From Alphaproteobacteria bacterium (lineage in GTDB: Bacteria; Pseudomonadota; Alphaproteobacteria; Micavibrionales; Micavibrionaceae): a DNA stretch of 64,000 nt. Position numbers and translations under genes: made by a program. The DNA lies in NCBI GenBank assembly GCA_030750865.1, contig JASMHE010000009.1, positions 1-64,000 on the forward strand, given 5' to 3'. This document shows positions 1 through 64,000 of this stretch, in pieces. The notes beneath the pieces were generated by a model, which ran no database searches, had not been told where the DNA came from, and was given only the letters and a program-made list of their open reading frames with translations. Positions within the stretch are counted from its first letter, which is position 1; each line of letters opens with the position of its first letter.

Positions 1-1
1 T

Positions 2-316
2 GTCGACAGGCCTGCCCGCATTCTCAAAAAATTACAATCTCTTTTGCGGCCTGATGGATCACTTATTGTGAGTGTTCCCCAGGAACGAATCAGAGGAGAT
101 TCGGCTTTGCCGGAAAATCTTTTTAACCTCAGCCGTTTCAAGTTTGAAAATGTTCACAGACAAAAACATTCTTTAAGCTCACTTTCCTCTCTTCTATCTG
201 AAACTGGTTATTCATATAAAGATCACCGGTATATCCACTCTATTATCAAAGCAAAAAACAAAAAGTGTTTTGGAAACCACAGTCTGGTGGTTTGCAGCGA
301 ACTGGCTAAAGCCTAA
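2..316 (+). CDS. Class I SAM-dependent methyltransferase, C-terminal part (5' end outside window; probably frameshifted)
   Basis: The frame is already open at base 2 and ends at TAA 314-316, so only the C-terminal ~104 residues are visible. The stretch LKKLQSLLRPDGSLIVSVP matches the strand and loop after the SAM-binding core of class I methyltransferases, which often reads L(r/k)PGG.l..s.P. It is followed by a helix like LSSLSSLLSETGY, the usual 'eL..ll.e.Gf' element. After about base 235 the encoded residues stop looking like this family (KNKKCFGNHSLVVCSEL). A neighbouring frame then carries a better-looking tail (next entry). Substrate is unknown. Confidence 0.5.
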   Translation, partial: VDRPARILKKLQSLLRPDGSLIVSVPQERIRGDSALPENLFNLSRFKFENVHRQKHSLSSLSSLLSETGYSYKDHRYIHSIIKAKNKKCFGNHSLVVCSELAKA

Positions 317-446
317 CAAGTATTATTTCTATATTCCCGTATTTCATTTGTCTGTGACTATTGCTCACAATCATCTTGAGAAACGCTTGAAAGATTTCGA
401 AAAATCTATACCACTAAAAAATATTGCAATGAAACCAGAAAAATAG
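219..446 (+). pseudogene. Out-of-frame C-terminal remnant of the preceding methyltransferase
   Basis: In the third forward frame (codons at positions divisible by three) the sequence is open from base 177 to TAG 444-446. From about base 237 it encodes protein-like sequence: TLLSKQKTK, then VWWFAANWLKPNKYYFY, then HLEKRLKDFEKSIPLKN. It has no start codon of its own in a sensible place. It reads as the natural continuation of the preceding gene after a one-base shift near 231-245, next to A-rich runs. This is either a decayed gene or a sequencing or assembly indel. The call rests on sequence character alone. Confidence 0.45.
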
Positions 447-509
447 CAAATCTCAAAACAGTAAGTATGAAATGCTTAGAAGAATTGATTAGAGATTAAT
501 GGTAGGTTG

Positions 510-581
510 AGCCACCGGAGGGATTTGAACCCCCGACCCACGCATTACGAATGCGTTGCTCTACCCCTGAGCTACAACGGC
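510..581 (-). tRNA. tRNA-Thr (anticodon CGU)
   Basis: On the minus strand the 72 bases fold as a cloverleaf. The acceptor starts GCCGTTG and pairs with CGGTGGC, with several G-U pairs. The D-arm contains AGCTCAGGGGTAGAGC. The anticodon stem is ACGCA/TGCGT around loop TTCGTAA, giving anticodon CGT. The T-arm is GGGGGTTCAAATCCCTC. The discriminator is T, and CCA is not encoded (CAA follows), so it must be added post-transcriptionally. It stands alone, just upstream of the oppositely oriented SRP RNA gene. Confidence 0.93.
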
Positions 582-687
582 ATAAGATGATTATCGATTT
601 TTACAAAAAGCAAAATGAAATTTCAACGAGATTCGTCACGTAAACGGATTTTTACTTGATTCTAATATCAGACACGCCTATATGTCT

Positions 688-787
688 TGGTGGAAGGTTG
701 GCGCGGGCGACAATTTCGCCAAGCCGGTCAGGTCCGAAAGGAAGCAGCCGTAACGAATTTTGACGGGTCGTGTTCAACCTTCCACTT
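688..787 (+). ncRNA. ffs: Bacterial small SRP RNA (4.5S RNA)
   Basis: The apical domain carries the near-invariant signal recognition particle core GGTCAGGTCCGAAAGGAAGC, followed by AGCC. The ends close with a perfect 10-bp helix: TGGAAGGTTG at 691-700 pairs with CAACCTTCCA at 775-784. The RNA binds Ffh to target nascent membrane proteins. Its position a short way upstream of dnaX is a familiar arrangement in proteobacteria. The exact ends are estimated from the closing helix. Confidence 0.92.
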
Positions 788-1024
788 TACTTCCCCCACC
801 ACCACATTTTTTCTCCACCATGTGCGAAACGGTACATGCGGCACGCGTTATGACAACGCGGCACATCTTGTTGTGCGCAAACACCACAAAAGAACCATCA
901 CAAAATACAAAAAATACGGGAAAAACAGACCACATCGAACAGATCTGCGAACATGCCTGCATAAGCGGAAAACATAACAAATTTTACCGCAGCGCACAAG
1001 AAAACATTTTCGTTGTAAAACAAT

Positions 1025-2545
1025 ATGTTACATGAGATGTTCAGGCAGGCAAAAAATATACGGGACCTTAGACATATGCAAAAGACCGACGCGCTAGGCG
1101 ATCACTTCTTTAAGCACACACATAGTGTTTTTTCCTTCGAAACCGTTTTCATATCCGACATTCATCTCGGCAGTCGCAAAACAGCATCCCCCTATCTGTA
1201 TGAATTTCTGACGCATCTCGATCTGGACAGCCTGAAAGAAATTTATATCGTCGGTGATTTCATCGGTGGCTGGGAAATGATGAGCATGAAACAGCAAAAA
1301 TTCCCCGAAATTGAACGCCGCATTCTGGATGTTCTGAATTACGCATCAACGCAAGGCATCAAAATCAATATCATTCCCGGCAATCACGACGAAAAATTAC
1401 GTCCGCTTCTGCCGCAATTACAAAATCGCCGCGACAAGACAACCTTTAATGACAATTATCATTTCGCCCATGAAATGTTTTACACGGCAGAAATCGACAA
1501 AACAGAAACGAATGCCCCTCACACACAAACGGGCCCACAAACGGGCACAGACCATACCTCTGCAATAGACGCGGACAAAAACACAGCGCAAGATACAAAA
1601 CAAAACATCAAATTGAAAATCGTACACGGGGATGAATATGAACCGTCACTATTCATGAAACCCTGGTTCCGTCCGGTGACATATGCCGTCAGCGAAGCGT
1701 ACGACATGATGGTCAAAGTGAATTATCACGCCTCCAATTTTCTATATAAACATTTCGGTATTCATATCTCGCTGGCCAAACGCCTGAAAAACGGTTTCAA
1801 AAGTGCCATTGATTATTTCTTCTCGCACGATTCACTGGCAGCCGGTCTGGATGGTACAGAATATGACGGTGTCATTATGGGCCACACCCACATGGCAGGC
1901 ATCAAAACCTTCGTCAATGACAAGAGCAACGAGACATCATGGCTGATTAATGACGGCGACTGGGTCGAAAGCGCCACGTTTGCCGCTGTGCGGGAGGGCA
2001 ACGGTCTGCCGGAAATTTTTGACTACAAAAAAGAGCGCGAGAAATGCGGCTTCGGCGAATTAACCGATGAAGAAGACCACCATCCGGCACATTTCATGGC
2101 CATGCGCCCGATCACCAACAGACAGGTACGGCATATCCAGCGCCTATGGCCCGCGCGAAACAAAGACAAACACCTGCAACGCCTGCAACATGCCCGCACA
2201 AAAATTACGCAGCACAATAATGACAAACACGGCTTATCGGCCATCATGACAGAATTACACAACACGGCCAGCTTATCCGCACAGGCCCGTAAAACCCTGA
2301 CCGAAATCTTTGAACGCACAAAAGAGCATTCCTATAAAACACAAAAAGAAGGCCTAAAACGCATCTTTAATCAATATGCCGCAGATGAAACCATCGATAA
2401 CGATAATGACCTGCTGTTTGTCAAAACCGTGGTCCGTGAGTTTGGTCAACGTTGCGAACGGAAAATCCGCAAACATGAAGCGCGCATTCAAACCACGATG
2501 GATAAACTGGACATCAAACAAAGACAGCCGATTACGCCATCATAA
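1025..2545 (+). CDS. Large calcineurin-like metallophosphoesterase (LpxH/YbbF-like core with extra domains)
   Basis: The dimetal phosphoesterase motifs appear in order: DIHLGS (residues 45-50), GD (77-78), GNHDE (119-123), HGDEYE (201-206) and GHTH (286-289). This order matches UDP-2,3-diacylglucosamine diphosphatase-like proteins, which are only ~240-270 aa. Here the usual GDxxDxW element reads GDFIGGW. A low-complexity Thr/Lys/Asp insert spans ~155-196. About 140 Lys/Arg-rich, probably helical residues follow the catalytic core (to 506). Substrate is therefore uncertain; a lipid A or nucleotide pyrophosphate is possible. Start at 1025 is the first ATG; an ATG at residue 18 is an alternative, and no clear ribosome site precedes either. 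Confidence 0.75.
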   Translation: MLHEMFRQAKNIRDLRHMQKTDALGDHFFKHTHSVFSFETVFISDIHLGSRKTASPYLYEFLTHLDLDSLKEIYIVGDFIGGWEMMSMKQQKFPEIERRILDVLNYASTQGIKINIIPGNHDEKLRPLLPQLQNRRDKTTFNDNYHFAHEMFYTAEIDKTETNAPHTQTGPQTGTDHTSAIDADKNTAQDTKQNIKLKIVHGDEYEPSLFMKPWFRPVTYAVSEAYDMMVKVNYHASNFLYKHFGIHISLAKRLKNGFKSAIDYFFSHDSLAAGLDGTEYDGVIMGHTHMAGIKTFVNDKSNETSWLINDGDWVESATFAAVREGNGLPEIFDYKKEREKCGFGELTDEEDHHPAHFMAMRPITNRQVRHIQRLWPARNKDKHLQRLQHARTKITQHNNDKHGLSAIMTELHNTASLSAQARKTLTEIFERTKEHSYKTQKEGLKRIFNQYAADETIDNDNDLLFVKTVVREFGQRCERKIRKHEARIQTTMDKLDIKQRQPITPS

Positions 2546-2694
2546 ACCGCTGCATATAAGCGCCCCGTGCGCGCGCCAGTGAATACCCCATGAATGGCCC
2601 GATGAATGGCCCCAACGAATTCCCCAAGCACGCCACCCTCGCCCACACCGCCCCGAGAAAGGCTGAATAACCTGCGAATAATCCGCGACAGGGT

Positions 2695-2723
2695 TTGCGC
2701 TTTGCGCCGAATCCCGCTAAAAA
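2695..2723 (+). promoter_or_regulatory. Predicted dnaX promoter, leaderless type
   Basis: TTGCGC (2695-2700), 17-bp spacer, TAAAAA (2718-2723). The -10 ends 6 nt before the dnaX ATG, so the predicted first transcribed base is at the start codon. No Shine-Dalgarno is present. Confidence 0.4.
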
Positions 2724-2729
2724 ATTCAT

Positions 2730-4538
2730 ATGTCTGAAGAGAAAAAAGAATCATATCGCGTGCTGGCACGGAAATACCGTCCGCAAAATTTTGACGCCCT
2801 GATCGGGCAGGATGCCCTTGTCCGCACCCTGAAAAACGCCATTGAAAGCGGCCGCATTGCGCATGCCTTTATGCTGACCGGTATTCGCGGGACAGGCAAG
2901 ACAACCACAGCCCGCATCATTGCAAAAGCCTTGAACTATAAAGGCCCTGACGGTAATGCCGGTCCGACGACCGGTTCGACAGATGACTGTGAAATCTGTC
3001 AGGCGATCTCCGCAGATCGCCATCCCGACATCATGGAAATGGATGCCGCATCGCGCACAGGCGTTGACGATATTCGGGAAATTCTGGACGGCGTTCGCTA
3101 TGCACCGACATCGGCCCGCTACAAAGTCTATATCATCGATGAGGTACACATGTTGTCGAAAGCGGCCTTTAACGCGCTGCTCAAGACACTGGAAGAACCG
3201 CCGGAACATGTCATTTTCATCTTTGCGACAACAGAAATCCGCAAAGTGCCTGTGACCGTTTTATCACGCTGCCAGCGCTTTGATCTGCGCCGCGTTGATA
3301 TTGAAACACTGGCGACATATTACAAAGAAATCTGCGGCAAAGAAGAAATCGGATTCGAAGAAGACGCCATCACCCTGATTGCCCGCGCCGCAGACGGATC
3401 GGTCCGTGACGGCCTCAGCCTGTTGGATCAGGCCATCGCGCTTAGCAAAGACAAAATCACCATCGAACTGGTACAGGAAATGCTGGGTCTTGCCGACCGC
3501 AACCTGATCCTTGATTGTCTGGAAAACGGCATCAAGGGTGAATGCGGCGCTGCGCTCAGCATTCTGGATGATCTGTACCGCAAAGGCAGTGATCCGGTCA
3601 TTGCCATGCAAGACATGCTTGATTTCGCGCATCTCCTCACGCGGTTAAAAGCCGCCCCCGACAATACGAACATGAACGCCGCGATCTCAAGCGATCTCCT
3701 CGGCCGCCTGCAAACATTATCATCCGAACTGTCCATGCCGACATTGGGACGCAGCTGGCAAATCCTGCTCAAGGGGCTGGATGAGGTACGCAATGCGCCA
3801 AACCCGCAAGCGGCGGCAGAAATGGTATTGATCCGCTTATCTTATGCAGCCAACCTGCCCGATCCGGCTACGCTGATCAAAAAGATCGAAAATGGCGAAG
3901 GGTTTTCTCCCGCCGGCGGCACCGCGCCCTCCACGGGCACGGGTGCAGGCGCGCCATCAACGGGCGGCGGCGCTGCGGCAACAAACACCGCAGCCGCGCC
4001 GCAACATCAACACGCACCGGCGACAGAGACAACACAGGCAGCAACACAGGACTCACCTGTCACAGCATCTTACGGCGCACAATCAACCGCGCTTGCCTCT
4101 GCGCCGGAAAATGTCATCGCGCCAGACACAAAAAAAGCGACAGAAACAGCCTTCATCGAAGATCCGCAGACATTGGAAGATATCGAAGCGCTCTTGCGAC
4201 AAACGCAAAATCTGGTTCTGGCAGGCAGCGTGTTCCAGCATGTTCACCTTGTCAGCATGAAAAAAGGCAAGCTGGATATCCGGTTACATCCACATGCCAA
4301 TCCTGAGTTACCAGGCGAGCTTTCAAAAAAATTGCGTGAAATACTGGACGAACCGTGGATGGTCACTATCTCTAAGGAAGGCGGGCAGCCGACCCTTGCA
4401 GAGAAAAGAGACGCAGCCGAGCAGGCTGCACTGAACGCGGCCAAAGAACACCCGCTGGTAAAAAACACGCTTATCGCTTTTCCCGGTGCGGAAGTGCAGT
4501 TAAAAGACAAACCGGTAAACACAGATAACGAACAATAA
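2730..4538 (+). CDS. dnaX: DNA polymerase III subunit gamma/tau (clamp-loader ATPase)
   Basis: This is the clamp-loader motor that opens the beta clamp and, as tau, couples polymerase and helicase. AAA+ motifs: Walker A GIRGTGKT (51-58), Walker B IIDEVH (135-140), sensor ATTEIRKVPVT, and arginine-finger SRC (179-181). The zinc module is reduced: CEIC (87-90) is present but the two preceding Cys of the enterobacterial type are absent, which I believe also occurs in other alphaproteobacteria. After ~380 a long Ala/Gly/Thr/Gln-rich linker leads to the C-terminal tau-like domain. The length of 602 aa is normal. It is followed after 33 bp by ybaB, the usual partner, but recR is not adjacent here. 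Confidence 0.96.
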   Translation: MSEEKKESYRVLARKYRPQNFDALIGQDALVRTLKNAIESGRIAHAFMLTGIRGTGKTTTARIIAKALNYKGPDGNAGPTTGSTDDCEICQAISADRHPDIMEMDAASRTGVDDIREILDGVRYAPTSARYKVYIIDEVHMLSKAAFNALLKTLEEPPEHVIFIFATTEIRKVPVTVLSRCQRFDLRRVDIETLATYYKEICGKEEIGFEEDAITLIARAADGSVRDGLSLLDQAIALSKDKITIELVQEMLGLADRNLILDCLENGIKGECGAALSILDDLYRKGSDPVIAMQDMLDFAHLLTRLKAAPDNTNMNAAISSDLLGRLQTLSSELSMPTLGRSWQILLKGLDEVRNAPNPQAAAEMVLIRLSYAANLPDPATLIKKIENGEGFSPAGGTAPSTGTGAGAPSTGGGAAATNTAAAPQHQHAPATETTQAATQDSPVTASYGAQSTALASAPENVIAPDTKKATETAFIEDPQTLEDIEALLRQTQNLVLAGSVFQHVHLVSMKKGKLDIRLHPHANPELPGELSKKLREILDEPWMVTISKEGGQPTLAEKRDAAEQAALNAAKEHPLVKNTLIAFPGAEVQLKDKPVNTDNEQ

Positions 4539-4571
4539 AACAACAGACCAAAAGACAAAAAGGATCCCGAT

Positions 4572-4895
4572 ATGAATATTCAGGAAATGATGCGTCAGGC
4601 AAAAGTCATGCAGGACAAAATGAAAGAAATGCAGGACAAGCTCGGTGAAATGGAAATCGAAGCCCAGTCCGGCGGTGGCATGGTCAAAGTCACAATGACT
4701 TGCAAAGGCGATTTGCGCACATTGAACATCGACCCCGAGATCATCAACGCGGGTGACAAGGAAACAATGGAAGACCTGATCAAGGCAGCGATTAATACGG
4801 CCCGCACAAATGCAGATACCCGCATGTCCGAAGAAACACAGCGCATGATGCAGGAAATGGGCTTGCCGCCGAATATCGATCTGCCGACGTTCTAA
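4572..4895 (+). CDS. ybaB: YbaB/EbfC family nucleoid-associated DNA-binding protein
   Basis: A 107-aa protein with the family layout: an N-terminal Met/Gln/Lys-rich helix (MIQEMM-like heptads, residues 1-35), then GGGMVKVTMTCKGD (35-48) beta strands, then a Glu-rich helix ending MGLPPNIDLPTF. The family forms dimers that bind DNA and is almost always encoded after dnaX. A ribosome site AAGGA lies about 9 bases before the ATG. An intrinsic terminator follows immediately, so dnaX-ybaB is a two-gene unit. Confidence 0.95.
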   Translation: MNIQEMMRQAKVMQDKMKEMQDKLGEMEIEAQSGGGMVKVTMTCKGDLRTLNIDPEIINAGDKETMEDLIKAAINTARTNADTRMSEETQRMMQEMGLPPNIDLPTF

Positions 4896-4912
4896 TCACC
4901 TCGCAGTCACAC

Positions 4913-4941
4913 AAAAAGGCAAAGCCCATCTTTGCCTTTTT
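4913..4941 (+). terminator. Intrinsic terminator after dnaX-ybaB
   Basis: AAAAAGGCAAAG (4913-4924), loop CCCAT, CTTTGCCTTTTT (4930-4941): a perfect stem ending in a T run. It overlaps the false upstream extension of xthA. Confidence 0.88.
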
Positions 4942-4973
4942 TATTATCTATCGCACAGGAAACGGACCGACAC

Positions 4974-5780
4974 ATGAAAATAGCAACATGGAATATTAAC
5001 TCTGTACGTCTACGGATGCCGCTGATTGAAAAATATACGCAATCACACGCACCCGACATATTGTGCCTGCAGGAAACAAAGGTGATTGACGAGCTGTTTC
5101 CCTATGATGCCCTGCATGCCCTCGGCTATGAACATATCCATATACACGGTATGAAAAGCTATAACGGCGTGGCGATCCTGTCCAAAATGCCGTTCCGGTC
5201 AACCGAAGTCCACCACCGTGTCGGAAAAGAGGATTGCCGTCACATATCAATAAATCTGGATGATTCGATTTGTAAGAATGGCATGGACATACACTGCCTT
5301 TACATTCCCGCAGGCGGCGATGAACCGGACCGGACCGTGAACGAAAAATTCGGCCATAAACTGGACTTTCTGGATGAAATGAACCGCTGGTTTCAAGACA
5401 CGTACACGCCAGATCGCAACGTGGTGGCCGTAGGGGATTTTAACATCGCGCCATTGGAACAGGATGTCTGGTCCCATAAACAACTTTTAAAGGTCGTCTC
5501 CCACACTCCGGTCGAAGTTGAAAAACTGACCGCGATGCAGGATTCGATCGGCTGGGTCGATGCGATGCGTCACTTCGTGCCGGAAGATGAAAAATGCTAT
5601 ACATGGTGGTCCTACCGCAACCGTGACTGGACAAAATCAAATCGCGGGCGCCGCCTTGATCATATCTGGGTGACAGAACCATTGCGCGACCGCCTAAAGT
5701 CCCTTGATATCCTGACAGAAGCCCGCAGCTGGGAAAAACCAAGCGATCACGTCCCTGTCATGGTCGATCTCGACCTGTAA
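4974..5780 (+). CDS. xthA: Exodeoxyribonuclease III / AP endonuclease
   Basis: This enzyme cleaves abasic sites and degrades 3' ends in base-excision repair. From ATG 4974 the protein is 268 aa, the exact size of the E. coli enzyme. The active-site residues fall at matching places: N8, E34 in LQETK, Y110, D155 and N157 in GDFN, D229 in LDHIW, and D258-H259 in SDHVP. The frame is open further upstream, but that extension would lie inside the preceding terminator. AGGA at 4957-4960 is the nearest ribosome site. Confidence 0.96.
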   Translation: MKIATWNINSVRLRMPLIEKYTQSHAPDILCLQETKVIDELFPYDALHALGYEHIHIHGMKSYNGVAILSKMPFRSTEVHHRVGKEDCRHISINLDDSICKNGMDIHCLYIPAGGDEPDRTVNEKFGHKLDFLDEMNRWFQDTYTPDRNVVAVGDFNIAPLEQDVWSHKQLLKVVSHTPVEVEKLTAMQDSIGWVDAMRHFVPEDEKCYTWWSYRNRDWTKSNRGRRLDHIWVTEPLRDRLKSLDILTEARSWEKPSDHVPVMVDLDL

Positions 5781-5894
5781 AGATCACGCCAACAAGACTA
5801 CCTCCGCAGGATAACATGACAACACCGGCCACACTTATCGTGTTCGTACCGTGTCGCATGCCACGCCGCGCGCAAACGTCTTATCAAGAAAATA

Positions 5895-6341
5895 TCATGA
5901 ACACCATCCCTGCCGCTTGCCACCGTCATAGTGACGGGCATAATCCCGGTCCAGCATAAGCTGCGCAATATTCTGACGATCACTCGTCAAGAGATCGGCG
6001 ACGACACGCCCACCATATTTATCCTGTGCAATATTACGTACATATAAAACAGGCGCTGTACGCAACAGTTTTTCAAGGTATGTACGTGCTGCCAACGCCT
6101 TCTTCTTCTCGGATACACAAGATGCACGCAGCTCGGCTGCATCAATACCACGTACACGTACATTCGTCGTAATATCCTGATCAATCCAAATACGAATACG
6201 CAACCGCACCGTATCACCATCAATCACATCGACAAGCGCCGCTTCATAAGCCCCTGTCGGCATATGAAGCGTTGCAGCAACTGCGGACCGAAAGGGTTGC
6301 AACGTAATCAGGAGATAAAATATCAGACAAGCATATCGCAT
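5895..6341 (-). CDS. Secreted SNase-like (thermonuclease family) protein
   Basis: From ATG 6341 the protein is 148 aa: a hydrophobic signal peptide (MRYACLIFYLLITL..., cleavage near AVAA), then a staphylococcal-nuclease fold. Matching elements are VIDGDTVRLR (metal-binding Asp), VRVRGIDAAE (the R..GID..E catalytic signature) and DKYGGRVVADL (second Arg). The family hydrolyses DNA/RNA in a Ca2+-dependent way, so a periplasmic or extracellular nuclease is likely. An in-frame TTG at 6356 is an alternative start. I prefer the ATG because a promoter ends 6 nt before it. It converges with xthA. Confidence 0.8.
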   Translation of the reverse strand: MRYACLIFYLLITLQPFRSAVAATLHMPTGAYEAALVDVIDGDTVRLRIRIWIDQDITTNVRVRGIDAAELRASCVSEKKKALAARTYLEKLLRTAPVLYVRNIAQDKYGGRVVADLLTSDRQNIAQLMLDRDYARHYDGGKRQGWCS

Positions 6342-6347
6342 AAACCC

Positions 6348-6376
6348 AAAATACAACCATAGGTTTTATGACGCAA
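6348..6376 (-). promoter_or_regulatory. Predicted leaderless promoter of the SNase-like gene
   Basis: Reading the minus strand: TTGCGT (6376-6371), 17-bp spacer, TATTTT (6353-6348), then 6 nt to ATG 6341. No strong Shine-Dalgarno is present. Confidence 0.4.
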
Positions 6377-6450
6377 TTTGCCTCATAGCATGCATATCAC
6401 CGTATGCCACGACAGCATACAGTCAGGCGATAGGCCGCTGGTATCCGGCT

Positions 6451-7665
6451 TTACGCATTCGGCGCATTCGTCACAGCCTGACGGAACAAATATAAAACCG
6501 CAAGACCGCCAATGGCCATCACCACGCCCAACATCGCCGTGCCTGCACCAATGCCGACATCATCGGCAATCAGGCTGACGACAAGCGCAACAGGCATAAA
6601 GACGAAACGGGCGCACAGCATTGCCGTTGATAGAATGGTTGCGCGGCGCTCGGAACTCACCCGTTCATTAATCGCATGCTGAACCATCGGCAATCCGACA
6701 CCATATGCAATGGAAGACGCGTATAATAAAACTACGCCGTGATAGCCCGGTATAATCCCGCTGATCAGATAGGCTACTATCAACACCAGTACCATCAAAA
6801 CGAAGACCGTTTGCGGGCGCAGATAATCATCGATCAAATGCCCGAACAGCCCGCCGGACCCCGCGATCATCAGACCGACAAACATCAGCGGTCCGTAATA
6901 CATCTCTGGAATATCCAGCAACACATAATAGGCCTGTTGCACCCACAGCCCCGCTTGCGTCACACCGAACACAAGGGCGGTAAACGCGATCAATGCGGCA
7001 ACATATTTATGACCGTGCAACGCATAACGCATTGTTTTCACAAGATCATGAAATACGGATTTCTCGACCGTTCTTTTCATGCGCACAGGTTCGTGAATGA
7101 ACAGCGCAACACAGAACGCGCACAGATATGCAAAAATCGTCATAACCATCGGTAATTGCGGGTTCACAACATACATAAAACCGCCTGCCAGTGATGCAAA
7201 ACCGGCCACATACAGTCCACTGCTATGCCGCTGCCCTTCAATACGGCGGTAATGTTTCTGCATCCGGTAAGATAGCAATGTATCATATAACAATGCCGTG
7301 TTTGTACCGCTGCACAAACTGCACCCGACACCGATTGTGGCCTGCGCCACTACGGTTTGCGCGAAACTATCCGCCAGAAATAACAAAAGAAAGCCGCCCG
7401 CGTTAAACAAAGAGCCAAGCGCCAGCACCACCCGCCGTTTCCAGATATCGGATAACCAGCCGGACGGCACTTCCATCAAAACGATCACGGCAGAAAACGC
7501 AATTTCCCCGATCAGGAACTCTTTGAATCCGAGCCCCAGCACATGCGTATAATACGGCACAAAGACCGGCAGCATAAACAGCATGGCCTGTAACCCGTTA
7601 TGCGTTGTCAGCAAAATACTGTTCCGCCGCACGGGATGGCCGTATTTTCGTATCATTGCATTCAT
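6451..7665 (-). CDS. Major facilitator superfamily transporter
   Basis: A 404-aa, 12-helix membrane protein. The loop after helix 2 reads VPSGWLSDIWKRR, matching MFS motif A (G..aDr.GRr). Repeated hydrophobic segments of ~20 residues run from SILLTTHNGLQAMLF to the C-terminal GGLAVLYLF. Start at 7665 is chosen because AAGGTGA lies 6-7 bases upstream. A longer frame to 7710 would add a Cys-rich, non-membrane leader. No substrate can be assigned; the sequence most resembles MFS drug or sugar efflux types. It stands alone. Confidence 0.85.
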   Translation of the reverse strand: MNAMIRKYGHPVRRNSILLTTHNGLQAMLFMLPVFVPYYTHVLGLGFKEFLIGEIAFSAVIVLMEVPSGWLSDIWKRRVVLALGSLFNAGGFLLLFLADSFAQTVVAQATIGVGCSLCSGTNTALLYDTLLSYRMQKHYRRIEGQRHSSGLYVAGFASLAGGFMYVVNPQLPMVMTIFAYLCAFCVALFIHEPVRMKRTVEKSVFHDLVKTMRYALHGHKYVAALIAFTALVFGVTQAGLWVQQAYYVLLDIPEMYYGPLMFVGLMIAGSGGLFGHLIDDYLRPQTVFVLMVLVLIVAYLISGIIPGYHGVVLLYASSIAYGVGLPMVQHAINERVSSERRATILSTAMLCARFVFMPVALVVSLIADDVGIGAGTAMLGVVMAIGGLAVLYLFRQAVTNAPNA

Positions 7666-7978
7666 CACTTCACCTTTTCTTCCGCAAAGGCCGAAGCAAC
7701 AAGTGTACAAGATATAGAGAAATTACATATGTCTATTTTGAAACGTTGCTATCAGCCTGTTTTTCGTTGTGGCCGATAACAAGAAATGCTTATTACATGG
7801 CCCGCAAAATACGCACAGACGGTTTACCGCCGGACAGCGCGTCGGCGTCCGTTGCATACGTCATAATGAGTGCATTATTTTGTGGTGTCATAAACATCAT
7901 GACACCCAGTAAACCATGGATTTGGTCAGAGAACAAGAAAATTGTGCATCGCACAAGAGGTGCTAGGCCAAAGCCGCA
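7666..7978. other. Intergenic region with one inverted repeat
   Basis: No convincing gene is seen in these ~310 bases. The only structure noticed is GGTGTCAT (7884-7891) paired with ATGACACC (7899-7906) around a 7-nt loop, without a T run. It could be an operator or part of the 3' region of the DUF1674 gene. Confidence 0.4.
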
Positions 7979-8155
7979 TTAAAAATCAACGCATTTGCCT
8001 TTTTGCTCCCAATCACCGTAACGGGTCGGTTCCGGTCCTTTCGGACCGCCTTTTTCCTTTGGCAAAGGCGTGCTTTCGGCAGCCTCAGACGCACCGTCAG
8101 ACTTTTTCTGCTGTGTATTTTCTTGCGTTTGTGTTTGATCTTCATCTTTACTCAT
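7979..8155 (-). CDS. DUF1674 / SDHAF4-like small protein
   Basis: A 58-aa protein from ATG at 8155-8153 to TAA at 7981-7979. The first half is polar and disordered (Asp/Gln/Lys/Ser). The C-terminal half carries the family signature GGPKGPEPTRYGDWE followed by KGKCVDF. DUF1674 proteins are bacterial relatives of the eukaryotic succinate dehydrogenase assembly factor 4, which binds flavinylated SdhA. In alphaproteobacteria they are often encoded near rsmB, as here. Its start codon lies 28 bp from the divergent chorismate mutase start. Confidence 0.88.
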   Translation of the reverse strand: MSKDEDQTQTQENTQQKKSDGASEAAESTPLPKEKGGPKGPEPTRYGDWEQKGKCVDF

Positions 8156-8183
8156 AGCTTTTAAATAGCTACATTATGCGCAA

Positions 8184-8486
8184 ATGAAAAGACCTTTTGA
8201 CAATTTATTATCGGAATATCGGGATCGCATCGACCAAGTTGACAGCGAAATCATTGCGCTACTTGAAAAGCGCGTCGGCATCATACGCGAAGTCGCCCAC
8301 ATCAAAGCCGAACATGATATCCCGTCTGTCATCCCCGTGCGTGTTGACGAAGTTCGTGAACGCGCGGCATCAATGGCCGCCGACCGCGATATAGACCCGC
8401 AGGTCATTCGCGAAATCTATGCCCGTCTTATTCAATATAGCTGTGATCTGGAAGACGAAATCAAAAACAAACTGGGCGCAGCCTAA
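8184..8486 (+). CDS. Chorismate mutase, AroQ class
   Basis: A 100-aa all-helical protein of the type that converts chorismate to prephenate for Phe/Tyr synthesis. The first helix reads RDRIDQVDSEIIALLEKR, carrying the catalytic Arg and the D..d..li.Ll..R pattern. Then comes VAHIKAEH (active-site Lys), then VDEVRERA and the C-terminal helix IREIYARLIQYSCDLE. Length is that of a free-standing AroQ domain. The ATG has no Shine-Dalgarno; a weak TTTACT-17-TACATT promoter ends 8 nt before it. Confidence 0.9.
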   Translation: MKRPFDNLLSEYRDRIDQVDSEIIALLEKRVGIIREVAHIKAEHDIPSVIPVRVDEVRERAASMAADRDIDPQVIREIYARLIQYSCDLEDEIKNKLGAA

Positions 8487-8648
8487 GCATACAAACCGCA
8501 ATCCGCACAAACGGCGCGCACAACGCGTGCCAGTGCCGCCACCCCACACAACTACATTTTTCTGCAATCCGCATCAGAACCACATCACCATCATGTGAAA
8601 TCGTCGTATAAACCGGTGTGTTTATATGTGACAGAACGGCCGTGACAA

Positions 8649-8885
8649 TTACGGCGTCAGCGCACTTAGAAAACGTTGCATTCTCTGGACATGATCAAAC
8701 TGGTTACTTGAAACATCAAGACATGTCAGGACCAAGTCTTTGGATTGCGGGTAATCCGGATCGAATTCAAGCAATTCGACGGCTTCCTGAAATGCCTCCA
8801 GACCGATAGATCCCGGCTCTTTATTTGCGGCGGCAATTGCGAAAGCTTTGTTTGCTTTTTCTATACTGTCAATATTCAGTGCCAT
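8649..8885 (-). CDS. Small hypothetical protein, helical
   Basis: 78 aa, not recognised. It is a soluble, probably all-helical protein: KANKAFAIAAANKEPGS, then EAFQEAVELLEFDP and KDLVLTCLDVSSN, with TPR-like spacing of Ala/Leu but too short for a real repeat. GAGAGGTTT (a good ribosome site) precedes the ATG, which supports translation. It lies between chorismate mutase and rsmB, convergent with the former and divergent from the latter. Confidence 0.6.
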   Translation of the reverse strand: MALNIDSIEKANKAFAIAAANKEPGSIGLEAFQEAVELLEFDPDYPQSKDLVLTCLDVSSNQFDHVQRMQRFLSALTP

Positions 8886-8994
8886 GTTTAAACCTCTCTG
8901 TTATACGCCTAATATAAAACAGCCTCGCGCCCTGACGCCAGAAAAAACTGGTATTTTTTATCAGGACGATTAGGATGGGCACGAAATATTCGAT

Positions 8995-9023
8995 ATGAAA
9001 CGCACAGCACCTTAAAGTACATT
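8995..9023 (+). promoter_or_regulatory. Predicted leaderless rsmB promoter
   Basis: ATGAAA (8995-9000), 17-bp spacer, TACATT (9018-9023), 6 nt to the ATG at 9030; no Shine-Dalgarno. Confidence 0.38.
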
Positions 9024-9029
9024 TTAGAT

Positions 9030-10361
9030 ATGACAGACGCACAGCATAACCCGATCCAATCGCGCCAAGTCGCGCTTGACCTTCTTCTTTCCGTTCTTGA
9101 TAAAAAGCAGCCGCTCGACATCATGCTCGACCGGAATGAAGCCTACCGCGCGCTTGACCAGCGTGACCGCGCCTTTACCCGTATGATCGTTTCCACAACA
9201 TTGCGCAAGCTGGGGCAGATTGACGATCTGATCCGCCGCGCCGCAACACAATCAAGACCGCCATCGCCCCCTGCATTATATTGCTTACTGCGCCTGTCCG
9301 TGTGCCAGATTTGCTTTATGGATGTACCTGATTATGCCGTGGTTGACAGTGCCGTCCGTCTGGCTGAACGCAACAATATGGTCCGTCAAAAAGGATTCGT
9401 GAACGGACTGTTACGCACAATCGGCCGCGAATGGAAAGACTGGGTCAAAAAACAGGATGCAGGCAAAATCAATATTCCCGCATGGCTTTTGAAATACTGG
9501 ATCGCTGATTACGGTTTGCGCTGCGCGGCGGAAATCGCCCTTGCCAGCCAGAGCGAAGCCGCAACGGACATCACCCTGAAACAGACACACGATCCCGCCG
9601 CACCCGATATGCAGCATTGGGCCGATATGCTGGACGCCACCATATTGCCGACAGGCTCGCTGCGTTTACATCAACCACGCCCGATACCGGATCTGCACGG
9701 TTTTGACGATGGTGACTGGTGGGTACAGGACGCATCATCAGCCTTGCCTGCAACATTATTCCCCGGCGACATACGTGGCAGCACAATCGTTGATTTATGC
9801 GCCGCACCGGGCGGAAAAACAGCCCAGTTGGCCGCACAAGGGGCCAACGTCATTGCTGTCGATCGTTCTGCGCAACGTTTAAAACGCCTGCACGAAAATC
9901 TCGAACGCTTAAAACTCGGCGATCATGTTCATGTGGAAACGGCAGATGGTTCTGTCTGGAAACCGCAGCAAAAAATTGACCATATACTGGTTGATGCACC
10001 ATGTTCTGCCACCGGTACAATCCGCCGTCACCCTGATGTTATGCATTTACGCGACATTTCAGATATTGAACGCATGCAAAAAGCGCAGCAAAAATTACTA
10101 CGTAATGCATGGGATATGTTACCGATCGGCGGCGTGATGATTTATTGCACATGTTCGCTTCAACATGCCGAAGGCGAACACCAGATCACGGCCTTTCTGG
10201 ACGCAAATAAAAATGCCCGCCGCCTGCCCGTCCAAGCCGCAGAACTCGGCGATTTGTCCGAAATTATAACGCCCGACGGTGACGTGCGGGTCTTGCCACA
10301 AACATTGACAACGACCGGTGGCATGGACGGATTCTATATCGCCCGCCTTCAAAAATCATAA
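9030..10361 (+). CDS. rsmB: 16S rRNA (cytosine-967 C5)-methyltransferase
   Basis: 443 aa. The N-terminal ~130 residues form the NusB-like RNA-binding domain (RQVALDLLLSVL, LDQRDRAFTRMIV, LRLSVCQICFMDVPDYAVVDSAV). The C-terminal part is a Rossmann methyltransferase. It has SAM motif DLCAAPGGKTAQLA, motif II VIAVDRSAQRL, motif IV DAPCSATGTIRRHPD with the release Cys, and motif VI YCTCSLQHAEGE with the nucleophilic Cys. The product modifies 16S rRNA during ribosome assembly. Neighbourhood with DUF1674, rpe and a heparinase-like gene is typical of alphaproteobacteria. Confidence 0.93.
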   Translation: MTDAQHNPIQSRQVALDLLLSVLDKKQPLDIMLDRNEAYRALDQRDRAFTRMIVSTTLRKLGQIDDLIRRAATQSRPPSPPALYCLLRLSVCQICFMDVPDYAVVDSAVRLAERNNMVRQKGFVNGLLRTIGREWKDWVKKQDAGKINIPAWLLKYWIADYGLRCAAEIALASQSEAATDITLKQTHDPAAPDMQHWADMLDATILPTGSLRLHQPRPIPDLHGFDDGDWWVQDASSALPATLFPGDIRGSTIVDLCAAPGGKTAQLAAQGANVIAVDRSAQRLKRLHENLERLKLGDHVHVETADGSVWKPQQKIDHILVDAPCSATGTIRRHPDVMHLRDISDIERMQKAQQKLLRNAWDMLPIGGVMIYCTCSLQHAEGEHQITAFLDANKNARRLPVQAAELGDLSEIITPDGDVRVLPQTLTTTGGMDGFYIARLQKS

Positions 10362-10446
10362 AAAAATCATAGACGAAGAACATAAGAGCATAAGATCATC
10401 AGGGGCACAAAACCGATGCGCACAACAGGTGCGTAAACAGACGCTG

Positions 10447-11544
10447 TTATAGAGAGAGCTCGACAGATTTGGCGCGCGGCGCATTCCGTTGCGGATAAGC
10501 CACGCGATACATGTCATTGGTTACCATCAAAACATCACGATCACGGCACGCACCTTTTGATGCACGCTGCACATCCCAGAACACAGACCCCTGCCGTTCG
10601 ATATATTCACCCCGCGGCAAGTGCAAACGGGTACTTTCCACATAACCAATGCCCACCGCACAGCGCAAGAACGGCTTTTTCAGCCCTTGTGATCCCAAAC
10701 GTTGCTGGTGATAGGCCACAATCTGACGTGCAGCATGTAACGCATTTTGTGCAGCAAATTGCCCCAGATCATCATAACGGTCCTCTGGTATTCTGAACAT
10801 CAGCCATTGGCCGTCACCCTCGCACCGCAATACTTCGCCGCCATATGGTTCGGCGATACAGGCTGCATCTTCCATCAATTCATCCATATAACGCCGCAAG
10901 GCCGTATAATCCGTGCGCGCAACCTGTTTTGATCCCGAGACATCCCAATTCAACACAAACGCGTTCGGGGTCACCGGCACATTTAAATGAAGTTCATCGG
11001 AAAAACTGCGCCCCGCACCGACACGGGATAAAACCGTATGCACGGAATCGGAAATGTCATCACCATGCCGCTTCCATGTTGCCGCAATATGCGGATCAAA
11101 CCTTGCAGGCAAGCCGCCATAATCACCACTGGCGGCTTTGTTAAATGCCATCTGCATGACAGCATGTTTGCCATGATCCAGCGCAATCGGCATATTATGA
11201 ACGATATGGTTATCGTTCATCAGACTTTCGCCAAATCCCTTATATCCTGTTTTGATTGTGTGCCCGACATTGGTACGCGGCATAAAAACACGCCGCCCGC
11301 GAATGGCATCCTTCACAAAGGACAAATGGCTTTTCGGGGCCGTATCACGATCAACCACCGCCAGCACGCCCGCATCTTCGACATGCCAGTCATCCGGCGC
11401 GAAAAGCGCTGCGCCCAAAAGCGGCAAATCAGGGCCGATATCAGACACGACAGCCTGCAAAGAACGCTCAGCCCGCTGCACCGCCGCTACGATCAACGGA
11501 TCAGACGGGTATAATGTCTCCGAAAATGTGCCTGTTGTTGCCAT
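10447..11544 (-). CDS. Orphan protein with class III nucleotide cyclase-like domain
   Basis: 365 aa. Residues ~193-345 look like a class III adenylate/guanylate cyclase homology domain. A strand ending in Asp (VLNWD, D201) matches the first metal site. [17 protein letters not shown] (D244) matches the 'gG..vk..GDg.mavF' hairpin, and [13 protein letters not shown] matches the 'l.vriGihtG' strand. The N-terminal ~180 residues ([24 protein letters not shown]) may be a GAF-like sensor. Whether catalysis is retained is unclear, since the usual substrate-specifying residues cannot be placed by eye. AAGGA precedes the ATG. It is convergent with rsmB. Confidence 0.6.
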
Positions 11545-11877
11545 GTCATCCTTTATAGCGAAATATTATACATAATGAAAGTTTTTTGTCATGCGACCGC
11601 GCACACACGCCAGAAAATCTCACCTGATAACACGCCAACAACAGAAAAGGTGACAGAAACGACGGCTAAATATACCCGCAAAACACCCTGCCACACGCGC
11701 CACGCCGCCGCACCGCCGCCATATCCCGTAACACGCCGCGCACCATCCTGCGTCTATTCTCGAATTTTGCGAAATAAAGTGAATTTTTGTTTTGTTTCTG
11801 CTATGATTATGCATAGTATAAGACGTCCACATGCATACACATGCACCACTTCACTTTTTGCCAGATTTTATATTCAC
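11545..11877. other. Upstream region of rpe; no gene supported
   Basis: The rpe frame is open through here, but the encoded Thr/His/Pro-rich sequence lacks any protein character and the enzyme core begins at 11878. TATGAT at 11802-11807 could be a -10 element, with no good -35. The last 12 bases before the ATG include TTTTAT, giving a possible but weak leaderless start. Confidence 0.4.
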
Positions 11878-12543
11878 ATGACTGACACACAGAACACACT
11901 GATTGCGCCCTCTATTCTATCGTCCGACTTTTCCAAACTTGGCGAAGAAGTCAAAGCCATCGACGATGCCGGCGCGGATTACATCCATATCGACGTGATG
12001 GACGGACATTTCGTTCCGAACCTGACATTCGGACCGCCTGTTATCAAGTCCATCCGGCCGCATACCAAAAAGATTTTTGATGTCCATTTGATGATTGCAC
12101 CGGTCGATCCGTATATTCAGGCCTATGCCGATGCGGGCGCCGATATCATCACCGCCCATATCGAGGCCGGACCCCACATTCACCGCACATTACAAGCCAT
12201 CAAGGCCACAGGTGCAAAGGCCGGCATTTCCTTTAATCCGGCAACACCTATTGACGGGTTAAAACATGTCATTGATCTGGTTGATCTGGTCTTGATCATG
12301 ACGGTTAATCCGGGCTTTGGCGGACAAAGCTTTATTCCGTTGATGGATAAAATCACAGCAGCCCGCGATATTGCAAAGGCCGCAGGCAAACAGATTGATA
12401 TTCAGGTTGACGGCGGCGTCACACCGCAAACAGCGCCCCTTGTCAAACAAGCCGGGGCCAATGTACTGGTCGCCGGAACCGCTATTTTCAAAGATGGTCC
12501 AGAACACTACGCCCGTAATATTACAAACATTCGTAATGCCTAA
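11878..12543 (+). CDS. rpe: Ribulose-phosphate 3-epimerase
   Basis: It interconverts ribulose-5-P and xylulose-5-P in the pentose phosphate pathway. A 221-aa TIM barrel begins APSILSSDF. Metal ligands sit at the family positions: H37 and D39 in HIDVMDG, H70 in DVHLM, and D178 in QVDGGV. The phosphate loop is NPGFGGQSF (144-152), and VAGTAIF is the last phosphate-binding segment. The start at MTDTQNTL gives the usual length. The stop overlaps the next gene by 8 bp, so the two are probably co-translated. Confidence 0.95.
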
Positions 12544-14170
12544 GACAGTACTGCAACATATTAAACGCAAAGCGCGCCATCTGACATATGGCAACGCGAT
12601 CTATGACTGGTCGCTGGGCGGGCATGCCTCGGCTTTTGCGGACCGCATGCCCCAGACGATCTGGAACGGCGATGCCGAACAAGGGCAGTTTTTGTGTGAA
12701 AATTATTTTGTACTGACCGGACAGCCCAAACAATTCGACCCGCACAGGTGGCATGCCGATGAAACAGACCGCGCATGGATACGCCTGATTCACGGTTTTT
12801 CATGGCTTGCGGATTTAAAAGCCGTCGGCGGCGATGCCGGACGGCGTCACGCCCGCGATATGGTCACAAGCTGGATTGAAACATACAGCCACTGGCACAC
12901 ACTGACATGGCAGCCCGACCTGACAGGCGAACGTCTTGCAAACTGGATCGGCTTTTATAATTTTTACGGCGAAACGGCCCATATCGACTTTCAGGACGAT
13001 TTACGCGAATGCATGATGAAACAGGCGCGCCATCTGGCACGCACGCTGCCGGGTAATTTGTCGGGCCTGCCGCTTTTCATGGCCATCAAAGGCTTGATCT
13101 ATGCGGGTCTTGCCTTCGATAAACATGACCACTGGCTCGAACAAGGGCTGGACCTGCTGGAACAGGAAACGCGCAAGCAAATCCTGAAAGATGGTGGCCA
13201 TATCAGCCGCTCGCCTGCCATGTTACAGGAAATCCTGCAACTTTATATCGATATCCAGCAATCACTGGCCCAATGCGGATACCCCGTGCCGCTGGACATG
13301 AATCACGTCATTCAGGATATGGCGCAGGCCTTGCGCTTTTTCAGACATACCGACAAAGGATACGCGCTGTTCCACGGCACACAAGAAGGCAGAACAGCCC
13401 ATGTCGATGCCTTGCTCAAGCGCGTCAATGCCCGCAGCAGAACCGCAAAATCCCTACCGCATACAGGCTTTGAAAAAATGGTCATCGGGCGGTCTGTTAT
13501 CATCGCCGATGCCTCACCGCCACCGCCATACCCTTATGAAACACAAACACATGCCGCGCCGCTTTCCTTTGAATTCTGCTATGGCAAAGAGCGTGTCTTC
13601 GTCAATGCGGGCACGCACCCGTTTGATGACACATGGCATGACGTGCTGCGCAATACGGCCGCGCACAACACCCTGACGATCGATAACCGCAATGCCGCCG
13701 AAATTCTGGAGAGCGGACATTTCGGCCGCAAACACCGCAAAGTCACACGACACCGCGAAGACAAACATGACGAAGCCTTGCTGGATATGACTCATGACGG
13801 CTATATGGATGTAAACGGCATTACGCACCGCCGCCGCTTATATCTGGGGGATTACGGCCATGACCTGCGCGGGGAAGAGTCGCTGACCTGTTCGATCGGC
13901 CTGAACAAAACGCAGGAATTTGCCATTCGGTTCCACCTGCACCCGCGCGTGCAAGTCTCGTTAATCCGCGAAGGACAAGAAGCCCTTCTGCGCTTAAATG
14001 GCGGGTCCGGCTGGCGCTTTTTGCAAAATGGCGGCACGCATATTGCGCTTGAAAACAGCATCTATCTTGGGGAGGGCACGCGCCCGCGCAAAACCAAGCA
14101 GCTCGTTATCTATGGCACGATCGACACGGATTACACCGCCGTGCAATGGGCGCTGAACAAAGAAGGCTAA
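12536..14170 (+). CDS. Heparinase II/III family protein
   Basis: 544 aa from ATG 12536, which overlaps the end of rpe. The N-terminal ~290 residues form an alpha/alpha barrel ([19 protein letters not shown]-like helices, [16 protein letters not shown]). The C-terminal half is a beta-sandwich with [25 protein letters not shown] and [15 protein letters not shown], characteristic of heparinase II/III-like proteins common in alphaproteobacteria. The family cleaves acidic polysaccharides by beta-elimination. No signal peptide is seen, so the role is probably intracellular or unknown. In many relatives this gene follows rsmB and precedes purH; here purH is not adjacent. Confidence 0.85.
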
Positions 14171-14212
14171 AACATATCACCATATTTTGATGCTTTGCGG
14201 TCGATTAGACGC

Positions 14213-14241
14213 TTGCAAATGTACTTGTTTTGTTCTATTGT
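14213..14241 (+). promoter_or_regulatory. Predicted leaderless radA promoter
   Basis: TTGCAA (14213-14218), 17-bp spacer, TATTGT (14236-14241), 6 nt to ATG 14248; no Shine-Dalgarno upstream. Confidence 0.45.
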
Positions 14242-14247
14242 TTTTCA

Positions 14248-15663
14248 ATGGCAAAAACGAGCAAATCATATATCTGTCAATCTTGTGGAACACCCCATCG
14301 CAAATGGGGCGGCAAGTGTGACGGGTGCGGCGAATGGAATTCACTGGTCGAAGAAATAACCGAGGCCGCCGTCCCCAAAGGGATGAGCGGGTCACGCAAA
14401 GGACGCAGCCTGTCCTTTTCCTCTCTGAAAAGCGAAGAAACGGAAAAACGGCCGCGCCTTGTCAGCACATTAGGCGAATTTGACCGCGTTTGCGGTGGCG
14501 GCTTGGTACCGGGATCGGCGATGCTGATTGGCGGCGATCCGGGGATCGGGAAATCAACATTATTGCTGCAGGTTGTCTGCGCGCTCAGCAAGAAAAACGT
14601 GCGCTGTGCTTATGTCTCGGGCGAAGAAGCCATCGATCAGGTCCGCCTGCGGGCCGACCGTCTGGAGCTGGCCGATTCCCCTATCCGGCTTGCGGCAGCC
14701 ACCAATGTGCGCGATATTGTCTCGTCGATGGAAGACCGCGACAACCCGATCGACCTGATCGTCATCGATTCCATCCAGACCATGTATGTCGATAATGTTG
14801 ACAGCGCGCCGGGCACTGTGACGCAAGTCCGTACATCATCAAACGAAATTATCCGCTGTGCCAAGAAAAACGGCATCTGCGTTTTATTTGTCGGCCATGT
14901 CACAAAAGACGGACAAATCGCCGGCCCCCGCGTTCTGGAACATATGGTCGATACCGTCCTTTATTTCGAAGGGGACCGCAGTCACCAGTTCCGCATTTTG
15001 CGGTCTGTCAAAAACCGTTTTGGCGCGACCGATGAAATCGGCGTATTTGAAATGGCAACGCACGGTCTGGCCGAAGTGGCAAACCCGTCCGAAATTTTCC
15101 TGGCGCAACGCCAACAAGATGTTGCGGGCAGCGCCGTTTTTGCAGGACTGGAAGGATCGCGCCCCGTTCTGGTTGAAATTCAGGCGCTTGTCGCGCCGAC
15201 CTCCCTTGCTACACCGCGCCGCGCGGTGATCGGCTGGGACAATAACCGTCTTGCGATGGTACTGGCCGTACTCGAAGCGCGTTGCGGTCTGCAATTTTCC
15301 GGACGTGATATTTTCCTGAATGTGGCCGGCGGCATTCGCATCAATGAACCCGCCGCCGATATGGCGGTTGCCGCCGCGCTCATCAGTTCCATGACCAATG
15401 TTGCCACCCCCAAAGATGCCGTCTTTTTCGGTGAAATCGGTCTTGGCGGTGAAATCCGCCCCGTTGCACAGCCGGATTTGCGTTTGAAAGAAGCCTCAAA
15501 GCTCGGCTTTTCCTATGCCTTCATGCCTGTTTTGAAAAAGAAAAAAGGGCAAGCCGCAAAGGCGTCTTCCACACATGGTATCGCCGTTGACGAAGTGAAC
15601 AACACGATTGATCTTGTCGGCTTGCTCTCGCACGAGACAAATGTGTCGAAATATGCGTCCTGA
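14248..15663 (+). CDS. radA: DNA repair protein RadA (Sms)
   Basis: 471 aa. It has a C4 zinc finger (C10, C13, C24, C27), then a RecA-like ATPase with Walker A GGDPGIGKST (95-104), Walker B LIVIDSIQT, and the RadA-specific KNRFG motif (255-259). It ends in a Lon-protease-like P domain without catalytic function (VAGGIRINEPAADMAVAAAL). RadA drives branch migration in recombination intermediates. ATG 14248 fits the family N-terminus; a TTG/ATG further up would add six odd residues. cvpA and purF follow in the same direction, a conserved alphaproteobacterial order. Confidence 0.95.
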   Translation: MAKTSKSYICQSCGTPHRKWGGKCDGCGEWNSLVEEITEAAVPKGMSGSRKGRSLSFSSLKSEETEKRPRLVSTLGEFDRVCGGGLVPGSAMLIGGDPGIGKSTLLLQVVCALSKKNVRCAYVSGEEAIDQVRLRADRLELADSPIRLAAATNVRDIVSSMEDRDNPIDLIVIDSIQTMYVDNVDSAPGTVTQVRTSSNEIIRCAKKNGICVLFVGHVTKDGQIAGPRVLEHMVDTVLYFEGDRSHQFRILRSVKNRFGATDEIGVFEMATHGLAEVANPSEIFLAQRQQDVAGSAVFAGLEGSRPVLVEIQALVAPTSLATPRRAVIGWDNNRLAMVLAVLEARCGLQFSGRDIFLNVAGGIRINEPAADMAVAAALISSMTNVATPKDAVFFGEIGLGGEIRPVAQPDLRLKEASKLGFSYAFMPVLKKKKGQAAKASSTHGIAVDEVNNTIDLVGLLSHETNVSKYAS

Positions 15664-15715
15664 ATGGCAGAACAGACTTGCAAAAACAAATGAAATTCCC
15701 TATCAATAAGGCCTG

Positions 15716-16468
15716 ATGTTTTTAGATATAGCCGTCCTTGTTGTTCTTATTATCTCCGCTGGAATTGCATTTTTCCGCGGATTTATTCGTGAGGCCCTGA
15801 CAATTGTCGGCGTTGTCGGTGGTGCCGTCGCCGCAATTTACGGCAGCCCCCACCTGACACCGATGATTGCCGACATGATGGGCGGCGATGTCACAGGCCG
15901 CGTTTTCGGTGTTGTACCGATCAGCATTCTGGCACCGGCTGTTTCATATGGCGGGCTATTTTTACTGGTTGTCGGTATTCTGTCTTTCATCAGCCATCTG
16001 ATTTCACGGGCCGTGACTGCTGTTGGCATGGGTCCCGTTGACCGCACGGTCGGCGTTATTTTCGGACTCGGACGCGGCTTGATCTTGTTATCCATCCTCT
16101 ATTTACCGTTTTACCTGCTGACAGACAACGCCACACGCGATGAATGGTTTGGCGGCAGTAAATCGCGCATCTATGTCGAAGGCACATCAAAATGGCTGGC
16201 CAGCCTGATGCCGGATTCCGCCAAAAGCGACATCGCATCGCAAGCCGCGGCAAAGGCCGCCGAAGCCCAGAAGACAATCGGGCAAAAAGCCCGCGAAAGA
16301 ATGAAAGACATGGATATTCTGTCCGGCAGCGGCACAGCATCGCCGGTCGTCACCCCGTCAAATAATACAACGAAATCGGAAAACGGTACCGGATACGAAG
16401 ACGAACAAATCCGTGCCCTCGACCAAATCATTCAGGAGCAATTCCAGAACGGACAATATAATGAGTAA
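15716..16468 (+). CDS. cvpA: CvpA family inner-membrane protein
   Basis: 250 aa with four hydrophobic segments (residues ~5-25, 30-48, 70-92, 108-132) and the CvpA hallmark FFRGFIREALTIVGVVGGAVAA. A cytoplasmic tail after ~165 is Ala/Lys- then Ser/Asn-rich. CvpA is required for colicin V export in E. coli and is nearly always beside purF; its true role is envelope homeostasis or unknown. The stop overlaps the purF start by 8 bp. AAGG lies close upstream of the ATG. Confidence 0.9.
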   Translation: MFLDIAVLVVLIISAGIAFFRGFIREALTIVGVVGGAVAAIYGSPHLTPMIADMMGGDVTGRVFGVVPISILAPAVSYGGLFLLVVGILSFISHLISRAVTAVGMGPVDRTVGVIFGLGRGLILLSILYLPFYLLTDNATRDEWFGGSKSRIYVEGTSKWLASLMPDSAKSDIASQAAAKAAEAQKTIGQKARERMKDMDILSGSGTASPVVTPSNNTTKSENGTGYEDEQIRALDQIIQEQFQNGQYNE

Positions 16469-17921
16469 TACGCCATTTGATGATGATAAACTCCACGAAG
16501 AATGCGGCGTCTTCGGCGCATTCGGTCACAAAGATGCCGCCGCTCTGACGGCACTCGGGCTGCATGCCCTGCAACATCGCGGACAAGAAGCCTGCGGCAT
16601 TGTGACAACAGACGGCGATCATTTTTATGCGCACCGCGCACTCGGGCTTGTCGATCAAGCCTTTGAAGATGCGGACGTGATGAAGGGGCTGAAAGGCCAC
16701 ATTGCAATCGGTCACAACCGCTATGCCACAACGGGCGCGACATTGGTGCGTAATATCCAGCCCCTTTACGCAGACCTTGCGTTCGGCGGCTTTGCAATGG
16801 CCCATAACGGCAACCTGACAAACCCGAATACGTTGCGGCAGGATCTGGTCCAAAAAGGTTCGATCTTCCAATCTACAACCGACACCGAAGTCATCATCCA
16901 CCTTGTCGCAACATCCAAGAAAAATACAGTACCCGATAAAATCGTTGATGCGCTGTCACAAGTAACAGGGGCGTATTCCCTTGTGGCCTGTGATGAAAAC
17001 CAGATGATCGGTGTGCGCGATCCGCACGGCATCCGGCCGCTTTGCCTCGGCAAACTGAATGACGCTTATATTCTGGCCTCGGAAAGTTGCGCACTTGATA
17101 TCATCGGTGCGGATTTCGTCCGCGATATCGAAGCCGGTGAAATGGTCGTCATCAATGAAAAAGGCGTGCAAAGCCATCATCCGTTCGGCAAAAATGCATC
17201 ACGCTTTTGTATTTTCGAATATATCTATTTTGCCCGTCCAGACAGCTATGTTGACGGACATTCCGTTTACGAAATGCGCAAAAATATCGGCGCTGAACTT
17301 GCCCGCGAAGCGCCCGTTCCGACAGCGGACATTATTGTGCCTGTGCCGGACAGCGGGGTTCCTGCCGCGATCGGATACGCCGAAGCCAGCAACATTCCGT
17401 TTGAACTGGGCATCATCCGTAACCATTATGTCGGCCGGACCTTTATTGAACCGACCGATCAGATTCGTCACCTCGGCGTCAAAATGAAACATAATGCCAA
17501 CAAAGCCTTTATCGAAGGCAAAGAAGTTGTGCTGGTTGATGACTCGATCGTACGCGGCACGACATCGCGCAAAATTGTTGAAATGATCCGTCAGGCAGGG
17601 GCGAAGAAAGTTCATATGCGTATTTCTTCACCGCCAAACAAACATAGCTGCTTTTACGGCATTGATACGCCGGACAGTCAGGATTTGCTGGCCAACCAGA
17701 AAACGGTCGAGGAAATCGGCAAATATATCGGCGTTGATTCCCTCGCCTATATTTCGGATGACGGACTATATCGCGCCGTTGGTGAAACAGAACGCAACGC
17801 CGAAAATCCGCAATATTGTGATGCGTGTTTCACAGGCGACTACCCCGTGCGTTTGATTGACCACGAAGATCAGGACAACATCAAACGCGTCACAAATCTG
17901 CAGGAACATTCCGCAAAATAG
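16461..17921 (+). CDS. purF: Amidophosphoribosyltransferase
   Basis: First committed step of purine synthesis (PRPP + Gln to phosphoribosylamine). The protein is 486 aa. The class II glutaminase nucleophile is C15 in EECGVFG, so a 14-residue propeptide must be removed. The PRPP loop is VVLVDDSIVRGTTS. Four Cys placed as in the Bacillus-type enzyme (RFCIFEY, KHSCFYG, YCDACF) suggest a structural [4Fe-4S] cluster. The start at 16461 is inside the cvpA end and yields the expected propeptide; an upstream start would add cvpA-shadow residues. Confidence 0.96.
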   Translation: MSNTPFDDDKLHEECGVFGAFGHKDAAALTALGLHALQHRGQEACGIVTTDGDHFYAHRALGLVDQAFEDADVMKGLKGHIAIGHNRYATTGATLVRNIQPLYADLAFGGFAMAHNGNLTNPNTLRQDLVQKGSIFQSTTDTEVIIHLVATSKKNTVPDKIVDALSQVTGAYSLVACDENQMIGVRDPHGIRPLCLGKLNDAYILASESCALDIIGADFVRDIEAGEMVVINEKGVQSHHPFGKNASRFCIFEYIYFARPDSYVDGHSVYEMRKNIGAELAREAPVPTADIIVPVPDSGVPAAIGYAEASNIPFELGIIRNHYVGRTFIEPTDQIRHLGVKMKHNANKAFIEGKEVVLVDDSIVRGTTSRKIVEMIRQAGAKKVHMRISSPPNKHSCFYGIDTPDSQDLLANQKTVEEIGKYIGVDSLAYISDDGLYRAVGETERNAENPQYCDACFTGDYPVRLIDHEDQDNIKRVTNLQEHSAK

Positions 17922-17929
17922 GACGTCTT

Positions 17930-18676
17930 ATGACTGATGAAAATACACCATCATCCGCCGTTGATCTTTCCGGACGCATTGCACTTGTAACCGGCGCATC
18001 GCGCGGCATCGGTGCCGCCGTAGCCAAAGCCCTCGGCGCGGCAGGGGCACATGTTATTCTGATGGCGCGTACCATTGGCGGCCTCGAAGAAATCGATGAT
18101 GAAATCCGCGCCGCAGGCGGCAGCGCAACCCTGTTACCCCAAGATATGAGCGACCTTGATAAGCTGGATAATCTCGGCCCCGTCATTGCGGAACGGTTCG
18201 GCAGGCTCGACATTCTGGTCGGCAATGCAGGCTATCTGGGTGACCTCACCCCCCTTGCCCACATGGATGCCAATGACTGGCAAAAAACCATTACACTAAA
18301 TCTGGATGCGAATTTCCGCCTGATCCGTACGCTCGATCCGCTTTTACGGGCATCGGATGCGGGGCGCGCCCTGTTCGTGACATCGGGCGCAGCAGACAAA
18401 GCCTATGCCTATTGGGGCGCGTACTCCACGACCAAAGCCGCCTTGAATGCAATGGTCAAAACCTACGCCCACGAAGTGGAGAAAACGAACCTGCGCGTTA
18501 ACCTTCTCTCACCGGGCAAAGTCGATACGGCGATGCTGAAATCGGCATTTCCCGGCGGCGTTCACGAAGACCCGCCGCCATATCCGCCCGAAGCCATCGC
18601 GCCTGTGTTCCTGAAATTTTTGACACAGGATACAACCGCAAACGGCGAGATTATCAACGCGCGGGATTATCTATAG
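17930..18676 (+). CDS. Short-chain dehydrogenase/reductase
   Basis: 248 aa with the classical SDR features: TGASRGIG cofactor loop (21-28), NAG (99-101), and a catalytic triad S152, Y165, K169 (YSTTK). ARTIGGLEE after beta2 suggests NADP(H). The 5'-flanking AGGACGT is a fair ribosome site. It lies 8 bp after purF, a pairing seen in many alphaproteobacteria, but the substrate is unknown. The C-terminus GEIINARDYL is close to FabG-like and YciK-like SDRs. Confidence 0.88.
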   Translation: MTDENTPSSAVDLSGRIALVTGASRGIGAAVAKALGAAGAHVILMARTIGGLEEIDDEIRAAGGSATLLPQDMSDLDKLDNLGPVIAERFGRLDILVGNAGYLGDLTPLAHMDANDWQKTITLNLDANFRLIRTLDPLLRASDAGRALFVTSGAADKAYAYWGAYSTTKAALNAMVKTYAHEVEKTNLRVNLLSPGKVDTAMLKSAFPGGVHEDPPPYPPEAIAPVFLKFLTQDTTANGEIINARDYL

Positions 18677-18833
18677 ACAGTCGGCTCAGACAGCACAAAC
18701 ATCCATGTGCACACAAAAACCCCGCATCATTTTACACCATGACACACAACGCCACGCGGGGACCACATCAGATTATCTTGCATTTTTGCTATGGATATTC
18801 TATAGAGATAGACATAATAGGGAGATAAATTTC

Positions 18834-19061
18834 ATGACAAACATTTTAGACACATTCAACAACGTAATGGCCGGCTTCATGGCCCCCTCGAAACTGAGCG
18901 ACTTTGCAGGCGCTTTTGTCGCGGCCGCAGGCATTACAATCGCATCTGGTCATCCGGCCGGTGTCGTACTCGGTATCGCCGGACTGACAGCAATCGGCTA
19001 TGCCGCCAACGAAGTCGGCAAGCAAAGCCCGCTGGCCATGACACCGCCAACGCCCCGATAA
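18834..19061 (+). CDS. Small hypothetical membrane-associated protein
   Basis: 75 aa from ATG 18834, preceded by an AGGGAG ribosome site, which rules out the longer upstream frame. A Gly/Ala-rich hydrophobic stretch (FAGAFVAAAGITIASGH and GVVLGIAGLTAIGYAA) could form one or two short membrane helices. The C-terminus ends in Pro-Thr. Not recognised. It is isolated, convergent with the next gene. Confidence 0.6.
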   Translation: MTNILDTFNNVMAGFMAPSKLSDFAGAFVAAAGITIASGHPAGVVLGIAGLTAIGYAANEVGKQSPLAMTPPTPR

Positions 19062-19094
19062 AACAAAAAATAAAACAAAACGGGCGCGCCGCGC

Positions 19095-19712
19095 TTAAGT
19101 CGATTTTCTGAAACGTAAATAGATCACGGCTAAAATTGCGCCGACCGTGTTGCTGACCATATCCCAGCCTGTGTTGATATAGCCGCCGACATTGGTTTCC
19201 GGCAGGCTGAGCGTTGCCAGAAACTCGATAATTTCATTCACGCAGCCAAGCCCCATTGACGTCAAAACCAAAATCGCAATCACGGCAGCATTGACCTGCA
19301 ATGTCTCGATACCGTAGCGTGCTTTGACATGCGCGCTCAGCGCCTCGTAAGTGATAAAGACCGTCAAGCCGAACCCGTAAACATGAATAATCTGGTCATA
19401 TTTCGGGAACCACGGAAACGGACGCATATTATACAAAACCTGTGATTTGTCCGGTTCTGTAATCGCCTCGGGAATTGGCAAGATGCCGCCCGAAATGTGA
19501 AACAGCCCCCAAAAGGCCAGCGCCCAAAGCACGGCAGGGGAAAAGGTTACACGCTTATCCATAAATAACGTCACCGCAATCAGGACGACCATGACAACGG
19601 CATAAAAGGTGAATTCCTGATTACCGTTTATCACGGCATAGCTGACACCCGCCGCCATATAGGCCAAAACAAAGGCCGCGATGTAACGTAATCTTGACGA
19701 GAAACAATACAT
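19095..19712 (-). CDS. YjdF/DUF2238-like integral membrane protein
   Basis: 205 aa with about six transmembrane helices. Conserved-looking polar positions sit inside the membrane region: YDQIIHVYGFGLTVF, NEIIEFLATL and GWDMVSNTVGAILA. These resemble DUF2238 (YjdF) and the wider VanZ-like fold, in which Asp/His/Glu residues face a cavity. Function unknown. AAGG lies upstream of the ATG. It follows the mscS-like gene on the same strand, 44 bp downstream. Confidence 0.65.
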   Translation of the reverse strand: MYCFSSRLRYIAAFVLAYMAAGVSYAVINGNQEFTFYAVVMVVLIAVTLFMDKRVTFSPAVLWALAFWGLFHISGGILPIPEAITEPDKSQVLYNMRPFPWFPKYDQIIHVYGFGLTVFITYEALSAHVKARYGIETLQVNAAVIAILVLTSMGLGCVNEIIEFLATLSLPETNVGGYINTGWDMVSNTVGAILAVIYLRFRKST

Positions 19713-19756
19713 CAGTCGGCCTTCACTTTCATAGATATGCGATCAGCGTCTTATCG

Positions 19757-20644
19757 TTATGCCGCCTTCTTCTTGGACGATGATGATGACGATTTCTTGG
19801 ACGATGATTTTTTCGGCTTTGTTTCTTTTGCAGGTGGCGTTTGATCGTCTGCCATTTCAAGCGTGCGGATCGGATACGGAATTGTGATCCCTTCTTTATC
19901 AAAGGCCGCCTTGATGCTGCGGAACAGATCGCTCTTCGCGCCGATAAAGTCGGCTGGTTCGCACCAGAAACGGACAACCAGATCAACAGATGATGCCCCA
20001 AATGCCTTCACGAAAATAACAGGCTCTCTGCCTTCGGTCTTCAAAATGCTGTCTTGCTTATCAACGATCTTCTGGATCAACTTGATCGCTGTATCGATAT
20101 TATCGTCATAGCCGATACCAACATCCAAATCCTGACGCCGTTCGACCGCGCGTGAATAATTCTGGATTTCACCGTTCCAGATTTGACTGTTCGGGATAAA
20201 GACATCCACGCCGTCAACTGTTGTACATTCCGTACCGAACAATCCAAGAGACCGGATTTTCACAAACAGGCCGCTAACATGAATGACTTCATCAACACTG
20301 AACGGACGGATAAGCAACAACATCAAACCGGATGCCACGTTACCAAGCGTACCCTGCAGTGCAAGTGCGATCGCCAAACCGGCGGCACCAAGAACAGCCA
20401 GCAAGCTTGCCGTTTGCACACCAAACTGGCCAAGCACCATAATAACGGCCAGGGCCAGCACAACATATTTTGCAAAGCCGCCCAAGAAACTGGACAATGT
20501 CGCATCAAGTCGTTTCGCCGATGCAACGCGGTTTTGCAGCCATTTACCGATGACCCATGCCGCGATCATAATCGCAAGTGAAATCAAAATTTTCGTGCCC
20601 CATGATATACCGGCATCAATCGTCACGGTTGATAGCTCTTCCAT
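19757..20644 (-). CDS. Small-conductance mechanosensitive channel (MscS family)
   Basis: 295 aa. Three N-terminal membrane helices are followed by the pore helix GAAGLAIALALQGTLGNVASG, rich in Gly/Ala as in MscS TM3. Then come the beta domain (LLIRPFSVDEVI, VFIPNSQIWNGEIQNYSR) and the alpha/beta C-terminal domain. A Lys/Ser homopolymeric tail (KKSSSKKSSSSSSKKK) extends the C-terminus. The channel releases solutes on hypo-osmotic shock. AAGGAG lies 9 bases before the ATG. Confidence 0.93.
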   Translation of the reverse strand: MEELSTVTIDAGISWGTKILISLAIMIAAWVIGKWLQNRVASAKRLDATLSSFLGGFAKYVVLALAVIMVLGQFGVQTASLLAVLGAAGLAIALALQGTLGNVASGLMLLLIRPFSVDEVIHVSGLFVKIRSLGLFGTECTTVDGVDVFIPNSQIWNGEIQNYSRAVERRQDLDVGIGYDDNIDTAIKLIQKIVDKQDSILKTEGREPVIFVKAFGASSVDLVVRFWCEPADFIGAKSDLFRSIKAAFDKEGITIPYPIRTLEMADDQTPPAKETKPKKSSSKKSSSSSSKKKAA

Positions 20645-20736
20645 CTTTATCTCCTTATAAAGTCTGTGTTCTAAAATCTATATTCAAATCATGCCACGTT
20701 CCAAAGATGTAGCGGCACAGTTTGTAAATTCGCATT

Positions 20737-22254
20737 CTAGTTATACGGATTCTTACTCGTTCTGACAAGCAGCCTGACAGGAACACCTTCCAGACCGTAA
20801 TCTTTGCGCAAGCCGTTAATAATGTAACGCTTATACGCTTCGGGCAATGAATCAGGACGCGACACCCACATTGCAAAGGTCGGCGGACGCGTTTTGATCT
20901 GCGTGATATAGCGCAAACGGTTCGGACGCCCCTGCACCAGCGGTGCGGGATGATGGCTTTCCATATAAGACACCCATCTATTCAGCTTGCCGGTCGGCAC
21001 GCGTTTGTTCCAGCGCTCATATGTCCGCATGACGGTTTCCATCAATTTACCAATATTCTTGCCATGCAAGGCGGATGTTGTCACCATCGGCACATGGTCA
21101 AGCTGTCCGAATGACCGCAGCAGGCGATCTTCGATCACTTGCAGAATTTCTTTCTTACCACGCACATCATCCCATTTATTAACCGCCAGTATCAGAATGC
21201 GGCCCTCATTAATCACATGGTTGGCAATCGCCAAATCCTGCTTTTCCAGTGTCAGATTTGCATCGAGCACAAGGATCACGGCCTGCGCCAGACGAATAGC
21301 ACGGATCGTGTCATCAGCGGCCATTTTCTCGAGCTTTTGTGTAATACGGGCTTTCCTGCGCAAACCGGCCGTGTCCACCAAACGGAATGGCTGACCTTCA
21401 TATTCCCACTTCACGGTAATGGCATCACGCGTAATGCCTGCTTCCGGCCCTGTCATCACACGCTCATCCTGTACCAGCGCGTTCAACAATGTGGATTTCC
21501 CCGCATTGGGGCGGCCAACAATCGCAATTTTGATCGGGCGGATTTCATCTTCCCCTGCATCTTCATCTGCATCAGCCTTTTCTTCGGCCCCTTCGTCCGC
21601 GATATCATCATCTGCATCGCCTTGCGCATCGACCTCATCATCATCCAACGCGGCAAAATCGAACGACGTATCCCCTTCCAGATCATCCAGATTTCCGGCA
21701 AAGGCCAGATCATCGGGCTCAAGATCATCTTCGAGGTCATCTTCGATATCACGGTGTTTTTCGATATGCGGCATCAGAACGTCGAGCAGATTATCCATGC
21801 CGATCCCGTGCTCGGCCGACAAAATCACAGGTGTACCCATTCCCAAACGATAGGCATCGGCTTCGGCCTCCATCGCAATACGATGGTTTTCACATTTGTT
21901 GATCCCCAAAATGACCGGAATTTTCTTTTTGCGCAGCCAGCCGGCGAAATGTTCATCCACTGGTGTCACGCCCGCACGTCCGTCAATCACAAACAGGATC
22001 GCATCGGCATTATCAAGTGCATGTTCGGTTTGTTTACGCATGCGCGATTCAATGGAATCGTCATTGGCATTTTCAAGCCCCGCCGTATCAATCAGCAAGA
22101 GCGGTTCGCCATATAGCATACCGTCCGCCATCCGCCAGTCACGGGTGACACCCGGCGTATCGTCAACAATCGCAAGCCGCTTACCGGCCAGGCGATTGAA
22201 CAACGTGGATTTCCCGACATTCGGGCGACCAACAATAGCAAGTTTCATCGGCAT
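20737..22254 (-). CDS. der: GTPase Der (EngA), ribosome assembly
   Basis: Two tandem GTPase domains: G1 motifs GRPNVGKS (9-16) and GRPNAGKS (~247-254), with DTAG switch II and NKCE/NKWD G4 motifs, then the KH-like C-terminal domain (VSYMESHHPAP, IKTRPPTFAMW). Der acts in 50S subunit maturation. The linker between GTPase domains is unusually acidic: roughly residues 169-238 are dominated by Asp/Glu. Last gene of the yfgM-like/bamB/der unit, but TTGACA 40 bp upstream suggests its own promoter. A second ATG two codons in is an alternative start. Confidence 0.95.
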   Translation of the reverse strand: MPMKLAIVGRPNVGKSTLFNRLAGKRLAIVDDTPGVTRDWRMADGMLYGEPLLLIDTAGLENANDDSIESRMRKQTEHALDNADAILFVIDGRAGVTPVDEHFAGWLRKKKIPVILGINKCENHRIAMEAEADAYRLGMGTPVILSAEHGIGMDNLLDVLMPHIEKHRDIEDDLEDDLEPDDLAFAGNLDDLEGDTSFDFAALDDDEVDAQGDADDDIADEGAEEKADADEDAGEDEIRPIKIAIVGRPNAGKSTLLNALVQDERVMTGPEAGITRDAITVKWEYEGQPFRLVDTAGLRRKARITQKLEKMAADDTIRAIRLAQAVILVLDANLTLEKQDLAIANHVINEGRILILAVNKWDDVRGKKEILQVIEDRLLRSFGQLDHVPMVTTSALHGKNIGKLMETVMRTYERWNKRVPTGKLNRWVSYMESHHPAPLVQGRPNRLRYITQIKTRPPTFAMWVSRPDSLPEAYKRYIINGLRKDYGLEGVPVRLLVRTSKNPYN

Positions 22255-22344
22255 GGAAATAACTCTTTCACATCAATTCTGTGTCAACTGTACGATCATG
22301 CAATGACCGTACAATTTGAGATCGTGACGTTTATATCGGATGTC

Positions 22345-23718
22345 CTAGCGATATGCCAGCAAAATCCCATCTTCGCCAAGCAGATACAACGTGTCACCGG
22401 ATACAACAGGCGCTGTGCTGACATTCTTGCCCGTTTTCCAGTTCCGTATCATTTCACCGGTTTCAGGATCAATTTCGACAACATATCCGTGACTGGACGC
22501 CAAGATCAAACGGCCACCGGCCAAGACAGGCCCCTTCCAGAAAATATAATCATCTTTATCGTCAGGATCTTCGTAACGCGGCAATTCCTTGACCCAGCGC
22601 AGAATACCCTTCTCACGCGATAACGCCACCAGCGCATTATCCGCAGACAAGACATACACCATATTGCCGGAAACCCACGGCGTTTCCGTGCCGCCGATTT
22701 CACGGCTCCAGACCCGTGTGCCGCTACGTTCATCAATCGCAACAATCCGGCCGGAGAAGCTGACCGCAATGACCAGTCCTTTGTCAATCACAGGCAAGGC
22801 ACGAATATCGGCAAGGCTGGCCATGCCACCTGCCGACCGTACAACAGCCAGATTTTCGGCCCATGCAACAGCACCGTTTTGTACACGCAAGGCAAACAGC
22901 TCGCCCGAGGAAAAAGCCGGTACAACAATCTCACGGTTCACCGCGGGACTTGCCGCCCCGACAAGCCCTGCCGTTTCACTGATGCCAGCAAATTCCCACA
23001 GCGATTGCCGCGTTTCAATATCGAACACAACCAGACGATTATCCAGCGTCATCACAAAAATGCGGCCATCCATAATGGTCGGCGCCGCACGGGCAGGCGC
23101 AGGCAATTCCTTGCGCCACAAAATATCGCCGGACCGTAAATCCAGACCAAGCAATTCATTATAACCGTTTGTCGCATAAATCACGCCACGCGAATAGGCG
23201 ATACCGCCGCCGATCACGCGCTCTTCTTCATATTCATGCGCAATATCTGTACGCCATTGCCGGTCGCCCGTTTCACCGTCAAATGCGGTCACCTGATGTC
23301 CGGCATCAAGCGCCAAAACCGTATCACCGACAACCACCGGCGTCGATGTCAACGGAAAGCGCACAGATGCGCCATCACCGATATCGGCCTTCCACATCAA
23401 ATCCGGCTGGTCTTTTGTGAAACCCAAATGCTGCATTGTGTGGCTGGGATACCCGCCTGCCTGTGGCCAGAATTCATTATTCCATGCCTTTGGCAAAGCA
23501 ACCCCTTCTTTCATCAAAGACGCATCTTCGGGCTCAAGCTCGGTCTGCAAATCAAGAACGGAAACCCGTTCGCCCGCAACTATCATTTCGTCTTCGTCCG
23601 AGGAGAACCATCCGCCAACAGTCGAACAAGCGCCCAACGACACGGACATAGACACAAACAACGCCGTCATAAAAATATGTCGTAACATCTGTTTGTCTCT
23701 GGTGATGTTTTGCATCAT
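22345..23718 (-). CDS. bamB: Outer membrane assembly lipoprotein BamB
   Basis: 457 aa. An N-terminal signal ends in lipobox LGAC (Cys31). The body is a beta-propeller of PQQ-like WD repeats: DRQWRTDI, GDILWRKELP, SLWEFAG, GAVAWAEN, GTRVWSRE, GILRWVKELP. BamB scaffolds outer-membrane protein insertion with BamA. The start ATG overlaps the TGA of the upstream gene (ATGA), indicating translational coupling; an internal Met11 would give a shorter signal peptide. der follows downstream. Confidence 0.94.
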   Translation of the reverse strand: MMQNITRDKQMLRHIFMTALFVSMSVSLGACSTVGGWFSSDEDEMIVAGERVSVLDLQTELEPEDASLMKEGVALPKAWNNEFWPQAGGYPSHTMQHLGFTKDQPDLMWKADIGDGASVRFPLTSTPVVVGDTVLALDAGHQVTAFDGETGDRQWRTDIAHEYEEERVIGGGIAYSRGVIYATNGYNELLGLDLRSGDILWRKELPAPARAAPTIMDGRIFVMTLDNRLVVFDIETRQSLWEFAGISETAGLVGAASPAVNREIVVPAFSSGELFALRVQNGAVAWAENLAVVRSAGGMASLADIRALPVIDKGLVIAVSFSGRIVAIDERSGTRVWSREIGGTETPWVSGNMVYVLSADNALVALSREKGILRWVKELPRYEDPDDKDDYIFWKGPVLAGGRLILASSHGYVVEIDPETGEMIRNWKTGKNVSTAPVVSGDTLYLLGEDGILLAYR

Positions 23719-24395
23719 TCTGCGGCCTCCTCAATAACGGTCCGGCTTGCTTCAACTTCATAGACATGTTTCAAGGCCTGCGCCCGCTGGCGCACGGACT
23801 GCAAAATCTCCGGCGCATTAATCACAGGATCAAGATACGCAATCGCGCCATTATAATCATAATTGTGATGAGCCGTGAACACGGCCGCCTCGATACTGGC
23901 CAGCGGCCACCACGGGCTATCCTGATCCGCCGCTGTTTCATAAGCAGTGGCAAGATACGGGTTATCCGCGTTCAGATCATCCGATCCTTGCAGCGCCCGC
24001 AACGCGACAATCGCGGCATAAGATGCAAAATAATCCGGTGTATCGGCATGTGTCGCAATCCGGTCATACACGTCAAGCGCTTCGGCCGTTTTGCCATCAT
24101 CAAGGAACAACTTTGCCGCATGGAACTGCAACAATACTTTCTTACCGGCACGCAAATCCGATGCGATTTCCAGAATTTCATCCGGCGCGGCATCTGATTC
24201 AATGGCTTCAACCACGATCACCGTCTGGGCGCGGTCAACCTTTTGGTTCCAACTGCGCCAGCCGACAATAAATGCCGTAATCAAGACAGCCAGTATCATC
24301 CCGGTAATCAGGCTGCTGCCATATTCGTCCCATATCTTCTTTAAACGCTCCTGACGAAGGGATTCTTCGACATCCAGCATCAGATCGTCTGACAT
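23715..24395 (-). CDS. YfgM-like tetratricopeptide membrane protein
   Basis: 226 aa. A cytoplasmic start (LRQERLKKIWDEYGS) precedes one transmembrane helix (~27-46), then a periplasmic TPR-like region (LLQFHAAKLFLDDGKTAEAL, YFASYAAIVALRALQ). This is the layout of YfgM, an ancillary partner of SecYEG and PpiD, and the gene sits directly before bamB and der as yfgM does in enterobacteria. AGGAG lies 7-8 bases before the ATG. Confidence 0.85.
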   Translation of the reverse strand: MSDDLMLDVEESLRQERLKKIWDEYGSSLITGMILAVLITAFIVGWRSWNQKVDRAQTVIVVEAIESDAAPDEILEIASDLRAGKKVLLQFHAAKLFLDDGKTAEALDVYDRIATHADTPDYFASYAAIVALRALQGSDDLNADNPYLATAYETAADQDSPWWPLASIEAAVFTAHHNYDYNGAIAYLDPVINAPEILQSVRQRAQALKHVYEVEASRTVIEEAAE

Positions 24396-24467
24396 AATCG
24401 GCGCTCCTGCTTGTTCGGTTTCATATCCTGTAATTGTGCCATAACGGGCCCAGTTTAACGCATATTT

Positions 24468-24496
24468 TTGTATATTCCAGCGTTTTGTATTATAAT
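24468..24496 (+). promoter_or_regulatory. Strong predicted leaderless promoter
   Basis: TTGTAT (24468-24473), 17-bp spacer, perfect TATAAT (24491-24496), 6 nt to ATG 24503. The predicted +1 coincides with the start codon. Confidence 0.55.
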
Positions 24497-24502
24497 ATTA
24501 AC

Positions 24503-24853
24503 ATGAGTTTCAAAGTCATAGACAACCCGCAATTCGCCAAGAAAAACGCAAAGGCGGGCTTTAAAAACCACGAATTCAAGAAATTGGCAGGTCTTTTTTC
24601 GCACGGCGCAACGCACAGAGTGCTTTATGACATCGCCGTTGATGTCGATTTTGACGAAGGACTGGCCACATTCACCTATTACCGTTCAAATGCCTATATT
24701 CCTTTTCTGACCTTCATTGTCCGCCAGGTCGGGCCACGCACCATGATGTATGAAGTCTGGAAAGACGAAAAAGGCCGCATCACGAAAAGCGGTATGTTTG
24801 AACGCGCTTTCGAGAAACTCGAAATCGAAATCAATGATCTGATTGAGTCCTGA
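24503..24853 (+). CDS. Hypothetical protein (116 aa)
   Basis: Not recognised. Basic N-terminus (FAKKNAKAGFKNHEFKKLAG), then beta-rich sequence (VLYDIAVDVDFDEGLATFTYYRS, FLTFIVRQVG, MMYEVWKDEKGRI) and a C-terminal helix (FERAFEKLEIEIND). No signal peptide or membrane segment. The ATG at 24503 has no Shine-Dalgarno; a consensus -10 sits 6 nt before it. It is divergent from the yfgM-like/bamB/der operon, about 107 bp away. Confidence 0.65.
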   Translation: MSFKVIDNPQFAKKNAKAGFKNHEFKKLAGLFSHGATHRVLYDIAVDVDFDEGLATFTYYRSNAYIPFLTFIVRQVGPRTMMYEVWKDEKGRITKSGMFERAFEKLEIEINDLIES

Positions 24854-24944
24854 TTTATTAACGAAACAAGAAAAAAAAACGGATAAGATACACGGCTTTT
24901 CGGCAGATCATCTCATGCTATGCCGCAATCTCTTATGACTTAAA

Positions 24945-25844
24945 CTATGGCTTAAACGTGGTATGGCTGTCCAAATCAGCTTGCTTTATACGACTGCCTG
25001 CGGCACGCATTAAATGCGAATCCGGCGTTTCTAAGCCGTACTCCTCCACCGAATCATCATGCAATGACTGCCCGACCAGCGGATATCCAAGCAAACCGGT
25101 TTTCACGTATTCCTGACTAAACACCCGCGCCTCGGCCACCAATGACCGCTCGGCACTGACCGGCAACAGCTGGACATTATAACGGTCCATATCAATCGTC
25201 CGCTCCACGGCCTGCAAGGCGCGCGGCATGTGATAGTCGGATGTAACAATAATGACATCATCGATATGCGGATTCATATCAAGCCAGTTCTTGATTTCCA
25301 GCGCATTCCCGATCGTGTCTTTGGCATTATAGCCGACAATAATTTCCGTGTCAGCGGTGCTATACATCCGCTCGACCTGATCGCGGTAGGTTTCATTCGC
25401 ACCGGACACAAAGACAGGGCATTGCAGCTTTTCGCCCAGCTCAATCCCTGCGCCCATACGGCCCGCGCCGCCTGTTAATACAAAAACACCGCAATTTTCT
25501 GCCATCGCGGCATCGACCATACCGGCATCAATCGTGCGTTGATCGATTTCATCATCAAGCGCCGCATTTTCCGATATAAACGGGGCAACAGCCAGCGCCG
25601 TTCCCAACAGGGCCGCGATGCTGAATTTCCGTGCCACAGACATGCGGGGTTTTTCCGTTTTCTCGTGACGCCGGACATCATGCGCGTCCAAACCTTTATA
25701 ATCGCTGCCGACAGCATGGCGTGAGGGCACATATCCCTGATCCTGCCCGCGCTGTTCACGACGGCGTGCCAGCTCTTGTCTGGTCTGCTTGTCGGTCCAG
25801 GGCGTTGCGCCGCGTGGTCCGTCTGAATTTCTTTTTCTTGCCAT
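24945..25844 (-). CDS. YdcF/ElyC-like (DUF218) membrane-anchored protein
   Basis: 299 aa. A long basic, polar cytoplasmic N-terminus (~80 residues) precedes a single membrane helix (FSIAALLGTALAVAPF). The DUF218 domain follows: VFVLTGGAGRMGAGIELGE, CPVFVSGANE, DTIGNALEIKNWL, and IIVTSDYHMPRAL carrying the family's SxxHM-like motif. ElyC/SanA relatives act on envelope polysaccharide or peptidoglycan precursors. Start 25844 (MARKRN) is preferred; an in-frame start at 25895 lacks a ribosome site. Divergent from icd. Confidence 0.8.
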   Translation of the reverse strand: MARKRNSDGPRGATPWTDKQTRQELARRREQRGQDQGYVPSRHAVGSDYKGLDAHDVRRHEKTEKPRMSVARKFSIAALLGTALAVAPFISENAALDDEIDQRTIDAGMVDAAMAENCGVFVLTGGAGRMGAGIELGEKLQCPVFVSGANETYRDQVERMYSTADTEIIVGYNAKDTIGNALEIKNWLDMNPHIDDVIIVTSDYHMPRALQAVERTIDMDRYNVQLLPVSAERSLVAEARVFSQEYVKTGLLGYPLVGQSLHDDSVEEYGLETPDSHLMRAAGSRIKQADLDSHTTFKP

Positions 25845-25941
25845 AGCGCAATCCCGCTTTACATGGTGTTCCAGTTGGTTATAGGATAGGAACAAATATT
25901 CAATATTTTCTTAACGTAGCGCAGAATTTCAGGAGGCCCAT

Positions 25942-27159
25942 ATGTCCAAAATCAAGGTAGATAATCCGATCGTCGAAATTGACGGCGACGAAATGACTCG
26001 TGTCATCTGGGAAAAAATCCGTGAACGCCTGATCCTGCCTTATCTGGATATAGACCTAAAATATTTCGATTTGTCTATACAAAACCGCGATAAAACCGAC
26101 GATCAGATCACGGTGGATGCGGCAAATGCCATCAAAGAACACGGCGTCGGCGTCAAATGTGCGACCATCACGCCGGACGAGGCACGGGTCGAAGAATTCG
26201 GGCTAAAGAAAATGTGGCGTTCCCCGAACGGTACAATCCGTAATATTCTGAACGGTACGGTCTTCCGTGAACCGATCACCTGCGACAATGTGCCGCTCTA
26301 TGTTCCGGGCTGGAAAGAACCGATTGTCATTGGCCGTCATGCATTTGGCGATCAATATAAAGCAACCGATTTCAAAGTTACAAAACCCGGCAACCTGAAA
26401 CTGGTCTTCACACCCGAAGACGGCAGCGAACCCGAAGAACACGAAGTATTCGATTTTCCGGCGGGCGGCGTTGCAATGGGCATGTACAACCTTGATGAAT
26501 CAATCGAAGGTTTTGCGCGATCCAGCTTCAATTACGGTCTGGCACGCAAATATCCCGTTTACATGTCAACCAAGAACACAATTCTGAAAGCCTATGACGG
26601 GCGTTTCATCGAGATTTTCCAGCGCATTTTCGACGAAGAATTCAAAGACCAGTTCGATGCGCAGGGCATCTGGTACGAACATCGCCTGATCGACGACATG
26701 GTCGCACAAGCCATCAAATCCAAAGGCGGATTTGTCTGGGCGTGTAAAAATTATGACGGCGATGTGCAATCCGATATCGTGGCGCAGGGCTTTGGCTCTC
26801 TTGGTCTGATGACATCGGTATTGTTGACGCCGGACGGCAAAACCGTCGAAGCCGAAGCGGCACACGGCACAGTCACACGCCATTACCGCCGCTGGCAAAA
26901 AGGCGAAAAAACATCAACAAACCCGATTGCGTCCATCTTCGCATGGACACGCGGCCTGAAATATCGCGGCGAGTTTGACGGCAATGACGCCCTTGTCGAT
27001 TTTGCAAGCGGTCTTGAAGCCACCTGTGTCGAAACAGTCGAATCCGGTCACATGACCAAAGACCTTGCGCTGCTGATCGGTGAAGATCAGGCATGGCTGA
27101 CGACCGATGATTTCATGGATAAAATCATCGAAAATTTCGAAAAACACATGACGGCATAA
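25942..27159 (+). CDS. icd: NADP-dependent isocitrate dehydrogenase
   Basis: Oxidative decarboxylation of isocitrate to 2-oxoglutarate in the TCA cycle. The 405-aa enzyme belongs to the homodimeric eukaryote-like subfamily. Visible features are [13 protein letters not shown], the substrate loop SPNGTIRN, the REPI segment, [13 protein letters not shown] (metal Asp), the NADP-binding [11 protein letters not shown], and [17 protein letters not shown] near-perfect ribosome site AGGAGG precedes the ATG. Confidence 0.97.
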
Positions 27160-27211
27160 GCACCGGATAACGCACCTCCCTGAGATAACGTACACCTAGA
27201 TAACGCACACC

Positions 27212-28339
27212 ATGACAGGAACAGTCCGCCTTATTCTTCTGACCCTTTTGCTATGCAGCGGCATCACGCCGCATCATGCCGCATTTGCACAAGATGACGC
27301 AGAACAGCAACCATCTACTGTCACCGAAACACAAACAGATGAAACGGACACCGCCGAAAACAGCGATGCCCAAAACAGCGCCCCCGAGAATAGCGATAAA
27401 GACACGGCCAAAACCGATAAGACTGAAACCCGTGAAGAAGAAACCAGCGCAAAAACCGATGAAAAGGAAACCGGCACCGAAAGCGTTAATCCACAAACAC
27501 TGGATTATATCGGCGATATGATCGTGCATAAGACCAGTTACGATGACACGCTGATTGATCTGGCACGGCGCAACAATCTCGGTTTTGTGGAAATACGGGC
27601 AGCCAACCCGTTCATTGACCCGTGGCTACCGGGTGAAAATGTCGAAATCGTTCTACCCACCCGTCATCTTTTTCCGGACTCACCACACGAAGGCATCATC
27701 ATCAACCTGCCTGAAATGCGGCTTTTTGTTTTCCCTGCAGATGGCACGTCTGCACCCTTCAGCTACCCGATTGGTGTCGGTCGCGTCGGATTGGAAACAC
27801 CGATAGGCACAACAAAGGTCCGCGCAAAAACAATCGGTCCGATCTGGCGGCCAACCGACCGCATGCGTGAAGAAGACCCGGATTTGCCAGAAATGGTACG
27901 CCCCGGACCACGCAACCCGCTGGGCACGCATGCGCTGTATCTGGGATGGCCGGAATATGCCATACACGGCACCAACAAACCGTTTGGCATTGGCCGCCGC
28001 ATCAGCAGCGGTTGTATTCGCCTTTACCCCGAAGATATCGTGAAGCTCTATGATAAAATTGCCGTTGATACGCCCGTGGCCGTTGTGAACCAGCCGGTCA
28101 AAGCCGGATGGATCGATGACACGTTTTATGTCGAAGCCCACCCGTCTTTAACGCAATCCGACAAGGTCGAAGAAAATGGCGGCATACCGAGCTTCGAATT
28201 CGAAGACCGTGATATGAAACTGATTATCAGAAAAGCAGGGAAATATGCCGATGATCTGAACTGGCACAAAATCCGCCAAATCGTCAGAGAACGGCGCGGC
28301 TACCCGGTCGCCGTTATGGCCAAAGACAACGCCAAATAA
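27212..28339 (+). CDS. L,D-transpeptidase with LysM-like domain (YkuD family)
   Basis: 375 aa, exported (signal peptide 1-26, HAAFA cleavage). Residues 27-95 are a disordered Glu/Asp/Thr/Lys-rich spacer. A LysM-like segment (~99-150: DTLIDLARRNNLGFVEIRAAN) precedes the YkuD catalytic domain with H252 (IHGTNKP) and SSGCIRL (Cys268, Arg270). These enzymes make 3-3 peptidoglycan cross-links or attach lipoproteins. There is no Shine-Dalgarno; the 50-bp gap after icd holds three GATAACG-type direct repeats. Confidence 0.92.
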   Translation: MTGTVRLILLTLLLCSGITPHHAAFAQDDAEQQPSTVTETQTDETDTAENSDAQNSAPENSDKDTAKTDKTETREEETSAKTDEKETGTESVNPQTLDYIGDMIVHKTSYDDTLIDLARRNNLGFVEIRAANPFIDPWLPGENVEIVLPTRHLFPDSPHEGIIINLPEMRLFVFPADGTSAPFSYPIGVGRVGLETPIGTTKVRAKTIGPIWRPTDRMREEDPDLPEMVRPGPRNPLGTHALYLGWPEYAIHGTNKPFGIGRRISSGCIRLYPEDIVKLYDKIAVDTPVAVVNQPVKAGWIDDTFYVEAHPSLTQSDKVEENGGIPSFEFEDRDMKLIIRKAGKYADDLNWHKIRQIVRERRGYPVAVMAKDNAK

Positions 28340-28372
28340 GAACATGACTGCACGCACGGCACAGACAGATCA

Positions 28373-28693
28373 TCAAATCATAAACTTGAAATAAAGCAGC
28401 ATCAGGCACGCCCACAGGAACGGGCCGATAATCGGCGCAAAGAGATATAAAAAGCGCTTTTTCGTTGCGATAAAGAAGAAACGCAGCCCCAGAAAACCAC
28501 ACGCCCCGTAAATCCATAATGAACCACCAAAGAACCAGAGCTGGAATGTCTCGGTCAGGTGCGGCACCTCAAAAACGGGGAGCACCTCAATCAAGGCCAG
28601 TCCGATTGTGAATGCCGGCACGGTATAGAACCCAACCACCAGCGCAAACACAAACAACAGAAGATTTAAAATATGTTTCCAAATTCCAGTCAT
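28373..28693 (-). CDS. Small hypothetical integral membrane protein
   Basis: 106 aa with three or four hydrophobic segments (ILNLLLFVFALVVGFYTVP, LWFFGGSLWIYGACGFLGL, LFAPIIGPFLWACLMLLYF). Not recognised. Convergent with the L,D-transpeptidase. The ATG lacks a Shine-Dalgarno; CTGTCA-18-TAAACT ends 6 nt before it, another possible leaderless start but weak. Confidence 0.65.
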   Translation of the reverse strand: MTGIWKHILNLLLFVFALVVGFYTVPAFTIGLALIEVLPVFEVPHLTETFQLWFFGGSLWIYGACGFLGLRFFFIATKKRFLYLFAPIIGPFLWACLMLLYFKFMI

Positions 28694-28730
28694 AACATCA
28701 GTTTAGCAGAGTTAGAGAAAAACTGACAGA

Positions 28731-28770
28731 TCAAAAAAAAAAGCTGCTTGCAAGAACAAGCAGCTTTTTC
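28731..28770 (-). terminator. Intrinsic terminator of the small lipoprotein gene
   Basis: AAGCTGCTTG (28741-28750) pairs with CAAGCAGCTT (28757-28766) around a 6-nt loop. On the minus strand the stem is followed by a run of T (A run at 28733-28742). Confidence 0.88.
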
Positions 28771-28789
28771 GCATTCTGTAGATAAAGCC

Positions 28790-28987
28790 TTACTTCACTT
28801 GTGCTTCGCGGAATACGCGTTTTGCAGTTTGTGTTGAAACTGTTGGCTCTGGCACAACGCCGACTGTGCGACCTTCTGAGTAAGGTGCTGTTTGCTCATA
28901 ACCATAATCAACAGATGATGTTGATGTTTCACACGCTGACAAAGCGATTACTGAGCACAAAAGAGCAGATGCCGTAAATATTCTCAT
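28790..28987 (-). CDS. Small outer-membrane-type lipoprotein
   Basis: 65 aa. The signal peptide ends in lipobox LSAC, so Cys19 would be lipidated. The mature ~47 residues are polar (Ser/Thr/Tyr/Pro) and probably unstructured. AAGGA precedes the ATG by 9-10 bases and a strong terminator follows, so this is a well-expressed monocistronic gene of unknown role. Ser and Thr after the Cys are compatible with outer-membrane sorting. Confidence 0.8.
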   Translation of the reverse strand: MRIFTASALLCSVIALSACETSTSSVDYGYEQTAPYSEGRTVGVVPEPTVSTQTAKRVFREAQVK

Positions 28988-29184
28988 GTCTAAAATCCTT
29001 TTCTTAATCTTCCAAAGAGTAACTATTATTTAAATGGACTAACCAAATGCAAGAAAAGCGCACTTTTCAAGTATGATCCAGTGTCTGTTATACATGAAAG
29101 AATATAAAATGCACGCCGTTTTTCAAGTTTTTTTTATTTATTCATAAGTTTAGCCGACGTTGAGCCGGAACAACCATAACCGCA

Positions 29185-30546
29185 CTACATATTTTTGTTG
29201 CGGTCAACCGTCGAGAAATATGCCTCGACACCGGACATGATCGAATTGGCGACTTTCCCCCGATAATCCGATCTGGACAGCATGGCAGCCTCGGACCGGT
29301 TTGACAAAAAGCCGACCTCAATCAGGATCGACGGAATATCAGGCGCTTTCAAAACGGCAAACCCTGCGGAGCGGTGCGGATTTTCAAGAACGCGCATACC
29401 GTCCTGTTTCATATTGACCACAAGCGTATTCGCCAGAAAGTTGGATTGGTTCATCGTATCCCGCATGACCAGATCAACCAGAATATCGGCAACCTGCTTG
29501 TCCTCGTGCGATAAATCAACACCGGCAATCTGGTCCGCTTTGTTTTCCCGCGCCGCCAATTTTGCTGTCTGCGCGTCTGATGCTTTTTCAGACAAGGTAT
29601 AAACCGACGCGCCGCGCACGCTTGATTTTCCGATCGTATCGGCATGAATAGAGACAAACAGATCGGCATTATTATTACGCGCAAATTCGACCCGTTTATA
29701 TAACCGGATAAATTTGTCCGTATCACGTGTCAGCAAGACATTATAACGCCCCGTGCGTTCCAGCTTGCGTTTCAGGTCTTTTGCAATGGCAAGCACGACG
29801 TTTTTCTCAAAAACGCCATTCGCACCGATCGCCCCCGGATCAGCCCCGCCGTGACCGGCATCGATCACAACCGTATGACGGACAAAGGGTTTGGCCTGTT
29901 TTTGCTGATACACAACATTATCCACCGTCGGCTTGACAGACGGGCGCACGGCATCCGACACAACCGGTCTGTTATCAACCTGTTTTACGGCCGCAGCGGG
30001 CGATGCTGTCTTTCCGGCCATACGACCATCCGTTGACGCAGACGATGTCTTTTTGCTTGCGGCCGTGCGATCAACGGTCAACTTTCCGTATATTTTACCC
30101 TTTTGCGCCATATATTCGGACATAGAGGCCGGACGCACATCAATTACAAGACGTGGCGGCTTTGCCGGTGTCCGTTTGATATGGAACGCAGACTGGATCA
30201 CATGCGTTTGATCAAGATCAAGAACAATACGGGATATATCCCCGTTCAACGCGCCGTGTCGCACAGAACTGACACCGCTGCGCGGCGGCAATGACACTTT
30301 GTTGTTTTGCCACGCAAATGTCGGCATATCAATCACAAGACGCCAGGGGTCCTGCAACACAAACGCACGGAAATCTTCAACTTCGCTCAGGTCAAATACG
30401 ATACGGGTTTTGCTTTCATGCACGCCCAAACGCACATTTTCGACAGTGAACGCATATGTCTGCGGCACAAAAACAAACATCGCGGCCAGAAGCAAGCAGG
30501 CCGCGAAACAGAAATGCTTTACTGCAAGAAGATTTGGTTTTTGCAA
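29185..30546 (-). CDS. N-acetylmuramoyl-L-alanine amidase (AmiC type, AMIN + Amidase_3)
   Basis: About 453 aa: signal peptide, AMIN domain (~35-135: VENVRLGVHESKTRIVFDLS), a Ser/Ala/Lys linker, then the zinc amidase. Ligands are visible in VIDAGHGGADPGA (His), FEKN (Glu) and SIHAD (His), with catalytic Glu in LIEVGFLSN. It splits septal peptidoglycan during division. No ATG is available: in-frame TTG codons lie at 30546 and 30588. I chose 30546 because it leaves a normal signal peptide and a GGA upstream. The gene is divergent from rne. Confidence 0.9.
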   Translation of the reverse strand: MQKPNLLAVKHFCFAACLLLAAMFVFVPQTYAFTVENVRLGVHESKTRIVFDLSEVEDFRAFVLQDPWRLVIDMPTFAWQNNKVSLPPRSGVSSVRHGALNGDISRIVLDLDQTHVIQSAFHIKRTPAKPPRLVIDVRPASMSEYMAQKGKIYGKLTVDRTAASKKTSSASTDGRMAGKTASPAAAVKQVDNRPVVSDAVRPSVKPTVDNVVYQQKQAKPFVRHTVVIDAGHGGADPGAIGANGVFEKNVVLAIAKDLKRKLERTGRYNVLLTRDTDKFIRLYKRVEFARNNNADLFVSIHADTIGKSSVRGASVYTLSEKASDAQTAKLAARENKADQIAGVDLSHEDKQVADILVDLVMRDTMNQSNFLANTLVVNMKQDGMRVLENPHRSAGFAVLKAPDIPSILIEVGFLSNRSEAAMLSRSDYRGKVANSIMSGVEAYFSTVDRNKNM

Positions 30547-30762
30547 AATATTAAATCCGTACTTTGATGGTGGAACCCAGATAATCAAGAGATTAGCATA
30601 AATAAGATTGCAACTTTGTCAAAAATTTATTGCGCCTGTCTATTTTTTAGTTGCCGAAATCGCAAACAAAGCGTATTGTCTGTTCATGCGATGCGTTACG
30701 ACTTTAGCATATTGAAAGTTCAGTAGAAAAATTAAGGTTTCGCTAGTTGTAACGGCTAGAAA

Positions 30763-30928
30763 TGATAGGATTTAAACGGTGGGCACGTCCCATCCGACAG
30801 AGATAGACAGAAAAGTTTAACAGGCCAGTGTTGAGAATTCACAGAAAGACATTATTCAAACCAATACGATCATAAGCCATATTTTCATATGGCTGAACCT
30901 TCTGCCTGCCTAAAAAAAAATCCTATCA
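30763..30928 (+). promoter_or_regulatory. Structured 5' leader of rne
   Basis: The 424 bases between the amidase and rne contain no gene. TGATAGGATTT (30763-30773) is perfectly complementary to AAATCCTATCA (30918-30928), closing a ~165-nt domain. Inside lie AGCCATAT/ATATGGCT (30875-30894, 4-nt loop) and a small TGGG/CCCA hairpin near 30780. RNase E in enterobacteria autoregulates through hairpins in its own leader; that parallel is inference. Confidence 0.5.
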
Positions 30929-31012
30929 GACCCATTAATAATTTTGGGCTTTCGCGCCCCCTTTGCAATCGCATGCAAAACACGGCGCGCAAGCTGATAA
31001 GGAGTTTTGAAC

Positions 31013-33619
31013 ATGGCAAAGAAAATGTTAGTGGATGCAACCCACTCAGAAGAAACACGTGTTGCAGTGGTTGACGGAAACCGTCTGGTTGATTTTGATT
31101 ACGAAAGCAAAGTCAGAAAACAATTAAAAGGCAGTATCTTCCTCGCGAAAGTCACACGGATCGAACCGTCCCTGCAAGCGGCCTTTGTAAATTTCGGCGG
31201 CAATCGCCACGGCTTCCTCCCTTTTTCTGAAATTCACCCCGATTATTTCCGCATTCCAATCGCAGACCGCGAAGCGCTCCTCGCAGAGCAAAGCCGCGAA
31301 ATGGAAGAACGTCAGGCCAAAGAAGAAGCCGAAGACGAAGGCAATGACGACGATTCATCCGATGAACCGGATGTCGAGGAACTCGGCGGGATTGACGATG
31401 TTGATGACGCATTGGACGGTCACGAAGACGACGATGTGAACGGCAACGCCAAACCGGATGATGACGACGAAGATGATGATCGCGGCAACCGCAAAAATAA
31501 TCGCGGCGGCAACAAAGGGCGTGGCAATAACCGTAAAAATAATCGCGGCGGCGGCAAAGGCCGTGGCCGTCAGGCATCCCGCAACCGTCAGGTCGAAACC
31601 GTCGGCGGCGACAGCATTGAAGGCGACCAGCCGGTCCGCCCTGCAATGCGCAAGAATTACAAGATTCAGGAAGTTGTGAAACGCGGTCAAATCATGCTGA
31701 TCCAGGTTTCCAAAGAAGAACGCGGCAACAAAGGCGCTGCGGTGACGACATATTTGTCACTGCCCGGCCGTTACTGCGTTTTGATGCCAAACAGCCCGCG
31801 CGCCGGTGGCGTCAGCCGTAAAATCGCGAATTTCAAAGACCGCAAGCGCATGCGCGAAATTCTAAAAGAACTGCAAGTACCCGAAGGCATGTCCGTCATT
31901 ATGCGGACAGCCGGCGTGGCACGCACAAAAACCGAAATCAAACGCGATCTGGATTACCTGATCCGCCTTTGGAACAATATCCGCGAATTAACACTGGAAT
32001 CGACGGCGCCCGCTCTGGTGCACGAAGAAGGCAACCTGATCCGCCGCTCGATCCGTGATATTTATTCACGCGATATTGACGAAGTCCTGATTGCCGGTGA
32101 ACGTGGCTATAAAAGAGGCCGCGAATTCATGAAGATGCTCATCCCTTCACATGTCAAAAATGTGAAAGAATACAAGGATGACCGCATCCCGCTCTTCCAC
32201 CGTTATCAGGTCGAAAAGCAAATTGACGAAATCGGCACACCGACCGTTATTCTGCCATCAGGCGGCTATCTGGTCATCAACCCGACCGAAGCGCTCGTGT
32301 CCGTCGATGTGAACTCCGGCAAGGCGACAAAAGGCCGCCACATCGAGGAAACGGCACTGAAAACAAACCTTGAATCCGCCGAAGAAGTCGCACGTCAGTT
32401 AAAACTGCGCGATCTGGGCGGACTGGTTGTGATCGACTTCATCGATATGGAAGACCGCCGCAACAACCGGAAGGTCGAACAAAAACTGAAAAACGCCCTG
32501 TCTTCGGACCGAGCCCGCATTCAGGTCGGCCGCATTTCATCATTCGGTTTGCTCGAACTCTCGCGTCAGCGCCTGAACCCGAGCTTGACCGAAGCACAGT
32601 TCAAAAAATGCCCGCATTGTGAAGGCACAGGAAACCTCAAAACGATTGATGCGCTTTCTATTTCTGTCTTGCGCGCATTGGAAGAAGAAGGCATTCGTGA
32701 TCGCGCCGAAAAGGTTGTGTTGAAAATTTCAAACGAGATTGCCCTTTATATCCTGAACAATAAACGCAAAAAACTGATGCAAATCGAAGATCGTTATAAT
32801 TTCGATCTGGAAATCTGCGTTGCCGACGATTTGGGCTATCAGGGCTATGAAATCGAGCCGGAAGCCAAAAGCTCGGGCGGCGGCTCACAGAAGCCAAACG
32901 AAAACAGCAACAACAATAACAATAACGATAACGCCCAATCGGATGACGATAACAAGCCATCCAGAGGCGGACGCCGTCGCGGCAAGCGCGGTGGAAAGCG
33001 TTATAAAAACAAAAAAGGGAACGACGATAACAACAATGACGACAACGCCCCAAAGGCCGAGAAGTCAGACAGTGCAGACGACAATAACAAGCAGAGCAAA
33101 GCTGATAAGTCGGATGATGCGTCGAATAACACGCAGGATGATAACAACAAGGACGATAACAAGAAGAACGAAGACAACAAAAAGTCTGATTCCAAAAAGC
33201 CTGCACGCGGCCGCAAAAGCACCAAAAAAGATGATGGTAAAAGCGTAAGCGGCGATAAGGACGACAACAAGGACGAAAAGCCAGCCAAAGGCAACGCAAA
33301 AGACGACACGGATAAAGGTGACGATCAAAAAAGCGAAAAGCCAAAGGCAAAACCGAAGGCAAAAACAGCCGCCAAAAAGACATCATCCGGTACAAAGAAA
33401 ACCGCGAAAAAAGATGACACAGATAAGGCGGATGATGCGCCGACTGCAAAAGACGATAAAAAAGACGACAAGAAAGACACGAAAAAGTCTAAAGCGAAAA
33501 CAACGCGCAAAGCATCAAACGACTCGAAAAAAGCAAAAGAAGAGTCTGTCGAAAAAAAAGACTATGAAGTCGTGAACGAAGCCCCGAAAGAAAAGAAAAA
33601 AGGGTGGTGGAGCAAGTAA
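31013..33619 (+). CDS. rne: Ribonuclease E
   Basis: 868 aa; the main endoribonuclease for mRNA decay and rRNA/tRNA processing. The S1 domain starts at residue ~37 (GSIFLAKVTRIEPSLQAAFV) and is split by an insertion of ~120 residues (95-215), first Asp/Glu-rich, then Arg/Asn/Gly-rich with RGG-like repeats. S1 resumes at VVKRGQIMLIQV. Catalytic Asp residues are D432 (VSVDVNSG) and D475 (VVIDFIDM); the Zn-link is CPHC (533-536). After ~640 the protein is a low-complexity Asn/Asp/Lys scaffold ending KKGWWSK. AAGGAG precedes ATG 31013. Confidence 0.96.
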   Translation: MAKKMLVDATHSEETRVAVVDGNRLVDFDYESKVRKQLKGSIFLAKVTRIEPSLQAAFVNFGGNRHGFLPFSEIHPDYFRIPIADREALLAEQSREMEERQAKEEAEDEGNDDDSSDEPDVEELGGIDDVDDALDGHEDDDVNGNAKPDDDDEDDDRGNRKNNRGGNKGRGNNRKNNRGGGKGRGRQASRNRQVETVGGDSIEGDQPVRPAMRKNYKIQEVVKRGQIMLIQVSKEERGNKGAAVTTYLSLPGRYCVLMPNSPRAGGVSRKIANFKDRKRMREILKELQVPEGMSVIMRTAGVARTKTEIKRDLDYLIRLWNNIRELTLESTAPALVHEEGNLIRRSIRDIYSRDIDEVLIAGERGYKRGREFMKMLIPSHVKNVKEYKDDRIPLFHRYQVEKQIDEIGTPTVILPSGGYLVINPTEALVSVDVNSGKATKGRHIEETALKTNLESAEEVARQLKLRDLGGLVVIDFIDMEDRRNNRKVEQKLKNALSSDRARIQVGRISSFGLLELSRQRLNPSLTEAQFKKCPHCEGTGNLKTIDALSISVLRALEEEGIRDRAEKVVLKISNEIALYILNNKRKKLMQIEDRYNFDLEICVADDLGYQGYEIEPEAKSSGGGSQKPNENSNNNNNNDNAQSDDDNKPSRGGRRRGKRGGKRYKNKKGNDDNNNDDNAPKAEKSDSADDNNKQSKADKSDDASNNTQDDNNKDDNKKNEDNKKSDSKKPARGRKSTKKDDGKSVSGDKDDNKDEKPAKGNAKDDTDKGDDQKSEKPKAKPKAKTAAKKTSSGTKKTAKKDDTDKADDAPTAKDDKKDDKKDTKKSKAKTTRKASNDSKKAKEESVEKKDYEVVNEAPKEKKKGWWSK

Positions 33620-33682
33620 AGCGCCCCAAATTACGATAAAATCGCGACAAGCGCCTGCTCATCGTCAACGATCAGAACACAC

Positions 33683-33709
33683 AAAAACCCCGTGAAAGCG
33701 GGGTTTTTT
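33683..33709 (+). terminator. Intrinsic terminator of rne
   Basis: AAAAACCCCG, loop TGAAAG, CGGGGTTTTTT: strong GC stem with T run about 65 bp after the rne stop. Confidence 0.9.
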
Positions 33710-33820
33710 GGTATAATCCTCCCATATTACAGAAAATAGATAAAATTTTATTTAAAATCGTATGATAATTTACGACTATTTTACCCCGCGATGATATTAT
33801 GAAAAATGAGCGGGCCGTTA

Positions 33821-33849
33821 TTTTCAACAAAATGAATGCCCGCGATAAT
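33821..33849 (+). promoter_or_regulatory. Possible promoter of the candidate small RNA
   Basis: TTTTCA (33821-33826), 17-bp spacer, GATAAT (33844-33849); predicted +1 near 33856. Weak on its own, supported by the structured segment and terminator downstream. Confidence 0.3.
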
Positions 33850-33855
33850 GTCTCA

Positions 33856-34010
33856 CATAGAAAACAAAGGGAGTTTCATTTTTGATCTTTAAAGCATGCA
33901 ACGCTATCTGGAAGCCGCATTGCCCCGCACTTATTCCATAACTTTCAGATAGAAAAATTGTATGCTTTCCCCTTAGCCGCCGGAGCAACTCCGGCGGCTA
34001 TTTTCTTTCT
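33856..34010 (+). ncRNA. Candidate structured small RNA with strong terminator
   Basis: AAAGCATGCAA (33891-33901) pairs with TTGTATGCTTT (33958-33968, one G-U). After an internal loop, CTATCTG (33904-33910) pairs perfectly with CAGATAG (33946-33952). Immediately after comes TAGCCGCCGGAG-CAA-CTCCGGCGGCTA (33974-34000), a perfect 12-bp stem followed by TTTTCTTTCT. The segment has no reading frame worth calling and lies between the rne terminator and a promoterless 160-bp gap before the next gene. It could be a trans-acting small RNA or an unrecognised family. I do not see 6S or tmRNA hallmarks. Confidence 0.5.
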
Positions 34011-34166
34011 GCCATTTGAAATCGCGACGCAAAATCACCGAACGCCACCACAAAAACAATCACAAAAATTCACAGAAGATATGGATATAAGTCACGTCGG
34101 GGACTATACTAATCTTGAAAAAACTATATGATTCTTATAGTTTGTTTTAAAAGAGGTCCGAACAAT

Positions 34167-35309
34167 ATGTTTTTCAAGAAAATATACGCATATGGTTTTT
34201 TGATGGCGTGCATGGTTGCCACGCCCGCTTTTGCGCAAGATGATGCGGCACAAGCCCCTGCGCAAAATCCATATATTGAAGACATAAAAGCCAAAGCAAA
34301 CGAACTGACCGAGACCTTTTCCGAAAAGCAGGCCCGCGACCTGATGCAACTACGCAACGCACACGGCATGATCGAAAGTATCTATATGGTGCAGGGCAAT
34401 GTCGCAAACGCACAAGGGCTGTGTATTTCACAGTACCCCGAAATGACGGACTTCCTCGAACAAAGCCTGCAAACATGGGAAAAGAATGTCATTCCTGTGG
34501 TCACAGAGAAAAGCGATATTCTCTACGCAAACATCAATAATGACCGTTTTCCCGATGCCGATGCCGTACGCGGTTATCTGGAACTGATTGACAAAGCCGC
34601 TGAATATGCGGACTCGCAACTTGTCAAAGAACCTGTTGTCACACAAGATACATGCCGCGCACTCGGCAAATCACTGCGCAACACCAGCGCCGAACTGGTC
34701 GGCATGCTACACAGTATTGAATGGCCGGATGATGTCATTAATCCATCCGATGCGCCGCTCACGGAAAAAGATGTACCGCTGCGCGATATGGATGGCGACC
34801 CGCTGACAGATTCAGAAACATATCCGGCAGACAACTCCGTCAGTGAACCTGCGGTTACAGCTCCCGCAGAAGACGATGACACGGCAGAAGATACACAACC
34901 TGCACCACAGGTAGAAGAAGAAACCACCGCACCGGAATCGGCTGCTGCTGAAGAAACATCCGATTCCATACAGGACGCGAACGACACAGACAACATGGAT
35001 GAACCTGTCGCAGACGAAGCGGAAGAAGAAGAAAAAATATCATTGGATGATATTGTACCGCAAAATGCCGAAACAGACACACAAGATACGGACGACACAG
35101 CCTCGGAAAATACTGATAATGACAATGCCGAGAATATGGTCGAAGAAGATATTGTCGAAGATGTCGTAGAAGAGCAAATCTCTCCCGAAGACATCCCCTC
35201 ACGCAGCGCAGAAATTGATCGCGCACAAGACAATATGGATATGGGCACAGCCCAATCTATGGAACAGCTTGAAAAAGAAGCACTTGAAAGCGGGAACACG
35301 GCACAGTGA
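34167..35309 (+). CDS. Exported acidic hypothetical protein
   Basis: 380 aa. A signal peptide (cleavage AFA-QD) precedes a helical N-terminal domain (~25-190) with a few Cys (GLCISQYPE, DTCRALG). This is followed by ~190 residues almost entirely Asp/Glu/Thr/Ala/Pro: disordered and strongly negative. AGAGGT precedes ATG 34167. The stop codon overlaps the GTG start of the next gene (GTGA), so it is translationally coupled to a glycosyltransferase. Not recognised; a periplasmic or surface role is plausible. Confidence 0.7.
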   Translation: MFFKKIYAYGFLMACMVATPAFAQDDAAQAPAQNPYIEDIKAKANELTETFSEKQARDLMQLRNAHGMIESIYMVQGNVANAQGLCISQYPEMTDFLEQSLQTWEKNVIPVVTEKSDILYANINNDRFPDADAVRGYLELIDKAAEYADSQLVKEPVVTQDTCRALGKSLRNTSAELVGMLHSIEWPDDVINPSDAPLTEKDVPLRDMDGDPLTDSETYPADNSVSEPAVTAPAEDDDTAEDTQPAPQVEEETTAPESAAAEETSDSIQDANDTDNMDEPVADEAEEEEKISLDDIVPQNAETDTQDTDDTASENTDNDNAENMVEEDIVEDVVEEQISPEDIPSRSAEIDRAQDNMDMGTAQSMEQLEKEALESGNTAQ

Positions 35310-36361
35310 AACTTGTATTCGTCATGGCGGGCGCAGCACATGGCGGCGCAGAGACATTTTCAATGGATCTGGCCCGCGGCCTTCACCGTAAGGGTATCGA
35401 AATTCTGGTGATTACCCGCAACGACCCTGACAGGGTTGCTGATCTCAAACAAAATGGCATCCCGCACGAAACCCTGCCCTTTGGCACATTTCTGGACTTC
35501 AAAACACGGCCAAAACTGAACAAGATCATCCAGCGCTTCAACCCCGATATCGTGCAAACTTTCATGGGTCGCGCCTCGTCTTACTATACACCGGGACCAC
35601 GCAAACATATTGGCTGGTTCGGCGGCTATTACGATTTAAAACGGTTCAAGGATTGCGACGCTTATGTAGGCGTGACCTATGATATTGCAGCCCACATTCA
35701 TAATCAGGGCGCGCCACTGGAAAAAACACACACCATTCATACCTTTGCCGATATGGATCTGGACAGCCCCGCCTTAAAACGCGCCGATTACGACACGCCG
35801 GACGATGCCAAACTTTTTTGCGCACTGGCGCGGCTCCATTGGAAAAAAGGGCTGGATACGTTGCTGGATGCTTTTGCAAAAATCGAAGACCCGAACGCTT
35901 ATCTCTGGATTGCAGGATCAGGCGAAGACGAACAAAAGCTCACACAACAAATGCATCATCTGGGGCTTGCAGACCGCGTGCGCTTTATTGGCTGGCAAAA
36001 TGACCGTGCGGCCGTACTCAATGCTTCGGATTATTGCGCATTCCCAAGCCGTTACGAACCGTTCGGCACGGTAATGGTCGAAGCATGGGCCACCAAAACC
36101 CCGATCATCGCCGCCGCATCACAAGGACCGGCGGCCTACATGAAAAACGAAGAAAACGGCCTGCTGATCGATATTGATGATACAGACGGCCTGACCACTG
36201 CGATGAACCGCCTGTTAACAGAGCCTGATCTGTGCGAGAAAATCATTCAGGGTGGCCTGCAAACCTATCAGGAAACGTTCACCGAAGACGCCGTTATTGC
36301 GGAATATATGGACCTTTACAACAGCCTTCTTGACGCAGGAAATGCGCGGAAAACTGCATAA
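35306..36361 (+). CDS. Glycosyltransferase family 4 (GT-B fold)
   Basis: 351 aa with the GT4 layout: an N-terminal Rossmann domain with AGAAHGGAETFSMDLA, and a C-terminal donor-binding domain. The latter carries RLHWKKGLDTLLDAFA, LWIAGSGEDEQKL, RVRFIGWQND, and FPSRYEPFGTVMVEAWA (the E-x7-E region), then PIIAAASQGPAAY. No membrane segment. It starts with GTG overlapping the upstream stop. The family builds lipopolysaccharide, capsule or protein glycans; target unknown, though coupling to a secreted acidic protein is notable. Confidence 0.88.
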   Translation: MKLVFVMAGAAHGGAETFSMDLARGLHRKGIEILVITRNDPDRVADLKQNGIPHETLPFGTFLDFKTRPKLNKIIQRFNPDIVQTFMGRASSYYTPGPRKHIGWFGGYYDLKRFKDCDAYVGVTYDIAAHIHNQGAPLEKTHTIHTFADMDLDSPALKRADYDTPDDAKLFCALARLHWKKGLDTLLDAFAKIEDPNAYLWIAGSGEDEQKLTQQMHHLGLADRVRFIGWQNDRAAVLNASDYCAFPSRYEPFGTVMVEAWATKTPIIAAASQGPAAYMKNEENGLLIDIDDTDGLTTAMNRLLTEPDLCEKIIQGGLQTYQETFTEDAVIAEYMDLYNSLLDAGNARKTA

Positions 36362-36433
36362 TAGCGCCCATCCATATCCCGCAAAAGGGTAAGAAATTAA
36401 CATATTATTAAGCATTTTAAGTTATAAAAGGGC

Positions 36434-37732
36434 ATGGTTACGGTCAGCGACATAGAAGATAAACAGCGTGCAGCCGCAGAAGACAGCGGTCTGGCGGGCT
36501 ATGCGCATGACCCGCAAGGGGCCGACGCCCTTGACGCAGACGATCCGGAAACAAACGCCGGAACGGAGTCCAAAACCCCGTCATCAGATACAACCGGCTA
36601 CACACGTACCCGGGCAGAGCAAGAGGAAGAAGAACGTCTCGCAGAAGAAGCGTCCATTCGCCGCCGCCGCGAAAAAGATTATGCCTCTTTCACGAACACC
36701 AATCAGGACGATAACCCGACAGGCAAAACAGGGTTCAGCCTGCAAGACGAAATTGATGATGTTTTCAAAATGTCGTGGCTGCGTTACCGCATGCACGGCA
36801 TTTTAAAATATCCTCAGGATGGCCGCCTGACTGCCATCGCAGGCAAAGACGGGCAACTAACAGACAAACAATTACGCGTTGCCATTATCGGTATGGTCCG
36901 CGAATTCAAATATACAAAACTTTACGCCTATCGCGGCAACAACATCGATCCGCAGCTTTCACAGCGGATGCAAAGCATGCTGGATGACCTGACAAAACCG
37001 GGCCATATTTTACAGGATTATCGCGGCAAAGTGGCTGTCTCGATGTCACCGATGGAAGGGCTGGAGCCGTGGAAGAAATACAAACCGCATATCCTGCCGA
37101 ATTTCAAAAACGGTGAATTGGTGCCGGGCTTTCTGAAAGTCAACCGCCTGATCAGTGCAGGCGCGAAAAAGCTGGGCCAGTTACGCGACAAAACACAGAC
37201 AAAGGCCGGACAAACAGCGGCCAGCATGAACGAGTCCGGCGGACGATCCCATAACGGGCGACGCGGCCTGTTCGAACGCATTGTATCGGTCTTTGCACCG
37301 AAAAGCGTGAAAAAAGAAGTCAAGACAGCGCGCGAGGAGCGTAAGCTCGGTAAACAGTTCCGTTCACAGAATTCCGGCAAGACCTTGTCGGAAAAAACGC
37401 CTGTGAATACATATGGCGCGATCGGCGAACAAGTGGCCGAAGAAAAACGCGCAAGGAGCGCTGCGGCAGACGAATTCAACCACATGACCGCAGGGGCTGG
37501 TCCGGCATCACCACCGCCACCACACGGTGCACCCGCACCTGACGCGCCGCAACATGCCGCATCGACAGGCGTACCAAAAGACGATTTCGGGGCCGCCGCC
37601 ACAGGCGATGCGCCACAGACAGCCCATCACGCAACACCGGACGCTGACAGCGCCGATCCATCAGCCGGACAAGCTGATGATGACACACGTGAACATCCGG
37701 CCGCACCCGCCGCCGCGAAACCTGTTGCCTAA
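36434..37732 (+). CDS. Hypothetical protein with one central conserved-looking domain
   Basis: 432 aa, not recognised. Residues 1-95 are disordered and charged (EEEERLAEEASIRRRREKD). A folded core spans ~100-220 (LQDEIDDVFKMSWLRYRMHG, LRVAIIGMVREFKYTKLYAYRGNNIDP, SQRMQSMLDDL). Then come a basic region and a C-terminal Ala/Pro/His/Asp low-complexity tail. The core segment faintly recalls LPD7-type domains of relaxase-associated proteins, but that is only an impression. TTATAA sits 6-7 nt before the ATG with no Shine-Dalgarno. Confidence 0.6.
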   Translation: MVTVSDIEDKQRAAAEDSGLAGYAHDPQGADALDADDPETNAGTESKTPSSDTTGYTRTRAEQEEEERLAEEASIRRRREKDYASFTNTNQDDNPTGKTGFSLQDEIDDVFKMSWLRYRMHGILKYPQDGRLTAIAGKDGQLTDKQLRVAIIGMVREFKYTKLYAYRGNNIDPQLSQRMQSMLDDLTKPGHILQDYRGKVAVSMSPMEGLEPWKKYKPHILPNFKNGELVPGFLKVNRLISAGAKKLGQLRDKTQTKAGQTAASMNESGGRSHNGRRGLFERIVSVFAPKSVKKEVKTAREERKLGKQFRSQNSGKTLSEKTPVNTYGAIGEQVAEEKRARSAAADEFNHMTAGAGPASPPPPHGAPAPDAPQHAASTGVPKDDFGAAATGDAPQTAHHATPDADSADPSAGQADDDTREHPAAPAAAKPVA

Positions 37733-37772
37733 CAGGCGATACGCGACTTATCCTAAAAACCATTTTGTATAT

Positions 37773-38765
37773 TTATGATGTCCGGTGATATGCCGTACGG
37801 TGAAGCGCATGCAACAACAGTCCGATCAACAAAAGCGCGCCGGCCTGATGCAGCGCTGCTGCGGGAATCCAGAGCACCGTCAAAAGCGCCGTAACACCAA
37901 GAGCAACCTGCATACACACCATCGCGCCCAGCCAATAGGCTTTGTGCTGATAGGCAAAGACCAGCACAGCCACCGCCGTCAGCTTGGCAAGCCAGCGATG
38001 CACAAATTGTACCCACCCGTGGTCATGAATAACCGCTGATGCGTGAAACGCTTCATCAGGGAATAACGCCCCGTTCATCAATGGAAAACTGTTATAGACA
38101 CGCCCGGCATCCAGCCCCGCGACAAACGCGCCCCAGACCACTGTGACAGCCAGCAGCCCAAGACACAGCCAGCCAAAAAGCGGCCGCGCGCCGCGACCAT
38201 GTTCTGTCGCGCTTTCATCCGCACGTAAATCAAAGACCGTCCACAATAATAACCCATAGATCAAAAGTGCCATTGATAAATGCACCGCCAAACGGAAATG
38301 ATCGACATCCGGCCGGTCAATCAGACCGCTTTTGACCATCCACCAGCCAACAACGCCCTGCAATCCGCCCAGAAAGAACAATCCCCATAACCGCAGCGCA
38401 TATCCGCGCGGAATCATCTTACGCACCAAAAACACGATAAACGGCACCGCAAACACAAGGCCGATCAACCGTCCCCACAAACGGTGAAACCACTCCCAGA
38501 AGAAGATATTCTTGAATTCGGCAAGCGTCATCCAGTGATGTTTATGCGTGAATTCGGGGGATTGCTGATACAAACCGAACACGCGTTCCCATTCCTGTTC
38601 ATGCAATGGCGGCAACGCCCCGATAAGCGGTCGCCATTCCACCATCGATAACCCTGATTCCGTCAGGCGCGTAATCGCCCCGATGACGGCCATACAAAAA
38701 ACCATCGCCGCGCAAATCAACAGCCATATCTGAAGGGATGTATATCGGGGACGTTCTGTGGTCAT
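37773..38765 (-). CDS. ctaA: Heme A synthase (CtaA/COX15)
   Basis: 330 aa, eight transmembrane helices in two four-helix halves. Landmarks are GAITRLTESGLSMVEWRP (the first-loop GxxTRLTxSGLSM motif), FFWEWFHRLWGRLIG (heme-ligand His), GGLQGVVGWWMVKSGL, and VHLSMALLIYG and WVQFVHRWLAKLTA (the other heme His residues). It oxidises heme O to heme A for cytochrome aa3-type oxidases, so this organism has an aerobic heme-copper oxidase. The long COX15-type form is the alphaproteobacterial/mitochondrial one. No Shine-Dalgarno is evident. Confidence 0.95.
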   Translation of the reverse strand: MTTERPRYTSLQIWLLICAAMVFCMAVIGAITRLTESGLSMVEWRPLIGALPPLHEQEWERVFGLYQQSPEFTHKHHWMTLAEFKNIFFWEWFHRLWGRLIGLVFAVPFIVFLVRKMIPRGYALRLWGLFFLGGLQGVVGWWMVKSGLIDRPDVDHFRLAVHLSMALLIYGLLLWTVFDLRADESATEHGRGARPLFGWLCLGLLAVTVVWGAFVAGLDAGRVYNSFPLMNGALFPDEAFHASAVIHDHGWVQFVHRWLAKLTAVAVLVFAYQHKAYWLGAMVCMQVALGVTALLTVLWIPAAALHQAGALLLIGLLLHALHRTAYHRTS

Positions 38766-38858
38766 AGGATTTATCCATATGTGTTTTTAGCATTTATACA
38801 AGACCGATATCTAAAACCGATCACATCGAATTGCAATAACAATCACGCCGTCACAACA

Positions 38859-38888
38859 TTGACATATCATAAATAACTACGCTATAGA
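38859..38888 (+). promoter_or_regulatory. Predicted leaderless promoter
   Basis: Consensus TTGACA (38859-38864), 18-bp spacer, TATAGA (38883-38888), then 6 nt to ATG 38895. No Shine-Dalgarno. Confidence 0.55.
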
Positions 38889-38894
38889 TCGAAA

Positions 38895-39386
38895 ATGTCC
38901 GAAAATAATGATGATCATAATAATGCGCCCAAACGATATCATGTCGTCCATATCGGCACGGGAGTCAGGCAAAAAGCACTGCTCTTCCCTTACCTGAGCG
39001 CGCTTATCGCTGCCGATTTCGAAACGGCGGCCGGCCGCGTCAATGTCGGCGCAATCGGTATGGTGACAGATGACGCATGCGATCAGGACAGCCCGCAACA
39101 AGACCACGGCACGATTATGGATGCCTTGCTGGCGCTGTGCGATGATGACTCTGTCCATCCAGATGATGACAGCCCACAGCGGGATATCAACAGCTTTATC
39201 ACCGCCATCGCCCGCGCCGCAGAGGAACTGGAATATCCGGCAGAATGTATCCTGCCACGCGAAGAAAAAACCTATCCGGCGCGGCTGGACAAATCATTGA
39301 ACCGTCCCTTACCCAAACAAAAAATTCTGGCCGCAGAACGCCGCCATAATAAAGATTTACGCTTCATCCAGCGCTATCACCCATAA
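38895..39386 (+). CDS. Hypothetical protein (163 aa)
   Basis: Not recognised. A soluble protein starting with an Asp/Asn-rich tip, then YHVVHIGTGVRQKALLFPYLSALIAADF, an acidic middle (DDDSVHPDDDSPQ), a helix (FITAIARAAEELEYP) and a basic C-terminus (KQKILAAERRHNKDLRF). A consensus-like promoter ends exactly 6 nt before the ATG, supporting this start and a leaderless transcript. It lies between ctaA (divergent) and the ferredoxin-NADP+ reductase gene. Confidence 0.6.
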   Translation: MSENNDDHNNAPKRYHVVHIGTGVRQKALLFPYLSALIAADFETAAGRVNVGAIGMVTDDACDQDSPQQDHGTIMDALLALCDDDSVHPDDDSPQRDINSFITAIARAAEELEYPAECILPREEKTYPARLDKSLNRPLPKQKILAAERRHNKDLRFIQRYHP

Positions 39387-39623
39387 CGCCGTGCGCGGCA
39401 ACACGCATCCGTCCCATGTCTCTTCCGCCCGATCTTCACAGGCGTCTCAATCAGACCGCTGCGAATAAATCGGGATCGTGGCTGGATTTTGCCATCATTC
39501 CCCTGTAGAAAATAATGTGTAGAAAATAATGTAGCGTATAAAACTGTAATAAATAAACTTGTAATAAAGATATTACGGTACAATATAACGAAGACGAACC
39601 GGACAAGAAGTAAAACAAGGTAG

Positions 39624-40664
<1,041 letters not shown>

Positions 40665-40716
40665 CCGTCAATTTCGGTTAGGATAGTTCATATTAACAAG
40701 CAGGGAGAAGATAAGC

Positions 40717-41523
40717 GTGTCTTCTATCGATATTATTGATGCAGCAGGAGACGGTTACCGCTTTGTATGGCGTGAACGTACTTATCTTGCCAGGCTCGCA
40801 CTTTTCCCTATCCTGATCAAATTGATCTGCTTTAACCTCGTTTACAGTTTCGGATTCGAACAGAATTTCATCGCGCAGGCACTGGTATTACTGCCGTCCT
40901 TTTTTGCTGACGGCTGGATGCTCGCGCACGTTGCACGCACAATTTTGGTCGATCACCGTTGGCCGTTCCGCCCGTCCGGTAATATGGACAAGGATATGGT
41001 CAAATTGCAGGAACGCGCACTTGGTATCTTGCGCGGCACACTTGTCTTTGTCTTTACCGAATTCCTGATTACGGGCGTTGTCGGCATCGTAAAACGCTAT
41101 TTCGAAATTGACTTCGCACAGGCGATCAAAGATGAAAACATGGCTATGATCTTCGTCCTTATGCTAGCCATCAGCACGACAATCTGGACCTTCCGTTTTC
41201 TGTGGCTTTACATTCCTGCGGCGGTCAACTTCCCGATCCGTACTTTTATTTTAAAGCTGGGCAGTTTTTCCACATCACTTTACCTCATCGGGTTGTGGCT
41301 GGTCTGCTTCCTGCCGCTTTTATTTGCCTTCAACATCTTGGTATCTGTCCTGTTCCCCGGCTTGGTCGAAAATGGCACGGCGGGTGTATCGGCTTTTGAA
41401 GATGCGGCCTTTAAATCCCTGCGCGTCCTGCTTGATACGGCTGTCATTATCCTGACAACAGCCAGCATGACATTTGCCTTCAAACAGCTTTACCAAAAAC
41501 CGGACCCGGAAAAGAAAACGTAA
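40717..41523 (+). CDS. Hypothetical multi-spanning membrane protein
   Basis: 268 aa with about six hydrophobic helices (LARLALFPILIKLICFNLVY, ALVLLPSFFADGWMLAHVA, GTLVFVFTEFLITGVVGIV, MIFVLMLAISTTIWTFRFLWL, SLYLIGLWLVCFLPLLFAF, VLLDTAVIILTTASMTFAF). GTG start at 40717 is supported by GGGAGAAG upstream. The family is not recognised with certainty; conserved uncharacterised membrane proteins of this size are common in alphaproteobacteria. It follows the reductase by 52 bp and may be cotranscribed. Confidence 0.7.
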   Translation: MSSIDIIDAAGDGYRFVWRERTYLARLALFPILIKLICFNLVYSFGFEQNFIAQALVLLPSFFADGWMLAHVARTILVDHRWPFRPSGNMDKDMVKLQERALGILRGTLVFVFTEFLITGVVGIVKRYFEIDFAQAIKDENMAMIFVLMLAISTTIWTFRFLWLYIPAAVNFPIRTFILKLGSFSTSLYLIGLWLVCFLPLLFAFNILVSVLFPGLVENGTAGVSAFEDAAFKSLRVLLDTAVIILTTASMTFAFKQLYQKPDPEKKT

Positions 41524-41555
41524 AAACCACCGGATTTTGTTCTCACCCGACCATG

Positions 41556-41583
41556 ATGTTGCAATATCATGATATTGCAACAT
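41556..41583. repeat. 28-bp perfect palindrome
   Basis: Half-site ATGTTGCAATATCA followed by its exact reverse complement, with no spacer, 33 bp after the upstream stop and 166 bp before the autotransporter ATG. There is no T run, so an operator (or a cruciform) is more likely than a terminator. Confidence 0.75.
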
Positions 41584-41748
41584 ATTGCGATGATCCGGCC
41601 ACAATATTCCCCGCCTTCCCTTTTTAAAGGCTTTTTCCCGACCTGCGCCTATGCTATGCTAAAATCCTGCATGATTCATTTTCATGCATTTCGCGTTTGA
41701 AAAATAATTATATAACATCAAATATCCAATAACGTTGGATGCCGAAAC

Positions 41749-44700
41749 ATGCCGCACAACAAAACAACATATAACTTCAGAACAATGCGCCACTTGCTGA
41801 CCGGAACAACAGCCATTATCGGCTGTGCGTTTTTGGCGCATACAGCCCATGCACAGACCGTGATCAGCGGCACCGTCAATACAACGCAAACATTATCAAA
41901 CGGTGAAGAACTTGAAGTCACTCTGTCCGGTGTTGTCTCTAACGCAGAACCTGCGGTTGACGTCAACGGCGTCACAGCAGACAGCATCACCAACAGCGGC
42001 ACGATTCAGGGCACAACGAACGGCATTCTGCTGACAAACACCGCCGATATCCAGAACGGCATCTCAAACACCGGCTCGATTATCGGCGGCGATGTGGGCA
42101 TCAACGTCCAGACAAGTTCCGATATCGCAGGCGGCATCAACAATACAGGTTCCATCACCAGCGGTTCGACCGCGATTTTGATCGGCGCGGCTTCGGACAT
42201 TTCCGGCAATATTGACAATAGCGGCAACATCACCGGTCTGGTTAACGGTATCGCGCTTGTCTCCACCGCCGCGATGAGTGGCAACATCAACAATAGCGGC
42301 ACGATCACATCTGTGTCCCTGACAACATCCGAGATCCTCGGCGTTGTGACCAACCAGACTGGCGGCTTGATTGAGCGTGTTGAAATTTCAGGCAGTGATA
42401 TTTCAGGCAGTCTTGTCAACGAAGATACAGGTATCATCAATGAAATCATCATTGATAACAGCTCGAATGTAACGGGCAATATTGACAACCAGGCCTCGAT
42501 CACAGGGGCGGCCATCGGTATTTCCATTGATAACGCAACCGTCAGCGGCGATGTGACCAACAGCGGCACGATCTCAGGCTCGAACACAGCCATCAAGCTG
42601 GTCACAACCAGTGACATGAATGGCGGGTTAACAAACACAGGCACAATCAGCGGCAGCACAGCCGGTATCGTACTGGATAATTCAGACATGTCCGGCGGCA
42701 TCGACAATAGTGGCACAATCAACGCGAACAGCATTGGTATCGGCGTTGATAACGGCTCTGACATGACAGGCACAATTGACAATAGCGGCACAATTTCAGC
42801 CGCTGCCGGTGTCGGTATCGCAGTCAATTCGGCATCGGGCATTGACGGCTCCAATGACGGTAATGTCGCCATTGAAAACACATCAAGCGGGACGATTTCC
42901 GGCTTGATCGGTGTCAGCGTCACAGCCAACGGTGATATTTCCGGCGCGTTTTTGAATGACGGTACGATTTCCGGTAACAGTTACGGTCTTTATGTTGATG
43001 AGTCGGATATCTCCGGCACGATCTCAAACACAGGCACAATCAGCGGTGACACAGGTTACCGCATTCAGGACAGCACCCTGACCGGTATTCTGGACAATAC
43101 CGGCACAATCAGCGGTGATACAACCGGTATCCTTGTCACGGAAACCGCCGACGTTCAGGGCACTATTACAAACACAGGCACGATCAGCACAACGGGCGGC
43201 GCGGCCATTCAGGTTGAATCAAGCTCGGATATTTCCGGCGGCATTTTGAACCAGACGGGCGGCACGATTTCCGGTGTCACAGGTATTCTGGTGGATACGG
43301 CATCTATCAGCGGCGGCATTTCATTGTCCGGCGGCACGATCACAGGCACGGGCGGCACAGCCATCGACCTGAACGGCCTGACGGGGGCGACACCGATTAC
43401 GTTGTCGGGCGGATCAATCGTTGGCGACGTCATTGACGACACGCCCGCAAACGGCTTTTCCGATGTCACTGTTTCAGGTGATTTCCAGACACAGGGCGAT
43501 TTTAGTGTCTCCGATGTCATCATTAATCCGTCTGCAACATTGACGATTCGCGGCGGCGACAGCTTCACCATCAACGATATGACCGCATCGACAGGAACAT
43601 TATCCTTCGGCGTTTCAAGCGGGGCGACCGGCGGCGTACTCAATGTATCGGCTGGTGATATTGATTTGACGGGCGCGACTGTGGCCATCAATTTGACTGC
43701 CAATATTTCAGATGGCGATGAAATTCTGATCGGTGACGGTTCGACACAAGTGACCGGCCTTGCAGGCGGCGCAGGACAAACAGCTGTTGATGTCACCGAC
43801 AACTCGCTGTTGTGGAACTTCCAGATCGCCGACGGTTCACAAGCCGAAGTCACAGGCAGCACAGACAACACACAGCTTTATGCCATCGCCAGCCAGAACA
43901 CCAGCATCTCGGATGCGGCGAATGAACGTTACGGCGAAATGAGCCTTGTTGTCGAAAGTCTGCTTTTGTCCTCTGATCCCGAAATCACAGGACTGATCAA
44001 TAATCTCAGCGCCGCAAGCACGGACACAGCCCTGAACGAAGTTCTGGAAAGTGCTGCACCGTCTGTTGACACAGTCGGCGTTTCCGCAGCCGCAGGACTG
44101 ACCAACACAACACTGGATATTGCCGCACAACAAATTGCAGGCGCGCGTAAATGGTCACGGTCAACGGGCTTCGCATCCGGCAACAGACCGTACAAACGCT
44201 ATACACACGACCAGCTCTTCCGCAAGACACCGTTTAACCGCCGTCACAACAGACAGGCCGATCATCCACGGAATTTGCGCACATGGGGGCAGGTCTTCGG
44301 CAGCAGCGCCAATCACGATACGCGCAGCGGCATTGATGGCTATGACGCGGACACATACGGCTTTGCACTTGGCATGGACCGCAAAGGCCTTGATGAAAAT
44401 CTGATTGTCGGGCTGGCCTTGTCGTTCGGTTCAACCGATTCCGAAAGTGACGATGCCAACCGCACGCAAACAGATGTTAAAAGCTATCAAATCACCGCCT
44501 ATGGCGATTACACACTCGACAATGACAGCTATATTACAGGCTTCCTCGGCTTCGGATTCAACGATAATGATCTGGTCCGCAATGATGTCGGTGGTGTCAG
44601 CGGCCTGACAGCCGAAGCAGATTATAACAGCTTCCAATATTTCGGTCGCCTGGAAACGGGCCGCCATTTCGAATATGGCGCTTACAGCATTACACCGAAT

Positions 44701-45114
44701 GTGATGGGCCATTACATGCATTACGACGCCGAAGAATATGACGAATCCGGTGCCGGCGGCCTCAGCCTGACTGATGTGGATCAGGAAAGCGTTGATGTCT
44801 TCCAGATCGGCGGCGGCCTGACCGTTTCAAAAGAAATTCGCCAGCGTGACGGCAATTACACCATTCCGGAAGTCTATGCGACCTATAAATATGACGTGAT
44901 CGGCGATGATATTGAATCCAGCGCCCGCTTCCTCGGCGGCGGCGGTGCATTCTCGCTATCTGGCGCCACACCATCACGGCATACCTATAATATGGGCGCG
45001 GCCATCACCTTTACCGGCAATAGCGACTGGGAAATGCGTGCGGCGTATGACTTCGAATATAAAGAAGACTACAAAGCAACATCCGGCTATTTACGCGCGG
45101 CGTACAGCTTCTAA
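41749..45114 (+). CDS. Autotransporter (type Va) with repetitive passenger
   Basis: 1121 aa. The signal peptide ends near AHAQ (residue ~36). The passenger from ~80 to ~550 consists of about 19 imperfect units of 22-30 residues with core N-(T/S)-G-(T/S)-I-x-G, e.g. ISNTGTISG, as in beta-helical adhesins. A linker (~555-840) follows, then a C-terminal 12-strand beta-barrel domain (from ~845: RTWGQVFGSS, FALGMDRK, ending YLRAAYSF with terminal Phe). It probably presents a surface fibre. A Met at residue 13 is an alternative start. Intrinsic terminator follows. Confidence 0.92.
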   Translation: MPHNKTTYNFRTMRHLLTGTTAIIGCAFLAHTAHAQTVISGTVNTTQTLSNGEELEVTLSGVVSNAEPAVDVNGVTADSITNSGTIQGTTNGILLTNTADIQNGISNTGSIIGGDVGINVQTSSDIAGGINNTGSITSGSTAILIGAASDISGNIDNSGNITGLVNGIALVSTAAMSGNINNSGTITSVSLTTSEILGVVTNQTGGLIERVEISGSDISGSLVNEDTGIINEIIIDNSSNVTGNIDNQASITGAAIGISIDNATVSGDVTNSGTISGSNTAIKLVTTSDMNGGLTNTGTISGSTAGIVLDNSDMSGGIDNSGTINANSIGIGVDNGSDMTGTIDNSGTISAAAGVGIAVNSASGIDGSNDGNVAIENTSSGTISGLIGVSVTANGDISGAFLNDGTISGNSYGLYVDESDISGTISNTGTISGDTGYRIQDSTLTGILDNTGTISGDTTGILVTETADVQGTITNTGTISTTGGAAIQVESSSDISGGILNQTGGTISGVTGILVDTASISGGISLSGGTITGTGGTAIDLNGLTGATPITLSGGSIVGDVIDDTPANGFSDVTVSGDFQTQGDFSVSDVIINPSATLTIRGGDSFTINDMTASTGTLSFGVSSGATGGVLNVSAGDIDLTGATVAINLTANISDGDEILIGDGSTQVTGLAGGAGQTAVDVTDNSLLWNFQIADGSQAEVTGSTDNTQLYAIASQNTSISDAANERYGEMSLVVESLLLSSDPEITGLINNLSAASTDTALNEVLESAAPSVDTVGVSAAAGLTNTTLDIAAQQIAGARKWSRSTGFASGNRPYKRYTHDQLFRKTPFNRRHNRQADHPRNLRTWGQVFGSSANHDTRSGIDGYDADTYGFALGMDRKGLDENLIVGLALSFGSTDSESDDANRTQTDVKSYQITAYGDYTLDNDSYITGFLGFGFNDNDLVRNDVGGVSGLTAEADYNSFQYFGRLETGRHFEYGAYSITPNVMGHYMHYDAEEYDESGAGGLSLTDVDQESVDVFQIGGGLTVSKEIRQRDGNYTIPEVYATYKYDVIGDDIESSARFLGGGGAFSLSGATPSRHTYNMGAAITFTGNSDWEMRAAYDFEYKEDYKATSGYLRAAYSF

Positions 45115-45155
45115 TGCAACAAGGCACCCCGCAAAAAGCCGCACCACAAAACACC

Positions 45156-45182
45156 AAAGCCCCGTATCATACGGGGCTTTTT
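45156..45182 (+). terminator. Intrinsic terminator of the autotransporter gene
   Basis: AAAGCCCCGT (45156-45165), loop ATCAT, ACGGGGCTTT (45171-45180) plus TT. The A-rich side allows bidirectional use with usg. Confidence 0.88.
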
Positions 45183-45210
45183 GTATAATAAGCGCAATCG
45201 TCAAGACATG

Positions 45211-45477
45211 TTAATCGAGGAAGAATTCCTGTTCCATATGCGTGAAATCACCGGCCGTCACCACTTTCTTGCTGGCGACATAAACGGAGTGTAGTTTGCC
45301 ATCCAGCTCCCGCGTCCAGAAATCGAGAAATTTCCGCAATTCGGGGAATTTCGGTGCGTAATCATAATCCTGCCAGATATAAGTTTGCAAAAGATCGGGA
45401 TAGTCGGGAAACCCGTACAATATCTCGGCCGTCGTTAAACGGTACGTTTGAATAAACTGCTTTTCAAAATCGGCCAT
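45211..45477 (-). CDS. usg: Usg family protein
   Basis: 88 aa with the near-diagnostic Usg sequence: YRLTTAEILYGFPDYPDLLQ, WQDYDYAPKFPELRKFLDFW, then ELDGKLHSVYVA. Usg proteins are almost confined to alphaproteobacteria, where they were named from a gene upstream of trpF; their function is unknown. GGAGGATG is a strong ribosome site before the ATG. Convergent with the autotransporter. Confidence 0.88.
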   Translation of the reverse strand: MADFEKQFIQTYRLTTAEILYGFPDYPDLLQTYIWQDYDYAPKFPELRKFLDFWTRELDGKLHSVYVASKKVVTAGDFTHMEQEFFLD

Positions 45478-45698
45478 GTGCGGTTTTCATCCTCCTTGAT
45501 GTCTTCCTTTACCGGCGATCCTCCCTTTTTTTGCCTCGTATGTCCGGCGGTGTATGTCCGGCGGCCGGATTTCTATCCCCGTCAGACAAAAAGCCAAACA
45601 AAAAGCCTTTTTCACTATCCCTATTATCGGACAAATTTGTAAAGAAAGCGTGAAAACATAGTTCCAAACAGTTTTGTATGTTTCTCTATGCATTCCTC

Positions 45699-45727
45699 TT
45701 GATTTTTTTACGCAGACTCGCTATGTC
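45699..45727 (+). promoter_or_regulatory. groESL promoter
   Basis: TTGATT (45699-45704), 17-bp spacer, TATGTC (45722-45727), directly abutting the CIRCE operator, so repressor binding would block initiation. Confidence 0.5.
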
Positions 45728-45728
45728 T

Positions 45729-45755
45729 TTAGCACTCACATGATCTGAGTGCTAA
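45729..45755 (+). promoter_or_regulatory. CIRCE operator (HrcA binding site)
   Basis: A perfect match to the consensus: TTAGCACTC (45729-45737), 9-bp spacer, GAGTGCTAA (45747-45755), 58 bp before groES. It implies heat-shock control by HrcA, which is encoded outside this window. Confidence 0.97.
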
Positions 45756-45813
45756 TGATTAGGCTCAAATCTGTGAGATGTTTCATTAAATCAACCATTT
45801 AGGAGAAAGCAAA

Positions 45814-46104
45814 ATGAAATTTCGTCCTTTGCATGATAGAGTTCTTCTTCGTCGCGTCGACTCAGAAGAAAAAACAGCTGGCGGAATCATTATCCCTGAT
45901 TCAGCCCAAGAAAAACCTATGGAAGGTGAAATTGTCGCAGTTGGCTCCGGACACCGTGATGAAAGCGGTAAAGTAGTCCCTCTCGACGTTAAAACAGGAG
46001 ACCGCGTGGTCTTCTCGAAATGGTCAGGCACAGAAGTCACCCTCGAAGGTGAAGAACTGCTGGTCATGAAAGAATCAGACATTATCGGCATTCTGGCCGC
46101 GTAA
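45814..46104 (+). CDS. groES: Co-chaperonin GroES
   Basis: 96-aa subunit of the heptameric lid that caps GroEL. Features: [12 protein letters not shown] start, mobile loop [18 protein letters not shown], and the C-terminal [12 protein letters not shown] strand. AGGAGA lies 7-8 bases before the ATG. First gene of the CIRCE-controlled groES-groEL operon; 64 bp separate it from groEL. Confidence 0.98.
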
Positions 46105-46141
46105 TTGTCCGAACACACATAAAACGACAAACCCACATTAA

Positions 46142-47827
<1,686 letters not shown>

Positions 47828-47852
47828 GCCCTCCCCCTCATAAAAGACACAT

Positions 47853-47884
47853 AAAAGCCCCGCGATCTTGCGGGGCTTTTTTTA
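47853..47884 (+). terminator. Intrinsic terminator of groES-groEL
   Basis: AAAAGCCCCGC (47853-47863), loop GATCTT, GCGGGGCTTTT (47870-47880) then TTTT. Confidence 0.93.
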
Positions 47885-48193
47885 TCATTAAGCCCTATTG
47901 TTTTGCTTGACATAAAATGAAGGGCGCTATAAAACGGGCCGAAATCTGCCCCCACACAAGCAGATTTTACACACACACTTAGAGCGGGTTACATATCGGC
48001 GGTATGTAACCCGTCTCTTTTAAGAGCCGATTTTTCTCCTGCCGCACACACAGACAACGCACAACAGCACATATGCGTTTGCAAAGATCAAAATCATGCC
48101 CCATTCTTACTTGCATCCGTGCGCATTTCGGTTTAATTACTCCATCTGTAAAAGCATAAAAACCATCTTTGGTAACAAGAGAGAGTGTAAACT
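47885..48193. other. Gap between groEL and ppa with an 11-bp inverted repeat
   Basis: No gene seen. CGGGTTACATA (47985-47995) and TATGTAACCCG (48003-48013) form a perfect stem with a 7-nt loop followed by TCTCTTTT, resembling a weak second terminator or an operator. The ppa leader contains GAGAG upstream of the ATG. Confidence 0.5.
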
Positions 48194-48748
48194 ATGGATA
48201 TCACAAAAATCCCGACCGGCCGCAACGTACCACAAGACGTCCATGCCGTGATTGAAATCCCTGTCGATCAATCCCCTGTGAAATATGAATTCGATTACGG
48301 ATCAGGTACGATGCAGGTTGACCGTTTCCTGAACACACCGATGCGCTATCCGGGCAATTACGGTTTTATTCCGCACACATTGTCCGATGACGGCGATGCG
48401 GTTGATGTACTGGTCATGACCGATGTCCATATTGAATCCAAAGCCTATCTGTCCGTGAAACCGATTGGCGTTCTGGTCATGGAAGATGAAAGCGGTATGG
48501 ATGAAAAAATTATCGCCGTCCCGACACCGGATCTGAACCCGTTTTATGCAGACATCACACAAATTGATGAACTGCCGACCAACACAAAGAACAAAATCCA
48601 GCATTTCTTCGAGCATTACAAAGACCTCGAACCCGGCAAATGGTCCAAACTGGTCCGCTGGGGCTCCAAAGAAGATGCCGAAAAGATTATTATGGATGGC
48701 GTTGAGCGCTATACGGCAAAATACGGCGAAAAACCGACACGTCCGTAA
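48194..48748 (+). CDS. ppa: Inorganic pyrophosphatase (family I)
   Basis: 184 aa; hydrolyses PPi to drive biosynthesis. Features: EFDYGSGTMQVDR (active-site Lys equivalents differ), RYPGNYGFIPHT, and the metal-binding DGDAVDVLVM, where Ala replaces the usual Pro of DGDPxD. DKNTKN-like NTKNKIQHFFEHYKDLEPGKW completes the signature. Monocistronic, with a terminator immediately downstream. Confidence 0.95.
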   Translation: MDITKIPTGRNVPQDVHAVIEIPVDQSPVKYEFDYGSGTMQVDRFLNTPMRYPGNYGFIPHTLSDDGDAVDVLVMTDVHIESKAYLSVKPIGVLVMEDESGMDEKIIAVPTPDLNPFYADITQIDELPTNTKNKIQHFFEHYKDLEPGKWSKLVRWGSKEDAEKIIMDGVERYTAKYGEKPTRP

Positions 48749-48810
48749 GACAGCATATAGCGCACACAAGATAGCGCATTGCTCGCATAAGGCATAACAC
48801 AGACGATATC

Positions 48811-48844
48811 ACGCACCGCCGGAACACCCTGACGGTGCGTTTTT
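48811..48844 (+). terminator. Intrinsic terminator of ppa
   Basis: ACGCACCG (48811-48818) pairs with CGGTGCGT (48833-48840), followed by TTTT. Confidence 0.8.
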
Positions 48845-48845
48845 C

Positions 48846-48872
48846 TTGACAAAAGCACTGGGATTTTATAGT
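48846..48872 (+). promoter_or_regulatory. Possible promoter of the zinc-ribbon-like gene
   Basis: TTGACA (48846-48851) with TATAGT (48867-48872) at a short 15-bp spacing, or TAGTTT at 17 bp. It gives a ~55-nt leader. Confidence 0.35.
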
Positions 48873-48930
48873 TTACATAAAATTTTAACACAGGTAGTAC
48901 AATACAAAGATAGTACGCAGCGCATTTGCC

Positions 48931-49776
48931 ATGACACACCATCACGACCACAACAGCCACGCAGACCGACCACGATTGAAGGTCTTATTCAAAACAGCGA
49001 CCGAAGATGCGCGCTGCGGAGCTTGCAATCGTCCGTTGCGTACAGGCATCGGCGTGCGGGTCGAAGACATGGACACAGGCGCGATATCACATCTTGGTCC
49101 GACCTGCCTTGAAAAGAACACAGGCGTAAAACATTATAATGTGCCCGTTGTCAGTGTCGGTGATATCACCGAAGGCGGCGCATCCTCCCAAGACACAGCA
49201 CAGGGCAAAGGCGTCCAGAAACATACATCACGCAGCGATTACACACGGGCCGCCCATGACGCGTTGAAAGAACGCCGCCTGAATGCTATCGCCAACATCG
49301 AACTGCGCGCATACGAACTTCCCGCCCGTGGCTTCCGGCAGGATATCCTGACACCGCAGGTCTTTTATGAATTACCGCGTGATCCGGCCGCGCTGACCAC
49401 AGACAAAGATATTCGCGCCGTTGAAAACCGCGTTGAATTCACCATGCGGCGTGATAAATTCCGTGCCCCTGATCTGGAAACACTCCAGCATTGCATGCTG
49501 ACCGTGGTGCAGATTGATCACCTGCTGAAAACGCGCGACAAAATCAAATCACGCGATCTGCAAATGCTCGATAGCTTCCGCACGCAGTTAACGCGCAATT
49601 TCGGCCTGACCGATGCGCAAATGACACAGATCGAGCGCATGACCTATTTTTACAAATCATTCCATGTGCCAAACCGCATCAAGGACATCCGTTTCCCGCA
49701 AACAGAAGAACGCAAGCAGCAGCGCCTTGCCGCAGCCGACCTGAAAAAAGGGCAGCTCACGCTTGATTTCGGATAA
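48931..49776 (+). CDS. Hypothetical protein with N-terminal Cys cluster
   Basis: 281 aa, not recognised. A His-rich start is followed by CGACNRPLRTG (Cys at 32 and 35) and, ~25 residues later, LGPTCLEKN. This looks like an incomplete zinc ribbon. The middle and C-terminal parts are helical and charged (YTRAAHDALKERRLNAIANIE, LETLQHCMLTVVQIDHLLKTR, KQQRLAAADLKKGQ). No signal peptide. It may be nucleic-acid related given the Cys cluster and mutM downstream, but this is guesswork. Confidence 0.6.
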   Translation: MTHHHDHNSHADRPRLKVLFKTATEDARCGACNRPLRTGIGVRVEDMDTGAISHLGPTCLEKNTGVKHYNVPVVSVGDITEGGASSQDTAQGKGVQKHTSRSDYTRAAHDALKERRLNAIANIELRAYELPARGFRQDILTPQVFYELPRDPAALTTDKDIRAVENRVEFTMRRDKFRAPDLETLQHCMLTVVQIDHLLKTRDKIKSRDLQMLDSFRTQLTRNFGLTDAQMTQIERMTYFYKSFHVPNRIKDIRFPQTEERKQQRLAAADLKKGQLTLDFG

Positions 49777-49791
49777 AAACCCCTCTATCTA
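49763..49791 (+). promoter_or_regulatory. Predicted leaderless mutM promoter
   Basis: TTGATT (49763-49768), 17-bp spacer, TATCTA (49786-49791), 6 nt to ATG 49798. It overlaps the end of the preceding coding region; no Shine-Dalgarno. Confidence 0.42.
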
Positions 49792-49797
49792 AACGAT

Positions 49798-50646
49798 ATG
49801 CCTGAATTACCGGAAGTTGAAACTGTGTGTGGCGGCCTGCGCCAAACAATACTGGACGATCCCATTGCGGATATCTGCCAGCGCCGCGCTGATTTACGCA
49901 TTCCCTTTCCCGCCACGTTACAAGACGACCTGAACGGCCAGACCATCACACATATCCGGCGGCGGTCCAAATATATTCTGGCGGACCTGACAAACGGCAA
50001 AACACTTGTGATCCATCTGGGCATGTCGGGCCGCATCCTGATTACCGAAGCCGGACAATCCTATACACCGCAAAAACACGATCACTTCATTGTCGATTTC
50101 CGGTCCGGCCGCAAACTGGTGTACACCGACCCGCGCCGCTTCGGTATGATCTTCACCGAAGACACGGACGCGCTCGATGACCATAAAGCTTTCCGGCATC
50201 TCGGGCCGGAGCCGCTTTCCAATCATTTCGACACAGACTATTTCCACCAGCAGCTCCGCAAACGCAAAACACCGGTCAAAACCGCGCTGCTGGATCAAGA
50301 GCTGGTCGTCGGCATCGGAAACATCTATGCCTGCGAAGCGCTGTATTTTGCCGGCATTCATCCGGCGCGCCCTTGCAACAGCTTATCCCGCGATGAAACC
50401 GATGCGCTATACCGCGCCATTCGCCATGTTTTGCGCATTGCAATCGAGGCCGGGGGTTCAACCCTGAAAGATTACAAACATGCCGACGGTCAAATGGGCT
50501 ATTTCCAATTCCAGTTCGCCGTGTACGATCAGGAAGGCAAGCCGTGCAAAAATTGCGACTGCGGGCAGACATCCAAAGAAGATCGTGTACAAAAGATTGT
50601 CCAGAGTGGACGTTCCACCTATTTTTGCGCTACAAAACAAGTATGA
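49798..50646 (+). CDS. mutM: Formamidopyrimidine-DNA glycosylase (Fpg/MutM)
   Basis: Removes 8-oxoguanine and other oxidised purines. The 282-aa protein begins PELPEVETV (P2 and E3 are catalytic). It has the lysine (K~60) of RSKYIL, HLGMSGR, VGIGNIYACEAL, and the H2TH region. The C-terminal zinc finger is atypical: the first pair is CKNC (plus an extra CG), but the second reads FCATKQV, so the fourth Cys ligand (normally C-P-x-C) is Lys. The stop overlaps the next start (ATGA). Confidence 0.93.
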   Translation: MPELPEVETVCGGLRQTILDDPIADICQRRADLRIPFPATLQDDLNGQTITHIRRRSKYILADLTNGKTLVIHLGMSGRILITEAGQSYTPQKHDHFIVDFRSGRKLVYTDPRRFGMIFTEDTDALDDHKAFRHLGPEPLSNHFDTDYFHQQLRKRKTPVKTALLDQELVVGIGNIYACEALYFAGIHPARPCNSLSRDETDALYRAIRHVLRIAIEAGGSTLKDYKHADGQMGYFQFQFAVYDQEGKPCKNCDCGQTSKEDRVQKIVQSGRSTYFCATKQV

Positions 50647-51077
50647 GATTTTTTACGGCACCATATCTGATGATTTTCGGTACATGCGCCCTGCTGATAG
50701 CTGGCGCAGCCGTAACAAGCGTGCCTGCACAGGCACAATCCGGCGCGGCACAATCCGCTGATCCGTCAGCCACGCAAATGGCCATGCCGCCTTTTTTCGA
50801 AATTCTGCCTGATATACCGGTCATGCCGGGCATGCAGGAACTGGTCGATGAAGCGATCATTTTCGACAAACCCGAAGGACGCTTTATCAAGACAACGGCC
50901 ATTTCCGAAAGCCACACGGAAAAACAGATCATCCAGTTCTACAGCAAGGCGCTTCCGGCACTTGGCTGGATGAAAATCAGTGATTTAAAATACAAACGCG
51001 GAACCGATTTATTAACGATTGCCGTTGAACAAACTGATAATATTCAGATTATTTATTTTACGGTTGAACCGGAATAA
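50643..51077 (+). CDS. Exported hypothetical protein coupled to mutM
   Basis: 144 aa from ATG 50643, which overlaps the mutM stop. Signal peptide with cleavage near AQAQ, then a short Ala/Ser/Gln linker and a small alpha/beta domain (MPGMQELVDEAIIFDKPEGR, TEKQIIQFYSKALPALGWM, DLLTIAVEQ, IQIIYFTVEPE). The FYSKALPALGW element is typical of small periplasmic proteins found in alphaproteobacteria, but no function is known. Confidence 0.75.
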   Translation: MRFFTAPYLMIFGTCALLIAGAAVTSVPAQAQSGAAQSADPSATQMAMPPFFEILPDIPVMPGMQELVDEAIIFDKPEGRFIKTTAISESHTEKQIIQFYSKALPALGWMKISDLKYKRGTDLLTIAVEQTDNIQIIYFTVEPE

Positions 51078-51106
51078 AAAATCTCGAAAAAATTCACAGC
51101 TTTTTC

Positions 51107-51136
51107 TTGACAAAAGCCTGTGTATAAGCGTAAAAA
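51107..51136 (+). promoter_or_regulatory. rpsT promoter
   Basis: Consensus TTGACA (51107-51112), 18-bp spacer, TAAAAA (51131-51136). It leaves a leader of ~115 nt before rpsT. Confidence 0.5.
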
Positions 51137-51256
51137 CACCCTTCGTTAGAGATTAAAAATGTGCGCGGCACCAAAGCACCGATAAGTGCGGTTGATAATA
51201 AGGACGCGAACATTGATTAAGAGAGATAGATTTTAAGAAAAGAAAGAGACTAAAAC

Positions 51257-51520
51257 ATGGCTAATCATGCTTCTTCAAAAAAACGCATTCGTCGCAACGA
51301 GCGCCGCGCAACTATCAATGGTGACCGTCGTTCACGCATCAGAAGTTTCATCAAGAAAATTGAAACAGCGATCAGCGAAAATAATGCAAAAGACGCAGAA
51401 GAAGCATTCCGCGCAGCCAAACCGGAACTGCAACGCGGTGTAGCAAAAGGCATCTTCCACAAGAAGACAGCATCACGAAAAATGTCTCGTTTATCAGCCC
51501 GTATCAAGGCGATAAAATAA
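51257..51520 (+). CDS. rpsT: 30S ribosomal protein S20
   Basis: 87-aa, strongly basic helical protein with the S20 pattern: ANHASSKKRIRRNERR N-terminus, RIRSFIKKIETAI, and C-terminal GIFHKKTASRKMSRLSARIKAI. It binds the 5' domain of 16S rRNA early in assembly. rpsT just upstream of dnaA is a conserved alphaproteobacterial order. An AT-rich palindromic terminator lies 230 bp downstream. Confidence 0.97.
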   Translation: MANHASSKKRIRRNERRATINGDRRSRIRSFIKKIETAISENNAKDAEEAFRAAKPELQRGVAKGIFHKKTASRKMSRLSARIKAIK

Positions 51521-51747
51521 CACCGGAATAGTTCGATTATTCCATCCCTGACAGTACAAATGTGACCAGAGTGGCGATCAACGATCTCCGCTCTAAAATC
51601 CTATGTTTTCAATGGGTTATTTCCAAAAATTTCTTTCTTCATTTTTTTTGATTCTTCTCATTGCAATCAAAAAAAAATCTGTATAGGGTGTATTTCATCA
51701 CTCAGGGAGCGGCGGATTTTTGAAATCCAAATCTGCTTCGCGGAAAG

Positions 51748-51782
51748 TGAAAAAACGGCCAGTCATGCGGCCCTATTTTTCA
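51748..51782. terminator. Bidirectional-looking intrinsic terminator between rpsT and dnaA
   Basis: TGAAAAA...CGGCC, loop AGTCATG, CGGCC..TATTTTTCA: a GC core flanked by A and T runs. Another hairpin, GGATTT-TTG-AAATCC, lies at 51714-51728. Confidence 0.6.
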
Positions 51783-51783
51783 A

Positions 51784-51811
51784 TTTTCGGGATGAATTGT
51801 GCTGTTATAAA
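51784..51811 (+). promoter_or_regulatory. Candidate dnaA promoter
   Basis: TTTTCG (51784-51789), 16-bp spacer, TATAAA (51806-51811). The upstream TGTGCT recalls the dnaN and gyrB promoters. The predicted start near 51818 gives a ~300-nt leader. Confidence 0.35.
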
Positions 51812-51822
51812 CGACACACAAA

Positions 51823-52030
51823 CTCACCGGGTGAGAGTGCGGGGCACTCCAGAAGAGGCTACGGTAATTTAGAAGAAATTACCCCCTTTTATGAGACATG
51901 TTGAAGAGCATCTTCGTAAAAGGTCGCCTTAAAATTATGACTTAATATCGCGAAAAATCTTGGGGCCATCCGTTGGCCGCAAACCCTTTCGTTCTGCCTG
52001 ATTTTGACGGAACAGAACGTAATCCGAAAG
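51823..52030 (+). promoter_or_regulatory. Highly structured dnaA leader
   Basis: Successive hairpins are visible: CTCAC-CGG-GTGAG (51823-51835), GAGTGC-GGG-GCACTC (51835-51849), GGTAATTT-AGAAG-AAATTACC (51863-51883, then CCCCCTTTTA), GAAGA-GCA-TCTTC (51903-51915), and CTTTCGTTCTG pairing with CAGAACG plus CGAAAG (51986-52030). No consensus DnaA box was found in this gap, so I do not call an origin. Confidence 0.5.
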
Positions 52031-52118
52031 GGCCGGATAACAAACCGGACCGACCGATATGGAAGTTGATTTGAATGTAAACATAACACAGAGAGACATA
52101 TTAAGGAGTATATGAAAG

Positions 52119-53540
52119 ATGACTGACACAGCGGGGAAAAGCGCGGTACTAAAGACAAATGATAATGCAGGGGAATCATTTGTACCTTCAGATGAGGTTA
52201 TGTCACTCTGGAAAAATGTGCATAAAAGCATGCGTGACGAATTCGGCGAAGCCGTGTTCCGTAGCTGGCTTAAGCCATTGACATTACAAGCATATTATCA
52301 CGGCACACTGGAAGTATCCGTGCCAACACGCTTCATGAAAGACTGGATTCAGAAAAACTATGCCGACCGCATTCTGGAAATGTGCGTTGACGCGGATGAG
52401 TCCATCAAACGTTTTGAAATCGTCGTTGTCCAGACAGCCATTCTGTCCGAAGAGACAGAAGACGAACTGGAACAACAAAAAGCAAACCAGAACAGCAAAG
52501 ATGCCGACCCTTATAATCTTTCAGCGCCATTCGATCCCCGCTTTAAATTCGAGAATTTTGTTGTCGGCAAACCGAACGCCCTGGCACACGCTGCGGCCCG
52601 CCGCGTTGTCGAAAGCGCAAACGTACCGTTCAACCCGCTTTTCATCTATGGCGGTGTCGGTCTTGGTAAAACACACTTGATGCACGCCATCGGCTGGGAA
52701 ATGCAGAACCAGAATCCGGACCTGAACATCATGTATTTGTCCGCCGAGAAATTCATGTACCAATTCGTGAAATCACTACGTGCAAAAGACACAATGGCGT
52801 TTAAAGACACATTCCGCTCTGTCGATGTTCTGATGATGGATGACATCCAGTTCATCAGCGGCAAGGAATCAACACAGGAAGAATTCTTCCATACATTCAA
52901 CGCCCTTGTTGACCAAAACAAACAAATCATCATCTCTGCAGACAAAGCACCGTCAGACTTGCTGGGCATTGATGAACGCCTGCGTTCACGTCTTGCATGG
53001 GGTCTGGTTGCCGACATCCACCCGAGCACATATGATTTGCGTCTTGGCATTTTGCAGTCAAAACGCGACCAGCTGGACGCCGACGTCCCGAATGCCGTGC
53101 TTGAATTCCTGGCACTGAAAGTCACATCGAACATCCGTGAACTGGAAGGCGCACTAAACCGCATCGTTGCACATGCCGATGTGTCGAAGCAGGAAATCAA
53201 TCTGGAAACAACGCAGGAAGTGCTGCAAGACCTGTTGCGTTCACATGACCGCCGCATCACGATCGATGAAATCCAGCGCAAAACAGCCGAACATTACAAC
53301 ATCAAAATGCCGGACATGCATTCCGCGCGTCGCGCCCGTAACGTTGCGCGCCCACGTCAGGTTGCCATGTATCTTGCAAAGCAACTGACATCACGCTCAC
53401 TGCCTGAAATCGGCCGTAAATTCGGTGGCCGCGATCATACAACAGTGATGCACGCCGTGCGTAAAATCGAGGAATTGATGGATCAGGACGCACAGATCGC
53501 ACAGGATGTCGAAATCATCCGCCGCGCACTGACAGGTTGA
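52119..53540 (+). CDS. dnaA: Chromosomal replication initiator DnaA
   Basis: 473 aa. Domain I (EVMSLWKNVHKSMRDEFGEAVFRSWL) and a short acidic/Gln linker precede the AAA+ domain with Walker A GGVGLGKT (178-185) and Walker B VLMMDDIQF (D241-D242). Domain IV carries the DnaA-box-binding signature RPRQVAMYLAKQLTSRSLPE followed by FGGRDHTTVMHA. It unwinds oriC and acts as a transcription factor. AAGGAG is followed by a 4-codon mini-frame (ATG AAA GAT GAC TGA) overlapping the true ATG at 52119, which has the better spacing. Confidence 0.98.
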   Translation: MTDTAGKSAVLKTNDNAGESFVPSDEVMSLWKNVHKSMRDEFGEAVFRSWLKPLTLQAYYHGTLEVSVPTRFMKDWIQKNYADRILEMCVDADESIKRFEIVVVQTAILSEETEDELEQQKANQNSKDADPYNLSAPFDPRFKFENFVVGKPNALAHAAARRVVESANVPFNPLFIYGGVGLGKTHLMHAIGWEMQNQNPDLNIMYLSAEKFMYQFVKSLRAKDTMAFKDTFRSVDVLMMDDIQFISGKESTQEEFFHTFNALVDQNKQIIISADKAPSDLLGIDERLRSRLAWGLVADIHPSTYDLRLGILQSKRDQLDADVPNAVLEFLALKVTSNIRELEGALNRIVAHADVSKQEINLETTQEVLQDLLRSHDRRITIDEIQRKTAEHYNIKMPDMHSARRARNVARPRQVAMYLAKQLTSRSLPEIGRKFGGRDHTTVMHAVRKIEELMDQDAQIAQDVEIIRRALTG

Positions 53541-53634
53541 TAAAACAGCCGATCACCCTACGTTAATAGGACTACTACACAAAGCAGGAGACCAAGAAGA
53601 ATCAACAGCTTTTCTATCTCCGAAGACAAAGAGA

Positions 53635-53670
53635 AGCGGTACTTTCATGGCGAAAGTGCCGCTTTTTTTT
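53635..53670 (+). terminator. Intrinsic terminator of dnaA
   Basis: AGCGGTACTTTC (53635-53646), loop ATGGC, GAAAGTGCCGCT (53652-53663) with one T-G pair, then T7. Confidence 0.93.
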
Positions 53671-53733
53671 CAGTAACGTTTTATCAGGATACCACCTGTC
53701 ACCTGCCATACAGACCGACATACACACATGTCG

Positions 53734-54192
53734 TTAAACACGGTCACCCGATGATTGATCGCTAATCACTTCTGCTTCTTTCCGGTAAAGCTGTGACATG
53801 ACCTCGAAGATGAAGGCCGTGCTCCAGCCAAAAAGCAGGAAACCATTGGCGGCTTCGATACTGCCCATCAAACGCCATTCATCACTCAGCACCACATCGC
53901 CCATGCCTAATGTGGTGAAGGCCGATGTCGAGAAATAAAGCGCGGCCTCCAACGTATCAAACTCACCGGCCAGCATAAAAAACAACCCCCATATCCATAT
54001 CTGGATAATATGAGCCGTATAAACGGCCAGCACGACACAGACCAGCGTCAAAGCGCGCCGCATCCGTACAAAGAAACGAATGAACATCGTCTCGATCAAA
54101 CCGACCTTCTTGACCACCATATCAAGCATAAAAGCATGCACCATAATGGTCATGACAATAAGAAGCGCGGCGATCGTAAATTGCAGAATCAT
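53734..54192 (-). CDS. Two-helix potassium-channel-like protein (Ion_trans_2)
   Basis: 152 aa from ATG 54192, which has AAGGGA ~10 bases upstream; a longer frame to 54309 would run through the dnaN promoter. Hydrophobic helices flank a pore segment reading TSAFTTLGMGD, close to the K+ filter T-x-G-[YFM]-G-D. Then comes FLLFGWSTAFIFEVM, the gating-helix position. Single-pore-loop proteins of this size assemble as tetramers. It interrupts the usual dnaA-dnaN adjacency on the opposite strand. Confidence 0.82.
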   Translation of the reverse strand: MILQFTIAALLIVMTIMVHAFMLDMVVKKVGLIETMFIRFFVRMRRALTLVCVVLAVYTAHIIQIWIWGLFFMLAGEFDTLEAALYFSTSAFTTLGMGDVVLSDEWRLMGSIEAANGFLLFGWSTAFIFEVMSQLYRKEAEVISDQSSGDRV

Positions 54193-54296
54193 GGGCGAAT
54201 ATCCCTTTTCTTGAAATTTTATTATAAAAATGATTTCAACGACTGTAAATAGCGCAAAAAACCGTGAAAAAAGATGGATATTCTGCATGAAAGCGT

Positions 54297-54324
54297 TTGG
54301 CTTTATCATGCGCTGTGCTATATT
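54297..54324 (+). promoter_or_regulatory. Candidate dnaN promoter
   Basis: TTGGCT (54297-54302), 16-bp spacer, TATATT (54319-54324). The -10 lies in GCGCTGTGCTATA (54310-54322), which recurs exactly before gyrB. Confidence 0.42.
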
Positions 54325-54369
54325 TTGAGCGGATTCACATACATATTAAGAAAACGCAGGAAGAAGATT

Positions 54370-55485
54370 ATGAAACTGACGATCGATCGCGCAGCCTTAC
54401 TGAGATCATTAAACCACGTGCAAAGCGTCGTTGAGAAACGCAACACGATTCCGATTCTGTCCAACGTTCTGATGAAAGCCGAAGACGGCACTTTGTTTCT
54501 GACCACCACAGATATGGATCTGGAAATCAACGAAGCCGTTGCCGCAGACGTTGCAACACCGGGCGCAACAACGGCACCGGCGCACACATTCCACGATATC
54601 GTACGCAAGCTTCCTGAAAGCGCGTCTGTCGAACTGGAACTTGATACAGCCGGAAACATCATGACGATCAAAGCCGGACGCTCGACATTCAAGCTGAGCT
54701 GCCTGCCGACAGGTGATTTTCCTGAACTCGGCGCGGATGCACTGGATTCAAAATTCTCGATCTCCGCAGATAATCTGCGCGCCCTGATCGACCGTACAAA
54801 ATTCGCAATGTCGACAGAAGAAACACGTTACTATCTGAACGGCATCTATCTGCATGCCAGCGAAAGTGACGGCATCAACGTTCTGCGTAGCGTTGCAACA
54901 GACGGTCACCGTCTTGCCCGTTTTGACATGCCTCTGCCGGAAGGCGCGGAAAACATTCCGGGCGTCATCATCCCGCGCAAAGCCGTTGGCGAACTGCGTA
55001 AATTGATCGAAGATGCCGCAGACAGCATTGAAATCAGCCTGTCCGAAAGCAAAATCCGTTTTGCGTTCGATCACATCGTGCTGACATCAAAATTGATCGA
55101 CGGCACATTCCCGAATTATGAACAGGTTATCCCGTCCGGCAACGACAAAGTCATCGAAGTCAATCCGGCTCTGTTCAGCGGCGCGATCGACCGTGTATCT
55201 ACGATTTCAGACGGTAAATCACGCGCTGTTAAAATTGCGCTGAACAACAACACCATGACATTGTCCGCCAATTCACCGGAAGCCGGAAGCGCGACCGAAG
55301 ATTTGGAAATTCACGGCAATGACAATCTTGAAATCGGTTTCAACGCCCGCTACCTGCTGGACATCACAAGCCAGATCGCAGGCGAAGGATGCCGTTTGAC
55401 ATTGGCCGACGCCGCATCACCGACCATCATTCAGGATACAGCAGACCTCAGCTCTCTGTATGTTTTGATGCCGCTGCGCGTTTGA
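54370..55485 (+). CDS. dnaN: DNA polymerase III beta subunit (sliding clamp)
   Basis: 371 aa ring-clamp subunit with three similar domains. Recognisable parts are the start MKLTIDRAALLRSLNHVQSV with IPILSNVLM, GDFPEL, the central YLNGIYLH.....LRSVATDGHRLA, and the terminal YVLMPLRV, which ends the clamp in nearly all bacteria. ATG 54370 follows AGGAAG; the upstream open frame covers the promoter. A terminator follows before recF. Confidence 0.97.
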   Translation: MKLTIDRAALLRSLNHVQSVVEKRNTIPILSNVLMKAEDGTLFLTTTDMDLEINEAVAADVATPGATTAPAHTFHDIVRKLPESASVELELDTAGNIMTIKAGRSTFKLSCLPTGDFPELGADALDSKFSISADNLRALIDRTKFAMSTEETRYYLNGIYLHASESDGINVLRSVATDGHRLARFDMPLPEGAENIPGVIIPRKAVGELRKLIEDAADSIEISLSESKIRFAFDHIVLTSKLIDGTFPNYEQVIPSGNDKVIEVNPALFSGAIDRVSTISDGKSRAVKIALNNNTMTLSANSPEAGSATEDLEIHGNDNLEIGFNARYLLDITSQIAGEGCRLTLADAASPTIIQDTADLSSLYVLMPLRV

Positions 55486-55511
55486 TCGGACATCGTAAAG
55501 ACAACAACAAA

Positions 55512-55540
55512 AGGGGCGTCACAAGGACGCCTCTTTTTTT
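55512..55540 (+). terminator. Intrinsic terminator of dnaN
   Basis: AGGGGCGTC (55512-55520), loop ACAAG, GACGCCTCT (55526-55534, one G-T pair), then T run. Confidence 0.88.
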
Positions 55541-55709
55541 ATGCGCCATCCTGAAAGGTGTGTAGGCCGCTAAAACACATCTGTCACCGCAAAATAATCT
55601 TCGGACATTACCGTCCCTACCTGCAATATGGTTTTGCATGTGGATTCCTCCGTCTCTGCCGATTTTATACGTGCAAAACAAAGACGAAACATGGCATGAT
55701 AGACGCATC

Positions 55710-56870
55710 ATGAGTTGGATCAGCAAATTACAGATCACGAACTTCCGGAATTATGAGACCGCATCAATCATAACCGAAAGTGCCGCACCCGTTGTGCTAT
55801 ACGGCGCAAACGGCGCGGGCAAAACCAACATTCTCGAAGCCATTTCAATGCTATCCCCCGGACGCGGCTTGCGAAACGCCAAGACCATTGACATCCAGCG
55901 ACAAGGCGCCGATGCACGCACCGCGCCGTGGGCCGTGGCCGCCGTTGCGCAAACTGAAAAGTTCGGCGATGTCCGTCTTGGCACGGGACTTGACCCGAAA
56001 ACAGAAAAACGCATCATCCGCGTCAACGGTGAAACCTGCCGTGGACAGAATGCCTTTTCAGAATACGTCTCCACACTTTGGCTGACACCGCAAATGGACC
56101 GCCTGTTCCTGGATGCATCCAGTGCGCGGCGGCGCTTTTTCGATCGGCTCGTTTTCACCTTTGATCCGGCACATTCGGGCCGCGTCACACGCTATGAAAA
56201 TGCCATGCGGCAACGTTCCAAAATTTTAAAAGAAAGCCAGAATCCGGATACATCATGGCTTTTCGGTATCGAACAGACAATGGCCGAAACGGGCGTTGCA
56301 GTCGCCGCAGCCCGCCTTGATTTTCTGGCCCGCTTGCAACAAACCTGCGATATGGCGCCGCAATCACAGGAATCACTTTTCCCACGCGCACGCCTTGCCC
56401 TGACCGGCACAATCGAACGGCTGCTACAGCGGTCATCCGCGCTTGAAGTGGAAGACATGTTCAAATATCAACTTGCAGAAACCCGCAAAGTTGACGCCGT
56501 CACAGGCGGCGCATCCACGGGCCCGCACAAAACAGACTTGCGCACCGTTTACCGCGCCAAAGACATGGTGGCCGAACATTGCTCGACCGGTGAACAAAAA
56601 GCCCTGCTGATGGGCATCATCCTCGCACACGGCGAATTGATTAAAAAGAACAAAGCCGTACCACCGATGATCTTGCTGGACGAAGTGGCTGCGCATTTCG
56701 ATGCCGACCGCCGCGCACTGCTCTATGACCGTCTGCGCGATATGAATGTGCAATTCTGGCTGACCGGTACGGACCGCAATCTGTTCGACGACATCGCCCC
56801 CCACGCACATATACACGAAGTATCACACGGCAATATTGACGGCCGGATCGATCAGGTCGCTGTTGCCTGA
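55710..56870 (+). CDS. recF: DNA replication and repair protein RecF
   Basis: 386 aa SMC-like ATPase for recombinational gap repair. It starts MSWISKLQITNFRNYE. Walker A is GANGAGKTN (~35-43), followed by ILEAISMLSPGRGLRN. Then come the ABC-type signature STGEQKALLMGIILAH and Walker B ILLDEVAAHFDADRR. ATG 55710 gives the standard N-terminus; no clear ribosome site. It lies between dnaN and gyrB as is standard. Confidence 0.96.
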   Translation: MSWISKLQITNFRNYETASIITESAAPVVLYGANGAGKTNILEAISMLSPGRGLRNAKTIDIQRQGADARTAPWAVAAVAQTEKFGDVRLGTGLDPKTEKRIIRVNGETCRGQNAFSEYVSTLWLTPQMDRLFLDASSARRRFFDRLVFTFDPAHSGRVTRYENAMRQRSKILKESQNPDTSWLFGIEQTMAETGVAVAAARLDFLARLQQTCDMAPQSQESLFPRARLALTGTIERLLQRSSALEVEDMFKYQLAETRKVDAVTGGASTGPHKTDLRTVYRAKDMVAEHCSTGEQKALLMGIILAHGELIKKNKAVPPMILLDEVAAHFDADRRALLYDRLRDMNVQFWLTGTDRNLFDDIAPHAHIHEVSHGNIDGRIDQVAVA

Positions 56871-57089
56871 TCCAGCACACCTGACTTCATACATCGGCCG
56901 CGCACCACGAACAAAGCCCCCAAAACCGCATAAAGCACGCCCTGCACAATCGGAAATACGTATCCGCATACCCCAAAAAATACGGGGGAAGATGCGCGGA
57001 AAAATACGGGCCGGAACATCTGCCCGATTTCCTCCACAAAAACGCAATAAAAGCTTGGATTTATGCGCTTTTCCTGTGTATTTACCCGC

Positions 57090-59605
<2,516 letters not shown>

Positions 59606-59656
59606 CCGGATGCCTGATCCGGCACGCCCATCAAAATCATTCGCAGATTATTCAAA

Positions 59657-59695
59657 GATCAGATGCCGTTTATAAAACGCATCTGATCGGCTTTT
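59657..59695 (+). terminator. gyrB terminator
   Basis: GATCAGATGC (59657-59666) and GCATCTGATC (59679-59688), a perfect 10-bp stem with a 12-nt loop, then GGCTTTT. Confidence 0.7.
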
Positions 59696-60125
59696 ACCCT
59701 CTTTTTCCTCGTCTTTCTTGCCTTGTTTTTTGCCTTGTTCCGCCTCACCCTATTGCCGCCTTGCCCTGCCCCATCCTGCCGCGACATCATTGACGCCTTT
59801 ATGGGCGCTTTTATGGGCACTCTTATAGACGCCGTTGCAACCAAATCCGTTTATCGCCCCCCCATCAGGCATAGGCATCGCGGCATCGATTGCAGCACTT
59901 TCGGTACGGCATTGATCGCCTGGCGCCTGTCACCCCGCCGGACACGTTCTTTTATGTCATTATTTTGTATTTTGACATATTGACTTATTATGAAAAAAAG
60001 CCATATAACATATATCTCTTTTAAGACTAAATTTGTTTTTGCGATTTACAATCGTATAAAGAGACATAGAGACGATGGCAAAATAATAGCGGTAAACAGG
60101 ATCAAAACCTGTAGGAGTGTGACCC
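59696..60125. other. Gap after gyrB holding a promoter; no gene supported
   Basis: A Pro/Cys/Arg-rich open frame exists at 59723-59983, but it has no ribosome site and no protein character. TTGACT (59980-59985), 18-bp spacer, TATAAC (60004-60009) is a good promoter for the next gene, leaving a ~110-nt leader ending in TAGGAG. Confidence 0.55.
59980..60009 (+). promoter_or_regulatory. Promoter of the gene at 60126
   Basis: TTGACT-18-TATAAC; a second TTGACA lies 8 bp further upstream (59972-59977). Confidence 0.5.
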
Positions 60126-60869
60126 ATGCAAACGGCAGCAGCAGACGTACAAACACAAACTGACACAATTTCACGCGAAGATCTCGCCCCTCTTTTCCAC
60201 GGCCACACGCCGCAGGAATTCGCCGCAAGTGTTCTGGCATATTTCAAAGCCGACCTGGCAGAACAAAATGAAATGGGCGCAACATCCGTTAACGCAAGCA
60301 TTCACCAGATGCCATATGACGATCTGAATGTCTGGCTTCAGGGCACAGACGCGGGAGATGCTTATAAAGCCGCCACAATGGACACGCTGAAAGCACATGT
60401 CGATACACTTATGGAAGCGGCCGTCACAGACCCGCAGCAAACAGATGCCTTGCAGGACTTCCTGCGCGGTGATTTCATGTATCTCTGGATCAATTGCGGC
60501 GACCTTAAAGACAGCCCGTTCTATGGCTGTTTTTCCGAATATGCCGCCCTTGTACAGGATTCAGACAATGAACAATTACTGACGATCCTCAGCGACATGT
60601 CAAAATTCTGGGCGACCGAGAAAGATACATATGCGCTGAAGCAGTTTTTGGAGCACCCGCATCTGCCACCGCGCAGCCACACAATCGTTGACGCATTTTC
60701 TGAAAATGCGGCCGGACATGTTGACACATCCGTGATTGAATCATTCCTGAATGATGCATGGCACGATGCGGCGGATAACGAAGACCGTCAACTCACACGC
60801 GATATCGAAGCGGTTGCAAAACGCGCACAAAGCCGACTGGGTGCGACATTTACATTCCAGCCGCGATAA
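60126..60869 (+). CDS. Hypothetical protein (247 aa) between gyrB and argS
   Basis: Not recognised. Acidic, mostly helical, soluble: EFAASVLAYFKADLAEQNEM, YDDLNVWLQGTDAGDAYKAATM, DFLRGDFMYLWINCGDLKD, and LTILSDMSKFWATEKDTYALK. No signal peptide or membrane helix. TAGGAG precedes the ATG and a promoter is visible, so it is probably expressed. A nested inverted repeat follows the stop. Confidence 0.65.
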   Translation: MQTAAADVQTQTDTISREDLAPLFHGHTPQEFAASVLAYFKADLAEQNEMGATSVNASIHQMPYDDLNVWLQGTDAGDAYKAATMDTLKAHVDTLMEAAVTDPQQTDALQDFLRGDFMYLWINCGDLKDSPFYGCFSEYAALVQDSDNEQLLTILSDMSKFWATEKDTYALKQFLEHPHLPPRSHTIVDAFSENAAGHVDTSVIESFLNDAWHDAADNEDRQLTRDIEAVAKRAQSRLGATFTFQPR

Positions 60870-60895
60870 TCGCCCGCCCCCTACATCAACATTAA

Positions 60896-60975
60896 AAATA
60901 CCGTTTCCGGTCACATCGCGCGTTTTTCCCTATGGAAATCTGCACGGCGATGTGTTTTAAAAGAAAACGGTATTT
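60896..60975 (+). promoter_or_regulatory. Nested three-tier hairpin upstream of argS
   Basis: AAATACCGTTT (60896-60906) pairs with AAACGGTATTT (60965-60975). Inside, CACATCGC (60912-60919) pairs with GCGATGTG (60947-60954). At the tip, TTTCC (60925-60929) pairs with GGAAA (60934-60938). It ends 45 nt before the argS ATG. It could be an attenuator or leader element of argS, or the 3' end of the preceding transcript. Confidence 0.6.
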
Positions 60976-61020
60976 ATTTCAGGACGATAACACTTACATT
61001 CTACGAAGGCTCAAAACGTC

Positions 61021-62790
61021 ATGGCATCACTTGCACAAAAACTGACCGACATTGTCGGCGATATTTTCGAACAAAACGACCTGCCAAAAGAACTTGGCGA
61101 AGTCCGCTTGTCCGATCGTCCCGACCTTGCGCAATTCCAGTGTAACGGTGCAATGGCCGCCGCCCGCATTGCCAAGAAAAACCCGCGTGAAATTGCCACG
61201 CAGATTGTCGAATCCTTATCGCAAAATGACATCTTTGACAAAGTCGATATTGCCGGTCCGGGATTTATCAATCTGAACTTGACCGATGCGTATATCGCCG
61301 CGCATCTTGCGGCCGTTGCAGACGATGAAAAATGCGGCGTTGCCCTGACCGAAACAGCCGACACCGTCATGCTTGACTATGGCGGCCCGAACATTGCAAA
61401 ACCGATGCATGTCGGCCATCTGCGCGCTTCTATCATCGGGGATACATTGCGCCGCCTGTATTCATTCAAGGGATACAAAGCCATCGGTGATGTGCATATG
61501 GGCGACTGGGGCACACATATGGGCATGATCATCAGCGAATATATGATGACCGGTCAGGTTGACCGTATCCTGAACCTTGATCTGGATGATGACACCGTGG
61601 TTGATGATTTCATGAATGAACTGACCGCGCTTTATCCGCAGGCATCCGCCGCCTGCAAAGAGAACGAAGACCGCAAGGCCGCAGCCCTGGAAGCTGTGTT
61701 GCGCATGCAGAAAAAAGAAGAGCCGCACATTTCCATCTGGCAAAAAATTCGTGATGCATCCGTGCAATCCATGAAGAAAAACTTTGCGGCCCTGAATGTG
61801 TATTTCGATCTTTGGAAAGGCGAGGCCGACGTTAATGATTACATTGCCGATATGGTTGACGATCTGCGTGAAAAAGGTCTGGTCGAGGAAAGCGACGGCG
61901 CACAGGTCATTCGCGTCGAACAGGATGATGACAAAAAAGAAATGCCGCCGCTTATTCTGTATAAACGTGACGGCGCGGTGATGTACGGCACGACCGATCT
62001 GGCCACCATTGTCGAGCGGATGAAGCTTTTTGATCCGGCGCGCATTGTCTATGTCGTTGACCAACGTCAACATCTGCACTTTACGCAAGTGTTCCGTGCG
62101 GCCGAAAAAAGCGGTATTACAAGCCCCGACAAAACGGTCTTGCTCCACGCCGGTTTTGGCACCATGAACGGACCGGACGGCAAACCGTTTAAAACACGGG
62201 CGGGCGGCGTGATGAAGCTGGAAGATCTGATCGAAACAGGCCGTGAGAAAGCCCGCGCCCGTTTATCCGAAGCCAATCTGGCCGCTGACATGGATCAAGA
62301 CGAACGCGAAAACATTGCCAATATCATTGCCGTGGCCGCCATTAAATTCGCCGACCTACAAAACCAGCGGATCACGGATTATATTTTTGATATGGACCGT
62401 TTCATGAGCTTTGAAGGCAAAACAGGCCCGTATCTGCTGTATCAGATTGTCCGCATCAAATCACTGCTGCGCAAAGGTGAACAGCAAGGCCTTGATATCA
62501 AACTGGCCGACATTCACATCACACATGACAGCGAACGCGCATTGGCACTGGCGCTGGCCGAATTCCCCGATGCATTCGACACGGCACTACGTAACGATAT
62601 GCCGCATTATTTATGCGAATATGTCTACAAGCTGGCCGGCCTGTTCAGCAGTTTTTACGGCAGTTGCCATATCCTGTCAGGCGATGATCAAGACGTACAG
62701 GCTTCACGCATTGCCCTGTCGTTGATGACGCAAAAAACAATCGAAACCGTGCTTGAGCTACTGGGCATTGATGTGCCCGACCGCATGTAA
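61021..62790 (+). CDS. argS: Arginyl-tRNA synthetase
   Basis: 589 aa class I synthetase. The Add-1 domain (residues 1-110) recognises the tRNA D-loop. The catalytic domain carries YGGPNIAKPMHVGHLRAS, the HIGH motif in its ArgRS form (HVGH). KPFKTRAGGVMKLEDL sits in the KMSK position, which is degenerate in this enzyme family. The C-terminal helical anticodon-binding domain ends VLELLGIDVPDRM. AAGG lies upstream of the ATG. Confidence 0.97.
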   Translation: MASLAQKLTDIVGDIFEQNDLPKELGEVRLSDRPDLAQFQCNGAMAAARIAKKNPREIATQIVESLSQNDIFDKVDIAGPGFINLNLTDAYIAAHLAAVADDEKCGVALTETADTVMLDYGGPNIAKPMHVGHLRASIIGDTLRRLYSFKGYKAIGDVHMGDWGTHMGMIISEYMMTGQVDRILNLDLDDDTVVDDFMNELTALYPQASAACKENEDRKAAALEAVLRMQKKEEPHISIWQKIRDASVQSMKKNFAALNVYFDLWKGEADVNDYIADMVDDLREKGLVEESDGAQVIRVEQDDDKKEMPPLILYKRDGAVMYGTTDLATIVERMKLFDPARIVYVVDQRQHLHFTQVFRAAEKSGITSPDKTVLLHAGFGTMNGPDGKPFKTRAGGVMKLEDLIETGREKARARLSEANLAADMDQDERENIANIIAVAAIKFADLQNQRITDYIFDMDRFMSFEGKTGPYLLYQIVRIKSLLRKGEQQGLDIKLADIHITHDSERALALALAEFPDAFDTALRNDMPHYLCEYVYKLAGLFSSFYGSCHILSGDDQDVQASRIALSLMTQKTIETVLELLGIDVPDRM

Positions 62791-62834
62791 ATTGCACGCC
62801 AGTCATACATCGTTCGCCGCACTGCAATATTTTG

Positions 62835-62864
62835 TTGACATAACTTACAGTTTGGGCTTATGGT
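62835..62864 (+). promoter_or_regulatory. Promoter of the receiver-like gene
   Basis: Consensus TTGACA (62835-62840), 18-bp spacer, TATGGT (62859-62864), ~25 nt leader with AAGGGG. Confidence 0.55.
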
Positions 62865-62895
62865 CTATCCCTACATTTTAAGGGGATTTACAAAA

Positions 62896-63471
62896 ATGGC
62901 AGAAATTATTCAAAAACGTGACGTTGTCCGTGCAAAAGACCTGAACATTGTGGTTTACGAAGACCCGTCAATGTCCGAAGGCCTGTCTTACAAATTTGAC
63001 GCGCAAGTAGCGCTTGATGTCGGCTGTGAACCTGTGTTCACCGAAAGTCTGGACGAACTGGCACAGGCCATCGACCATATGGAAACATTGCCCGATGCCA
63101 TCATCATCAAGGACAAATCAACACCGTCTGTTCGTGATGTCATGCCCGAAATTGCGTTTTCTGACGCATTGCTGGGTGCAATGGGCCACAATACAACACC
63201 GCGCCTTGACAAGGGCACGGCCTCTGTCGGGGTGCATGCGTTGACACTTCTGAAAAATGAAAACTCACCGGTCAAAGATGTGCCTGTCATTATCTGGGGC
63301 GCTTTTTCCGAAGAGAGTTTCCGCGATGCCGGTGCAGATGCCGTCATTACAAGTACCGACATGATGTATAATAAATGCATCCAGCGCACATTGGAAACAT
63401 TGCTCGGCAAGACAATCCGCACAACAACTCCAAATCAGGACAACAGCATCACGGGTTTGAAACCGTCATAA
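62896..63471 (+). CDS. Receiver-like (pseudo-receiver) orphan protein
   Basis: 191 aa from ATG 62896 (AAGGGG upstream). The fold resembles a response-regulator receiver. NIVVYEDPSM gives an acidic pair after beta1. LDELAQAIDHMETLPDAIIIKD gives alpha2-beta3, ending in Asp where the phospho-acceptor would be. VPVIIWGAFSEESFRDAGADAVITS matches the beta4-alpha4-beta5 'PVi.ltA....A..aGAd.yl.Kp' region. A ~35-residue insert (LLGAMGHNTTPRLDKGTASVG) and loss of the terminal Lys suggest a degenerate receiver. No output domain follows. Confidence 0.6.
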   Translation: MAEIIQKRDVVRAKDLNIVVYEDPSMSEGLSYKFDAQVALDVGCEPVFTESLDELAQAIDHMETLPDAIIIKDKSTPSVRDVMPEIAFSDALLGAMGHNTTPRLDKGTASVGVHALTLLKNENSPVKDVPVIIWGAFSEESFRDAGADAVITSTDMMYNKCIQRTLETLLGKTIRTTTPNQDNSITGLKPS

Positions 63472-63533
63472 CGGCCATATCAATCACATCCGAATAAATA
63501 AGAAAAAACACGAGCACGCGCGGCAGAACAATT

Positions 63534-64000
63534 TTATTCTGCGGCTTGCGCGTCGCCATCATCATCCGGCGGTCCGCCGCCGCCTTTTCTGAACAGGGAA
63601 TCGCGCATTGTACGTCCGGCCCGCTTCAGAATATTCGCAGCTTCCGGATCGATCGGCGTATCAGTCAAGTGACTGCCTGAGGACTGCGCCGCATCTGGTG
63701 CTGCACCACCGCCCGTATTATCACCCGCTTGACTACCGACATCACCACCTTGTCCATCTCCGGCAGCAGGCGTACCACCTTCGGCGCCTTTATCGATTAA
63801 CTCTTGCCAGTTCACAGACGATTTTGCCTCCGGCGGCGCTGCATTATTATTCGCATCACCACCAGCCTGATTACCGGCCTGATTACCCGTCTGCTGGCTT
63901 GCCTGCGCGTTGTCGGCAGGCGGCGTAGATGGCGGCTGTTGCGGTGGCGGCGCTGTATTGCCGCCCCCTTGATTTGCATCACCCTGTTGCGATGGCTGTT
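63534..64000 (-). CDS. Low-complexity Gln/Asn/Gly/Pro-rich protein, C-terminal part
   Basis: The minus-strand frame is open from the right edge to TAA at 63534-63536, so only the last ~155 residues are seen. The sequence is Gln/Pro/Asn/Gly repeats (GNQAGNQAGGDANNN, PPPQQPPSTPP), a short ordered patch (VNWQELIDKGAEGG), more Gly/Asp, then EAANILKRAGRTMRDSLFRK and a Gly/Pro/Asp tail. An internal GTG at 63815 could be mistaken for a start. Convergent with the receiver-like gene. Function unknown. Confidence 0.6.
   Translation of the reverse strand, partial: QPSQQGDANQGGGNTAPPPQQPPSTPPADNAQASQQTGNQAGNQAGGDANNNAAPPEAKSSVNWQELIDKGAEGGTPAAGDGQGGDVGSQAGDNTGGGAAPDAAQSSGSHLTDTPIDPEAANILKRAGRTMRDSLFRKGGGGPPDDDGDAQAAE

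Follow-up and report, generated by a model that had tools for sequence, protein, structure and literature searches.

A minor class of genes in this alphaproteobacterial lineage carries a -10 hexamer immediately upstream of the start codon, and the best explanation, to which we assign a probability of about 0.88, is that these hexamers are sigma70-type promoters whose transcripts would begin at the A of the ATG. By the spacing rule, a -10 hexamer occupying positions -12 to -7 relative to the start codon puts the sigma70 start point on that A. The resulting mRNA would be leaderless, beginning with AUG, and would probably be translated by 70S ribosomes acting on the 5'-terminal AUG. Such a class, kept across a bacterial family and estimated at roughly 3 to 8% of genes, would stand beside Shine-Dalgarno starts and starts with neither signal, and would count dnaX and a gene at position 24503 among its true members. 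The hexamers occupy a fixed position with constant spacing, are accompanied by enriched -35 and extended -10 signals, and are conserved; from this pattern we infer the transcription start point and leaderless translation.

Candidate promoter-start pairs in the window

The window, the whole 64,000-nt stretch of DNA analyzed here, belongs to contig 9 of a 2.19-Mb genome in 14 contigs. The best named relatives of its dnaX are the alphaproteobacterial MAG SJ137 (55% identity) and Micavibrio sp. UBA6139 (54%). The 3' region of the 16S rRNA reads GGATCACCTCCTTTCT, so the anti-Shine-Dalgarno sequence is intact. A preliminary description of the window had named seven genes with a promoter ending 6 nt before ATG, and a pattern search recovers each hexamer pair once, exactly where named. 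The gap between the -10 and the ATG is exactly 6 nt in all seven, the spacer is 17 nt (18 for gene 38895), and none of the starts is preceded by a Shine-Dalgarno sequence (AGGA, GGAG, GAGG or AAGG within -20 to -5), although the 16S tail can pair. Pfam and NCBIfam matches bear out the gene names DnaX, RsmB, RadA, MutM and a staphylococcal-nuclease-like protein. The genes offered as controls with a clear ribosome site hold up for icd, groES and gene 62896, which have good Shine-Dalgarno sequences, but not for rpsT, which has just AAAGAGA. Four of the seven -10 hexamers fit TANNNT, while those of dnaX, mutM and gene 38895 end in A.

Among the 30 window genes without a Shine-Dalgarno sequence in our script's gene calls, TA stands at -12 in 8, against a background of 6.9% given by the TA rate over other offsets in the own-genome sample minus the window (binomial P 8e-4). 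Strict TANNNT occurs at -12 in 4 of the 30, against 2.0% (P 0.003). Chance would account for about 2 of the 8, and the eighth gene, at 50643, which overlaps the mutM stop codon, looks like such a match. Leaderless starts are the best reading for gene 24503 and dnaX, and radA, the nuclease-like gene, mutM and gene 38895 are possible members. In the orthologue start comparisons behind these assignments, matches under 60 bits and rows without a candidate start were dropped.

Gene 24503 (24503..24853, + strand) encodes a 116-residue protein of unknown family, with no Pfam or NCBIfam match, and is predicted to be leaderless. It is preceded by a -35 TTGTAT found by pattern search (24468..24473, +) and a -10 TATAAT (24491..24496, +) that ends 6 nt before the ATG and is kept in orthologues. 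Orthologues occur in 10 of 28 relatives, and TANNNT lies 6 or 7 nt before the start codon in the own copy and all ten of these, with the hexamer at -12 in 8 genomes and at -13 in 3; none of these copies has a Shine-Dalgarno sequence. A TG directly precedes the hexamer in all ten orthologues; the own copy carries a TTG -35 rather than this TG. For the nine orthologues that were properly extracted, the protein alignment begins at the N-terminus. The remaining one, in G001 (L132 and L133, contig 47), is split into two overlapping matches in different frames, reflecting either a frameshift or an assembly error. The chosen start in G008 lies 4 codons downstream of the projected one, and the G007 orthologue starts with GTG. 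This conservation strongly supports gene 24503 as a predicted leaderless gene.

The case for radA is partial. The pattern search gives a -35 TTGCAA (14213..14218, +) and a -10 TATTGT (14236..14241, +; 6 nt before ATG 14248). Counting the own copy, 4 of 27 genomes have TANNNT at -12. The spacer also holds GTAC-N7-GTTC (14221..14235, +), which abuts the -10 and is one base off GTTC-N7-GTTC, which we take to be the alphaproteobacterial form of the LexA box. The exact direct repeat precedes radA in 6 of the 27 genomes (G001, G004, G007, G008, G011 and G012), and a LexA-type box lies ∼127 nt upstream of recA. A LexA regulon behind the listed repair genes was considered and rejected: GTTC-N7-GTTCT is not enriched across the genome, with 17 occurrences versus 22 of the reversed control.

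For mutM, the leaderless arrangement is weakly indicated. A -10-like TATCTA (49786..49791, +) precedes its ATG at 49798, the -35 TTGATT (49763-49768, +) sits in the final stretch of the preceding gene, and mutM itself begins 21 nt after that gene. Its start is fixed by an M-P N-terminus in 23 of 23 copies, of which, own included, 7 have TA at -12 and 2 have TANNNT (G006 and G007); the closest copies include those of G001, with TATCAA, and G010, with TATATA. The evidence is similarly weak for the nuclease-like gene on the minus strand, with a -35 TTGCGT from the pattern search (6371..6376, -) and a -10 TATTTT (6348..6353, -) 6 nt before its ATG at 6341: one of four homologues has TANNNT at -12 (G022, TAGACT). 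The hexamer TACATT before the rsmB ATG at 9030 (pattern search, 9018..9023, +) is probably a chance match. Its -35 (ATGAAA) is poor, the start is variable, and none of the relatives listed has TANNNT at -12. Gene 38895 is an orphan, with no match in 28 relatives and no Pfam or NCBIfam family; the pattern search places its -35 TTGACA at 38859..38864 (+), and its -10 TATAGA follows at 38883..38888 (+) after the 18-nt spacer.

Enrichment of the hexamer at -12 and its interpretation

The position of the hexamer was counted in 837 kb of the own genome (G000) and in samples of 400 kb from each of three other members of the family (G004, G011 and G012). A simple codon-based, home-made gene finder called 1,568 ORFs, and the first ATG was taken as the start, a rule that is blind to upstream signals yet misplaces some starts and so dilutes the signal. 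A Shine-Dalgarno sequence is absent from 896 of the ORFs. Of these, 57 have TANNNT at -12, whereas the other offsets from -60 to -7 average 18.1 (SD 4.2, maximum 28). The neighboring offset -11, with 10, is below that mean, and -13, with 26, is somewhat above it. The enrichment proposed in the preliminary description for genes without a Shine-Dalgarno sequence is thus present, modestly in the own genome outside the window (14/336 versus 6.6, P 0.008) and strongly when the three relatives are taken by themselves (39/530 versus 10.9). The peak falls at -12 in G000, G011 and G012, and is spread over -14 to -12 in G004.

Two further promoter signals accompany the hexamer. TTG at -35 is found in 17.5% of genes with TA at -12 versus 4.3% of other genes without a Shine-Dalgarno sequence, and TG directly before the hexamer, the extended -10, in 26.3% of genes with TANNNT at -12 versus 5.6%. 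Together with the -12 peak, these enrichments argue for promoters over A+T-rich noise. No maximum at -12 appears among the 2,217 internal in-frame ATGs of the first sample, and the same script applied to 350 kb of E. coli K-12 gives no peak (1 of 125 ORFs without a Shine-Dalgarno sequence at -12 versus 2.1).

In 426 genes, the first-ATG start coincides with the start of a reciprocal-best orthologue. Of the 223 among them without a Shine-Dalgarno sequence, 23 have TANNNT at -12, versus 4.8 (maximum 9). Expressed over all start-confirmed genes, the excess at -12 is 4.3% for TANNNT and 7.1% for TA. The corresponding values are 4.6% and 8.3% in the relatives and 3.4% and 4.2% in the own genome (128 genes), where the TA count at -12 (11) merely equals that of the top other offset (11). 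From this start-confirmed excess, the leaderless class is put at roughly 3 to 8% of genes, a small, minor class. The hexamer is also co-conserved. Of 296 orthologue pairs whose starts coincide (median identity 58%), 6 share TANNNT at -12, versus 1.35 expected, and no other offset from -30 to -6 yields more than 1 such pair. These six pairs derive from four genes, namely gene 24503 (three pairs), radA, a FlgC-like gene and one more.

A rather unlikely alternative is that the promoters are genuine but yield very short leaders, or a second, minor transcript beside a longer leadered one. In its favor are hexamers one or two positions further upstream, seen for gene 24503 (-13 in 3 of 11 genomes) and dnaX (-13 or -14 in 4 of 23), and the 21 nt between mutM and the gene before it. 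In Sinorhizobium, 59 of 171 leaderless starts in the available part of the report occur with a further start site (PMC3616915). Against it, the pooled maximum lies at -12 (57), not at -11 (10) or -13 (26; mean 18.1).

It is very improbable that leaderless starts are the mark of one functional group, the repair and replication genes; the preliminary description had suggested that much of that set is leaderless. The idea draws on dnaX, radA and mutM among the seven, on recQ elsewhere in the genome and on xseA in the relative G011. However, of the 18 strict matches in the own genome, 14 lie outside the window, and the 13 annotated (with NCBIfam only; the match in L120 was left out) include a single repair gene, RecQ. 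The others are metabolic, flagellar, translation, export or unknown genes (FlgC-like, PheS, YqgE, cysteine desulfurase, TatB, acetolactate synthase, AMP nucleosidase, FliR, Aat and three without a match), and of the seven, rsmB lacks conservation and mutM has weak support. A division into two start classes, also suggested there, proves too simple, since nearly half of the window's starts carry neither signal: of 48, 18 have a Shine-Dalgarno sequence, 8 have TA at -12 without one and 22 have neither. In G011, the first ATGs of the divergent genes putA and xseA are separated by only 57 nt (L278:11618-11674), and each gene has TATTNT at -12; two leaderless promoters would share this 57-nt region.

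Scarcely credible for the class is the reading that the hexamers are chance A+T-rich matches selected by a reader seeking them: it would account for the two or so window genes expected by chance, of which rsmB and the ORF at 50643 look like cases, but it is contradicted by the sharp -12 peak, pooled and in G000, G011 and G012, with its -35 and TG signals and co-conservation, and by the absence of this peak from E. coli.

The dnaX promoter and its GANTC site

The dnaX promoter consists of a -35 TTGCGC found by pattern search (2695..2700, +) and a -10 TAAAAA (2718..2723, +) 6 nt before ATG 2730. The spacer contains GAATC (2709..2713, +), a GANTC site of the CcrM type, 4 nt upstream of the -10. 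The promoter was compared in 23 genomes by best-scoring placement over -10 offsets of -15 to -10 and spacers of 16-18; G001, G013, G015, G016, G021 and G027, which have no readable full start, were left out, and the starts of G020, G023 and G026, 15-28 codons upstream of the projected start, are uncertain. TTG-17-TA with TA within -14 to -12 is present in 14 of the 23, own included. The hexamer lies at -13 or -14 in four, and G004 has TTG at spacer 18. This pattern strongly supports dnaX as a putative leaderless gene. The arrangement is not general in Alphaproteobacteria by the test for TANNNT at -12, as 80 named members show no clear peak at -12 (2 of 80, with 4 at -13, 3 at -14 and 4 at -16). 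In seven dnaX upstream regions from Sphingomonadales (L081, L084, L089, L090, L092, L093 and L095; order assigned in part by genus name), a block CTTCGACA is followed by TANNN[TA] 12-14 nt upstream of a candidate ATG, which may represent a further leaderless dnaX promoter. In the window, a small SRP RNA gene lies at 691-787. As a source of the conserved block before dnaX, SRP RNA was rejected: it is ∼1.9 kb upstream, and no RNA family is found at 2400-2800 with E up to 1.

The least expected result is the fixed GAATC before the dnaX -10. GANTC lies between the -35 and -10 in 10 of the 23 genomes, always 4 nt from the -10. All ten, the own genome among them, belong to the family, in which 15 members have a readable start; none of 8 genomes from other families of the order has GANTC at that place. 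Base composition does not explain the coincidence, because GANTC is depleted in all four sampled genomes (own, G004, G011 and G012; observed/expected 0.36 to 0.55 against base composition). In these genomes, 10 promoters of the form TTG-16..18-TA have GANTC at gap 4, versus 0-4 at each other gap, and three of the ten are dnaX orthologues. When the -35 is not required, gap 4 does not stand out in the GANTC-to-TANNNT spacing, with 9 cases where counts for gaps 0-19 run from 3 to 17.

Candidates for the regulators are encoded as well. GcrA sites often lie between the -10 and -35, and GcrA is present in 27 of 29 genomes, own included (E 1e-45). A single N6/N4 methylase of the own genome (N6_N4_Mtase) passes the cut-off. 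It carries a RAMA domain, and the NCBIfam model that it matches best is CcrM, where its 610.6 bits fall short of the model cut-off of 830. GcrA activates at methylated GANTC with the consensus YGAKTCK, and replication genes are among its targets in the available part of the published account (PMC7987155). The own dnaX site, CCGAATCCC, fits this consensus in part only on either strand. CcrM/GcrA control of dnaX is plausible from these sequence features. A fuller proposal, to which we would give slightly less than even odds, is that in this family CcrM methylation and GcrA gate a leaderless dnaX promoter via the GANTC 4 nt upstream of the -10, such that the passing replication fork would reset transcription of a replisome gene whose mRNA requires no leader.

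Comparison with known systems

These comparisons support extending leaderless expression to an uncultured lineage near Micavibrio, where start-codon annotation should add a -10-before-ATG model to the Shine-Dalgarno model. At the dnaX promoter, a single 35-nt element may combine leaderless expression with control by cell-cycle methylation. In the open-access literature, which misses most subscription journals, a search for Micavibrio with leaderless finds only work on Liberibacter genomes, and dnaX and GcrA appear together only in PMC4117421.

Leaderless gene starts are already known, including in Alphaproteobacteria. As given in the available part of its report, Caulobacter crescentus has 375 leaderless mRNAs (9.6% of CDSs) and low Shine-Dalgarno use (24.6%), with dnaX and hemE as the two leaderless mRNAs known before (PMC4117421). 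The likeness extends to an alphaproteobacterial host, dnaX, predicted to be leaderless in the window's lineage, and low Shine-Dalgarno use, whereas the Caulobacter set comes from RNA mapping and ribosome profiling and that of the window's lineage, an estimated 3-8%, from sequence and conservation (PMC4117421). In Sinorhizobium meliloti, with its large tripartite genome, 171 transcription starts at the first base of AUG were mapped experimentally, in contrast to the sequence-based set described here (PMC3616915). In Deinococcus-Thermus bacteria, too, leaderless mRNA arises where a -10 motif lies immediately before the ORF, a mode common in that phylum and a minority one in the window's lineage (PMC12340547).

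For the dnaX site, the nearest parallel is the GcrA/CcrM-controlled promoters of Caulobacterales, which share the GANTC in the promoter, the presence of GcrA and a CcrM-like methylase, and DNA replication genes among the targets; the available part of that account does not contain the word dnaX, and the window's dnaX site meets YGAKTCK in part only (PMC7987155). Among the close matches to the class as a whole are the ‘TA-led’ genes of Zheng et al. (2011), with TANNNT at about -12, recorded in the available part of that survey in 2 of 117 alphaproteobacterial genomes, at 4.7 and 7.8% (PMC3160421). Signal and position are identical to those in the window's lineage, which would add a further case to these two alphaproteobacterial genomes (PMC3160421).
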